Source: Clostridium sp.
GTDB lineage: Bacteria; Bacillota; Clostridia; Clostridiales; Clostridiaceae
Direction: 5' to 3'
DNA length: 44,993 nt
Assembly: GCA_022773025.1 (NCBI GenBank)
Contig: JALEZF010000065.1
Coordinates: 1 to 44,993, forward strand
The notes under the pieces are model-generated. The model did no database searches, had not been told where the DNA came from, and was given only the letters and a program-made list of their open reading frames with translations. Position numbers and translations under genes: made by a program. Of this stretch, positions 1 through 44,993 are shown in pieces. Position 1 is the first letter of the stretch. The number at the start of each line of letters is the position of its first letter.

Positions 1-1
1 T

Positions 2-826
2 AAAGCCTGCAGACCAGACATTGCTCTTATAACAAATGTAGGAATATCCCATATCGAAAATCTAAAAACTAGAGAAAATATTTTAAAAGCTAAACTTGAA
101 ATTACAGATTTCTTCTCTAAAGAAAATGCACTTATAGTAAATGCTGATAATGATATGCTTTGTAATTTAAATTCTGACTCATACAAGATCTTAAAAACCT
201 CTATGGAGCACACTGATTGTGATATAAAAGCTGATATTATGGAAGAAAATCTAAATAACATAAAATTTAGGGTTATTGATAAAGGCCAAGATAAAGGCAT
301 TCTTAATCTTCCACTAATGGGGCTTCATAATGTGCAAAATTCTCTTTTAGCATATGGAGCATCAAAAATACTAGGGCTTACAGTTGAAGATATGCAAAGG
401 GGATTAGAAAATTTAGAATGTACATCCATGAGATTAGACGTTATAAAGGCTAAGGATAAAACTATAATAGATGATAGCTACAATGCTAGTCCAGACTCTA
501 TGAAGGCTGCTATAAATGTTTTAAAGCAGTTTAATGGAAGAAAGATAGCTGTTTTAGGAACAATGAAAGAATTAGGTGACGAAAGTAAAAATTCACACAA
601 AGAAGTTGGAGAATATGCTAAGAAAAATGGAGTTGAAACATTAATAGTTATAAGCGAATTTCAAGATGATTTTAAAGAAGGTTTTGGTGAAGAAGGATTT
701 TATGCTTATACTTCAATTGCAGAGGCAGAGAGTGGATTAGATAAAATTTTAAAAGATGGAGATATAGTTTTGATTAAAGCTTCAAGATCTATGCATTTTG
801 AAGAATTAGTTAAATATCTGAAGTAA
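2..826 (+). CDS. murF: UDP-MurNAc-tripeptide--D-Ala-D-Ala ligase MurF (5' truncated)
   Basis: This frame is open from the left edge, so the N-terminal part with the ATP-binding P-loop lies outside the window. The visible 274 residues match the middle and C-terminal domains of Mur ligases: RPDIALITNVGISHIENL near the edge is the Mur central-domain motif, and DDSYNASPDSMKAA followed by AVLGTMKELG is typical of MurF. MurF adds D-Ala-D-Ala to the UDP-MurNAc-tripeptide, the last cytoplasmic step in making the stem peptide. mraY, which uses its product, follows about 50 bases later, so the two are probably co-transcribed. The internal ATG at 155 is not the start, because coding with family motifs continues upstream of it. 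Confidence 0.95.
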   Translation, partial: KACRPDIALITNVGISHIENLKTRENILKAKLEITDFFSKENALIVNADNDMLCNLNSDSYKILKTSMEHTDCDIKADIMEENLNNIKFRVIDKGQDKGILNLPLMGLHNVQNSLLAYGASKILGLTVEDMQRGLENLECTSMRLDVIKAKDKTIIDDSYNASPDSMKAAINVLKQFNGRKIAVLGTMKELGDESKNSHKEVGEYAKKNGVETLIVISEFQDDFKEGFGEEGFYAYTSIAEAESGLDKILKDGDIVLIKASRSMHFEELVKYLK

Positions 827-877
827 TAAGCTAAAGAGGGGAGGATTGCTCCGGTATAAAGGAGTATGGTAGTAATT

Positions 878-1858
878 ATGAGTGAAACATTAGTAAATGT
901 ATTTAATTTTAGAACGTTAATAGCCGTTTTGTTAGGATTTGGGGTGGCATCTTTGTTGGGACCCTTAATTATACCTATATTACATAAGCTGAAATTTGGT
1001 CAATATATAAGAAAAGATGGGCCGGAAAGTCATTTGAAAAAGGCTGGAACTCCTACAATCGGCGGAATAATATTTATTTTTGCAACCTTAATCGGAACTA
1101 TAATAATGACAAAAGGAATTGGTGATGAAGCCATGATTGCCCTTTATTCATTTATAGGATTTGGATTTGTAGGGTTTTTAGATGATATTTTAAAAATTAT
1201 ACACAAAGATAATCTTGGGCTTAAGGCTGGACAAAAGATGATTTTGCTATTTATAATCTCTTTAGCCCTTAGCTATTATGGATATAAATCTGGGGCTATA
1301 GGCAGCAAAATTTTAGTGCCTTTCATAAATATAAATTTTGATCTTGGAATGCTTTATATTCCTTTTGTAGTGTTTTATTTCTTATCATATACAAATGCAG
1401 TAAATTTAACTGATGGATTAGATGGTCTTTCCACATCAGTAACAATACTAGTTGTGACCTTCTTTGCATTAGTAAGCTTTGGCATGGCTCACTATAGCCT
1501 GTCTATATTCTGCTTTATATTAGTAGGAGCTTTGTTAGGCTTTTTAAGATATAATGCATTTCCTGCAAGAGTATTTATGGGAGATACTGGCTCACTAGCA
1601 CTAGGTGGAGCAGTAGCTGCTGTAGCAATGATACTTAAACTTGAGCTATTGTCAGCCATAGTAGGTGGAATCTATGTTATGGAAACTATATCAGTAGTTC
1701 TACAGGTAGGATCTTATAAACTTACAGGAAAGAGAATATTTAAAATGGCACCAATACATCATCACTTTGAAAAATGTGGATGGAGTGAAACGAAAATTGT
1801 AACAGTTTTTTCTATAATAACAGTTGTACTTTGCGTAATTTCATTTTTTAGCTTTTAG
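878..1858 (+). CDS. mraY: Phospho-N-acetylmuramoyl-pentapeptide-transferase MraY
   Basis: Integral membrane enzyme that moves phospho-MurNAc-pentapeptide from UDP onto undecaprenyl phosphate, forming lipid I. About ten hydrophobic segments are visible. Family motifs are present: DDILK near the first cytoplasmic loop, [10 protein letters not shown] in the middle, the [12 protein letters not shown] stretch, and MAPIHHHFE near the C-terminus. Start choice: AAAGGAG at 858-864 lies only 1 base before the ATG at 866 but 13 bases before the ATG at 878, so I prefer 878 (326 aa, normal for the family). The 866 start (330 aa) cannot be excluded. It lies between murF and the SEDS gene; murD, which often follows mraY in Bacillus, is absent. 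Confidence 0.95.
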
Positions 1859-1879
1859 TAATTTTTAGGAGGATATAGA

Positions 1880-2983
1880 ATGGAGTTTTTGAAGGATAAA
1901 AAAAAGCAAGAGGTGGACTTTGTATTATTCACCATCGTTATGCTTTTGCTAGCAATCGGTATAATAATGGTATATAGTGCTAGCTCCTATTCTGCCTTAT
2001 ATAAGGATAAAGACAGTATGCTTTATTTAAAGAAACAGCTTATATTTGGAACTTTAGGTGTTATATCAATGATGATTGTCATGAGAGTAGATTATCATAA
2101 ATATAAGAAATGTGCTCCTTGGATATTGCTTGGTTGTATACCACTATTGCTTTTAGTTTTTATATTTCCAGATAGAAATGGTGCCCAAAGGTGGATTGAG
2201 ATAGGGCCCCTTACATTTCAGCCCTCAGAGCTTACCAAATATGCTATTGTGCTATTTTTAGCATCTAGCGTTTCTAATAAGGGGGAACGGATAAAGGACC
2301 TTAAGCAAGGCTTATTTCCATATTTATTAGTATCAGGATTTTATGCTGGACTTATATTGGCAGAAAAAAACCTTAGTATAGCAACGGTTATAATGATGGT
2401 TACTTTGATAATATTATTTGTAGCAGGGGCGAAAGCAAAGCATATTTTTGGATTAGTGGTACCAGCACTTGGTGCAGCGGTTTTGGCACTAGCTTTTTCA
2501 GCTGACTATAGAAGGGCTAGAATGCTAAACTTTTTGAATCCATGGAAAGATGCAGCAGGAGATGGATATCAGCTAGTACAATCCTTTTATGCATTAGGGT
2601 CTGGCAAATTATTAGGGTTAGGACTAGGCAACTCAAGACAAAAGTGTTTCTATATGCCTGAACCACATAATGACTTTATATTTTCCATCATAGGAGAGGA
2701 ACTTGGCTTTGTTGGGGCTGTATTTGTAATTTCTTTATTTATATTATTTATATGGAGAGGAATACTTATAGCACAAAGAGCAAAGGATACTTATGGAACA
2801 TTACTTGCTATAGGAATAACATCTATAATAGCTGTTCAAGCAATAATAAATATAGCTGTTGTTACAGGCTCTATGCCTGTAACTGGAGTTCCATTACCAT
2901 TTATCAGTTATGGAGGAACCTCATTAGTAATAACTATGACTGCTATGGGGATATTGCTGAATATATCAAGAGATGTAAAATAA
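1880..2983 (+). CDS. spoVE: SEDS-family peptidoglycan glycosyltransferase SpoVE/FtsW
   Basis: A 367-residue polytopic membrane protein of the SEDS (shape, elongation, division, sporulation) family, which polymerises lipid II together with a class B penicillin-binding protein. Diagnostic parts are the N-terminal IIMVYSASSYSA, QRWIEIGPLTFQPSEL, the loop MPEPHNDFIFSIIGEELGF and the C-terminal GVPLPFISYGGTSL. Position in the mur cluster after mraY fits either FtsW for vegetative division or SpoVE for spore cortex; sequence alone does not settle which, and clostridia often label this gene spoVE. AGGAGG lies 10 bases before the ATG. It ends the murF-mraY unit: a strong terminator begins two bases after the stop. 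Confidence 0.9.
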   Translation: MEFLKDKKKQEVDFVLFTIVMLLLAIGIIMVYSASSYSALYKDKDSMLYLKKQLIFGTLGVISMMIVMRVDYHKYKKCAPWILLGCIPLLLLVFIFPDRNGAQRWIEIGPLTFQPSELTKYAIVLFLASSVSNKGERIKDLKQGLFPYLLVSGFYAGLILAEKNLSIATVIMMVTLIILFVAGAKAKHIFGLVVPALGAAVLALAFSADYRRARMLNFLNPWKDAAGDGYQLVQSFYALGSGKLLGLGLGNSRQKCFYMPEPHNDFIFSIIGEELGFVGAVFVISLFILFIWRGILIAQRAKDTYGTLLAIGITSIIAVQAIINIAVVTGSMPVTGVPLPFISYGGTSLVITMTAMGILLNISRDVK

Positions 2984-2985
2984 TA

Positions 2986-3057
2986 AATAAAGTGTGCTTT
3001 GTATTAATGCTTTCTAGAAGAAACATTAATAATTTTAAGGCACACTTTATTTTTTTT
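2986..3057 (+). terminator. Intrinsic terminator after spoVE
   Basis: A 12-base perfect arm AATAAAGTGTGC (2986-2997) pairs with GCACACTTTATT (3040-3051). An inner second helix (GTATTAATG with CATTAAT) extends it, and a run of T follows. It closes the murF-mraY-spoVE unit and separates it from ftsQ. Confidence 0.9.
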
Positions 3058-3166
3058 AGTTAATAAATAGTAAATAGATTGTAATTGTTTTTTAATTATT
3101 TTTTTAATGAAATTCTTTATGGTAAATGTTATTATATTAATATGGAAGAATTTATAAGGAGGAAAT

Positions 3167-3937
3167 ATGGAAACACATAAAAAGTCTTATTCAAAAGAAG
3201 AACTAAAAAAAAGAGTAGAAAAAAAAAGAAGAAGAAAAGCCGTAGTTATATGTTTGTTTTTAATAGCAGTATTTGTAACAGTGTGTTTTAATATTCCGTA
3301 TTTCAACATACAAGCCATTGATATAAGTAAAAATTACATTTTAACTGAATCGGAAGTTGATGGACTTAATCAGAAATATTTAGGGCACAATATATTTACC
3401 ACATCTAAAGAAGAAATATTAAAAGATTTAAAAACTCACCCTTATATAAAAGATGCTGTAATATCGAAAAAATTACCTAATAAGATTACAATAACATTAG
3501 AGCAAAAACAGGGTAAATTCTTTGTAGAGAACGAAAAAAAATATTACATATTTGACGAGGAATTAAATTTATTAGAGGTAAAAGATGATATTTCAGATTT
3601 GAACCTTGTAGCTTTGATAGGAATAGACGTTAATTCTATAAATGTTGGTGAAAAGGTTAAGGATAGTGATAAGTTTAGCAAATTTCTAAATGAAATGAGC
3701 GGTTTAATAGATGATAATCTTACAGATATACCTATATCGTCAATAAATATAGAAGATAGCAGTAATATAAAAATATATTGTGAGAACTTAGAAGTAAAGG
3801 TTGGAATAGGTGATGATCTAAAAGATAAACTTAATAAGGCTTTTAACGTAATACTTCAAGATAAGACGCTGCTTGAAAATAATGGATATATAGATGTAAG
3901 CTTTAAAGGAAATCCAGTTGTTTATAGACAGGATTAG
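3167..3937 (+). CDS. ftsQ: Cell division protein FtsQ/DivIB
   Basis: A 256-residue bitopic division protein. It has a very basic cytoplasmic N-terminus (residues 1-25), one membrane segment (about 26-46), then an extracellular POTRA domain beginning at FNIQAIDIS and containing KTHPYIKDAVISKKLPN, a typical FtsQ/DivIB pattern, and the beta domain. In Gram-positive bacteria DivIB stabilises the FtsL/DivIC/PBP divisome complex. TAAGGAGGAAAT gives an ideal ribosome site 5 bases from the ATG. A terminator separates it from spoVE, so it probably starts its own transcript; the AT-rich spacer contains several TATTAT-like hexamers but no convincing -35. murG and murB, often found just upstream, are missing. 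Confidence 0.9.
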   Translation: METHKKSYSKEELKKRVEKKRRRKAVVICLFLIAVFVTVCFNIPYFNIQAIDISKNYILTESEVDGLNQKYLGHNIFTTSKEEILKDLKTHPYIKDAVISKKLPNKITITLEQKQGKFFVENEKKYYIFDEELNLLEVKDDISDLNLVALIGIDVNSINVGEKVKDSDKFSKFLNEMSGLIDDNLTDIPISSINIEDSSNIKIYCENLEVKVGIGDDLKDKLNKAFNVILQDKTLLENNGYIDVSFKGNPVVYRQD

Positions 3938-3948
3938 GAGGGGTAATC

Positions 3949-4671
3949 ATGAAAAAATATTCATCTCAAATAGTGGTTGCTACGGTATGTGCATTATTAG
4001 GTTTTTTATTAAGCTATCAATTTAAACTTCTAAATAGTGAAGAGAGAAAACTGGTAAACAACCCTAATGTGCAGCAGGACATCACAAAAGAGATAAGTCA
4101 ACTTACTAAGGAAAAAGAAGAATATGAAAAAAAGAATAATGAACTTATGAATCAAATAAAAGTATATGAGGAATCAGCTACAAATGAAAATGCTGTAGCA
4201 AAGGAATTAAAAAATCAGCTTGATAATACTAGACTTTTAATAGGAAGTGTAGATGTTACTGGACCTGGAGTTATACTTTATTTAAATCCTAAGACTAACG
4301 TGTTTTCAAGCAATATGGTGGCATCTTATATTACAGATAGAGAGCTTACCTATTTAGTAAATGAACTGTTTTTTGCTGGAGCAGAAGCTGTATCTATAAA
4401 TAATAAAAGGATAACTTTGCAGACGGGAATAAAAAGCAGCAGTGGAGGAACTCAAATTTTAATAAATGATGAGAGAATATCTCCTAAAGAAACAATAACA
4501 ATAAAAGCTATAGGAAATAAAAGTGCACTTATGGGAGGGCTGAATTTCCATGGGGTTCTTGATTATGAATCTTTAGCCTACTATGAAAAAAAACTTGAGG
4601 AATCCGATGACGTTGAGATACCTAAGTATAACAAATTATATAAATATGAATATATAAAACCTGTACAGTAA
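3949..4671 (+). CDS. DUF881 family membrane-anchored protein (YlxW/YlxX-like), copy 1
   Basis: 240 residues: an N-terminal membrane anchor (SSQIVVATVCALLGFLLSYQ), a predicted coiled coil of Lys/Glu-rich heptads (about residues 42-92), and a DUF881 domain starting near VDVTGPGVILYLN. This architecture matches B. subtilis YlxW and YlxX, encoded beside divIB and Sbp; their function is not established. It begins 11 bases after ftsQ. Its closest relative in the window is the second DUF881 gene at 5042, on the other side of the small basic protein gene. The shared GPG, the ELxxAGAEAVSINNxR-type pattern and the IxAIG motif indicate duplication. Confidence 0.85.
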   Translation: MKKYSSQIVVATVCALLGFLLSYQFKLLNSEERKLVNNPNVQQDITKEISQLTKEKEEYEKKNNELMNQIKVYEESATNENAVAKELKNQLDNTRLLIGSVDVTGPGVILYLNPKTNVFSSNMVASYITDRELTYLVNELFFAGAEAVSINNKRITLQTGIKSSSGGTQILINDERISPKETITIKAIGNKSALMGGLNFHGVLDYESLAYYEKKLEESDDVEIPKYNKLYKYEYIKPVQ

Positions 4672-4687
4672 TTGAGGTGAATTTTTA

Positions 4688-5029
4688 ATGATAGCATTTA
4701 TAGGGCTTTTAATTGGAATAATAGTTGGTATGCTCTGGGAAGTAAATATTCCAGATAAATTTTCTCCATATATGTCGGTAGCAATACTTGCATGTCTGGA
4801 TTCAGTTTTTGGTGCAATAAGGTCATCCTTATCTAAAAACTTTCAAGCTGACGTGTTTATTTCTGGATTTTTTGGTAATGCAGCCTTAGCAGCTGGTCTT
4901 GCTTATTTAGGAGATAAACTAGGAATACCTATTTATATGGCAGCAGTTATAGTATTTGGAGGAAGAATATTTGATAATTTTGCAATAATAAGAAGGTTAA
5001 TATTAGAAAAGACTAAATCTCATGATTAA
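4688..5029 (+). CDS. sbp: Small basic protein Sbp (DUF1290)
   Basis: A 113-residue hydrophobic protein with about three or four membrane segments. It matches the small basic protein family: IVGMLWEVNIPDKFSPYMS and ACLDSVFGAIRSSL are the recognisable blocks. Its function is unknown, but it is carried in division gene clusters of many Firmicutes and Actinobacteria beside DUF881 proteins. TTGAGGTGAA gives the ribosome site. Here it sits between the two DUF881 genes, whereas in B. subtilis both DUF881 genes precede it. A membrane complex of the three products is an inference from the order only. Confidence 0.88.
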   Translation: MIAFIGLLIGIIVGMLWEVNIPDKFSPYMSVAILACLDSVFGAIRSSLSKNFQADVFISGFFGNAALAAGLAYLGDKLGIPIYMAAVIVFGGRIFDNFAIIRRLILEKTKSHD

Positions 5030-5041
5030 TGAGGTGATTTA

Positions 5042-5776
5042 ATGAAAAAGAATGAGGGTAATATTTTTGTATTTATAGCATCTATAGTTATTGGTCTTTT
5101 AATTTCACTTAACATACATTTAGGAACTCAAAGTGAAACGGTTATTTTAAATACAAAACAATATCAAGACGCATATATGAAAAAAAGAAATTTATATCAG
5201 GAAGTATCTAATTTAAAAGATAAACATCATGACCTATCTAAAAAGCTTCAACAGTATGAAAGTAATGATAAAGATAAGAATAAAGTAATAGATAGCTTAA
5301 ATGATGAAATGAGCAAGAATTTAATGATTTTAGGATATTCTAAAGTTAAAGGACCAGGCATTGAAATAACTTTAACTGATGGCCTAGATGAATTCAACAG
5401 TTCATTAGATGATAGTTTTTATAGCAGTCAAAGGATAATTCACAATACAGACGTATTAAACATAGTTAATGAGTTGAAAAGTTTAGGGGTAGAGGGCATA
5501 GCTATAAACGGAGAGAGAATAATTAATAGTTCCGAAATAAATTGTTCAGGTGGATTTATAAGCATAAATAGTGTTAAGTATCCTATGCCTTTTTATATTT
5601 ATGCTATAGGCGATAAAGATGTATTAAAAGATTATCTTTTAAATAATAGCGAAAGCTACATTAGAATGTTAATAAACAGAGGAATAAATGTAGATATAAA
5701 ATCCAAAGATGAAATTATTCTTCCGAAGTATTTAGGTGATTTAAAAATAAAATATTTAATTCAAAACTATAAATAA
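5042..5776 (+). CDS. DUF881 family membrane-anchored protein, copy 2
   Basis: 244 residues with the layout of copy 1: an N-terminal membrane segment (IFVFIASIVIGLLISLNIHL), a coiled-coil stretch (about residues 46-92) and a DUF881 domain starting at VKGPGIEITLTDG with IVNELKSLGVEGIAINGERI. It is clearly diverged from copy 1, so the pair is old or functionally split. AATGAGGTGATTTA places a ribosome site a few bases before the ATG at 5042, and the gap to sbp is only 12 bases. The ftsZ or ftsA genes that follow in Bacillus are not here; instead a 98-base gap leads to ylmE. Confidence 0.85.
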   Translation: MKKNEGNIFVFIASIVIGLLISLNIHLGTQSETVILNTKQYQDAYMKKRNLYQEVSNLKDKHHDLSKKLQQYESNDKDKNKVIDSLNDEMSKNLMILGYSKVKGPGIEITLTDGLDEFNSSLDDSFYSSQRIIHNTDVLNIVNELKSLGVEGIAINGERIINSSEINCSGGFISINSVKYPMPFYIYAIGDKDVLKDYLLNNSESYIRMLINRGINVDIKSKDEIILPKYLGDLKIKYLIQNYK

Positions 5777-5874
5777 ATTTAAAATTATGAAGGAAAATTT
5801 TATTTTGTGAAGAATAGTATTATATAGTGAAAGATTTCTATAATATATTTTACTTATAAAAGGAGAGTCCTATA

Positions 5875-6534
5875 TTGGATAGCTATGAAAGATATCTAGA
5901 AATAAAAAATTCAGTACCTGATGATGTCACTATTGTTGCTGTAAGTAAGACTCGAAGTATCGAGGACATGGAGGGAGCATATAGGGCAGGAGCCCGTATC
6001 TTTGGGGAAAATAAAGTGCGAGAACTTATAGGAAAATATGATTCTTTCCATGAAGATGTTCAATGGCATTTGATAGGGCATTTACAAAGAAATAAGGTTA
6101 AATATCTTGTTGGTAAGGTAGATTTAATACAGTCTTTAGACAGTGTGACATTACTTAATGAAATTGAAAAGCAATTTGGTAAAGAAAAAATCATTGCAAA
6201 TACCTTGATAGAAATTAATATAGGCAGCGAAGAAAGTAAAGCTGGAGTTCTGCTTAATGATTTAGAATCATTATTAGTAGAAGTAGAAAAATGCCAATAT
6301 GTCAAGGTAAGAGGTCTAATGGCTATAATTCCCAAGGGTGATGAGGAAAGCAATAGATATTATTTTAAAAAAGTAAAAGAATTATATGAAAGACTTCAAA
6401 AGAAAGACTTTAAAAATATAATTATGAGTACGCTGTCCATGGGGATGTCAGGAGACTATGACATTGCTATAAGCGAAGGAGCTAATATGATTAGAATAGG
6501 AGAAGGCATTTTCGGAAAGCGTAACTATAAATAA
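5875..6534 (+). CDS. ylmE: YggS/YlmE family pyridoxal-phosphate-binding protein
   Basis: 219 residues, PLP homeostasis protein family (YggS in E. coli, YlmE in B. subtilis): a single fold-type III barrel that carries PLP on Lys25 in IVAVSKTRS. HLIGHLQRNK, the MGMSGDYDIAISEGANMIRIG block and IFGKRNY at the C-terminus are family signatures. It has no known enzymatic activity; mutants elsewhere show disturbed PLP and amino-acid pools. The start is TTG at 5875, supported by AAAGGAG about 9 bases upstream and no ATG nearby. A TATAAT hexamer at 5839-5844 could be a -10 element, but I find no convincing -35. It opens the ylmE-sepF-ylmH-divIVA unit. Confidence 0.92.
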   Translation: MDSYERYLEIKNSVPDDVTIVAVSKTRSIEDMEGAYRAGARIFGENKVRELIGKYDSFHEDVQWHLIGHLQRNKVKYLVGKVDLIQSLDSVTLLNEIEKQFGKEKIIANTLIEINIGSEESKAGVLLNDLESLLVEVEKCQYVKVRGLMAIIPKGDEESNRYYFKKVKELYERLQKKDFKNIIMSTLSMGMSGDYDIAISEGANMIRIGEGIFGKRNYK

Positions 6535-6549
6535 ATAGGAGGTATTAAT

Positions 6550-7005
6550 ATGTCTAACGTAATAAATAAAGTGAGAGATTTTTTTGGTCTAGACGATGAG
6601 TATGATGATGAATACGATGAGGATATAGAAGACACAGAAGAAGAGGAAGAAATAGTAGAACCGACTATAACAAGCAGAAGACAAAATAAAGTGGTTAACT
6701 TACATACAACAACAGTTAAAAATTCTTCAACAAAGATATTAATCATAAAGCCTACTGACTTTGATGAGGCTGTTAATATCTGTGATTGCTTAAAGGAAAA
6801 GAAAATAGTTGTGGTAAACACAAATTCATTAGATCCTAAGGTAGCTCAAAGGCTTTTAGACTTTATGGGTGGGGCAAGCTATGCATTAGGAGGAGAGCTT
6901 CAAGAGGCTGATAGAGGTGTTTATGTATTATCACCAGCTAATATTGAAGTTACAAATGAATTTAAAAATGAATTATCATCAAAAGGAATTTTTGGTTGGA
7001 AATAA
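6550..7005 (+). CDS. sepF: Cell division protein SepF
   Basis: 151 residues. The N-terminal amphipathic membrane-binding helix ([12 protein letters not shown]) is followed by a very acidic linker (about residues 16-40, nearly all Asp/Glu/Tyr) and the SepF C-terminal domain: [37 protein letters not shown] and [11 protein letters not shown]. SepF forms rings that bundle FtsZ and tie it to the membrane. AGGAGG lies 7 bases before the ATG, and ylmE ends 15 bases upstream. The neighbours ylmE, ylmH and divIVA give the same order as in other Firmicutes, so the assignment is firm. Confidence 0.95.
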
Positions 7006-7011
7006 TATAAG

Positions 7012-7779
7012 ATGAATAAGAATGACTTTATAAATATATTTAACGTAGAGGATAAGATTTATATATCTCAGCTTTATGATAAGTATATTTTAGCTGAAAA
7101 AACAGGTGCTAGCATATGCACTAATGAATTTTACCCTCCCAACATCTGGTCTAAATTAGATTCTAAAGATGGATTTTTAGGAGTGGAAATTAAATCTTTA
7201 GGTGGCTTTAAGGATAGTGAAAGAAGGATTGTTGTATTTAATTATGATGAATACACTGAATTGCCATATACTATTTTAAAGATAAAGTGTAAAACTAAGT
7301 TTTATAAACCCACTCATAAGGATTATTTGGGAGCTATAATGGGAATTGGTATAAAAAGAGAGAAATTTGGAGATTTGATTATAGTGGGAGATACAGGATA
7401 TGTAGCTACCTTTAATGAAATTGCTGAATTTATAGCCTCTAACCTTAGCATTATAGGAAAAGCACCTTGTACTATAGAAAATGTTTTAGATGAAGAAGAT
7501 ATGCCAAGCATCTCTTTTGAAGAAGAACAGAAACTTACAACCTCTATGAGAATTGATTGTGTTGTAAGTTCCCTTACGGGATTGTCTAGGGGAGATTCTG
7601 AAAAATATATAAAAGAAGGCTTAGTTTTGCTTAATTACTCTGTTTTGAGAGAAAAGAGTAAGGTAGTTGAAAAAGATGATGTCGTAACTATAAGACGATA
7701 TGGAAAGTTTAAAATAGGGGATGTCGTTGGCAAAAGTTCAAAGGGTAGAATTAGATTTTTATCAATGAAATATACATAG
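7012..7779 (+). CDS. ylmH: S4-domain RNA-binding protein YlmH
   Basis: 255 residues. The C-terminal third is an S4 RNA-binding domain (from MRIDCVVSSLTGLSRGDSEKYIKEGLVLLN onward, split here only for description). The N-terminal two thirds match the YlmH/photosystem-II S4 family: GAIMGIGIKREKFGD and YVATFNEIAEFI. In B. subtilis YlmH has been linked to ribosome-associated quality control, where it can take over from the small S4 protein RqcP in assisting RqcH-driven alanine tailing. rqcH is in this same window at 13133-14818. The ribosome site is weak and sepF ends only 6 bases upstream, so translation is probably coupled to sepF. Confidence 0.9.
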   Translation: MNKNDFINIFNVEDKIYISQLYDKYILAEKTGASICTNEFYPPNIWSKLDSKDGFLGVEIKSLGGFKDSERRIVVFNYDEYTELPYTILKIKCKTKFYKPTHKDYLGAIMGIGIKREKFGDLIIVGDTGYVATFNEIAEFIASNLSIIGKAPCTIENVLDEEDMPSISFEEEQKLTTSMRIDCVVSSLTGLSRGDSEKYIKEGLVLLNYSVLREKSKVVEKDDVVTIRRYGKFKIGDVVGKSSKGRIRFLSMKYT

Positions 7780-7794
7780 AGGAGTGAAGTTTCT

Positions 7795-8400
7795 ATGAAA
7801 TTGACACCAATGGATATAAACAATAAGGAGTTTAAAAAGATAATAAGAGGTTATAATCCAGAAGAAGTAGATGAATTTTTAGATAAAGTTGTTGAGGATT
7901 ATGAAGCCTTATATAAAGAAAATGCTAATTTAAAAGAAAAGGTAGCTGCTATGAATGAAAGATTAGAGCACTATTCTAAGATTGAAGCTACAATTCAAAA
8001 TACATTAGTGCTAGCTCAAAATGCTGCAGAGCAAGCTAAAAGTTCTGCACAGAAGGAAGCTGAAATAATAATAAAAAATGCAAATGATACTGCACAAAAG
8101 GTTTTAGATAAATCTCATAACGATGTGATGAAAATTAATGATGAGTATGATAGAGTAAAACAGGAATTTATAAAGTTTAGAGCTAAGTTTAGAAATTTCA
8201 TGCAGGTTCAGCTAGAAACTTTTGATGATTTAGAAAAAGATTTTGAGAAGAATTATAGTGTAGGAAATACAGTAGAGGATGTAGTAGAAGAAAAATCTAT
8301 AGAAACTTCTCCTGTAATTAATTCTAATGATGATGATAGATTTAAGACTGACGAGCTTGAAGCTATAAAGAATTTCTTTATAAAAGAAAAGGAAGTTTAA
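7795..8400 (+). CDS. divIVA: Septum/pole-localised cell division protein DivIVA
   Basis: 201 residues. The N-terminal DivIVA domain (LTPMDINNKEFKKIIRGY and NPEEVDEFLDKVVEDYE) includes the membrane-binding region, followed by long coiled coils to about residue 160 and a short C-terminal tail. DivIVA recognises negative membrane curvature at septa and poles and recruits partners such as Min proteins or, in spore formers, chromosome-anchoring factors. AGAGGAGTG lies 6 bases before the ATG. It is the last gene of the ylmE-sepF-ylmH unit; a terminator follows within five bases of the stop. Confidence 0.94.
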   Translation: MKLTPMDINNKEFKKIIRGYNPEEVDEFLDKVVEDYEALYKENANLKEKVAAMNERLEHYSKIEATIQNTLVLAQNAAEQAKSSAQKEAEIIIKNANDTAQKVLDKSHNDVMKINDEYDRVKQEFIKFRAKFRNFMQVQLETFDDLEKDFEKNYSVGNTVEDVVEEKSIETSPVINSNDDDRFKTDELEAIKNFFIKEKEV

Positions 8401-8404
8401 AAAA

Positions 8405-8432
8405 TTCACTCTTTTGGAGTGATTTTTTTTTC
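8405..8432 (+). terminator. Intrinsic terminator after divIVA
   Basis: A compact stem TCACTC (8406-8411) / GAGTGA (8417-8422) with a TTTTG loop is followed by nine T residues. It lies directly after the divIVA stop. Confidence 0.85.
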
Positions 8433-8493
8433 TTGATTAATTTTGTGAATATGAATTATTATATAAGTAAAATATAATAAATGGGAGGAAATC

Positions 8494-8952
8494 ATGGAAA
8501 TTTTCATAATAATATTGGGCATCATATTAGATAGGATAACAAAACTTTGGGCATTAAACGTATTAAAGCCTGATAATGATATAATAGTCATAAAAAATTA
8601 TTTTCAACTAGCATATTTAGAAAATAGAGGAGCTGCTTTTGGTATATTTCAAAATAAGGTAGTGTTCTTAAGTTTATTTACTGTTATTTTGATAATAGGT
8701 CTTATCATATATTTATATAAAAATAGAGGAAAGTCAAGAATTTTATCTATAAGCTTAAGCCTTATTATATCAGGAGCTTTAGGAAATTTTTATGATAGGA
8801 TAGTATACAAATATGTAGTTGACTTTATATGTGTTCATTATAAAGATATATATTACTTTCCAACTTTTAATGTGGCAGACATTTTTGTAGTTTGTGGTAC
8901 TATACTTTTAGCAATTTATATATTAAGGATGGAGTCAGATGGAGAACTTTAA
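8494..8952 (+). CDS. lspA: Lipoprotein signal peptidase II LspA
   Basis: 152 residues, four membrane segments. The aspartic peptidase signature is complete: the catalytic Asp in SGALGNFYDRIV and the second in FNVADIFVVCG; AYLENRGAAFGIF is the third family block. LspA cleaves the signal peptide of prolipoproteins after lipid attachment to the cysteine; the lipoprotein at 15826 would be a substrate. TGGGAGGAAATC precedes the ATG. The divIVA terminator lies upstream, so it needs its own promoter; a TATAAT hexamer at 8473-8478 is a possible -10 element, without a clear -35. It overlaps the next gene by 14 bases. Confidence 0.96.
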   Translation: MEIFIIILGIILDRITKLWALNVLKPDNDIIVIKNYFQLAYLENRGAAFGIFQNKVVFLSLFTVILIIGLIIYLYKNRGKSRILSISLSLIISGALGNFYDRIVYKYVVDFICVHYKDIYYFPTFNVADIFVVCGTILLAIYILRMESDGEL

Positions 8953-9856
8953 ATTTCAAATTTCAGAAGAGCATAACGGCAAAAGAATAGATAAATATTT
9001 GTCATCAGTACTTGATGGAAAGTCTAGGTCTTATATTCAAGGTGTAATAGATGAAGAAAAAGTTAATGTTAACGGAAAAATAGTGAAAAGCAATTATAAA
9101 TTAAAGACTAAAGATGTAATAGATTTAGAAATACCTGAACCAACTGAACTGAAAGTAACTCCAGAAAATATTCCTTTAGACATCCTTTATGAGGACAAAG
9201 ATGTAATTGTGGTAAATAAACCTCAGGGCATGGTAGTTCACCCGGCTCCAGGAGCTTATGACGGAACTATGGTAAATGCTCTGCTTTATCACTGCAAAGA
9301 TCTATCTGGAATAAATGGAATTATACGACCAGGAATTGTCCATAGAATAGACAAAGATACTTCTGGGATATTAGTGGTAGCAAAAAATGATAATGCCCAC
9401 AATATATTGGCTGAGCAATTAAAGGATCACTCAATGACAAGAGAATATTATGCATTGGTTGAAGGAGTAATTAAAGAAGATGAAGGCACTATAAATAGAC
9501 CTTTAGCAAGGCATCCTAAAGAACGTATAAAAATAGCTGTTGTTGAGGGAGGTCGTGAAGCAATAACTCATTTCAGTGTTATTGAAAGATTTAAGGAAAA
9601 TACTTTAGTTAGATGTATATTAGAGACAGGAAGAACTCATCAAATAAGAGTTCATATGGCTTATATAGGTCATCCTCTAGTTGGAGATCCTGTTTATGGT
9701 TATAAAAAGCAAAAATTTAAACTACAAGGACAGATGCTTCATGCAAAAGTTTTAGGATTCATTCATCCTTCAACTAAGGAATATATTCGCTTTGAAAGTC
9801 CCCTTCCAGATTATTTTGAGGATGTTTTAAACAAATTAAGAGTTTCTTCCTTATAG
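8939..9856 (+). CDS. rluD: RluA/RluD family pseudouridine synthase (YlyB-like)
   Basis: 305 residues. It has an N-terminal S4 domain (KRIDKYLSSVLDGKSRSYIQ) and a pseudouridine synthase catalytic domain with the active-site motif HRIDKDTSGILVVAK carrying the catalytic Asp. TGRTHQIRVHMAYIGHPLVGD is the characteristic RluA/RluD C-terminal block. Members isomerise specific uridines in 23S rRNA; the exact target cannot be read from the sequence, although E. coli RluD modifies helix 69. Its ATG lies inside lspA, and AGGATGGAG just upstream serves as ribosome site, so the two genes are translated together. Bacillus has the same lspA-ylyB-pyrR order. Confidence 0.93.
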   Translation: MENFKFQISEEHNGKRIDKYLSSVLDGKSRSYIQGVIDEEKVNVNGKIVKSNYKLKTKDVIDLEIPEPTELKVTPENIPLDILYEDKDVIVVNKPQGMVVHPAPGAYDGTMVNALLYHCKDLSGINGIIRPGIVHRIDKDTSGILVVAKNDNAHNILAEQLKDHSMTREYYALVEGVIKEDEGTINRPLARHPKERIKIAVVEGGREAITHFSVIERFKENTLVRCILETGRTHQIRVHMAYIGHPLVGDPVYGYKKQKFKLQGQMLHAKVLGFIHPSTKEYIRFESPLPDYFEDVLNKLRVSSL

Positions 9857-9886
9857 TTGAAATTTTGTATAAGATTATAATTGAAG

Positions 9887-9915
9887 TTGATAAATAAAAA
9901 TATGTATGATACAAT
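9887..9915 (+). promoter_or_regulatory. Sigma-A promoter of pyrR
   Basis: TTGATA (9887-9892) and TACAAT (9910-9915) are separated by exactly 17 bases. Transcription would start near 9922, a few bases before the PyrR-binding RNA hairpin. It begins about 30 bases after the rluD stop, with no terminator in between. Confidence 0.8.
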
Positions 9916-9930
9916 AAAACAAAGTGAAGA

Positions 9931-9995
9931 CCTTTAAATGGCTCCGAGAAGTCGTAAGGATAAAATTATATTTTGATAGGTTAAGTTTTATCCTT
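9931..9995 (+). promoter_or_regulatory. PyrR-binding hairpin and antiterminator of the pyrR attenuator
   Basis: A lower stem CCTT (9931-9934)/AAGG (9956-9959), a 5' bulge TAAA, an upper stem TGGCT/AGTCG and a hexaloop CCGAGA (9944-9949) fit the known PyrR target: a conserved UUUAA-containing bulge and a CNGNGA loop. The AAGGATAAAA segment at 9956-9965 can instead pair perfectly with TTTTATCCTT at 9986-9995, forming an antiterminator that destroys the terminator. PyrR with UMP stabilises the first hairpin and so favours termination. Confidence 0.9.
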
Positions 9996-10016
9996 AGGAT
10001 AAAACTTTTTATTTTT
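9983..10016 (+). terminator. Attenuator terminator before pyrR
   Basis: An 11-base perfect stem AAGTTTTATCC (9983-9993)/GGATAAAACTT (9997-10007) with a three-base loop is followed by TTTATTTTT. It is mutually exclusive with the upstream antiterminator helix and lies 30 bases before pyrR. Confidence 0.9.
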
Positions 10017-10046
10017 AGAAAATTATATTAAGAAAGGAGGATTAAG

Positions 10047-10583
10047 ATGAATTTAAAAGCTACTTTACTCGACAAGGACTCTATAAGAAGAAGTTTGATA
10101 AGAATTTCTCATGAAATTATTGAAAAAAATAAAGGTGCACAAGACATTATATTAATCGGAATAAAAAGAAGAGGATATCCTTTAGCTAAAAGAATAGCAG
10201 AAAATATCCGTAAGTTTGAGGGCACAGATGTACCTGTGGGAACTGTAGATATATCCTTATACAGAGATGATTTAGAAAACTTGGATGACAAGGCTACAAT
10301 AAATGATAAAAATTTAGGTGTAGAGGTAAAGGGAAAGAAAGTCATTCTTATAGATGATGTTTTATATACAGGAAGAACTGTAAGAGCAGCAATTGATGCT
10401 ATTATGGATCAAGGAAGACCTAGCATAATACAACTTGGAGTTTTAATTGATAGAGGTCATAGAGAACTTCCTATAAGAGCTGATTATGTTGGGAAAAACA
10501 TACCAACTTCTAAAGATGAGATAGTATGTGTATCTATTGAAGAGATTGATGAGGAAGATTCAGTAAAGATTTACGAGAGATAG
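10047..10583 (+). CDS. pyrR: Bifunctional pyr operon regulator / uracil phosphoribosyltransferase PyrR
   Basis: 178 residues, type I phosphoribosyltransferase fold. The PRPP loop VILIDDVLYTGRTVRAA is complete, and IILIGIKRRGYPLA near the N-terminus and QLGVLIDRGHRELPIRADYVGKN match PyrR. It binds UMP/UTP and the leader RNA to control pyrimidine genes, and has weak uracil phosphoribosyltransferase activity. AAAGGAGG lies 6 bases before the ATG. The attenuator directly upstream means the gene is autoregulated. It is followed after 64 bases by uraA; the de novo pyr genes are not in this window, so here PyrR is paired with uracil uptake only. Confidence 0.97.
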   Translation: MNLKATLLDKDSIRRSLIRISHEIIEKNKGAQDIILIGIKRRGYPLAKRIAENIRKFEGTDVPVGTVDISLYRDDLENLDDKATINDKNLGVEVKGKKVILIDDVLYTGRTVRAAIDAIMDQGRPSIIQLGVLIDRGHRELPIRADYVGKNIPTSKDEIVCVSIEEIDEEDSVKIYER

Positions 10584-10606
10584 TTTATATAATACATATA
10601 AATTAA

Positions 10607-10641
10607 CTTTTAAAATAACCCAGAGAGGTTATAAAGGGAGG
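10607..10641 (+). promoter_or_regulatory. Second PyrR-type RNA hairpin, overlapping the uraA ribosome site
   Basis: A lower stem CTTT (10607-10610)/AAAG (10633-10636), a bulge TAAA, a 6-base upper stem ATAACC/GGTTAT and a CAGAGA hexaloop (10621-10626) reproduce the PyrR target pattern of the pyrR leader. The 3' side of the lower stem is the beginning of AAAGGGAGG (10633-10641), the Shine-Dalgarno sequence of uraA. No terminator or alternative helix follows, so PyrR bound here would most simply block translation. The structure is seen; the mechanism is inferred. Confidence 0.82.
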
Positions 10642-10647
10642 AAAAAA

Positions 10648-11916
10648 ATGAAAAATTATATTGATGTAGATGAAAAAATGCCTTTATTAAAAACCATACC
10701 ATTAAGCCTTCAACACCTTTTTGCTATGGTAGGAGCTACAATACTAGTTCCTATGCTTACAAATACTAGCCCTTCTCTAGCACTATTTTGTAGTGGAATT
10801 GGAACACTACTATATATTCTCTGCACAAAGGGAAAGCTACCTGCATATATAGGTTCATCCTTTGCATTTATTGCACCTATAACAGTAGCTACAGCAGAAT
10901 ACGGAAAAAGTGCTATGCTCTCAGGTGTTATTGGAGCAGGTGTTATCTATGTAATTACAGCTGGAATAATAAAGGTTGTAGGAACAAAGTGGATTGACAG
11001 AATACTTCCACCAGTATTAGTTGGATCAGTAGTAATAGTAATAGGACTAGGACTTGCAGGTACTGCAATAAACTGGGCAGGACTTAATCCAAACTTTGTA
11101 TCAGATGCTATGGTTAATGTTTCAAGAAGTACATGGATACTAGTGTCTCTAGTTACTTTAGGCGTTGGTGTATTTGGAAGTATGTATTTCAAGGGTTTCC
11201 TAGGGGTTATACCAATACTTATAGCAATGGTAGTTGGATATCTATTATCATTGTTCTTAGGAGTTATACCAAAAGAAACTATAGATTTGATTTTATCTTC
11301 AAATATAATACAAGTACCAGAGTTTACATTCCCTACTTTCCATATGGGTTCTATAATGCTTATGGCACCAGTGGCTGTTGTTACATTAGCAGAGCATATA
11401 GGACATGTTTATGTAACTAACAATGTGTGTGGAAGAGATTTTACAGTAGATCCAGGACTTCATAGATCCATATTAGGAGATGGAGTTGCAACTATGTTCG
11501 CAGGACTTGTAGGAGGACCTCCAAACACAACTTATGGAGAAAATATAGGAGTTATGGCCATAACTAGAGTTTATAGTGTATGGGTTATTGGAGTAGCTGC
11601 TGTTATCGCAATATTACTTTCATTTATAGGACCAGTAGCAACTATCATTAGTAATATACCACTACCTGTAATGGGTGGAGTAAGTGTACTATTATTTGGA
11701 ATAATAGCTTCATCTGGATTTAGAATATTTGTTGAAAATAAGATTGATTTTAGTAAAAAGAAAAATTTAATAATATCTTCAGTTGTTATAGTCCTTGGCA
11801 TAGGCGGAGCTATAATAAAGATTGGAAATACTGAGCTTTCAGGGGTGGCTTTAGCTACATTAGTAGGTATAGTATTAAACTTAGTTTTACCTGAAATTAG
11901 TAAGTCGGAACAATAA
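10648..11916 (+). CDS. uraA: Uracil permease (NCS2 nucleobase:cation symporter)
   Basis: 422 residues with about 12-14 membrane segments. LPLSLQHLFAMVGATILVP near the N-terminus and VGGPPNTTYGENIGVMAIT in the middle are characteristic of the UraA/PyrP branch of the NCS2 family. It imports uracil by proton symport, feeding UMP synthesis by uracil phosphoribosyltransferase. AAAGGGAGG lies 6 bases before the ATG, inside a PyrR-like RNA hairpin, so uptake is likely shut down when UMP is high. It shares the pyrR transcript and is followed by a terminator-like hairpin. Confidence 0.95.
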   Translation: MKNYIDVDEKMPLLKTIPLSLQHLFAMVGATILVPMLTNTSPSLALFCSGIGTLLYILCTKGKLPAYIGSSFAFIAPITVATAEYGKSAMLSGVIGAGVIYVITAGIIKVVGTKWIDRILPPVLVGSVVIVIGLGLAGTAINWAGLNPNFVSDAMVNVSRSTWILVSLVTLGVGVFGSMYFKGFLGVIPILIAMVVGYLLSLFLGVIPKETIDLILSSNIIQVPEFTFPTFHMGSIMLMAPVAVVTLAEHIGHVYVTNNVCGRDFTVDPGLHRSILGDGVATMFAGLVGGPPNTTYGENIGVMAITRVYSVWVIGVAAVIAILLSFIGPVATIISNIPLPVMGGVSVLLFGIIASSGFRIFVENKIDFSKKKNLIISSVVIVLGIGGAIIKIGNTELSGVALATLVGIVLNLVLPEISKSEQ

Positions 11917-11951
11917 TAGTAAAACTATATATTAATTAAATTTTGAGGTAT

Positions 11952-11985
11952 AATAATAGGTGAGGTTTCTTGCCTATTATTTTTA
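11952..11985 (+). terminator. Probable terminator after uraA
   Basis: AATAATAGG (11952-11960) pairs with CCTATTATT (11973-11981), followed by a short T-rich stretch. A TATAAT hexamer (11949-11954) overlaps the left arm and might also act as a -10 element for the next gene. Confidence 0.6.
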
Positions 11986-12005
11986 CTTTATTAAGGAGAG
12001 TACAT

Positions 12006-13121
12006 ATGAATTATGAATTAATTGCAACTACTACATTTGGTATAGAATCTGTAACAGCTAGAGAGCTTAAAGATTTAGGATATGAAGATTTAAAAGTTGA
12101 AAATGGAAGAGTTACTTTCAGCGGAGATGAAATGGATATAGCTATATGCAACATATGGCTTAGAAGTGCAGATAGAATTCTTATAAAGGTTAAAGAATTT
12201 AAAGCTACAACTTTTGAGGAGCTTTTCCAAGGTACAAAAGATGTGCCTTGGGCAAAGATGATTCCATACAACGGAGAAATGCACGTAGTTGGAAAGTCAA
12301 TAAAGTCCACATTATTTAGTGTTCCTGACTGCCAAAGCATAGTTAAAAAGGCTGTCATAGAATCTATGAAGCTTACATATAAAAGAGATAGATTTCCTGA
12401 AGATGGACCTAAATACAAAATAGAAATAGCTCTTTTAAAAGATATAGCTACCTTAACCATAGACACTTCAGGACCGGGATTACACAAGAGGGGATATAGA
12501 GAGGTAGCAGGAGCAGCGCCACTTAAAGAGACAATGGCAGCAGCATTAGTTCTTATTTCTAAATGGAATGGAAATGAAATTTTAATAGATCCTTTCTGTG
12601 GGTCAGGTACAATTCCTATAGAAGCTGCACTTATAGCAAAAAATATAGCTCCAGGGCTTAATAGGACATTTGTATGTGAGGAATGGCCTATAATGAGTCC
12701 TCTTCTATTTAAGCAAGTTAGAGAGGGTGCTTTAAAGTCAATAAACAAAAAAGATGTAAAGATTAAAGCCAGTGATATCGATACAAGAGTTTTAAGTATA
12801 GCTAGAGAAAATGCTAGAAAAGCTGGGGTTTCTAATTACATTACTTTTGAAAGAAAAGATTTTAGAGAGATAGTTTTAAGAGAGAAAGAAGGCTTTATAA
12901 TAAGCAATCCACCTTATGGTGAGAGAATAGGTGAAGAAGAAATCATAAGAAAGCTTTATAAGAAGCTAGGCCAAGATTTTAGAAAGAGTGATGATTGGAA
13001 GTTTTATGTCCTTACTTCCTATGAAGATTTTGAAAAATGTTTTGGATTAAAATCTAATAAAAATAGAAAATTATTTAATGGAAGACTTAAATGTTATTAC
13101 TACCAATATCATAAAGAGTAA
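12006..13121 (+). CDS. rlmL: THUMP-domain 23S rRNA guanine-N2 methyltransferase (RlmL/YpsC family)
   Basis: 371 residues. The N-terminal THUMP/ferredoxin-like RNA-binding region covers about residues 1-155 (MNYELIATTTFGIESVTARE opens the family). A class I SAM-dependent methyltransferase follows: DPFCGSGTIPIEAALIA binds the cofactor region and ISNPPYGERIG is the NPPY catalytic motif of N2-guanine methyltransferases. The family methylates G2445 of 23S rRNA in E. coli (N-terminal half of RlmL); the target here is inferred. I chose ATG 12006 because TTAAGGAGAG lies just upstream; the frame is open back to 11970, but that part resembles no family sequence and overlaps the hairpin. Confidence 0.88.
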   Translation: MNYELIATTTFGIESVTARELKDLGYEDLKVENGRVTFSGDEMDIAICNIWLRSADRILIKVKEFKATTFEELFQGTKDVPWAKMIPYNGEMHVVGKSIKSTLFSVPDCQSIVKKAVIESMKLTYKRDRFPEDGPKYKIEIALLKDIATLTIDTSGPGLHKRGYREVAGAAPLKETMAAALVLISKWNGNEILIDPFCGSGTIPIEAALIAKNIAPGLNRTFVCEEWPIMSPLLFKQVREGALKSINKKDVKIKASDIDTRVLSIARENARKAGVSNYITFERKDFREIVLREKEGFIISNPPYGERIGEEEIIRKLYKKLGQDFRKSDDWKFYVLTSYEDFEKCFGLKSNKNRKLFNGRLKCYYYQYHKE

Positions 13122-13148
13122 AGGCAATACCTTTACTCTATTCTTTTT
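13116..13148 (+). terminator. Terminator between convergent rlmL and rqcH
   Basis: GAGTAAAGG (13116-13124) and CCTTTACTC (13130-13138) form a perfect 9-base stem that includes the rlmL stop codon. TATTCTTTTT follows on the + strand. It may also terminate rqcH transcripts, but the T tract on that side is weaker. Confidence 0.8.
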
Positions 13149-14818
13149 AGATCTAAATTTTTAGGTGTCACATATAAAGTTTTATTAGTATAATAAATGA
13201 CCATTCCAGGTTTAGCATGGGATGGCTTTTTTACATTTCTCACTTCTGTATAATCTATAGGAACATTAGTGGAATTTTGAGCTTTGCTATAGTAAGCAGC
13301 TAATGTAGCTCCTTCCATTAAAGTTGTTTCATCAATATTCTTTGATCTTATTATAACGTGAGAGCCGGGGATGTTCTTTGTATGCATCCATGTATCAACT
13401 TTATCTGCAAATTTTAAAGTTAAATAATCATTTTGAATATTATTTTTTCCTACATAAATGTCTATGCCGGTAGAGGACAGAAAGTGCATAGGTTTTGATG
13501 GTTTAATCTTTTGTTTATTCACTTTTACATGACGGATATATCCACTTTCGGCAAGCTCTTTTCTTATATCAAGTATCTCATCATAACTTTCAAGATTATT
13601 TATAGAAGTTAGAACTGAATTAAGGTAGTCCATTTCTTCCTTGGCTTTTTCAATTTGTTCAAGAGCTGCAGCTTCAGTCTTTTTTAATTTTCCATATTTA
13701 TTAAAGTACCTCTGAGCATTTTCGGAAGGACTTTTATTTTCATCTAATTCAACAGAAATAGTTTCTCCATCTAAGCTATAGTAATTTAAAACATCTATAG
13801 ATTTCATACCTTGTTTTATAGAATATATATTTGCAGTTAAAAGTTCACCTTTTATTTTGAAATCATCTTTAGTTTCACATTCTTTTAAAGCTTCATTTAA
13901 GAGAAGTAGTTTCTTTGAAATTCTATCTATATTGGTATGAATGAGTTTTTGCAAATCCAAAGTTCTACTATGAAGTCTGTCCTGCTTATCTTTTTTGGAA
14001 TAATACTCATCTAACAATACAGATGGACTGTGAAAGGCAACTTTTTCATTGTACTTTGATAGAGGTATACAGTGAAAATCTTTAAAGTTATCATTTTCCT
14101 TGTATATTGCAAAAGAAAAATTGTGATTTATAAATATGTCTTTAAAGGCACAAGTCAACTCCCCAAATAAATCGGTAGAATTCTTTACTTTAAAGAATAG
14201 TGCTGAGGAAGTGCTTTTGCTTACCCCTGTAAAGATTTTTGAAAAGCTATTTTCATTTATATCCAAATTTGAAATAGCATTTTTAAATTCTGTTTCTGAA
14301 AAGTTTATAGGATTTAATTTATCAGAAGCAGGTGGATAAACATAGTTTAAACCAGGAAGAAGAGTTCTATAGCTATTTATATCTGGAGTTATATGCTTTA
14401 TAGAATCCATAAGTTTATTGTCTCTCTCTCTTACTAAACTTATATTACTATGACGCCCCATTATTTCGCAAATCAAATAATATATACTATTAAAACCTAA
14501 TTCATCTGTGCTTTCAAATTTTAATTTTACAATTCTATCTGTAGAAACTTGTTCTATTTCTAAAAGTTTTGCGCCAACTAAATATTTTCGAAGGAGCATA
14601 CAAAATGAAGGAGCTTTGTTTGGATTAGGTTTTGAAAAAGCAGTCATGTGAATACGTGGGTATGTTGAACTGGCTGTCAAAAGTAATTTTCTATTTCCCC
14701 TAAAAGTTAATATAATTTCGTCTTTTTCAGGTTGATTTATTTTATCTATTTTAGAATTAACAATGGTTTCTTTAAGCTCTTCAAGGACACTATAAAGAAA
14801 AATACCATCATAAGCCAT
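13133..14818 (-). CDS. rqcH: Rqc2 homologue RqcH (NFACT protein, ribosome quality control)
   Basis: 561 residues. The N-terminal NFACT-N domain starts MAYDGIFLYSVLEEL and contains TYPRIHMT, RKYLVGAKLLEIEQ and the Asp94-Arg95 pair (STDRIVKL) that corresponds to the DR motif needed by B. subtilis RqcH for tail synthesis. A central coiled coil (about 280-440) is followed by the NFACT-R domain with HTKNIPGSHVIIRS and a KKPSHAKPGMVIYY block. RqcH binds obstructed 50S subunits and adds C-terminal alanine tails that mark proteins for degradation; older annotations call it fibronectin-binding protein. The start at 14818 has AAAGGAT 10 bases upstream, better than the longer frame to 14869. It is the only minus-strand gene here. 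Confidence 0.93.
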   Translation of the reverse strand: MAYDGIFLYSVLEELKETIVNSKIDKINQPEKDEIILTFRGNRKLLLTASSTYPRIHMTAFSKPNPNKAPSFCMLLRKYLVGAKLLEIEQVSTDRIVKLKFESTDELGFNSIYYLICEIMGRHSNISLVRERDNKLMDSIKHITPDINSYRTLLPGLNYVYPPASDKLNPINFSETEFKNAISNLDINENSFSKIFTGVSKSTSSALFFKVKNSTDLFGELTCAFKDIFINHNFSFAIYKENDNFKDFHCIPLSKYNEKVAFHSPSVLLDEYYSKKDKQDRLHSRTLDLQKLIHTNIDRISKKLLLLNEALKECETKDDFKIKGELLTANIYSIKQGMKSIDVLNYYSLDGETISVELDENKSPSENAQRYFNKYGKLKKTEAAALEQIEKAKEEMDYLNSVLTSINNLESYDEILDIRKELAESGYIRHVKVNKQKIKPSKPMHFLSSTGIDIYVGKNNIQNDYLTLKFADKVDTWMHTKNIPGSHVIIRSKNIDETTLMEGATLAAYYSKAQNSTNVPIDYTEVRNVKKPSHAKPGMVIYYTNKTLYVTPKNLDLKRIE

Positions 14819-14859
14819 AATATCATATCCTTTCATTAGTGAACTACATAGATACACAT

Positions 14860-14889
14860 AGTATATCATTAAGAATTAATATGTATCAA
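14860..14889 (-). promoter_or_regulatory. Sigma-A promoter of rqcH
   Basis: On the minus strand TTGATA (14889-14884) and TATACT (14865-14860) are 18 bases apart, and transcription would start roughly 35 bases before the rqcH ATG. It faces away from dapF. Confidence 0.7.
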
Positions 14890-15005
14890 GGATATAACCT
14901 AAAAGAATAAATTAATATAAAATCATATAATTTAATCTTTTGTAATGATTTTTTTTTATCAATGGAGTATTATAATAATGTATTACAAAGAAGGTAGGGA
15001 AAAAT

Positions 15006-15836
15006 ATGAATTTTACGAAGATGCATGGAATAGGTAATGATTTCATTATTATAGATGACTTAGATAATAAATATTTAGGAATGGAAGGAAATATAGCAAA
15101 AAAAATATGTCATAGACACTTTGCTATAGGAGGGGATGGCGTTATTTTCGTTAGAAAAAGTGATGCTTTCGATATAAAGATGGTTATAATAAATTCCGAC
15201 GGTTCTTATGCAGCTATGTGCGGTAATGGGTTAAGGTGTTTTGTTAAATATGTTTATGATAGAGGTATAGTGAAGAAAAAGTTCATAGATGTTGAGACTG
15301 GAGATGGATTGAAAAAAGTAAAAGTAAATGATTACAAAGGTATAGCGGAAACCATAGAAGTTAATATGGGAAGGGGCTCATTTTTGCCAAAAGATATACC
15401 AGCTAAAGGTGAAAAACCTATAATAAATAAAATAATCTCAGAAAATCACAAGAATTACTCTATAATATCATTGCGAATGGGAGTGCCGCATACTGTTATA
15501 CTAGGAAAACTAAATGATTTTGATGTACATGAAGGAATGAATATTGAAAATAATGATTTGTTTTTGGAAGGGACTAATGTAGATTTTTGTGAGGTTGAAA
15601 ATAGAAGTTCTATAAAGGTTAGGACCTGGGAACGTGGAGCAGGTCCAACTTTAGCTTGCGGAACGGGATGTTGTGCCTCTTTTCTAGCAGCTTATAAGGT
15701 AGGGCTAGTAGATGATAATGTAATTGTTCATGTTGATGGAGGAAAGTTAAATATCAAACTAGTAGATGATGATGTATATATGATAGGTGAAGCTGTTCAG
15801 GCTTTTACAGGAAGTATTTGTATAAATGAAAAATAA
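15006..15836 (+). CDS. dapF: Diaminopimelate epimerase DapF
   Basis: 276 residues. It converts LL- to meso-diaminopimelate, the direct precursor of lysine and of the peptidoglycan cross-linking residue. Both catalytic cysteines are present: Cys72 in AMCGNGLRCF and Cys218 in LACGTGCCASF; FTKMHGIGNDFIIID at the N-terminus is the family opening. GAAGGTAGGG precedes the ATG. A TATAAT hexamer at 14971-14976 is a likely -10 element, although no good -35 is spaced correctly. The last 11 bases overlap the start of the following lipoprotein gene, so the two are translated as a unit. Confidence 0.97.
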   Translation: MNFTKMHGIGNDFIIIDDLDNKYLGMEGNIAKKICHRHFAIGGDGVIFVRKSDAFDIKMVIINSDGSYAAMCGNGLRCFVKYVYDRGIVKKKFIDVETGDGLKKVKVNDYKGIAETIEVNMGRGSFLPKDIPAKGEKPIINKIISENHKNYSIISLRMGVPHTVILGKLNDFDVHEGMNIENNDLFLEGTNVDFCEVENRSSIKVRTWERGAGPTLACGTGCCASFLAAYKVGLVDDNVIVHVDGGKLNIKLVDDDVYMIGEAVQAFTGSICINEK

Positions 15837-16893
15837 GATAATATTATCAATAATAATTTTTTCTATGGTTTTATTTAACGGATGTAACAATACACAAGAT
15901 CAATTGCCAGATAGTAATTCAAATAAAACTTCTATTAATGTGGATAATTCAATTCTTATAAAAGAAAAGGATAATGGGATTTATGAGCTGTTTTCTCTTT
16001 CAAAGGATAAGATGCATTCCTTGAAAAGTATAGAAAATTTAATGGATTTCAAATATGATGTTTTATCTCAAGTTAAAGTTCAGATGATTTCCTTAGAGAA
16101 GGGCAACAATTTAATAAAAAATAAATTAGTTGTAGAGTCAAAAGATGGTGAAAGTTCTATAGAAAACTTATATTCAATTGCTGATTTTAAATTGTCACCA
16201 CAGGGGAAATATTTAGCTTATAGGGGATTTAAAGAAGACAATATAGAATCCGTAGAGAGCTTAAGTTTTTATAATGTAGAGGAAAAAGAAAGTGTGCCCA
16301 TAAATTCAAAGATTTTAATTTCCGGAGATATGTACGATTTTAAAGATAAGGATACTTTGATTTATTATGGGGTAAATCCTACAAATGGTATTCAAGGTAT
16401 ATATGAATACAATATAGAAAATAAAAGTGAGAGTATGGTTTATGAGGTGAAAAATCAGTATATAACATATCTTTCGTATATAAAAGATGATTTGTGCTTA
16501 GTACTTCAAGAGGATTTTAATGAATTAAAGCTTAGCTTAATAAATTTAAAAACTAAAAAAAGTACCATGATAACTTCCAATATAGAAGAAATAATTGACT
16601 CCCATATCATAGAAGATAGAGTATACTTTATTGGCAAAAGCAATAAGGAAGACTTATCAGTGTACAAATATGAAAAGGGAAATTTAAAAAGGCTTACTTA
16701 TGGTTTTCCTAATGTAGTCTATGAAAATTCATATCTTTCATCAGACGAAGAGGGCAACCTGTACTTTGTAGGATATGAAGATAATGAGGAAATGCGGGAT
16801 GTATATTCTATAAAAGAAGATGATTCTGTAAATTTGATTTCTAATGATTCGGGTAAATACCTTATATATAAAAATGCCAGTTATTTAAGATAA
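15826..16893 (+). CDS. Uncharacterised lipoprotein, beta-propeller-like
   Basis: 355 residues, not recognised as a named family. The N-terminus is a clear lipoprotein signal: basic MKNK, a hydrophobic stretch and the lipobox LFNGC with Cys20 as the lipidated residue; LspA at 8494 would process it. The mature part has no catalytic motif that I can name. Repeated blade-like stretches, such as FKLSPQGKYLAYRGF, HIIEDRVYFIGKSNKEDLSV and YLSSDEEGNLYFVGY, suggest a TolB/WD40-like propeller, similar to domains that read binding partners or ligands at the cell surface. It overlaps dapF by 11 bases and is closed by a terminator before the pilus-like operon. Function is unknown. Confidence 0.75.
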   Translation: MKNKIILSIIIFSMVLFNGCNNTQDQLPDSNSNKTSINVDNSILIKEKDNGIYELFSLSKDKMHSLKSIENLMDFKYDVLSQVKVQMISLEKGNNLIKNKLVVESKDGESSIENLYSIADFKLSPQGKYLAYRGFKEDNIESVESLSFYNVEEKESVPINSKILISGDMYDFKDKDTLIYYGVNPTNGIQGIYEYNIENKSESMVYEVKNQYITYLSYIKDDLCLVLQEDFNELKLSLINLKTKKSTMITSNIEEIIDSHIIEDRVYFIGKSNKEDLSVYKYEKGNLKRLTYGFPNVVYENSYLSSDEEGNLYFVGYEDNEEMRDVYSIKEDDSVNLISNDSGKYLIYKNASYLR

Positions 16894-16906
16894 CTGGTAT
16901 TTTTTG
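16872..16906 (+). terminator. Intrinsic terminator after the lipoprotein gene
   Basis: AATGCCAGTTA pairs with TAACTGGTATT (one G-T pair) around a TTTAAGA loop, followed by a T run. The stem includes the stop codon of the lipoprotein gene and separates it from pilB. Confidence 0.85.
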
Positions 16907-16955
16907 TGTTTAAAAAAATATATATTGTCTATAATTACAGTAAGAGGTGGTTAAT

Positions 16956-18380
16956 GTGAAGGATTTAAGAGTTGATTCAAAGGTAGTAAGAATAATGAAA
17001 AAGGACTACGCATACAAGAACAATATTTTGCCATTGTACTTTGATGAAGATTATGTCCACATAGCAGCTTCTGAGGAAAAGTCAAATGATGTTTATGGAT
17101 TTTGCAGACTTATATTTAAAAGAGATGTAAAATTTCATAGAGAAAGTGAAAAAGATTTAGATGAATTATTACGACTATACTATGGTGATGAAAATTTAAA
17201 AGCGTCCTCTAAAGAAACCTTGGATGAAGATTTTTATGCTAATTTAATCATAGAAAATGGACCTAATATAGAGCTTACACAATACATATTAAATGCTGCT
17301 ATAAAATCTTACACAAGTGATATTCATATTGAACCAAGAAAAAAAGATGTTTATGTAAGATTTAGAAAAGATGGCATGCTAGAGAGTTTTATGAATATAT
17401 CCTTTGAGTCCTATAAAGGACTTTTGGGAAGGATTAAAGTTATGTCAAATTTAGAACTAACGGAAAAAAGGACATTTCAAGATGGAAAGCTTTTTTATGA
17501 CATGGATAATAAAGAATATGATATCAGGGTATCATTAGCACCCACCATATATGGTGAAAAGCTTGTAATGAGAATTTTGTACAAGGATGATTCAATTAGA
17601 ACTCTTGAAAAACTTAATTACAATGAGGGAAATTTAAAAACCTTTAAAGAAATGTTAGATATGAATAGTGGAATGATTTTGGTAACCGGACCTACTGGCA
17701 GTGGAAAAAGCACTACGTTATATGCTGCTTTAAATTATCTAAACAAAAATGAAGTAAACATAACTACACTAGAGGACCCTGTAGAATACGCCATAGAAGG
17801 AATAAATCAAATTGATGTGAATGAGTGTAATGGGGCAGATTTTAGCACTGGACTTCGAAATCTTTTAAGACAAGACCCAGATATAATGATGATTGGAGAA
17901 ATAAGAGATGAGGAAACAGCAAGGATAGCTGTAAGAGCTGCTATAACAGGTCATAAAGTACTGTCAACCTTGCATACCGCAAATGCTTTAGGAGCCATAA
18001 ATAGATTGCTTGATATGGGGGTAGAAACATATCTACTTAAAGATGCATTAAAAGGATTAATAGGACAACGACTCCTTAGAAAACTATGTACCAATTGTAA
18101 ACTTAAACACCTTACAGATGAGGAAGAAATGAAGTTCCTTGGCATTAAAGAAAAGACATATATTTATAGTGTCAATCCAGCGGGCTGTGAGAGATGTAGA
18201 CATACAGGATATAACGGAAGAGTTTGTATAAATGAAGTTTTGGCCACCAATCAATGCTTTTATGATGATAAAAGTGAAGATAATGCAATATCAAAATATA
18301 GAACTATGAAGGATGATTTAAGTGAAAAGATTCTATGTGGAATTACTAGCATAGAGGAGGGGAGGCGAAATCTAGACTAG
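16956..18380 (+). CDS. pilB: Type IV pilus / type II secretion assembly ATPase (PilB/GspE family)
   Basis: 474 residues. An N-terminal MshEN-like region (about 1-75) is followed by the secretion ATPase core: SYTSDIHIEPRKKDVYVRFRKDGM, Walker A GPTGSGKSTT near residue 245, the Asp box TTLEDPVEY, Walker B and His box in MMIGEIRDEETARIAVRAAI plus TLHTAN, and a C-terminal four-cysteine zinc site (Cys378, 381, 411, 414). It would power pilin polymerisation at the inner face of the membrane. I chose GTG 16956 because AGAGGTGG ends 5 bases upstream; the GTG at 16947 lies inside that site. TATAAT at 16930-16935 may be the -10 element. It starts a nine-gene operon. Confidence 0.9.
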   Translation: MKDLRVDSKVVRIMKKDYAYKNNILPLYFDEDYVHIAASEEKSNDVYGFCRLIFKRDVKFHRESEKDLDELLRLYYGDENLKASSKETLDEDFYANLIIENGPNIELTQYILNAAIKSYTSDIHIEPRKKDVYVRFRKDGMLESFMNISFESYKGLLGRIKVMSNLELTEKRTFQDGKLFYDMDNKEYDIRVSLAPTIYGEKLVMRILYKDDSIRTLEKLNYNEGNLKTFKEMLDMNSGMILVTGPTGSGKSTTLYAALNYLNKNEVNITTLEDPVEYAIEGINQIDVNECNGADFSTGLRNLLRQDPDIMMIGEIRDEETARIAVRAAITGHKVLSTLHTANALGAINRLLDMGVETYLLKDALKGLIGQRLLRKLCTNCKLKHLTDEEEMKFLGIKEKTYIYSVNPAGCERCRHTGYNGRVCINEVLATNQCFYDDKSEDNAISKYRTMKDDLSEKILCGITSIEEGRRNLD

Positions 18381-19567
18381 TGGTAAAAGAAGAATTAAAA
18401 TATAAAGTTCTTACTAAAGAAGGCAGTATTAAAAAAGGGATTTTTGAAGGAAGTTCGGATGAATTAAAAAAATTTATATCTCAAAGTGGAGGACATTTGA
18501 TTTTTTTTAAAGAAAGTCAAGCTAAGAAAAAAGAGATAATTTTTAGAGACAGTATTATAAGTTCTAAAGAGATGAAAAATATATGTAGCATTTTATACTT
18601 ATATATAAATGCAGGTATTTCCATAAATGAAGCTATAAAAAACCTTTCCGTGAAGATGAAAAGCAAAAGGCTGAGGAGTATATTTCAAGATATATATAAA
18701 GATATAGTTATGGGAAGTGGAATATATGGCAGCTTTTCTAAATTTAAAAATAACTTTCCAAGTATATTTTTAATACTGCTTAAGGCTGGAGAAAAGAGTG
18801 GAAATCTTGAAAATACCTTTAAAGAGTTAGAAATATATTTTTATAATAAGTGTATATTTACAAAAAAGCTTCAGTCTAATTTATCCTATCCAATAATCCT
18901 TGTAATTTGTATGAAAATAGTGTTTTTGTTTATACTGGGCAAAGTTTTACCTCAATTCAACACCCTAATAAATTCAGCAGAAGGACGTATTACATCAGAG
19001 GTGGTTTTTCTTCAAGGAATAAGTATGTTTGTAAACAAAAACTTTATTGCTATTCTTATAGTTGATTTTATAATTCACGGAATACTTATTTTATATTTAA
19101 AAAATACAAGGATATATGCCAATTTTCCAATCATAAAGGAATACTACAAGAAATTAGAATTAATATACTTTTTTAAAAGCTTCAATATTCTTTACAAAAG
19201 CGGCATATCCATAGAAGAAACTCTAAGCATTCTTAGAAAATCAATTTTAAATAATGAACTTAGAAAAAAGATTTGTGAAGTAAAAAACTATATATGCAGC
19301 GGATATGGTATTTATGAAAGTTTCAAATTAGTAGATGTTCTAGATGATTTCTCAGAAGATATGATTTATTTCGGGGAGAAAACAGGAGATCTTGAGAAAA
19401 GCTTATCTCTCATAGAGGAGAATATGAGAAATTCTATAGAGAAAAGTTTGGAGAGCTTATTGCGATTTGCAGAACCCATAATAATAGCTATAATGGGGAT
19501 TTTCATAATAGCCTTTGTAACTATTTTTGTAATGCCAACTTTAAATGGATTATATTATATGGAGTAG
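18380..19567 (+). CDS. pilC: Type IV pilus / type II secretion inner membrane platform protein (PilC/GspF family)
   Basis: 395 residues with two T2SSF domains: the first has AGISINEAIKNLSVKMKSKR and LLKAGEKSGNLENTF, the second SGISIEETLSILRKS and IYFGEKTGDLEKSL. Three membrane segments are visible, the last in EPIIIAIMGIFIIAFVTIFV followed by the typical MPTLNGLYYM ending. The protein is the platform that couples PilB rotation to pilin extraction from the membrane. GTG at 18380 shares its first base with the last base of the pilB stop (TAGTG), so translation is coupled; a GAGGAGGGGAGG run lies about 14 bases upstream. Confidence 0.88.
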   Translation: MVKEELKYKVLTKEGSIKKGIFEGSSDELKKFISQSGGHLIFFKESQAKKKEIIFRDSIISSKEMKNICSILYLYINAGISINEAIKNLSVKMKSKRLRSIFQDIYKDIVMGSGIYGSFSKFKNNFPSIFLILLKAGEKSGNLENTFKELEIYFYNKCIFTKKLQSNLSYPIILVICMKIVFLFILGKVLPQFNTLINSAEGRITSEVVFLQGISMFVNKNFIAILIVDFIIHGILILYLKNTRIYANFPIIKEYYKKLELIYFFKSFNILYKSGISIEETLSILRKSILNNELRKKICEVKNYICSGYGIYESFKLVDVLDDFSEDMIYFGEKTGDLEKSLSLIEENMRNSIEKSLESLLRFAEPIIIAIMGIFIIAFVTIFVMPTLNGLYYME

Positions 19568-19571
19568 AGAT

Positions 19572-20012
19572 ATGAAAAAAGGATTTACATTGCTTGAAAC
19601 TTTAATTGCACTAGGGGTTATGGCTGTAATCGCTGGGCTAACAGTGACATTTTACTTAGGAGCCATAAAGCTTTATGACAACAAGAAATGTGATAGTGTG
19701 GCATTAGAGACAGCATCCTTTATCTCAAAAGCCATAAACATATGTTTAGAAAATAGGGATAATGGATGTCTATATATAGATGTGGAGAAAAACGCTATAA
19801 AATTTAAGAATGGTGACAGCAAACTCATAGATATTTACACATTACCAAAAGGATTTAAGGTATCTGGAAGTAATTTAAGATTTTATATATATTGCAATAA
19901 AGATAATTTGATAGATAGTGGAACTATAAAAGTAAACTATAAAGACACCATATATAGAGATATAACTATGGCCGTTCCCATAGGATTGCCATATGTAAAA
20001 ACAGGAGAATGA
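19572..20012 (+). CDS. Type IV prepilin-like protein with N-methylation motif, 1
   Basis: 146 residues. It opens MKKGFTLLETLIALGVMAV: a short basic leader, cleavage site after Gly4, Phe1 and Glu5 of the mature pilin, and about 20 hydrophobic residues that form the pilin helix. This is the class III signal processed by prepilin peptidase. The remaining 120 residues are a small soluble domain with three cysteines and no assigned function. I prefer ATG 19572 because of the motif; a longer frame begins inside pilC. It may be the main pseudopilin of this system, but size and order alone do not prove it. Confidence 0.82.
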   Translation: MKKGFTLLETLIALGVMAVIAGLTVTFYLGAIKLYDNKKCDSVALETASFISKAINICLENRDNGCLYIDVEKNAIKFKNGDSKLIDIYTLPKGFKVSGSNLRFYIYCNKDNLIDSGTIKVNYKDTIYRDITMAVPIGLPYVKTGE

Positions 20013-20013
20013 T

Positions 20014-20433
20014 ATGAAGAAAAAAGGAATGTCATTAGTAGAGCCTCTTATAACTATAGCAGTATTTTTAATGTTGTTGTATTGTATATATTCTTTGTTT
20101 AATTTTAACCTTATGTGGAACAAGAAAAAAGATGAGAAGATGACGGAAATATTTTGGCTTGAAGCAGTTAAAAATGAACTGCTTTATAATTCTAGCAAAA
20201 GTGAACTTAATCTAGAAAGTGGTAAAGTGATTTATATAAATGAAATTCATATGGATATAAGGGATATAGAACAAGAAGAAAATATTACTAAGTTATTTTC
20301 TCACACAAAACAAGGAGAAGAATATTTAGAAATGACCATTGAAAATTATGAAATAGAGAAATATCTCAAAATAAATTACAAAATGAAGGGGAAGGAAATT
20401 GAAAAAGAAGGCCAATGGATTAAGGAGATATAA
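20014..20433 (+). CDS. Type IV prepilin-like protein, 2
   Basis: 139 residues beginning MKKKGMSLVEPLITIAVFLM. The leader ends at Gly5, mature residue 1 is Met, and Glu5 is present. Pro follows Glu5, which is less common and would kink the pilin helix. The hydrophobic run ends near residue 32, and the rest is a small polar domain. GGAGAATGAT precedes the ATG, only one base after the previous stop. A minor (initiation or tip) pseudopilin is the most likely role, by analogy with GspI/J-type proteins in the same order. The 3' end overlaps the next gene by 35 bases. Confidence 0.75.
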   Translation: MKKKGMSLVEPLITIAVFLMLLYCIYSLFNFNLMWNKKKDEKMTEIFWLEAVKNELLYNSSKSELNLESGKVIYINEIHMDIRDIEQEENITKLFSHTKQGEEYLEMTIENYEIEKYLKINYKMKGKEIEKEGQWIKEI

Positions 20434-20884
20434 GAAAAGTGGTTATACTTTAATGGAAGCTGTAATTTATCTTGCTATAACTTCGATAATTTTAGTGCTT
20501 ATTTCAAATTTTGTATTAAGTTCTCTAAGGGTTTTAGATATCATGGATAAGAAACTAAAAAACGACTTGTACATTTACGAAGGAATGACTTATGTAGACA
20601 AAATAATAGACCAAAGAAAGCCAAATAAAATAAACAAAATATCAGAAAATGAAATCAGCTTTATAAATGAATTTGATGAAGAGAAGAATTTTAAATTAAT
20701 TTACTCAAAACCTAACAAAGCCTTAAGAATAAAATTTAATGTGATGGAAGAGACGAATAATAATCTTATAAGAGAAAGCATTGAAGATCTTGAGTTTAAA
20801 GTTAAGGGAAACGTTCTATATATAAAGATTATAACTACAACTGGAGAGGAGATGGAAAAAAGTTGTGCTGTAAAAGGAACCTAA
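20399..20884 (+). CDS. Type IV prepilin-like protein, 3 (TTG start, long leader)
   Basis: 161 residues. The pilin motif is KSGYTLMEAVIYLAITSII: cleavage after Gly15, Tyr1 and Glu5 of the mature form, then a hydrophobic helix. The only in-frame start before it is TTG 20399, with AAGGGG 8 bases upstream, giving an unusually long basic leader of 15 residues. It overlaps the previous gene by 35 bases in another frame. The mature domain (about 140 residues) resembles minor pseudopilins such as GspJ by size and position; similarity is too weak for a firm name. The 3' end overlaps the next gene by 22 bases. Confidence 0.72.
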   Translation: MKKKANGLRRYKKSGYTLMEAVIYLAITSIILVLISNFVLSSLRVLDIMDKKLKNDLYIYEGMTYVDKIIDQRKPNKINKISENEISFINEFDEEKNFKLIYSKPNKALRIKFNVMEETNNNLIRESIEDLEFKVKGNVLYIKIITTTGEEMEKSCAVKGT

Positions 20885-21306
20885 AAAGAGGTTATGCTTT
20901 GCCTGCAGTACTTATATTAATGATGCTTATATTTAGCGTTTTTCTAATGATGAGCAATGTGACTATGAATCTTTACGAGCAGTACAAATACTCTTATAAG
21001 AGCTTAGACAATATTTATGAAAGATCCATAAAGGAGTATGACTTAGAAAATGTAATAAAGAACTATCTTTCTAGTGCTTTGATAGAAAAAAATGTACAGA
21101 TAACTGGAATTTCAGATTTAAGGAGTTTTTTAGAAAATGAAAATTTTCTTATGAACTATGAAGGATTTGAGATCACATATAGTTATACACCTATAAGTCA
21201 AAAGTTTGTTGCTAAAAAACAGTCTACAGGGAAGCTGTATGATTTTTATATATTCTATAAAAATCAAGATATCAAGATTGAATATAATGAAAACGGAGGT
21301 AACTGA
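20863..21306 (+). CDS. PilX/GspK-like minor prepilin lacking Glu5
   Basis: 147 residues starting at TTG 20863: MCCKRNLKRGYALPAVLILM. A basic leader, Gly10 and a long hydrophobic helix (YALPAVLILMMLIFSVFLMM) fit a prepilin, but position +5 is Ala instead of Glu. In GspK and PilX proteins the fifth residue is likewise not Glu, and such subunits sit at the fibre tip because they cannot make the contact with the subunit above. By order and motif this is the likely tip pseudopilin. The start is uncertain: AGGAG lies about 12 bases upstream and no ATG is in frame. Confidence 0.65.
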   Translation: MCCKRNLKRGYALPAVLILMMLIFSVFLMMSNVTMNLYEQYKYSYKSLDNIYERSIKEYDLENVIKNYLSSALIEKNVQITGISDLRSFLENENFLMNYEGFEITYSYTPISQKFVAKKQSTGKLYDFYIFYKNQDIKIEYNENGGN

Positions 21307-22002
21307 TTGAAAGTATTAATAAATAAAAATATGGTGAGTACAAAGAGAAATCGTTATCTTTATGAAGAAGTCTTTGAAGCTAAAAGAGAACTACAGAAAA
21401 AGAATTTGAATGTGATCTTATTGGAGGAAGAATTCTATATTGAATCTCTAACAATACCTAGATGCAGAAAAAAATACATAGATTCTATAGTGGAAATGGA
21501 GGTAGCAAAGAAATTCAAAGAAAAAGATGATATTTTATATAATTACTCAATAGTTCATAAGGATAAAGAAAAAATAAAAATTATAATAAATTATATCGAC
21601 AGCAAAAATATCAATTCTTTAAGGCCTCTAAAAAAGATACTAAAGATAAATTCTGTATATCCAATTCAAATAATTGCAAGTAAAAAAATAAAAAGGAAGG
21701 TTAGAAAGAATATATTTATTGCTGTATTTCATTATAAAGATATCTTTTATGGATTTACTTATTATAATAATTTAATCTTAGGAACTACTCTCATAAGAAA
21801 AGACGACACTTTTGAAAAAATAAAAGATAAAATTCTAGGTTTAATGACGCTTTCAAAGGATATTATGACGGAATTAAATAAAGAGATACCAGATGAAATA
21901 TACTTTTTTCAAAGTGGCGAAAGGGCTAATAGAGTCAATGTGAATAATATAGATGAGGAACTTAAAAAAATTTGGAGTGAGTGCTATGAAATACAGATAT
22001 AA
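21307..22002 (+). CDS. PilM/GspL-like pilus assembly protein (divergent)
   Basis: 231 residues, no membrane segment. The block IESLTIPRCRKKYIDSIVEM followed by AKKFKEKDDILYNYSIV resembles the part of PilM and GspL where a short hydrophobic strand, an acidic helix and a D-Y-x-V strand line up. It is shorter than PilM (about 350 residues) and lacks recognisable actin-fold phosphate loops, so it is a reduced or strongly diverged form. The start is TTG 21307, directly after the previous stop with GGAGG upstream. The next two genes look like PilN and PilO, which supports the assignment. The functional call is inference. Confidence 0.55.
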   Translation: MKVLINKNMVSTKRNRYLYEEVFEAKRELQKKNLNVILLEEEFYIESLTIPRCRKKYIDSIVEMEVAKKFKEKDDILYNYSIVHKDKEKIKIIINYIDSKNINSLRPLKKILKINSVYPIQIIASKKIKRKVRKNIFIAVFHYKDIFYGFTYYNNLILGTTLIRKDDTFEKIKDKILGLMTLSKDIMTELNKEIPDEIYFFQSGERANRVNVNNIDEELKKIWSECYEIQI

Positions 22003-22420
22003 AAATGGCTTTGAACCACAGTGGTATAAAGAAGAAAATTTGAAAAATCAGGTTGGTTTACTAGAAAAATATTTTCTGCTTTTGATTGTAATAAATGTAA
22101 TTTTCCTACCTTTAACCATAGATAAGATAAAATCTTATCAAAATACACCATCTGTTAGTTATAGTAAGAATGAAGAATATGAGGTAGGATTTATTGAGAG
22201 CAAAGAAATTAAGTTTATTCAGCTACTCATGAAAAGTGACTTTTATGATATAACTTCATACGAATATAGGGACAACAAAGGAAATGTATCTTTTTTTATA
22301 AAAAATAAAAAAGAAGCTGAAAAAATTTTATTAAATCTTAAAGAAAATAATATAAAGATAGAAGATGCTACAATGACACCTTTAGATGAAAATGCTTGGA
22401 AGATAGAGTTTAAGATGTAG
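21986..22420 (+). CDS. PilN-like single-pass membrane protein
   Basis: 144 residues: a cytoplasmic N-terminus (about 1-31), one membrane segment (YFLLLIVINVIFLPLTI), and an extracytoplasmic ferredoxin-like domain (about 55-144). This layout and its place between PilM- and PilO-like genes suggest PilN, which links the cytoplasmic ring to the membrane subcomplex. The usual PilN N-terminal INLLP motif is not seen. I chose ATG 21986 because TTTGGAGTGAG lies 5 bases upstream; a longer frame starts at 21953 without a site. It overlaps the previous gene by 17 bases. Confidence 0.5.
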   Translation: MKYRYKNGFEPQWYKEENLKNQVGLLEKYFLLLIVINVIFLPLTIDKIKSYQNTPSVSYSKNEEYEVGFIESKEIKFIQLLMKSDFYDITSYEYRDNKGNVSFFIKNKKEAEKILLNLKENNIKIEDATMTPLDENAWKIEFKM

Positions 22421-22432
22421 ATGGAGGGGAAA

Positions 22433-22807
22433 ATGAAGAAAAAAATTATATTTACAGTGCTTATTTTAATAGCTTCATCTCTTCTTATGGTTCAAACTTA
22501 TATTTTGAATTTTTATGAGGGATATAATAAGATTATAGAAAGTCCAGTAATAAATGAAAATATTATAAGTCATGATGAGACTTTAGATAATATATATGAA
22601 AATCCCAAAGCGTTAATTTCAAATATATCATTAAAAGATGATACTTATATAGTGAATTATAACTTTAAGGGTGAAAAAGAGGAGTTTTTAAGAATTTTAG
22701 ATGAAGTAAAAAAGAGAGATGAAAGATTTTCGATAAATAGAATTGAGAAGAAATTAGAGAATTCTACTATAGAAATTGGGTTCACATTGAGCTATAAATC
22801 ACCTTAA
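22433..22807 (+). CDS. PilO-like single-pass membrane protein
   Basis: 124 residues with a short basic N-terminus, one membrane segment (IIFTVLILIASSLLMVQTYIL) and an extracytoplasmic domain ending in a beta-rich stretch (IEIGFTLSYKS). Topology and position after a PilN-like gene suggest PilO, but no family motif is diagnostic. GGAGGGG at 22423-22429 is 3 bases before ATG 22433, so I place the start there and not at the ATG at 22421, which lies next to this site. It is the last gene of the operon; no convincing terminator follows. Confidence 0.5.
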   Translation: MKKKIIFTVLILIASSLLMVQTYILNFYEGYNKIIESPVINENIISHDETLDNIYENPKALISNISLKDDTYIVNYNFKGEKEEFLRILDEVKKRDERFSINRIEKKLENSTIEIGFTLSYKSP

Positions 22808-22861
22808 AAGTTTAGGAATATTATATAAAACGCAATTTGTAATTGCAAATATGTGTTTATT

Positions 22862-22889
22862 TTGATAAAATATCATTGTTAAATATACT
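22862..22889 (+). promoter_or_regulatory. Upstream promoter of the efp leader
   Basis: TTGATA (22862-22867) and TATACT (22884-22889) are separated by 16 bases. The transcript would start near 22896 and carry a leader of about 150 bases before the efp ATG. Confidence 0.6.
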
Positions 22890-22939
22890 AGGAAGTATTA
22901 ATTTATAGATGGGTATGTTTATTATATAAGTATATGTAA

Positions 22940-23010
22940 CTATAAGAAGTAAGAAAACTTCATATAGCTAGACCTTTTATTTGTATTAAATTATCATAAA
23001 AGGTTATAAT
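22940..23010 (+). promoter_or_regulatory. Structured efp leader with second promoter
   Basis: Two inverted repeats follow each other. CTATAAGAAGT (22940-22950) pairs with ACTTCATATAG (22957-22967) with one mismatch. ACCTTTTAT (22972-22980) and ATAAAAGGT (22996-23004) are a perfect 9-base repeat. A second promoter, TTGTAT (22981-22986) with TATAAT (23005-23010) at 18 bases, lies exactly between and beside the second pair of arms. The repeats could be RNA structure in the longer transcript or a protein-binding site at the second promoter. Confidence 0.5.
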
Positions 23011-23043
23011 ATAAATGAATTAATTGTTTTGGAGGGATACTTA

Positions 23044-23601
23044 ATGATATCAGCAGGAGATTTAAGAAAAGGCACTACTTTTGAATTTGATGGACAAGTG
23101 TTTACTGTTGTAGAATTTTTACACGTTAAGCCAGGAAAGGGAGCTGCCTTTGTTAGAACAAAGCTTAGAAACGTAATTTCTGGTGGAGTTACAGATAGAA
23201 CTTTTAATCCAACTGAAAAATTACAAGAAGCAGTAATAGAAAGAAAAGAAATGCAATACCTTTATTCTGATGGAGAGCTTTACTACTTCATGGATCAAGA
23301 AACTTTTGAGCAAATACCTTTAAACTTTGAAAAGGTTGAAGATGCTATAAAGTTCTTAAAGGAAAATATGTTTGCTGTAATTAAATTTTACAAGGGAGAA
23401 GCTTTCTCAGTTGAAGCACCTAACTTTGTAGAACTTCAAATTATAGAAACAGAACCAGGTGTTAAGGGAAATACAGCAACTAACACATTAAAGCCAGCTA
23501 CAGTTGAAACAGGAGCAGTTGTTCCAGTACCTCTATTCGTAAATGAGGGAGACTTTATAAGAATAGACACAAGAACTGGAGAATATATGGAAAGAGTTTA
23601 A
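23044..23601 (+). CDS. efp: Translation elongation factor P
   Basis: 185 residues, normal length, three beta-barrel domains: KOW-like (1-65), OB (66-125) and S1-like (126-185). Motifs are [31 protein letters not shown] around the modified loop, and [20 protein letters not shown] at the C-terminus. EF-P enters the ribosome E site to rescue stalling at polyproline. The tip of the loop is KPGKGAA; Lys32 is the possible modification site, and I see no EpmA/EarP-type modifying gene nearby. TTTGGAGGG is 9 bases before ATG 23044; the frame extends to 23029, but that part is the ribosome site. Confidence 0.97.
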
Positions 23602-23656
23602 GATTAAATTCTTTATTACATATATGTAACTTGGAAAGTTTATAAAGTTTTTCTAG

Positions 23657-23692
23657 ATATGCTAAGTTTCTTAAGGAACTTAGCATATTTAT
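23657..23692 (+). terminator. Probable terminator after efp
   Basis: ATATGCTAAGTT (23657-23668) and AACTTAGCATAT (23677-23688) form a perfect 12-base stem around an eight-base loop. The T tract is short (TTATT), so read-through into the next gene is plausible. Confidence 0.7.
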
Positions 23693-23713
23693 TAAAAGAA
23701 AGCAGGTAAATAT

Positions 23714-24106
23714 ATGAAAAAAGATTTCCAAAATGACATAGCTTTATTAAAGGAAATGATTTCTGGACTTGAAGAGAATTCTAAAGAAAAAGTGATTTTA
23801 CAATCTATGGTAGATGTTATGGAAAAGCTTAATGACAAAGTAGATTCATACTATAAGGATTTAGAGGAATATGTAGATTCTGTAGATAGGGATTTATCAG
23901 AAGTTAAGCTAGATATGTACGGATTAGAAGAAGATTTTAAAGAAGAACTAAATGAAGAATTAGATTTAGAAGAAGATGAGAAAGAAACTAAATATATAGA
24001 AATACCTTGCAAAAACTGCAATGAAATTATATACATGGATGAAGATTTAGTGAAAGCTCATGTGAAAATAGAGTGTCCAGTATGTCATGGAACGCTGAAT
24101 GAATAA
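23714..24106 (+). CDS. CD1247 N-terminal domain protein with C-terminal zinc ribbon
   Basis: 130 residues. The N-terminal half is helical and acidic (DFQNDIALLKEMISGLEE, VMEKLNDKVDSYYKDLEEY) and matches the family named after C. difficile CD1247. The C-terminus is a zinc ribbon with CKNC and CPVC pairs (IPCKNCNEIIYMDED through IECPVCHGTLNE). The protein is probably cytoplasmic and not enzymatic. Its function is unknown; I recall its presence between efp and spoIIIAA in other clostridia, which hints at sporulation or translation. GCAGG precedes the ATG weakly. A strong terminator starts at its stop codon. Confidence 0.72.
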   Translation: MKKDFQNDIALLKEMISGLEENSKEKVILQSMVDVMEKLNDKVDSYYKDLEEYVDSVDRDLSEVKLDMYGLEEDFKEELNEELDLEEDEKETKYIEIPCKNCNEIIYMDEDLVKAHVKIECPVCHGTLNE

Positions 24107-24144
24107 AAATAGCTCTTAGAGAAATTCTAAGGGCTATTTTTTTT
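24106..24144 (+). terminator. Intrinsic terminator after the CD1247-type gene
   Basis: AAAATAGCTCTTAGA (24106-24120) pairs with TTCTAAGGGCTATTTT (24125-24140) and is followed by more T residues. It isolates the spoIIIA operon from the efp region. Confidence 0.9.
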
Positions 24145-24196
24145 ATATATTTAAGTTATATTTTTTAGATTTCATAAATAAAGATTAGATATATAG

Positions 24197-24232
24197 AAGG
24201 AGGTGAAACATTAATCTAGATTTTTTCTAGAT
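24197..24232 (+). promoter_or_regulatory. Unusual ribosome site of spoIIIAA: hairpin between SD and ATG
   Basis: An ideal Shine-Dalgarno AAGGAGGTG (24197-24205) is 25 bases from ATG 24231, far outside the usual range. Between them ATCTAGA (24214-24220) and TCTAGAT (24226-24232) form a perfect 7-base hairpin with a T5 loop whose 3' arm includes the AT of the ATG. Folding it out leaves 8 bases. In frame, ATT at 24210 plus five codons ends at TAG 24228 just before the ATG. Confidence 0.7.
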
Positions 24233-25175
24233 GATAAAAAATATGAGAACAAAGGATTTTATAAAATTGTTACCAGTTACTATAACTAAAGAAATAGAAA
24301 CGGCGGACATTAATTTGAAAACAATACAAGAGATAAGGGTGAAGGTTGAAAAACCTATAATCATAGAAGATGACAGAGGGGAGCATATGCTTTCCTATAA
24401 TGTGACTAGAGATGATATGAAGGTCATAACTCAAAGAATAAGTAACTATTCTATTTATGCTTTTGAGGAAGAATTAAAGCAAGGATATATAACTATTGAA
24501 GGTGGACATCGTATAGGAATATCAGGAGACTGCGTCATAAAAGATGGCAGCGTAAGGACTATTAAAAATATATACTCATTAAATATGAGAATAAGTAGAG
24601 AAATAATAGGATGTGGACTAAAATACATCCCCTATATCATATCAAAGGGTAAAATACTAAATACAATAATAATATCTCCGCCTAAGTGTGGGAAAACCAC
24701 CATATTAAGAGATTTGGCTAGAATTATTTCTAACGGAGATAAGAGTCTAAATCTAAATGGGAAAAAGGTTTCTATAATAGATGAGAGAAGTGAAATTGCA
24801 GGATGCTACAAAGGTGTTCCTCAGCTAGATGTGGGCTTAAGAACAGATATATATGATAACTGTATAAAGAGTGAAGGAATAATAATGTCTATAAGAGCTC
24901 TTTCACCAGAGGTAGTGATTTGTGATGAAATAGGAACTAATAGAGATATAGAAAGCTTAGTACAAGCTTTAAATTCTGGAGTAAATGTAATAACTACTAT
25001 TCATGGCTTTAGTCTACAGGATTTATTTAATAGACCTGTTTTTAAAGAGCTTATTGACAATAATGTTTTTAAAAGAGCTCTTATATTGAGCAATAGGCTT
25101 GGTGTAGGCACCATAGAATCTATTTGGAATTTAGAGACGATGAAAGATCTATGGAAGGGGGAGGCCCATGATTAA
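24231..25175 (+). CDS. spoIIIAA: Stage III sporulation protein SpoIIIAA (ATPase)
   Basis: 314 residues, the secretion-type ATPase of the SpoIIIA-SpoIIQ channel between mother cell and forespore. The N-terminal domain contains IRVKVEKPIIIEDDRGEHML and YITIEGGHRIGISGD; the ATPase core has Walker A IISPPKCGKTTILRDLARII near residue 149, DERSEIAGCYKGVPQLDVG and VVICDEIGT as Walker B. A TAG lies directly before ATG 24231, so no longer start exists; ATG 24243 is the alternative. Expression is expected in the mother cell under sigma-E, but I could not place a correctly spaced promoter. The stop overlaps spoIIIAB by 8 bases. Confidence 0.95.
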   Translation: MIKNMRTKDFIKLLPVTITKEIETADINLKTIQEIRVKVEKPIIIEDDRGEHMLSYNVTRDDMKVITQRISNYSIYAFEEELKQGYITIEGGHRIGISGDCVIKDGSVRTIKNIYSLNMRISREIIGCGLKYIPYIISKGKILNTIIISPPKCGKTTILRDLARIISNGDKSLNLNGKKVSIIDERSEIAGCYKGVPQLDVGLRTDIYDNCIKSEGIIMSIRALSPEVVICDEIGTNRDIESLVQALNSGVNVITTIHGFSLQDLFNRPVFKELIDNNVFKRALILSNRLGVGTIESIWNLETMKDLWKGEAHD

Positions 25176-25686
25176 ATTACTTGGATTATTTATGATATTA
25201 ATTTCTTGTTCTTTAGGGGGGATATTGTACGGAAGTATCTTTAAAAGACGAGAAGATGAACTTAGAAAGGTTTATAGAAATACTATAGATCTAGAAAACA
25301 AGGTTTTATATTCTCGAGAACCTCTGCCATCTGCCTTAATGGATATAGGTGAGGCTGACTCTACAGAGATTGGGGCCATATTTCTTAATTGCTCTAAAAA
25401 GCTTTTAAACAATGAAGTTGATGACGTATATGATGCTTTTTCAGAGAGCATAAATGTAAGTAGAGATAAATTGGCTCTTAAAGATGATGATCTTCGAATA
25501 ATTTTAGATATGGCTAGGTCTTTAGGAAGTCTTGATGAAGAGGGTCACAAGAAAATATTCCAGTCAACGCTAGCTTTGCTAAAAAGAAATATGGAAGAAG
25601 CTCATGAATTAACTTTAAAAAATGGAAAGCTTTATAGATGTTTAGGCATTTCAGTAGGGCTTGTAATAGTTATAATATTCATTTAA
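25168..25686 (+). CDS. spoIIIAB: Stage III sporulation protein SpoIIIAB
   Basis: 172 residues: an N-terminal membrane segment (IKLLGLFMILISCSLGGILYG), a helical cytoplasmic domain with the family pattern RKVYRNTIDLENKVLYSREPL, DLARSLGSLDEEGHKK-type block (seen as DMARSLGSLDEEGHKKIFQ), and a C-terminal membrane segment. It resembles GspF-like domains and is thought to couple the SpoIIIAA ATPase to the membrane ring. It overlaps spoIIIAA by 8 bases; GGGGGAGG in the end of spoIIIAA is its ribosome site. Confidence 0.93.
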   Translation: MIKLLGLFMILISCSLGGILYGSIFKRREDELRKVYRNTIDLENKVLYSREPLPSALMDIGEADSTEIGAIFLNCSKKLLNNEVDDVYDAFSESINVSRDKLALKDDDLRIILDMARSLGSLDEEGHKKIFQSTLALLKRNMEEAHELTLKNGKLYRCLGISVGLVIVIIFI

Positions 25687-25707
25687 AGAGATGTGAGGTG
25701 GGTTAAA

Positions 25708-25905
25708 GTGTTAGATGTAGGATTATTATTTAAATTAGGCGGAGTAGGAATACTCATAATAATTTTAGATAAGGTATTAAAAAGCAGCGGAAAAGATGAC
25801 ATAGCAGTTATAACTAATATAGCTGGGGTTGTTATAATACTTCTTATGGTTGTGTCCTTAATTGCTAGATTATTTGACTCTGTAAGGACTATGTTTCAGT
25901 TATAG
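25708..25905 (+). CDS. spoIIIAC: Stage III sporulation protein SpoIIIAC
   Basis: 65 residues with two membrane segments (LLFKLGGVGILIIILDKVL and AGVVIILLMVVSLIARLF); family signature LDVGLLFKLGGVGILI and DSVRTMFQL at the end. It is a small membrane component of the SpoIIIA complex. GTG 25708 is the start: GAGGTGGG lies 5 bases before it, whereas the GTG at 25693 precedes that site. Length matches homologues of about 65-68 residues. Confidence 0.92.
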   Translation: MLDVGLLFKLGGVGILIIILDKVLKSSGKDDIAVITNIAGVVIILLMVVSLIARLFDSVRTMFQL

Positions 25906-25913
25906 GAGGAATT

Positions 25914-26297
25914 ATGGATATAGTAAAGATATGTAGTTTTGCATTGGTAGCTTTATTTTTATATTTGATTTTTAAAGGAAGAAGAGATGATATAGCGGTA
26001 TTTATACCTATTGTAGCAGGAGCTCTTATATTTATAGCTCTTATTCCTCAAATTTCAAGTGTAATTTCATTCATGAAAAATCTAGCATCAAAAGCAAATA
26101 TAGATACCATGTATATAGGCACAGTTATGAAAATAATAGCTATAGCATATATAGCGTCCTTTTGCAGTGAATTATGTAAAGATGCAGGCTCAGGTAGTTT
26201 AGCATCAAAGATAGAGTTTTCAGGAAAAATATTAATATTGGTTTTGGCGGTGCCTATTTTAATGGCAGTGCTAGATTCAATACTTAAGATTATGTAG
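25914..26297 (+). CDS. spoIIIAD: Stage III sporulation protein SpoIIIAD
   Basis: 127 residues with about four membrane segments. DIVKICSFALVALFLYLIFKG, RRDDIAVFIPIVAGALIF and KIIAIAYIASFCSELCKDAG are family blocks. It is homologous to SpoIIIAC and presumably forms part of the membrane export gate of the SpoIIIA channel. TAGGAGGAATT precedes the ATG, eight bases after spoIIIAC. Confidence 0.93.
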   Translation: MDIVKICSFALVALFLYLIFKGRRDDIAVFIPIVAGALIFIALIPQISSVISFMKNLASKANIDTMYIGTVMKIIAIAYIASFCSELCKDAGSGSLASKIEFSGKILILVLAVPILMAVLDSILKIM

Positions 26298-26304
26298 GTG
26301 AGGT

Positions 26305-27459
26305 ATGAAAAAAAAGATTATTATATTTAGTTTCATTTTCATTGTTCTCATTGGTGTTAGAGCATGGGCATCTACAGAAAATACTATAGATAGTGATACA
26401 CAAAATAAAATTAGCAATCTATATAACTACATAACAAATTTGAAACTAGAAGAAGAGCTTTTTAATGATATGAGTCCAAAGGAATTTGTAGAATATATAG
26501 TTAAAAATGGAGAGGCTCCATATACCATGAAGGACTATGCAGGCATAATAACAAAGTATTTTTTCAAGGAATTAAGTGCCACAATGAAAATTATGATATC
26601 AATCATAATAGTTGGACTTTTATGTGGACTCCTTAAAAATCTTCAAAGTGCATTCAGTAGTGAAAAACTCTGTGATATAGCGTATTTTGCATGTTATGGT
26701 GTTTTAATAGTGCTTTTATCTAAAGGCTTTTTAATGGCCATAGGAATTGCAAAAGATGCTATAGGAGATCTAACAAATTTGATGGCTGCACTGATACCTG
26801 TGCTTTTAGGTCTTATTGTAGGAGTTGGAGGGGTCAGTCAGGTGGCTACATTAGATCCTTTAGTATTAGTTGTAGTAAATATAGTTCCAAGAATATATGT
26901 AAACTTTATAATACCACTGATACTTATGGGGTTTGTATTGAATTTTGTTAATAATATCTCTAAAGACTACAAAATATCTAAATTAACTAAGCTATGTAAA
27001 CAAGCTGTGCTGTGGATACAGGGTATAATAATGACAATATTTATTGGAATTGTAACTGTAAGAGGAATTACCTCTAGTACATTAGATGCAGTAACAGCAA
27101 AGACAGCAAAATTTGCTGTAGACAATTTCATCCCTGTAGTTGGTAAGGCTTTATCTGATGCCGTTGCCACAGTTGCAGGATATTCATTAGTACTTAAAAA
27201 TGCAATAAGTACCTTGGGACTTATTTTAGTTATATTTATATTATTGGTGCCTATAATAAAGTTATTTTTAACATCAATAATATATAAATTGACAGCTTCT
27301 CTTTTAGAGCCCGTTAGTGAGAATAGAATAACAGATTGTATAACTTCGGCAGGGGATTCATTAGTTTTAATAATGTCATGTCTTATATGTATATCTGTTA
27401 TGTTTTTTATAATGATATCTATAATGGCATCGGCAGGCAAGTTCTTACTGGGTACTTAA
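26305..27459 (+). CDS. spoIIIAE: Stage III sporulation protein SpoIIIAE
   Basis: 384 residues. A signal peptide (MKKKIIIFSFIFIVLIGVRAWA, described as residues 1-22) precedes a polar domain to about residue 90 and then seven or so membrane segments, with PVLLGLIVGVGGVSQVATLDP and GIVTVRGITSSTLDAVTAKT as recognisable blocks. It is the largest polytopic subunit of the mother cell-forespore channel. GTAGGTGAGG lies just before the ATG, 7 bases after spoIIIAD, and AAAAAGGAGG before the next gene keeps the operon tight. Confidence 0.94.
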   Translation: MKKKIIIFSFIFIVLIGVRAWASTENTIDSDTQNKISNLYNYITNLKLEEELFNDMSPKEFVEYIVKNGEAPYTMKDYAGIITKYFFKELSATMKIMISIIIVGLLCGLLKNLQSAFSSEKLCDIAYFACYGVLIVLLSKGFLMAIGIAKDAIGDLTNLMAALIPVLLGLIVGVGGVSQVATLDPLVLVVVNIVPRIYVNFIIPLILMGFVLNFVNNISKDYKISKLTKLCKQAVLWIQGIIMTIFIGIVTVRGITSSTLDAVTAKTAKFAVDNFIPVVGKALSDAVATVAGYSLVLKNAISTLGLILVIFILLVPIIKLFLTSIIYKLTASLLEPVSENRITDCITSAGDSLVLIMSCLICISVMFFIMISIMASAGKFLLGT

Positions 27460-27472
27460 AAAGGAGGAAACT

Positions 27473-28051
27473 ATGGAGGGATTAAAAACTTGGATAACAA
27501 CCATATGTGCAGGGGTATTTTTTATAACAGCCGTAGAAATGATACTGCCAGACAACTCTTTAAAGAAATATGCAAAGTTTGTACTGGGTTTAATATTAAT
27601 GATCATAATAATAAATCCTATAATAAAAATTTTAAATGGAACAGATATAAATGTATCCTCATATTTGAATGAGTACGAGAATATACTTGAGAATGAAGAG
27701 GAAAAATCCATAGAACAAAAGTCAAATAGCATTAAAAATACTCAAGCTGTCTTTGAAAAAAACATCGAGAAGATAACTTTAAAAACATTAAAAGAAAATT
27801 ATCCTAAGGATAACTTTGAAATAACTGTAGAGACAAAATACGATAAAGAAGAAAACATATTTTCTATAGAATCAATAAATATACTGCTTGATGAAGGTGG
27901 AATTAAACCGATCAAAAAGGTTGAAATAAACAAAGAAGCTGATGAAAACAGTGGCAATAAAGAGGTAGACAATAAAAAGATGAAAGAGCTCATAGAGAAG
28001 ACATTAAATATAGAGGAAAAAGCTATTCACATTTATAGCAAAGATAAATAA
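27473..28051 (+). CDS. spoIIIAF: Stage III sporulation protein SpoIIIAF
   Basis: 192 residues: two N-terminal membrane segments (TWITTICAGVFFITAVEMIL and YAKFVLGLILMIIIINPIIK) with the family motif MILPDNSLKKYAKFVLGL, followed by an acidic extracytoplasmic domain (about 60-192) with a ring-building-motif-like fold in homologues. AAAGGAGGAAAC precedes the ATG. Confidence 0.93.
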   Translation: MEGLKTWITTICAGVFFITAVEMILPDNSLKKYAKFVLGLILMIIIINPIIKILNGTDINVSSYLNEYENILENEEEKSIEQKSNSIKNTQAVFEKNIEKITLKTLKENYPKDNFEITVETKYDKEENIFSIESINILLDEGGIKPIKKVEINKEADENSGNKEVDNKKMKELIEKTLNIEEKAIHIYSKDK

Positions 28052-28063
28052 GGGGGGTGCCTT

Positions 28064-28672
28064 ATGGATATTAAAAAAATCATACAAAACCTAGAAAATA
28101 AAAATTTGAAAAAAAATTTTTATAATCTATTAATAGTTTTACTTATAGGTGTTCTAATAATTCTAGTAAGTAGCTTCTTCAATAGTAATAAGAAAAGTTC
28201 AGCTACACTAGCCGGCAAAGATAACTCCAATGAAGAAAATGTCATAAAGGAACAGGAAGTTAATGATGCCTTAAGCAGTTATGAGGCTAGTCAAAAGGAA
28301 CAGCTTAGAACCATATTATCATCCATAGATGGGGTAGGAAAAGTTGAGGTTATGCTTACTGTAGAAAGCACTTCAGAAAAAGTTCCAGCTGTAGATATTA
28401 CAAAATCTACAACTAACACTAATGAAAAAGACAATTCAGGAGGTACTAGGGAAAATGTTCAACAAAATGATGGTACAAAAGTAGTTATGTCCAACACAGG
28501 AGACACCAACGCACCTTTAATATTAAAGGTTTTAAATCCTAAGATAAATGGAGTTGTTATAGTTGCAGAGGGCGGCGAGAATAAAACTTTACAATATAAT
28601 ATTATAAAGACTGTATCAACCCTATATAATATTCCAGAACATAAAGTAAGCGTATTTTCTATGAAGAAGTAG
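28064..28672 (+). CDS. spoIIIAG: Stage III sporulation protein SpoIIIAG
   Basis: 202 residues: one N-terminal membrane segment (NLLIVLLIGVLIILVSSFF) and an intermembrane ring-building domain with LRTILSSIDGVGKVEVMLT and INGVVIVAEGGENKTLQYN, close to EscJ/FliF-type rings. SpoIIIAG forms a large oligomeric ring in the space between mother cell and forespore. A low-complexity Thr/Asn/Gly-rich insert (about 107-145) interrupts the domain, as in other family members. AAGGGGGG precedes the ATG. Confidence 0.94.
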   Translation: MDIKKIIQNLENKNLKKNFYNLLIVLLIGVLIILVSSFFNSNKKSSATLAGKDNSNEENVIKEQEVNDALSSYEASQKEQLRTILSSIDGVGKVEVMLTVESTSEKVPAVDITKSTTNTNEKDNSGGTRENVQQNDGTKVVMSNTGDTNAPLILKVLNPKINGVVIVAEGGENKTLQYNIIKTVSTLYNIPEHKVSVFSMKK

Positions 28673-28714
28673 AATATAATTTAGTATTAGTATAAATAAG
28701 TGGGAGGAGATCAT

Positions 28715-29215
28715 ATGAATAAAAAACAAGCTGGCATAATATTAGCATTACTTGCATTGATAGTAATAGCAGGAGTTGCAGCTACAAAGGTTAATGGGCC
28801 TATGGGGGATGTGGCCGATTCTGATTGGAACTTTGGACAAACTACAGCATCTTTAGAGGATAAAAAAGAGGAAAATTACTTCGACGAACAAAGAACTCAA
28901 AAGGTAACAAAAGACTCTGAATCTGTAGAGGCATTAAAGACTATAATGAATAATGAAAATGTTCCAAGTGAAGAAAGAGCCAGTGCAGCTAAGAAACAAG
29001 AAGTTTTAATAACTAAGTCTAACAATGAAAACAGAATAGAAACTACTCTAAAGACTAAGGGCTTTGAGGATGTTCTTTGTATAATAGAGGAAGACAAAGT
29101 TAGAGTTATAGTTAAAAGTTCTGAAGAACTAACGGCACAGCAAAGACAACAAATTCAAGAAGTTGCAACAAGCATATCAAAATTGCCAATGGTAGAAATA
29201 GAGCAAAAGAAATAA
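28715..29215 (+). CDS. spoIIIAH: Stage III sporulation protein SpoIIIAH
   Basis: 166 residues: membrane segment AGIILALLALIVIAGVAATK, a linker and a C-terminal EscJ/YscJ-like ring-building domain (about 80-166). SpoIIIAH binds forespore SpoIIQ to join the two halves of the channel. I chose ATG 28715 because GTGGGAGGAG (28700 region) is its ribosome site; the GTG at 28700 is inside it. Last gene of the spoIIIA operon, followed by a perfect terminator. Confidence 0.93.
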   Translation: MNKKQAGIILALLALIVIAGVAATKVNGPMGDVADSDWNFGQTTASLEDKKEENYFDEQRTQKVTKDSESVEALKTIMNNENVPSEERASAAKKQEVLITKSNNENRIETTLKTKGFEDVLCIIEEDKVRVIVKSSEELTAQQRQQIQEVATSISKLPMVEIEQKK

Positions 29216-29227
29216 GAATATATATAT

Positions 29228-29265
29228 AAATAAGTGGTAAGAATAAAATCTTACCACTTATTTAT
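29228..29265 (+). terminator. Intrinsic terminator of the spoIIIA operon
   Basis: AAATAAGTGGTAAGA (29228-29242) and its exact complement (29249-29263) form a 15-base stem with a six-base loop. The T tract is short. Confidence 0.85.
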
Positions 29266-29290
29266 GCTTTATAATAGCATAAATAATTAA

Positions 29291-29319
29291 TTGTAAAAAC
29301 ATAATCTATTTGATATAAT
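29291..29319 (+). promoter_or_regulatory. Sigma-A promoter of asp23 with extended -10
   Basis: TTGTAA (29291-29296) and TATAAT (29314-29319) are 17 bases apart, and TG at 29311-29312 gives an extended -10. The start would be near 29326, about 43 bases before the ATG. A small hairpin TTTTGC-TAT-GCAAAA (29338-29352) abuts the ribosome site. Confidence 0.8.
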
Positions 29320-29368
29320 AAGTTTATGATTAACAAGTTTTGCTATGCAAAAGTAGGAGGGTTGTTCT

Positions 29369-29758
29369 ATGAATGAAGTAAAAAAGGAAGACTCCAACAT
29401 AGGCATTGTTAAAATATCAGATGATGTTGTTAGTGTAATAGCATCTATTGCAACATCGGAGATAACTGGTGTAGCTAGTACTGATGCTGGAATGGTAGGT
29501 AGTATTGCTCACATGGTAACAGGAAAGAAGAGCAATACAAAGGGTGTTAAAGTAGCAGTTGGAGAAAAAGATGCTTCTATAGATATTGCTATTGCAGTTG
29601 AATATGGAATTAAGATTCCAGAGATAGTAAGCCAAGTTCAGGATAATGTAAAGAAAACTGTTGAAGCCATGACTGGTCTTTCAGTAGCTGCTGTAAATGT
29701 TTATGTTCAGAGCATTATTTTAAAAAAAACATCACAAAATAATCCAGAAACAAAATAA
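29369..29758 (+). CDS. Asp23/Gls24 family envelope stress response protein (YqhY-like)
   Basis: 129 residues, Asp23 family: VKISDDVVSVIASIATSEIT and the GVKVAVGEKDASIDIAIAVE and PEIVSQVQDNVKKTVEAMTG blocks are typical. YqhY in the same genomic place in B. subtilis lies next to acetyl-CoA carboxylase genes and affects fatty-acid synthesis; here those genes are absent and nusB follows. It is cytoplasmic or peripherally membrane bound. GTAGGAGGGTTG precedes the ATG. A good sigma-A promoter and terminator bracket it, so it is mainly a single-gene unit. Confidence 0.93.
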   Translation: MNEVKKEDSNIGIVKISDDVVSVIASIATSEITGVASTDAGMVGSIAHMVTGKKSNTKGVKVAVGEKDASIDIAIAVEYGIKIPEIVSQVQDNVKKTVEAMTGLSVAAVNVYVQSIILKKTSQNNPETK

Positions 29759-29763
29759 TCATG

Positions 29764-29797
29764 AGCACCCTCTGAAATCAGAGGGTGCTAATTATTT
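29764..29797 (+). terminator. Hairpin after asp23
   Basis: AGCACCCTCTGA and TCAGAGGGTGCT (29764-29775 / 29778-29789) form a GC-rich perfect 12-base stem, followed by AATTATTTG. The T tract is weak, but the stem is the strongest in the window. Confidence 0.75.
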
Positions 29798-29847
29798 GAT
29801 AATGTATGAATTTTTAGGAAACAAGGTGTATTTTTAAAATAAATACG

Positions 29848-29874
29848 TTGATAATAATAATAATATAGTATAAT
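29848..29874 (+). promoter_or_regulatory. Probable promoter of the nusB operon
   Basis: TTGATA (29848-29853) and TATAAT (29869-29874) have good hexamers but only 15 bases between them. It lies directly after the asp23 terminator and 32 bases before nusB. Confidence 0.5.
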
Positions 29875-29905
29875 TTATAGTAGAGTATATAACTAGGAGG
29901 ACATT

Positions 29906-30310
29906 ATGAGTAGAAAAAGATCAAGAGAAGTAGCAATGGAGTTATTATTTGAGAATAGTATAAAAAAAGAGAAACCAGAAGAAATAATTGATAACTTCTT
30001 AGAAAATACTGAGTATGATACGGAAAGTTTAGATATGACATACATAAGGGATATATTATCAGGAATAGAAAATAATATATCACAAATAGATGAAACTATA
30101 GAAAAATATTTAGTGAAATGGAAGCTTTCTAGAATATCAAAAGTAAATCTTTCTATTTTAAGACTTGCAACCTATGAGATATTATTTGATGATAAAATTC
30201 CATTTAAGGTTTCAATTAACGAAGCATTAGATTTGACAAGAAGATATTCTGATGAGAGTTCGGTTGCCTTTGTAAATGGAGTTTTAGATAAAATTTCAAA
30301 AATTAATTAG
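29906..30310 (+). CDS. nusB: Transcription antitermination factor NusB
   Basis: 134 residues, all helical. SRKRSREVAMELLFENS, ISKVNLSILRLATYEILF and KVSINEALDLTRRYSDE with FVNGVLDKI are the family signatures. NusB with NusE (S10) binds boxA RNA and supports rRNA antitermination. TAGGAGGACAT precedes the ATG. It is the first gene of a long run of closely spaced genes to recN (nusB-folD-xseA-xseB-ispA-dxs-tlyA-nadK-argR-recN). Confidence 0.96.
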   Translation: MSRKRSREVAMELLFENSIKKEKPEEIIDNFLENTEYDTESLDMTYIRDILSGIENNISQIDETIEKYLVKWKLSRISKVNLSILRLATYEILFDDKIPFKVSINEALDLTRRYSDESSVAFVNGVLDKISKIN

Positions 30311-30322
30311 GGGGAGATTCAA

Positions 30323-31198
30323 TTGACACAGACTATTGATGGAAGATCTTATGCTAAAAACTTAAAGTCATCTATGAAAGAAGAGATTATTAAGGCTAGT
30401 GAAAAGGGCATTAGACCACCCTCACTAGCAACCATCCTAATATCAAATGATGGAGGTTCAGTATACTACGTAAACAACCAAAGAAAAGTCTGTGAAGAAG
30501 TAGGGGTTAATTTTAACATTGTAAAATTAGATGAAAACACAAAAGAAGATGAAATTTTAAAGGTTATAGACAATTTGAATCAGGACAATAATATAGATGG
30601 TATCATGCTTCAGGTTCCACTTCCTAAAGGGTTAAATGAAAATTTAATAACTAATAGGATAAGTCCAGAGAAAGATGTAGATGGACTTACAGACCTTAAT
30701 ACAGGAAAGTTTTATAGAGGTGAAAAGGCATTTATCCCTTGCACACCTAGAAGTGCATTAGAGCTTATTAAAAGCACTAATTGTGACATTAAGGGTAAGA
30801 AGGCTGTAGTGTTAGGCAGAAGTAATATAGTTGGAAAGCCTATGTTTCAACTTTTGTTAAATGAAAATGCCACTGTGACAGTATGCCACTCTAAAACCGT
30901 AAATCTTAAAGAAGTCTGCAGTGAAGCTGATATATTAGTAGTTGCTATTGGAAAACCTAAGTTTGTAGATGATTCCTTTGTGAAGGAAGGCGCCATTGTA
31001 ATTGATGTAGGAACTTCATCATTTAATGGAAAGATATGCGGAGATGTGGACTTTGATAAAGTATACAATAAAGCATCCCATATAACCCCAGTTCCAGGGG
31101 GCGTTGGAGCTTTGACTACAACTTTATTAGTTAAAAATACGTATGAGGCATGGGAAAAAAATGTTTGTAAAAACTTTGACAGTATCAGCATTAAATAA
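30323..31198 (+). CDS. folD: Bifunctional methylenetetrahydrofolate dehydrogenase / methenyltetrahydrofolate cyclohydrolase FolD
   Basis: 291 residues. It interconverts 5,10-methylene-, methenyl- and 10-formyl-tetrahydrofolate with NADP. YYVNNQRKVCEEVGV carries the catalytic Lys, MLQVPLPKGLNE and PEKDVDGLTDLNTG bind folate, VLGRSNIVGKPM is the nucleotide-binding loop, and TPVPGGVGALTTTLLVKNT ends the family. The start is TTG 30323: GGGGGAGATT lies 5 bases upstream and no ATG fits. Length is normal. Overlaps xseA by 38 bases. Confidence 0.96.
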   Translation: MTQTIDGRSYAKNLKSSMKEEIIKASEKGIRPPSLATILISNDGGSVYYVNNQRKVCEEVGVNFNIVKLDENTKEDEILKVIDNLNQDNNIDGIMLQVPLPKGLNENLITNRISPEKDVDGLTDLNTGKFYRGEKAFIPCTPRSALELIKSTNCDIKGKKAVVLGRSNIVGKPMFQLLLNENATVTVCHSKTVNLKEVCSEADILVVAIGKPKFVDDSFVKEGAIVIDVGTSSFNGKICGDVDFDKVYNKASHITPVPGGVGALTTTLLVKNTYEAWEKNVCKNFDSISIK

Positions 31199-32363
31199 TT
31201 ATATTAAAAGAATTATAGATGGAGATGTAATACTAAATAATGTTTCGTTAAAAGGTGAAATATCAAACTTTAAACTTCATAGTAGCGGACATATATATTT
31301 TTCTTTGAAGGATAATGTATCAAAAATAAACTGTATAATGTTTAAAGATAAGGCTCAAAATATTGAACTTGATTTTAAAGAAGGAATGCAGGTAGAGGTA
31401 TCAGGACGGGTAAAGGTATATGACAGAGAAGGCGTATATCAAATGTATTGCGATACTATAAAAATGGCTGGCATGGGCGATATATACATGGCTTTTTTGG
31501 AGACAAAGAAAAAGCTTGAAGAGAAAGGCCTTTTCAAAGAAGAACACAAGAAATCTCTTCCTCACTTTCCTAAGAGAGTTGGAGTAATAACTTCACCTAC
31601 AGGGGCGGCTATAAAGGACATAATAAATGTAGCTAGACGTAGAAATAAGGGCGTTGACCTTATAATATATCCAGCTTTAGTTCAAGGAATTGGAGCTATA
31701 GAAGAGATTAAAAAAGGAATAGAAGTTTTAAGTTCAAAGCCAGATATAGATGTCATAATACTGGCTCGTGGTGGAGGGTCTATTGAGGATTTAAAGGCTT
31801 TTAATGATGAAAGTCTTGCCATTACAATATATAAATCTAAGAAACCAATAGTTACTGGTATAGGTCATGAAATAGACTTCACTATCGCAGATTTTGTTGC
31901 AGATAGAAGGGCCTCAACCCCTTCTGCAGCAGCAGAAATAACTATTCCACCATTAGAAACATTAGAAAAAGAAATAGAGACTCTAGAATTATCCTTAAAA
32001 AATACAATAGACTATATGATAGAAAAAAAGTTTTCAGAAGTAAAACTTTTAGAAAATGAAATTATGAAATATAGTCCAGAAACATTTATAGTAAATCAGT
32101 ATTATTTATTGGACACAATGAGAGAAAAATTAAATCATATGATTAAAAATAATTTGTCAATTAAAACTTTGGAAATATCAAATATTTATGACCAACTCTC
32201 TCATAACAATCCTTTGAATATACTTAACAAAGGGTATTCCATCATAAAAAATGAAGATAATCACGTATTAAACAGCAAAAGTGATTTAGCTGAAAATACC
32301 TATATAAATATTATTTTTAAAGACGGAGAGGTAAAGGGTGAATTTTCTCCAATTAAGGAGTGA
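31161..32363 (+). CDS. xseA: Exodeoxyribonuclease VII large subunit XseA
   Basis: 400 residues. The N-terminal OB domain (TLTVSALNNYIKRIIDGD, LKGEISNFKLHSSGHIYFSL) binds single-stranded DNA; the catalytic domain has VGVITSPTGAAIKDI, ILARGGGSIEDLKAFNDE and GHEIDFTIADFVADRRASTP. Exonuclease VII degrades single-stranded DNA from both ends. The start at ATG 31161 fits the usual xseA opening; a longer frame to 31143 adds only six residues. The ribosome site is weak (GAGG about 12 bases upstream) and the gene overlaps folD, so coupling is likely. Confidence 0.95.
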   Translation: MFVKTLTVSALNNYIKRIIDGDVILNNVSLKGEISNFKLHSSGHIYFSLKDNVSKINCIMFKDKAQNIELDFKEGMQVEVSGRVKVYDREGVYQMYCDTIKMAGMGDIYMAFLETKKKLEEKGLFKEEHKKSLPHFPKRVGVITSPTGAAIKDIINVARRRNKGVDLIIYPALVQGIGAIEEIKKGIEVLSSKPDIDVIILARGGGSIEDLKAFNDESLAITIYKSKKPIVTGIGHEIDFTIADFVADRRASTPSAAAEITIPPLETLEKEIETLELSLKNTIDYMIEKKFSEVKLLENEIMKYSPETFIVNQYYLLDTMREKLNHMIKNNLSIKTLEISNIYDQLSHNNPLNILNKGYSIIKNEDNHVLNSKSDLAENTYINIIFKDGEVKGEFSPIKE

Positions 32364-32372
32364 TGAATTACT

Positions 32373-32588
32373 ATGACTAAAAAGGCTGAAAAGTATGAAG
32401 ATAACCTTGAAAAATTACGTGACATTGTAAATGTCATGGACAAAAATGAACTATCCTTAGAAGAGGCCATGAAAAAGTATGAAGAAGGTATAAATCTTTG
32501 TAATAAGCTTTATGCAACTTTAAAGAACTATGAAGAAAAAATACTCATCTTAAATGAGGATAAAGAAGAGGAATTTAAAGAGATATGA
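32373..32588 (+). CDS. xseB: Exodeoxyribonuclease VII small subunit XseB
   Basis: 71 residues, helical: YEDNLEKLRDIVNVMDKNEL and LEEAMKKYEEGINLCNKLY are the family pattern. Several copies pack onto each XseA subunit. TAAGGAGTGATG precedes the ATG. Its stop overlaps the ispA start (ATGA at 32585-32588). Confidence 0.94.
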   Translation: MTKKAEKYEDNLEKLRDIVNVMDKNELSLEEAMKKYEEGINLCNKLYATLKNYEEKILILNEDKEEEFKEI

Positions 32589-33454
32589 GTACTATGAATA
32601 ATTATAAGAAATATATTGAAGAGCATTTAAATGATTATTTTAAAGGTACAGATGGATATGATAAGCTTATATATGATTCTATGAAGTATAGTTTGAATCT
32701 AGGTGGAAAGAGATTAAGACCTACTCTTATGATGATGACTTATAAGCTATACAAGAATGATTTTGAAAAAATCCTGCCACTAGCAGTTGCCTTAGAGATG
32801 ATTCATACCTATTCTTTAATTCATGATGATCTTCCATGTATGGATAATGATGATTTAAGAAGAGGTAAACCTACTAATCACAAGATATATGGTGATGGAA
32901 TTGCAACTCTTGCAGGAGATGGTCTTTTAAATGAGGCTATGAATATAATGTTTGACTTCTCTTTAAATAATGGGAAAAATGCTTTAGAAGCTGCTAGGTT
33001 AATAAGTCATTCTTCAAGCAGTGAAGGAATGATTGGAGGCCAAGTGGTTGATATAATAAGTGAAGATAAGGAGATAACTATAGATGAGCTTATATACATG
33101 CACAGCAAAAAAACAGGTGCTCTTATAAAAGCTGCTATATTATCTGGAGCCATTATGGGAGAAGCTTCTTCCGATGATATGAAGCTTTTAGATGCTTATG
33201 GAGAAAAACTTGGCTTGGCATTTCAAATTATAGATGATATTCTTGATGTAGTGGGGGATGAAAATCTATTGGGAAAATCTCAAAGTGATGGAGATAACAA
33301 CAAGAGTAATTTTATAAAATTTTATGGCCTTACTAAGTGCAAAGACCTTAGTGAAAAATTAACTTATGAATGTATAGATATTTTGAAGGGATTAAATAGA
33401 AATACAGAGGAACTTGAAACTTTGACTTTAGAACTTTTAAACAGGAATTTTTAA
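32585..33454 (+). CDS. ispA: Farnesyl/geranyl diphosphate synthase IspA
   Basis: 289 residues. The short-chain trans-prenyl synthase motifs are present: [12 protein letters not shown], the first Asp-rich motif in [21 protein letters not shown] (described here as DDLPCMD), and the second IIDDILD. It condenses DMAPP and IPP to farnesyl diphosphate, used for undecaprenyl phosphate carriers and quinones. The start ATG overlaps the xseB stop. dxs, the first MEP-pathway gene, is next, so precursor supply and chain elongation are in one operon. Confidence 0.95.
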
Positions 33455-33476
33455 AAGAATAGGAGAAATATACCAC

Positions 33477-35327
33477 ATGTTAGAAAATTATAAAGAACCA
33501 AAAGATATAAAAAAAATGTCTTTGGTTGAACTAGGTGTATTATCAGATGACATTAGAAAATTTTTAATAGACAATATATCTAAAACTGGAGGTCATTTAG
33601 CATCAAACTTAGGTGTAGTTGAACTTACTATAAGTTTGTTTAATGTTTTCAATATAGAGCGTGACAAAGTAATTTGGGATGTTGGACATCAAAGTTATGT
33701 ATATAAAATGCTTACAGGTAGAAAAGATGATTTTAGTACCTTAAGACAATTTGGAGGACTAAGCGGTTTTCCAAAAAGAAATGAAAGTATATATGATGCC
33801 TTTGATACAGGTCATAGTAGTACTTCTATATCAGCAGCACTTGGCATAGCTAGGGCACGAGATATATTTGAAAAAGATTTTAATGTTATAGCCGTTATTG
33901 GAGATGGAGCCCTTACAGGTGGAATGGCTTTAGAAGCTCTTAATGATTTGGGCTTTAATAAAACAAAGCTTATAATAATATTAAATGACAACCAAATGTC
34001 AATTTCAAAAAATGTAGGAGGGCTATCTACATATTTAAGCAACATGAGAATGGACCCAGGATACAACAAATTCAAGAAGGAATTTAATAATACTATGGAG
34101 AAGACTTCCTTTGGGAAAAGTATCGTAAGTTCCATTAACAAAGTAAAAGACGGTATAAAGCAAATTATAGTTCCAGGAATGTTATTTGAAGATATGGGAA
34201 TAAAATATTTAGGACCCATAGATGGACATAATATTAAAGAACTAAGTAGGGTTTTAAAATTAGCTAAGAATTTAAATGAACCTGTAATAATACACACAAT
34301 AACTAAAAAAGGAAAAGGATACGGATACGCAGAAAAGTATCCAAACAAATTTCATGGAATAGGACCTTTTAATCCATGTAATGGAGAAAACAAAAAATCA
34401 TCTTCGGAAAGTTACTCTAGTGTATTTGGAGATGAGATGATAAATATTGCAACGTCTAATAAAAAAGTTGTTGCTATAACTGCTGCCATGCCAGATGGAA
34501 CAGGGCTTCAGAATTTCGCAAAGAAGTTTCCTGAAAGATTTTTTGATGTTGGCATAGCGGAGCAACATGCAGTGACTCTAGCAGCAGGACTTGCAACTCA
34601 AGGAGTAAAACCTGTTTTTGCAGTATATTCAACATTTCTGCAAAGAGGTTATGATCAAATTTTACATGATGTTTGTATACAAAACCTACCTGTTATCTTT
34701 GCCATAGATAGAGCTGGTATAGTTGGAGAAGACGGAGAAACTCATCAAGGTATATTTGACCTTTCTTATTTGACGCCGCTTCCTAACATGACAATAATGG
34801 CTCCAAAATGTCTAGAGGACTTAAGATTAATGCTGAATTGGGCAGTAAAATATAAAGAAGGTCCTATAGCTATAAGATATCCACGTGGTGGAGAAGACAA
34901 ATCTATCAATTATACACCTCTTAAAACTATTGACTTAGGAAAATGGGATGTATTAAGTGATGGAAAAGATATAGCCATAATTGCAACAGGTAAAATGGTG
35001 ACACAAGCAATTAAAGTGAAAGAGGATTTGAAAAAAGAGGATATTAATCCTTTAATCATAGATGCATGTTTTATAAAACCTATAGACAAAGATCTTATAA
35101 AACATCTAATTGATAATAATTATAAAATTTTAACTATAGAAGATAATATGGTATCAGGGGGACTTGGAGCTCAAGTATTAGCTTATGCCAATTCTTTAAA
35201 GATGCCATTTACAATGAAGACTTTAGGGTATAGAGACAGATTTGTGCCACATGGAGATGTAGCAAGTTTATATAAATTATCAAAACTTGATGTAGAGTCA
35301 ATCAAAAAAGAAGTCATAGAACTTTAA
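33477..35327 (+). CDS. dxs: 1-deoxy-D-xylulose-5-phosphate synthase Dxs
   Basis: 616 residues, thiamine diphosphate-dependent. [18 protein letters not shown] binds TPP and Mg; [43 protein letters not shown] and [16 protein letters not shown] are family signatures. It condenses pyruvate and glyceraldehyde 3-phosphate, starting the non-mevalonate isoprenoid pathway. AGGAG lies 11 bases before the ATG. Length is complete and no key residue is missing. Confidence 0.97.
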
Positions 35328-35348
35328 CTAAAAATTGAGGAGTTAACG

Positions 35349-36158
35349 ATGGGAGAAGCAAAAGAAAGACTTGATGTTTTATTAGTAGATAAGGGGTTTT
35401 TTCAGTCTAGAGAAAGAGCCAAAGCTAGTATAATGGCTGGAGACATATTTGTAGACGGTATAAGAGTGGATAAAGCTGGTGAACGTGTAAAGGTCATAAG
35501 TAATATTGAAGTAAAGGGAGTAGAACTTCCATATGTCAGTAGAGGAGGCCTTAAACTAGAAAAGGCCATGGCTGAATTCCATATAGATTTAAAAGATAAG
35601 GTTACTATGGATGTAGGAGCATCTACTGGGGGCTTTACAGATTGTATGCTTCAAAATGGAGCCGTAAAGGTGTTTTCCATTGATGTAGGATATGGTCAAT
35701 TTGCATGGAAATTAAGAATAGATCCTAGAGTTGTATGCATGGAGCGTACAAACATAAGATATGTAGAAAAAGAAACTATAGGAATGGATATAGATTTTTC
35801 AAGTATAGATGTATCCTTTATATCATTGAAAAAAGTAATGCCAAAAGTTATAGAACTTCTAGGAGATAAGGGAGAAGTAGTAGCTCTTATAAAACCACAA
35901 TTTGAAGCTGGCAGAGAGAAAGTAGGCAAAAAAGGTGTTGTAAGAGAAGCTTCAACCCATAAAGAAGTTATAGAAGGCATAGTTAACTATTTAAAAGAAA
36001 TGAATATGAATATATTAAATTTAAGTTTCTCTCCAATTAAAGGACCTGAGGGAAATATAGAATATTTAGTATATTTTTCAAAGGATTCTACAAAAACTTC
36101 GAATTTTTATGAAGGACTTATAGATGAAATAGTGAATAAATCTCATGAAAACTTATAG
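35349..36158 (+). CDS. tlyA: TlyA family rRNA ribose methyltransferase (YqxC-like)
   Basis: 269 residues. The S4 RNA-binding domain (RLDVLLVDKGFFQSRERAKA) is followed by an FtsJ-like methyltransferase domain: TMDVGASTGGFTDCMLQNGA for SAM binding and LIKPQFEAGREKVGKKGVVR near the catalytic site. TlyA of mycobacteria 2'-O-methylates 16S and 23S rRNA; the same activity is inferred here. TTGAGGAGTTAA precedes the ATG. Confidence 0.93.
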   Translation: MGEAKERLDVLLVDKGFFQSRERAKASIMAGDIFVDGIRVDKAGERVKVISNIEVKGVELPYVSRGGLKLEKAMAEFHIDLKDKVTMDVGASTGGFTDCMLQNGAVKVFSIDVGYGQFAWKLRIDPRVVCMERTNIRYVEKETIGMDIDFSSIDVSFISLKKVMPKVIELLGDKGEVVALIKPQFEAGREKVGKKGVVREASTHKEVIEGIVNYLKEMNMNILNLSFSPIKGPEGNIEYLVYFSKDSTKTSNFYEGLIDEIVNKSHENL

Positions 36159-36177
36159 ATAGTTGGTTGGTGAAAGT

Positions 36178-37026
36178 ATGAGGACAATAGGTATTAACGT
36201 CAATACTACAAAGGATAAGGATGAAAGCGTTGTAAATGCTATAAAAGATATTATTAGCTCTAAATTAGGTGCAGAAATATTAATCTTTAAAGATTCTAAA
36301 GGACTAACAAAAGAAAAATGTTCTAAATTAGATTTTATTATTGCCTTAGGTGGAGATGGAACTATACTAAGCACTGCTAGAAAAGTATCAAAATACGGGA
36401 TACCTATATTGGGAGTTAATATAGGGACCCTAGGCTTTTTAGCAGCAGTTGAAATGTCTCAATTTGAAGATGCAATGATGGAAATTAAAGATGGAAGTTA
36501 TTCTATAGAAGATAGGGTAATGATAGGGTGTGAAATCAATGGGAAGAAATTTTCAGCTCTTAATGATATTTTTATACAGAAGGGAACTTTATCTAGCATA
36601 ATAGACTTTTACATAGAGGTTGATGGAAAATTTTACGCATCATTTATCGCAGATGGTGTTATTTTTTCAACCCCAACAGGTTCTACTGCATATTCATTGT
36701 CTGCAGGAGGTCCAGTGTTATTTCCTACCCTAAATGTATTAGAAATAACACCTATATGTCCACATACACAGGGAATTAAAACTTTAATAATACCATGTGA
36801 TTTAAATATAAAAATAAGGATAAAATCTAAAGATGATAATGTTTTTTTAAGTATTGATGGACAAGAATCAGTGATTTTAAATAAAATCTCATCGGTTTGT
36901 TTAACTAAAAATAATTTTAAATGTAAAGTCATAAGATTAAACAATTATGATTATTTTGACATACTAAGAAATAAAATTCTTTGGAGAACTATGGAATGTG
37001 CAGGTGATAATTATGAAGATAAATAG
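36178..37026 (+). CDS. nadK: NAD kinase NadK
   Basis: 282 residues. [13 protein letters not shown] is the diagnostic GGDG motif, [12 protein letters not shown] and [17 protein letters not shown] the other NAD kinase blocks. It phosphorylates NAD to NADP. I chose ATG 36178: TGGTGAAAG lies just upstream, while the frame reaches TTG 36163 inside that site. The 3' end overlaps argR by 14 bases. It sits between tlyA and argR, a place where B. subtilis has no NAD kinase. Confidence 0.95.
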
Positions 37027-37465
37027 GCATGAAAAAATATTAGAAATTATAAAACTTAAAGATATAGATACCCAAGAGGAGCTTGCTCATGAACTTCGTG
37101 AAAATGGATTTAATGTTACTCAAGCTACGGTTTCAAGAGATATAAAGAATCTTCACCTACTAAAAGTGCTTACACAAAAAGGTACCTACAAATATGTAAG
37201 TCCCCAAAAAAATAATATGACTAATTTTTCTGATAAGTTAGTTAGTGTATTTTCACATACTGTAGTAGGCGTAGAGCAGATAGAGAATTTCGTAGTAGTA
37301 AAAACCCTATCAGGTTCTGCATCAGCAGCAGCAGAAGCCCTTGACACATTGGGTCTTAATGAAATAGCTGGAACCATAGCGGGAGATAATACAATATTCA
37401 TTCTTGCTAGAAGCAAGGAGATGGCAGAAACTATAGTAGAAAAGATAAATGATATAATTGAGTAA
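37013..37465 (+). CDS. argR: Arginine repressor ArgR/AhrC
   Basis: 150 residues. The N-terminal winged helix contains [20 protein letters not shown] and [12 protein letters not shown]; the C-terminal hexamerisation and arginine-binding domain contains [20 protein letters not shown] with the Asp pair. It represses arginine synthesis genes and activates catabolism in Bacillus. AGGTGAT lies 6 bases before ATG 37013. The recN gene follows after 20 bases, as in B. subtilis. Confidence 0.95.
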
Positions 37466-37485
37466 TTGGATAAGGTGGGAATTAG

Positions 37486-39189
37486 ATGCTTCTTCAATTA
37501 AATATAAATAACTTTGCATTAATTGAAAAATTATCACTATGCTTCAATAAAGGATTTAATGTTTTGACTGGAGAAACAGGTGCAGGAAAATCCATTTTAA
37601 TAGACGCTATAAATTATGTGCTTGGAAGTAAATTCAACAAAGATCTCATACGTACAGGTGAAAACAAAACCTATGTAGAAGCAGTCTTCACCATTGAGAC
37701 AAATAAGATTAAAAATTTTTTAGAAAAGCATAATATAGAGTATGATGACCTTATAATAATAAGCAGAGAATCATTTCAAAATGGTAAGACCATTGCAAAA
37801 ATCAATAATAAATCTGTAATACTCTCAACATTAAAAGAGCTTTCAGAGGTGCTTTTAGATATTCACGGTCAGCATGAAAATCAAAATTTACTGGATATGG
37901 AAAAACACATTTTTTATTTAGACTCCTACGGTGAAGATGATTTATTAGAAGATTTACATGAATATAAGATCAAATATAGTGACCTTAAAGAATTGAAGAG
38001 TAAAATAAATTACTTGAGTAGCAATGGTGACAGAGAAAATATAATAAATTATCTAGAATACCAAATTAAAGATATAGAGGAAGGCAAGTTTGTAGCAAAT
38101 GAAGAGAAGGAACTTAGAGATAGGTTTAATATCCTCAACAATGCCGAAAAAATAAATTATTCCATTAATAGTAGCTATTCTGTGCTATATGACAGTAATG
38201 ATGAATTCATGTCAGTTTATGATGCTTTAGGAGTTGCTATAAAGGAATTAAAACCTATAGAAAACCATTTGGAAAAGATCAAAGCTGTCATAGAAAATCT
38301 AGAGAATTTCTACTTTAATTTGGAAGATATGATATCCACATTAAGAGATATAAAGGAATCTATTGTTTATGATGAAAATGAACTTGAAAGAACTAATAGA
38401 CGAATTTATACTATAGATGGCTATAAAAAAAGATATGGTAAAGCATCCGTTGAGGAGCTGCTTGAGCTTAAAGAATCTCTCCTTAAAGAATATGAAGAAA
38501 TAGTTAATAGAGAAGAGATAATAGAAAAGCTTAAGAGGGAACAAGAGATTTTAGAAGGTGAGCTTCAAATAACTGCGGATAACCTTCATGAAAAAAGAAT
38601 AAAAATTAGTGAAAGTCTAACTCAAAGTATTCAAAATGAATTAAATTATATAGGTCTTGAAAAAAGTAAGTTTTTTATAGATATATCATTAGAAAATAAT
38701 TTTGGGGAAAATGGAAAAGATAAAGTTCAATTTTTAATCTCCACAAATCCAGGAGAGCCATTAAAACCACTAGAGCGTATAGTATCTGGTGGAGAACTTT
38801 CCAGAATAATGCTTGCTCTAAAGACAGTTTTTGTAGATAAGGATGAAATACCTACAGTTATTTTTGATGAGATTGATACCGGAATAAGTGGAAGAGTGGC
38901 ACAAAGTGTGGCTGAAAAGATGTATGTAATTTCCGATGATCACCAAGTATTTTGTGTAACTCACTTACCTCAAATAGCATCTATGTCAGATAATCATTTT
39001 AAAGTTGCAAAGGATGTAGTAGATAATAAGACTTATACAAAGGTTATGATATTGTCAGAAAAAGAAAAAGAAGAAGAAGTAGCAAGAATGATTGGTGGCG
39101 TAGAAATCACAAAGACAACTTTAGAAAATGCAAAAGAACTTATAAATTTAGCTCAAAATAAGAAAAATAAATTAAGAAAACATACATAA
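37486..39189 (+). CDS. recN: DNA repair protein RecN
   Basis: 567 residues, SMC-like. Walker A GETGAGKS is at residues 29-36, a long coiled coil covers about 160-400, and the C-terminal ABC signature is VSGGELSRIMLALK with Walker B TVIFDEIDTGISG and VTHLPQIASM. RecN gathers broken DNA ends during double-strand break repair. TAAGGTGGGA precedes the ATG. A strong terminator follows, ending the nusB-recN run. Confidence 0.96.
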   Translation: MLLQLNINNFALIEKLSLCFNKGFNVLTGETGAGKSILIDAINYVLGSKFNKDLIRTGENKTYVEAVFTIETNKIKNFLEKHNIEYDDLIIISRESFQNGKTIAKINNKSVILSTLKELSEVLLDIHGQHENQNLLDMEKHIFYLDSYGEDDLLEDLHEYKIKYSDLKELKSKINYLSSNGDRENIINYLEYQIKDIEEGKFVANEEKELRDRFNILNNAEKINYSINSSYSVLYDSNDEFMSVYDALGVAIKELKPIENHLEKIKAVIENLENFYFNLEDMISTLRDIKESIVYDENELERTNRRIYTIDGYKKRYGKASVEELLELKESLLKEYEEIVNREEIIEKLKREQEILEGELQITADNLHEKRIKISESLTQSIQNELNYIGLEKSKFFIDISLENNFGENGKDKVQFLISTNPGEPLKPLERIVSGGELSRIMLALKTVFVDKDEIPTVIFDEIDTGISGRVAQSVAEKMYVISDDHQVFCVTHLPQIASMSDNHFKVAKDVVDNKTYTKVMILSEKEKEEEVARMIGGVEITKTTLENAKELINLAQNKKNKLRKHT

Positions 39190-39208
39190 TTATAATAAGC
39201 TTAGGAAA

Positions 39209-39250
39209 AAATAACCATGGATATTTTGTCTATGGTTATTTGTTTTTTTG
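39209..39250 (+). terminator. Intrinsic terminator after recN
   Basis: AAATAACCAT (39209-39218) and ATGGTTATTT (39232-39241) form a 10-base stem followed by GTTTTTTT. Confidence 0.88.
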
Positions 39251-39383
39251 GAAAACAATATTTAAGTTAAGAGGTAGTTTTTTTGTAAAGATAAATTTCA
39301 TTTACTTTTATAACACAGAAAACACAACATAATAATTTTTTAATGAGGGCAATTTAAGAGTAAAATAAAAAGGAGGAGATAGT

Positions 39384-40604
39384 GTGAGAAATAAGAAATT
39401 TATAAAGGTATCCTCATTATTAGCTCCAATTTTTCTATGTCTTTGCTCTTTAGTAAGTGGAGTAAGAACATTGCCAGACACAGTATATGTAAAATCAAAT
39501 GAAAAAGCCATTGTAGGTAATGTTCTTTCTTCCTATAACAATACTTGTGCAACAAATAGTAAAATTCACATTAATACTGAAACAAATACCGCAGAAGTAA
39601 AGTTATTAGGTGTTCTTCCTGTAAAATCAATTAAAGTTAAAAATGTTCCTGATTTAGAACTTTATCCAGGTGGAACTCCAATAGGCATAAAAATCAGCAC
39701 AGAAGGATTACTAGTGGTAGCTTTTTCTGATATAGAAAATCAAAGTGGAAAAACATTAAGTCCAGCTCAAGAATGTGGGATAAATATAGGAGATATAATT
39801 CTAGAAGCGAATAATGTAAAAGTAAAAAGTTCTGAGGAGTTAATAAAAATAATAAATGAAGAAAAAGGTAAGCCCATCAATCTATTGATAATGAGAAAAA
39901 ATGAAAAAATGAAAAAGACTTTAGTTCCAGTAAAGTGCGACAATGATGAAAAGTATAAAATCGGTCTTTGGCTAAGAGATTCCACAGCAGGTGTTGGAAC
40001 CTTAACCTTCTATGAAAAAGATACTAAAAAATTTGCAGCACTAGGTCATCCTATAAATGATGTAGATACAAATACTTTAATAAACATAGGAAAAGGAAAC
40101 ATAGTGGAGTCTTCTATAATAAATGTGAGAAAAGGTGTTAGAGGAAATCCAGGAGAACTCAAAGGAATTTTTGTAGATGAGGACAGCAGTATGGGAGATA
40201 TTGTAGACAATACTCAATGTGGAATCTTTGGAAAAAGCAAAAAAGATTTAATAAATCCTGTTTTTAATAAACCCTTAAAAATAGCATTGAGAAGTGAAAT
40301 AAAAGAAGGACCAGCAAAAATAATAACAACTATAGATGAAAATGGTCCTCAGCTCTATGATATAAATATAGAAAAGTTATTAGTTCAAGATAAACCAGGA
40401 CCTAAGAGTATGATAATAAAGATTACAGATAAAACTTTGCTTGAAAAAACAGGTGGTATTATACAAGGCATGAGTGGAAGTCCTATAATTCAAAATGACA
40501 AAATCGTTGGAGCAGTAACTCATGTACTAATTAATAAACCTGACACTGGATATGGTATATATATTGAGTGGATGATACAAGATTCTGGTATTTTATCAAA
40601 ATAA
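39384..40604 (+). CDS. spoIVB: SpoIVB serine peptidase
   Basis: 406 residues. An N-terminal signal/anchor (SLLAPIFLCLCSLVSGV) is followed by a polar region, a PDZ domain (about 100-180: ECGINIGDIILEANNVKVKS) and a peptidase S55 domain with catalytic His222 in AALGHPIND and Ser364 in GMSGSPIIQ. SpoIVB is secreted from the forespore and triggers pro-sigma-K processing by SpoIVFB. GTG 39384 has AAAAAGGAGGAG upstream; a GTG two bases earlier is out of frame. A sigma-G type promoter is expected. The candidate CATAATA at 39328-39334 lacks a good -35. Confidence 0.95.
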   Translation: MRNKKFIKVSSLLAPIFLCLCSLVSGVRTLPDTVYVKSNEKAIVGNVLSSYNNTCATNSKIHINTETNTAEVKLLGVLPVKSIKVKNVPDLELYPGGTPIGIKISTEGLLVVAFSDIENQSGKTLSPAQECGINIGDIILEANNVKVKSSEELIKIINEEKGKPINLLIMRKNEKMKKTLVPVKCDNDEKYKIGLWLRDSTAGVGTLTFYEKDTKKFAALGHPINDVDTNTLINIGKGNIVESSIINVRKGVRGNPGELKGIFVDEDSSMGDIVDNTQCGIFGKSKKDLINPVFNKPLKIALRSEIKEGPAKIITTIDENGPQLYDINIEKLLVQDKPGPKSMIIKITDKTLLEKTGGIIQGMSGSPIIQNDKIVGAVTHVLINKPDTGYGIYIEWMIQDSGILSK

Positions 40605-40636
40605 CTAGCATTTATCTAGATTTAATAGTAAAATTA

Positions 40637-40688
40637 AAACAAGAATAGCATAAGATTTTATTTAAATTTGCTATTCTTGTTTTTTTAT
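40637..40688 (+). terminator. Intrinsic terminator after spoIVB
   Basis: AAACAAGAATAGCA (40637-40650) pairs with TGCTATTCTTGTTT (40669-40682), followed by more T residues. Confidence 0.88.
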
Positions 40689-40758
40689 TGCACTTAGTAG
40701 TATATAAAAATAAAATAACAAATAAATTTATTATATTTTCACAAAAAAGAATAATTTA

Positions 40759-40785
40759 GAAGGAATTTAGTTTTTTTTATAGAAT
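40759..40785 (+). promoter_or_regulatory. Sigma-H-type promoter of spo0A
   Basis: GAAGGAATT (40759-40767) fits the sigma-H -35 consensus RNAGGAWWW at every position, and ATAGAAT (40779-40785) fits the -10 RNNGAAT, with 11 bases between them. The start would be near 40792, about 42 bases before the spo0A ATG. I find no TGTCGAA box beside it. Confidence 0.8.
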
Positions 40786-40833
40786 ATTTAAATTGTTAAG
40801 AAATGGAATTAAAGATTGAAGGAGAGAATAACA

Positions 40834-41652
40834 ATGGATCAAAACAAAATTACAGTTCTTATAGCAGATGATAATAAGGAATTTTGCAATATTTTAAACG
40901 ATTACCTACTTAATCAAATGGACATACAAGTTATCGGTACAGCTAAAGATGGATTAGAAGCTTTAAGTTTAATTGAAGAAAGAAAGCCAGATTTAGTAGT
41001 ATTAGATATAATAATGCCTCATCTAGATGGATTAGGAGTACTAGAAAAATTAAATACTATGAATTTAAATCCAATGCCAAGAATAATAGTTCTTTCAGCA
41101 GTTGGACAAGACAAAATAACACAAAGAGCAATAACTCTTGGTGCAGATTATTATGTTATAAAACCTTTTGACATGGAAGTATTTACTCAAAGAATAAGAC
41201 AGATGTTCAATAATACTATAAGCAGCGAGGAATCTAAAAAATCTGCTTCTCTTGGATCTATCCAAGAATCAACAAAAGTTAATTTAAAGAAGGAGCCAAT
41301 GGATCTTGAAGCAGAGATAACAAATATAATTCACGAAATTGGAGTTCCAGCTCATATAAAGGGATACATGTATTTAAGAGAGGCTATAACAATGGTTGTA
41401 GAAGACATGGAGCTATTATCAGCTGTAACTAAAGAACTATACCCTTCTATAGCTAAGAAATACAACACAACGGCTTCTAGAGTAGAAAGAGCCATAAGAC
41501 ACGCTATTGAAGTAGCTTGGGGCAGAGGTCAAGTAGAGGCCATAAATAAGCTATTTGGATATACTGTTCATAATGATAAAGGCAAGCCTACAAATTCAGA
41601 ATTCATCGCAATGGTAGCAGACAAGCTAAGACTTAAAAATAAAGTAAGCTAA
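40834..41652 (+). CDS. spo0A: Sporulation transcription factor Spo0A
   Basis: 272 residues. The receiver domain has the acidic pair ADD near residue 11-13, the phosphorylated Asp58 in [12 protein letters not shown] and the Lys in YVIKPFD. The C-terminal effector domain contains the DNA-recognition helix in [21 protein letters not shown]. Spo0A~P starts sporulation and, in solventogenic clostridia, solvent production. ATG 40834 is the start: AAGGAGAG at 40819-40826 is the ribosome site, so the TTG at 40816 is excluded. A large terminator follows. Confidence 0.98.
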
Positions 41653-41740
41653 TTTTATTTTAGTGAAACTAGTATATGGATAGGACTGAAGGTATATAAA
41701 TTAAATAATATTTTATAACAATAAATATATAAAGATTTAA

Positions 41741-41797
41741 TAAGCTCCACTATGATTATTTAAGAAAAACTAATTATAGTGGAGCCTATTTTTTTAT
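41741..41797 (+). terminator. Intrinsic terminator after spo0A
   Basis: GCTCCACTATGATTA (from 41744) pairs with TAATTATAGTGGAGC (41771-41785) with one G-T pair, followed by CTATTTTTTT. Confidence 0.9.
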
Positions 41798-41993
41798 TAA
41801 TCTTATACTGTATAATATAACGTTAAGCCGATAAATGGTGAGTTCATTGCTATGAATGCTAACTATCTAAAAAAATAAAAAATTTAACTTAGTAATATGT
41901 ATCTAAAATCTTAAATTTATTTTGTAGAAGAAAAACTTTCATAGCTCACTAAGTTGTGTCATAAATATAAAGTATAGTTAGGAGGGATCTTAT
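41798..41993 (+). promoter_or_regulatory. spoIIM upstream region with long-range pairing
   Basis: About 196 bases with no gene. A TATAAT hexamer lies at 41811-41816. GTGAG (41838-41842) and GCTATGA (41849-41855) together are complementary to TCATAGCTCAC (41939-41949), with TTCATT as the interruption. TTCAT/ATGAA makes a small hairpin around 41843-41856. CATAAATA at 41960 with ATA 16 bases upstream is a weak sigma-E-like candidate, as expected for spoIIM. Confidence 0.35.
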
Positions 41994-42617
41994 ATGAAAA
42001 TAAATTTTCTTGAAGGCTCTAGAAAACATATAAATGAAAATCATATTCTTTATATAGTTTCTTTTATGTTTATTCTTGTAGGTGTTGTAATGGGAATGTA
42101 TGTGGTAAGATATATGGGTGATACATATAAAAACGATTTATCAAACTACTTATTAAGTTTTGTAAATGAATTTGGAAGTACTGCTATAGATAATAAATAT
42201 CTACTTTTGCAGGGAATAAAAAATAATGTTTTAATAATAGGAGCTATATATATATTAGGAATTACTATAGTAGGTATACCGCTAATTTTTGTTATAGATT
42301 TAATAAAAGGATTTACACTAGGCTTTAGTTCCGCTGTAATAATAAATTCATTAGGTGCTAAAGGTATGATTTTCTCATTGTTAACCTTGCTTCCACAAAA
42401 CATCATATATATACCATGTATAATGTTTGCCTCTGTGTTTTCTATAAACGTTGCATGGAGCAAAGTAAAGGGCAAGCTAAACAAATCCTACCCCATGGTG
42501 AAAGTGAATACATCTTTTTATACTTATGTAATATTAATAAGTTTGCTTATAATAATCCTTGGATCTATAGTTGAAGGATATTTTTCACCTTTCTTATTGA
42601 GACTAATATATAAATAG
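41994..42617 (+). CDS. spoIIM: Stage II sporulation protein M (SpoIIM)
   Basis: 207 residues with about five membrane segments (first: ILYIVSFMFILVGVVMGMYV). FVIDLIKGFTLGFSSAVIIN and GMIFSLLTLLPQNIIYIPC are family blocks. SpoIIM with SpoIID and SpoIIP remodels septal peptidoglycan during engulfment; in B. subtilis it is a sigma-E gene located before fur/xerD, and here it likewise precedes xerD. GGAGGGATCTTAT provides a strong ribosome site. Confidence 0.93.
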   Translation: MKINFLEGSRKHINENHILYIVSFMFILVGVVMGMYVVRYMGDTYKNDLSNYLLSFVNEFGSTAIDNKYLLLQGIKNNVLIIGAIYILGITIVGIPLIFVIDLIKGFTLGFSSAVIINSLGAKGMIFSLLTLLPQNIIYIPCIMFASVFSINVAWSKVKGKLNKSYPMVKVNTSFYTYVILISLLIIILGSIVEGYFSPFLLRLIYK

Positions 42618-42670
42618 AGTTGGTTAATTTATTATTTATTCCAAATTAATAAAGGACTTTTTATGATAAA

Positions 42671-42701
42671 TGTCGAATTGTTAGGGTACAGTAATTATAA
42701 T
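42671..42701 (+). promoter_or_regulatory. Possible Spo0A-controlled promoter of xerD
   Basis: A perfect 0A box TGTCGAA (42671-42677) overlaps the -35 region of a promoter whose -10 is TATAAT (42696-42701). No other good -35 is spaced correctly. In Bacillus, Spo0A activates some sigma-A promoters from just this position. Chance occurrence of the 7-mer cannot be excluded. Confidence 0.45.
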
Positions 42702-42721
42702 AATTAAATAGGAGAGAGTTT

Positions 42722-43600
42722 ATGGAGGATATAGTATTAGGTTATATTACTTACCTTAAAAAGAAGAAACTTTCCGAAAGTACCATAGAATCTTATAAAA
42801 GGGATTTGAACAAGTATGTGTCTTTTATTAAAGATAGGGATGAAAATTTAAAAGAAGCCGATGAGATAACTATTATGGCATTTATTCAAAGCTTACTTAG
42901 AGAGAAAATATCTAACTCTTCGATAAATAGGAATGTAGTTACTATAAGAGGATTTTACAAGTATTTATATAAGAAGGGGATTATAAATAGTTCACCTGTT
43001 ATAAGCTATGAACTTCCAAAGGTGGAGAGAAATCTTCCTGAGATCCTTACTATAGAGGAAGTTGATAAGCTTTTATCTATGCCTGATCTTAATAGTGAAA
43101 AGGGTATTAGGGATAAAGCTATGCTAGAGCTTATGTATGCTACAGGTATGAAAGTTACAGAACTTATAAATTTAACTATATTTGATATCAATCTAAAAAT
43201 GAATTATATAAAATGCAAAGGTACTAAAGAAAAAGAGAGAGTAATTCCGCTAGGTTCAGTGGCTATACGATGCATTGAAAAGTATTTAGAATCTAGAAAT
43301 TTGTATGCAGTAGCGGATAATAATCTACTTTTTTTTAATTCCAGAGGATACAAAATGACTAGACAGGGTTTTTGGAAGATAGTAAAAGGATATGTAGATG
43401 AAGCCCATTTAGATAAGCATGTGAATTTATATACTTTAAGGCATTCTTTTGCAGTTCATCTTTTAGAAAATGGAGCTGATATTAAATCTGTTCAGGAATT
43501 ATTGGGACATGTGGATTTATCTGCAACCCAAATATATTCAACTATAACTAAGAAGAATAAATTAGCTGAAGTATACAAGAATGCTCATCCTCGTGCCTAA
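42722..43600 (+). CDS. xerD: XerD-like tyrosine recombinase with altered catalytic residues
   Basis: 292 residues, an N-terminal SAM-like core-binding domain (about 1-90) and a C-terminal catalytic domain. Gene order (spoIIM-xerD-pdp) and length fit XerD, which resolves chromosome dimers at dif. Conserved parts are the Lys-beta block KGTKEKERVIPLG, Arg240, His263 in LGHVDLSATQIY and the nucleophile Tyr272. Two positions differ: the first Arg (usual TGLRVSEL) is Lys144 in ATGMKVTELI, and the His of HxxR is Tyr237 in LYTLRHSF. Both codons are unambiguous (AAA, TAT). It may be a weakened recombinase, an accessory subunit, or a lineage variant. AGGAGAGAG precedes the ATG. Confidence 0.88.
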   Translation: MEDIVLGYITYLKKKKLSESTIESYKRDLNKYVSFIKDRDENLKEADEITIMAFIQSLLREKISNSSINRNVVTIRGFYKYLYKKGIINSSPVISYELPKVERNLPEILTIEEVDKLLSMPDLNSEKGIRDKAMLELMYATGMKVTELINLTIFDINLKMNYIKCKGTKEKERVIPLGSVAIRCIEKYLESRNLYAVADNNLLFFNSRGYKMTRQGFWKIVKGYVDEAHLDKHVNLYTLRHSFAVHLLENGADIKSVQELLGHVDLSATQIYSTITKKNKLAEVYKNAHPRA

Positions 43601-43706
43601 AATACTGTTTATATTAAGGTTATAGAAACCACTAGGAAAGCTAAAAATACATTTATAAATTTGATTAATAGTATATAAAAGAACTTTAATGAGGAGATGT
43701 TTACTT

Positions 43707-44993
43707 ATGAGAATGTATGATTTGATTTTGAAAAAAAGAAATGGAGAAGAACTTTCTAGAGAAGAGATAAATTTCTTTATTGAAGGATACACCAAGGGTG
43801 AAATTCCAGATTATCAGGTTTCTTCTCTATTGATGGCTATATATTTTCAAAAGATGACCAGTAGAGAAACTGCAGACCTTACCATGGCTATGGTGAATTC
43901 AGGAGATGTATTAAGTTTAAAGGACATAGATGGAATAAAGGTTGATAAGCATAGCACTGGTGGAGTAGGTGATACTACGACTTTAGTATTAGGACCTATG
44001 GTAGCAGCATTAGGAATTCCAGTTGCAAAGATGTCTGGAAGAGGCCTTGGGCATACTGGAGGAACTATTGATAAGCTTGAATCCTTTAAGGGATTTTCAG
44101 TAGAAATGCCTGAAGAAAAGTTTATAAGCAATGTAAACAGCATAAAGCTTGCAGTAGGAGGTCAAACAGGAGACTTAGCTCCTGCTGATAAAAAGTTATA
44201 TGCCTTAAGAGACGTTACGGGAACAGTTGATAACATATCCCTTATAGCTTCAAGCATCATGAGCAAAAAGATAGCAGCTGGTGCAGATGCTATAGTTTTA
44301 GACGTAAAGGTTGGAGAAGGAGCTTTCATGAAGACTAAAGAAGATGCTCTTCATTTAGCAAAAGAGATGGTGTCAATAGGAAGCAGCTTAAAGAGAAATA
44401 CAGTAGCTGTAATCTCTGATATGGATCAACCTTTAGGAAGAGCTATTGGAAATGCTTTAGAAGTTGAGGAAGCAATAGAGACTTTAAAGGGAAATGGTCC
44501 AGAGGATTTATTAGAACTATGTATGACTTTAGGAAGTGAAATGGTTATATTAGCTGAAAAGGCTAAGGATAAAAATGAAGCAAGACAGATGCTTATGGAA
44601 ACTATAAAATCTGGCAGGGCTCTAAATAAATTAAAAGAATTTGTTGCAGCTCAAGGCGGAGATATAAGTTCCATAGAAGATACTTCCTTATTCCCACACG
44701 CTAAATATGTAATACCTGTTGAAAGTGAAAAGGATGGAGTTGTATCCAAGATTCATTCTGAAAACATAGGGCTTATAGCCATGGAATTAGGCGCAGGAAG
44801 AGCTACTAAGGAAAGTACTATAGACTTATCTGTAGGTTTAGTTCTAAACAAAAAAAGAGGGGAAAAGGTATCAAAGGGTGACGTAATAGCATATATCCAT
44901 TCAAATGATATGGAAAAAGCAGAAAAAGCTAAAGTAAAGATACTTGAGAGCTATGTCATAGAAAAAGATTATGAAGATAATATTCCATTAATA
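43707..44993 (+). CDS. pdp: Pyrimidine-nucleoside phosphorylase (3' end outside the window)
   Basis: 429 codons are visible and the frame is still open at the right edge; homologues are about 433 residues, so only the last few are missing. [20 protein letters not shown] opens the family; [17 protein letters not shown] is the phosphate/nucleoside motif and [18 protein letters not shown] with [20 protein letters not shown] completes it. It cleaves uridine and thymidine (and deoxyuridine) to base plus ribose 1-phosphate. GAGGAGATG lies about 10 bases before ATG 43707. The gap to xerD (106 bases) shows no clear terminator or promoter. Confidence 0.96.

Follow-up and report, generated by a model that had tools for sequence, protein, structure and literature searches.

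The pyrR-uraA locus forms part of the window, by which we mean the whole 44,993-nt stretch of Clostridium sp. DNA that was analysed; its features are collected in Table 1, together with some of the related leaders discussed below. It is likely that pyrR and uraA form one transcript. The promoter-like site in front of pyrR is a consensus match only, eight such sites having been found in the region where 10.3 are expected by chance. The pyrR product matched PF00156, its translation contains the PRPP motif VILIDDVLYTGRT and its top matches in the PDB were PyrR proteins; by the family profile it is a full-length member of the family. It is 96% identical to the PyrR protein of C. cadaveris IFB3C5 (L009), which marks the source of the window as a relative of C. 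cadaveris. When 81 PyrR proteins were compared (those of 80 PyrR loci of named genomes and that of the window), R19 and H22 were invariant in all 81, and position 18, which is I in the window protein, was T in 45. T18 is presumably an RNA-contact residue of Bacillus PyrR, and the I at this position was counted against the explanation preferred below.

Table 1. Features of the pyrR-uraA locus and of related leaders. Positions refer to the window unless a locus is named; SD, Shine-Dalgarno sequence.
Feature	Position	Strand	Details
Promoter-like site of the pyrR-uraA transcript	9887..9915	+	TTGATA-17-TACAAT; 10/12 matches; TG before second hexamer
PyrR binding loop of the pyrR leader (anti-antiterminator)	9931..9959	+	loop CCGAGA; strict scan; RF00515 34.7 bits
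Antiterminator of the pyrR leader	9956..9995	+	AAGGATAAAA (9956-9965) pairs with TTTTATCCTT (9986-9995)
Intrinsic terminator of the pyrR leader	9983..10007	+	followed by TTTATTTTTA; -10.1 kcal/mol folded alone
pyrR	10047..10583	+	178 aa; NF003549 248 bits (cut-off 138)
Predicted PyrR binding loop on the ribosome site of uraA	10607..10637	+	lower stem CTTT 10607-10610 / AAAG 10633-10636; bulge TAAA 10611-10614; upper stem ATAACC 10615-10620 / GGTTAT 10627-10632; loop CAGAGA 10621-10626
uraA SD core GGGAGG	10636..10641	+	6 nt before ATG; first bases within the 3' strand of the binding loop
uraA, uracil permease	10648..11916	+	422 aa; NF007995 503.1 bits (cut-off 477); PF00860
Terminator-like site 3' of uraA	11952..11981	+	would end the two-gene transcript
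pyrB leader of the own genome, attenuator-type and SD binding loops	L091:1503-1642 = G000:C26:19049-19190		followed by pyrF-like and pyrE-like ORFs
Sequestor-type uraA loci	L121, L124, L217, L218, L229, L235, L240, L243		
Sequestor-type uraA loci (continued)	L244, L252, L253, L257, L258, L265, L267		

PyrR binding loops were searched for with a strict scan that required a CNGNGA loop, an upper stem of at least 4 pairs, a bulge of 2-6 nt and a lower stem of at least 3 pairs. On both strands of the 45-kb window just two loops scored 9 or more, one in the pyrR leader and the other at the junction between pyrR and uraA. In the leader, the binding loop is followed by an antiterminator and an intrinsic terminator. 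The antiterminator, which is the minimum-energy fold, has the segment AAGG in common with the binding loop and competes with the terminator, the latter having been picked up by the consensus scan. The original prediction of transcription attenuation before pyrR thus agrees with the folds, the terminator scan and the Rfam alignment. An upstream binding loop was found at 36 of the 81 pyrR loci.

The junction hairpin has exactly the stems, bulge and loop that had been predicted, and the 31-mer alone folds into exactly this structure (-5.0 kcal/mol). As in a PyrR binding loop, a CNGNGA hexaloop is carried by an upper stem of about 5-7 pairs (CAGAGA on ATAACC/GGTTAT), and a purine-rich internal bulge (UAAA) separates the upper from the lower stem. 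The available part of PMC7430163 gives the PyrR consensus as ARUCCAGAGAGGYU and names the internal bulge as a feature; the loop and the bulge of the junction hairpin fit this published description. The claim that the hairpin is of one type with the pyrR-leader loop also holds, both being strict binding loops and the only two in the window. When the 64-nt junction was put through 20,000 dinucleotide shuffles, no strict binding loop arose. Thermodynamic stability was considered as evidence and rejected: the 87-nt region has a z value of -0.69, and 45 of 200 shuffles fold at least as well.

The 3' strand of the hairpin was claimed to overlap the uraA SD; it does so, entering only its beginning. 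Between 10584 and 10647 the consensus scan found no promoter-like site and, as predicted, no terminator, so that the junction lacks the succession of binding loop, antiterminator and terminator that makes a transcription attenuator. The further claim that there is no rival helix is not strictly true. In a 141-nt context the pairs of the upper stem have probabilities of 0.64-0.72 and those of the lower stem only 0.02, because the bases of the lower stem can instead pair, if weakly, with the end of pyrR. Both hairpins of the window align to the binding-loop part of the Rfam family RF00515, with scores below the gathering score of 54 (34.7 bits for the leader and 28.8 bits for the junction), and at gathering scores no Rfam family matched anywhere in the window. 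Since the RF00515 model includes a terminator, which is absent at the junction, this failure speaks against an RF00515 member as curated and not against a PyrR binding loop; loops of the SD type fall below gathering.

Among the 81 loci, 39 have a uraA homologue within 260 nt 3' of pyrR. These junctions comprise 25 short ones, 13 from Bacilli (Halobacillus, Gracilibacillus, Saliterribacillus and Thalassobacillus) and that of Geosporobacter (L081). The strict motif is present in 16 of the 25 short junctions, and in all 16 the end of the loop is 18-24 nt from the start codon, despite junction lengths that range from 39 to 125 nt. Thus, the position of the binding loop follows the start codon rather than the pyrR end. 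Inspection by eye of the nine junctions without the strict motif showed loop variants in L011, L035 and L066, degenerate loops in L061 and L082, and no loop in L058, L068, L069 and L075. In L066 (L066:3038-3188) a tandem repeat of some 21 bases, of the GATAAATAGCTTCGAAGAA type, makes the junction longer; after it there is an SD loop with a five-base loop.

All 16 strict rows share the C, G, G and A of the loop, which is in part due to their selection. A covariation test with these 16 rows is biased, as the rows were picked by pairing, and for this reason two sets not chosen for pairing were assembled, one of the 25 uraA junctions and the other of 87 pyrB leaders. In the 25 junctions 93.2% of the upper-stem cells are paired, compared with 85.8% in shuffles, and two-sided changes were found in 4 of the 5 upper-stem pairs. 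This last value was reached by 12 of 500 shuffles, whereas neither the number of cells with two-sided changes nor the covariation score was reached by any of the 500. The register of the lower stem slides by one base among the relatives. The check proposed with the original prediction, covariation in relatives, thus came out in its favour, the junction hairpin being conserved. All 13 Bacilli junctions (142-241 nt) contain, as judged by eye, a binding loop followed by an inverted repeat with a T run, an attenuator-like arrangement, and the Geosporobacter junction has a sequestor-like form. Within the loci compared, one junction with one sensor loop is predicted to carry different expression platforms in Bacilli and in Clostridia.

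The leaders of pyrB were studied in 96 Clostridiaceae genomes, 94 of which had a PyrB match; the 87 leaders with E < 1e-120 were used. A strict binding loop lies on the pyrB SD in 55 of the 87, and in another 20 the closing pair of the SD loop is a mismatch, which gives 75 if one mismatch is allowed. The rest, as seen by eye, are seven other variants and five leaders with nothing recognisable (L140, L166, L210, L211 and L212). An attenuator-type binding loop at least 100 nt upstream of pyrB was found in 66 of the 87 leaders, with a terminator-like hairpin detected by script in 64 of these 66. Among the leaders with an SD loop, 42 of the 55 strict ones and 16 of the 20 relaxed ones (58/75) have an attenuator-type loop as well. 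Distances from binding loop to pyrB start are two-peaked: 55 loops are on the SD, 66 are at least 100 nt away and none is in between. In 54 of the 55 strict rows the loop ends 7-13 nt before the start. A binding loop in the SD position was not obtained in any of 4,350 shuffles. Across the 87 pyrB SD regions, which were not chosen for pairing, 87.3% of cells are paired compared with 80.5% in shuffles; two-sided changes occur in 8 of 11 pairs, and on each of five measures none of 500 shuffles was as high. In the pyrB leader of the genome to which the window belongs (own genome), a binding loop is followed by a terminator-like hairpin (-14.2 kcal/mol) and, 105 nt further on, by a second binding loop on the pyrB SD.

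The C-G closing pair is found in 22 of the 55 strict pyrB SD loops, compared with 53 of the 66 attenuator-type loops. According to the available part of PMC7430163, PyrR binding is influenced by the top of the upper stem; taken together with the lower share of C-G pairs, this could make the pyrB SD loops a weaker lock that may close later. Closing-pair variation in these loops could possibly reflect a tuning of affinity.

When the 3.15-Mb own genome was searched with R1, a covariance model of the uraA junction, the four best matches were at uraA, at pyrB (two) and at a symporter gene, and the other five had E values of at least 1.58. A search of the same genome with a degenerate pattern proved useless (270 forward and 313 reverse matches; the reversed control pattern gave 423 and 261). 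At E 0.05, R1 matched 176 of 194 Clostridiaceae genomes, and PyrR was found in 184 of them; the co-occurrence is moderate (170 genomes with both, 6 with R1 only, 14 with PyrR only, 4 with neither; Fisher p = 0.008). Sixty R1 matches not beside an already examined pyrR or pyrB were picked among the matches listed: for 26 of the 60 a uraA homologue starts 3-15 nt further on (L241, among these 26, looks more sequestor-like), for 13 it starts 34-70 nt further on, and 5 are on a pyrB SD. Binding loops are therefore also located at the SD of uraA genes unlinked to pyrR. Another model, R2, was run on 291 genomes of the class and matched 43, of which 30 are outside Clostridiaceae. Eighteen R2 loci were inspected, and six of them, all from family f21, have an attenuator-type and an SD binding loop in tandem at pyrB. 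The SD-placed binding loop is not specific to uraA and also occupies the pyrB SD, both within Clostridiaceae and in at least one further family of the same class. RF00515 at its gathering score gave a single match in seven loci holding such elements, namely the symporter leader of L223.

The covariation and fixed place of the junction loop, the attenuator in the leader and the recurrence at pyrB support, at the level of sequence, the idea that PyrR exerts dual control on this operon. Taking into account also the anatomy of the hairpin, its fixed spacing to the start codon, the gene specificity of the model matches, the presence of the element at two genes and the contrast with Bacilli, we consider it highly probable that the segment 10607-10637 forms a binding loop for PyrR over the ribosome-binding site of uraA, and that one protein would combine translational repression there with attenuation in the leader. 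We infer that PyrR binds the junction loop, that binding depends on UMP and that translation of uraA is repressed.

The binding loop reaches into the SD of the gene that it would regulate (10636-10641). When the loop was forced to form in the 16 uraA junctions, the median unpaired fraction of the SD changed from 0.305 in the free RNA to 0.445, and it fell in 3 of 16 (RNA alone). Formation of the hairpin thus does not lower the accessibility of the uraA SD, the computed openness of which rises, and sequestration of the SD by the hairpin only found no support in silico. With an SD that the forced hairpin leaves no less open than before, repression probably depends on PyrR being bound and not on SD pairing. 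In the predicted translation block before uraA, the placement of the binding loop on the SD in a fixed register stood up to analysis, whereas closure of the SD by hairpin pairing alone did not.

According to the model, when UMP is plentiful PyrR-UMP would stabilise the binding loop of the leader, which is the anti-antiterminator, and the pyrR-uraA transcript would end early. On the transcripts that escape, PyrR-UMP bound to the second loop would cover the SD and the landing site of the 30S subunit, leaving uraA untranslated. When UMP is scarce, the weak junction hairpin would open and the ribosome could load on uraA. Expression of uraA would thus be controlled twice by PyrR, at the level of transcription first and at that of translation second.

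PyrR bound to the junction hairpin might act on transcription instead, by pausing or terminating the polymerase (with Rho, or through polarity after an untranslated uraA), in which case the overlap with the SD would be a side effect of the compact intergenic space. The Bacilli do carry a transcription attenuator at the same junction, and the level of uraA mRNA could fall as a secondary effect of blocked translation. However, the window has no terminator between the binding loop and uraA, the loop keeps its 18-24 nt to the start codon while junctions range from 39 to 125 nt, pyrB already has a separate upstream attenuator-type loop with a terminator in 42 of the 55 strict cases, and SD loops are also present at uraA genes away from pyrR. 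We regard an effect on transcription as improbable.

It is less probable still that the hairpin is a vestigial attenuator that lost its terminator and kept a binding loop without a function of its own. The two-sided compensatory changes in 4 of 5 uraA pairs and 8 of 11 pyrB pairs, the loop C, G, G and A shared by all 16 strict rows (in part a matter of selection) and the recurrence of the same placement at pyrB and at unlinked uraA genes argue against such a relic, even though the hairpin is lost or altered in 9 of the 25 junctions and the closing pair is C-G in just 22 of 55 pyrB SD loops compared with 53 of 66 attenuator-type loops. Least probable of all appears to be a simple SD structure (an RNA thermometer, an mRNA stabiliser or an element of translational coupling) that resembles a PyrR loop by chance. 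Such elements can be weak and SD-proximal, as this hairpin is, but a chance resemblance is difficult to reconcile with the failure of 20,000 shuffles to reproduce the hairpin, with the location of the four best own-genome matches at uraA, pyrB and one symporter gene (all others having E values of 1.58 or higher), and with the agreement of loop and bulge with the consensus in the available part of PMC7430163. A PyrR binding loop that acts on uraA translation thus remains the preferred explanation.

Other arrangements of the binding loop were also encountered. At 15 uraA loci (Table 1) the loop is followed by antisequestor-like and SD-sequestor-like hairpins, with the start codon at 34-70 nt. 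This form is suggestive of a translational counterpart of the Bacillus attenuator. When the loop was forced in 17 valid rows of this type (the first L235 row, a chance ATG, was excluded), median SD openness went from 0.24 in the free RNA to 0.11, with a fall of at least 0.15 in 5 of the 17. Several sequestor-type loci have a further binding loop upstream. In the carA leaders of L256, L262, L264 and L266 the binding loop is, by eye, next to the SD of what may be a short leader ORF, and the same was seen by eye at pyrB in L295 and L301, which are from another family of the class. Inverted repeats follow further on at these loci (by eye). PyrR may gate the translation of a leader peptide at these short ORFs.

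More tentatively, with somewhat less than an even chance of being right, PyrR could be viewed as a multi-output regulator in Clostridiaceae and some other Clostridia, with at least four platforms. The four platforms would be attenuators with intrinsic terminators, direct cover of the SD at uraA and pyrB, switches composed of binding loop, antisequestor and sequestor at uraA, and, in front of carA or pyrB, the SD of a short leader ORF. Where an attenuator loop and an SD loop stand one behind the other, the response to UMP would be graded and have two thresholds, the SD loop of pyrB being the weaker site.

PyrR-dependent translational repression was reportedly described by Fields and Switzer in 2007 in Mycobacterium smegmatis, where control by PyrR is said to operate at one level only, that of translation, at the pyrR leader. 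The output proposed here is similar in that PyrR would block translation at a ribosome site. Unlike the mycobacterial system, the clostridial device is on uraA and pyrB and would be combined with a separate attenuator under the same PyrR. In Bacillus subtilis, PyrR attenuates transcription at three sites, before pyrR, between pyrR and pyrP and between pyrP and pyrB (PMC7430163, available part). The locus in the window resembles this system in regulator family, RNA loop type and operon neighbourhood, and its pyrR leader has the same architecture. In contrast to the Bacilli rows, in which the binding loop is followed by a terminator, the loop at the clostridial junction has no terminator and its 3' strand enters the SD of the gene. 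The related clostridial uraA form with antisequestor-like and sequestor-like hairpins resembles switches in which an antisequestor opposes sequestering of the SD; the uraA element of the window differs in having no such hairpin, the binding loop itself being on the SD.

As far as their available parts go, a survey of RNA regulons that includes RF00515 among 43 families (PMC3766115) and a terminator-based survey (PMC2965389) build on the curated model or on terminators, and would thus tend to miss SD loops. PyrR loops on clostridial ribosome sites were not found described in the literature searched, which lay short of the main PyrR reviews and included the available parts of PMC10672894, PMC3766115, PMC2965389, PMC4347634, PMC10942264 and PMC7430163. 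Attenuation by PyrR is already known; within the bounds of the literature searched, the clostridial SD-loop form may be new. If the proposed dual control is true, a single protein that senses a metabolite governs one and the same mRNA at both the transcriptional and the translational level, and a homologous operon junction differs in platform between Bacilli and Clostridia with the sensor loop unchanged. The curated family model would then overlook most such sites in the loci scanned here, and the question why two serial locks persist on pyrB and uraA would become directly testable. There is also a practical bearing on 5-fluorouracil counter-selection in clostridia, in which pyrR mutations arise according to the available part of PMC10672894.

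In the own genome, a gene of the sodium:dicarboxylate symporter family (PF00375) is preceded by a binding loop and a terminator (L090:1503-1635, corresponding to G000:C49:28104 on), and this arrangement was also seen in L223 and L221. The own-genome symporter ORF (449 aa) scores below the NCBIfam cut-offs for DctA and GltP; the symporter may import aspartate or another pyrimidine precursor. A binding loop with a terminator is also located before a pyrF-like gene in L214 (from position 151 on, reverse strand).
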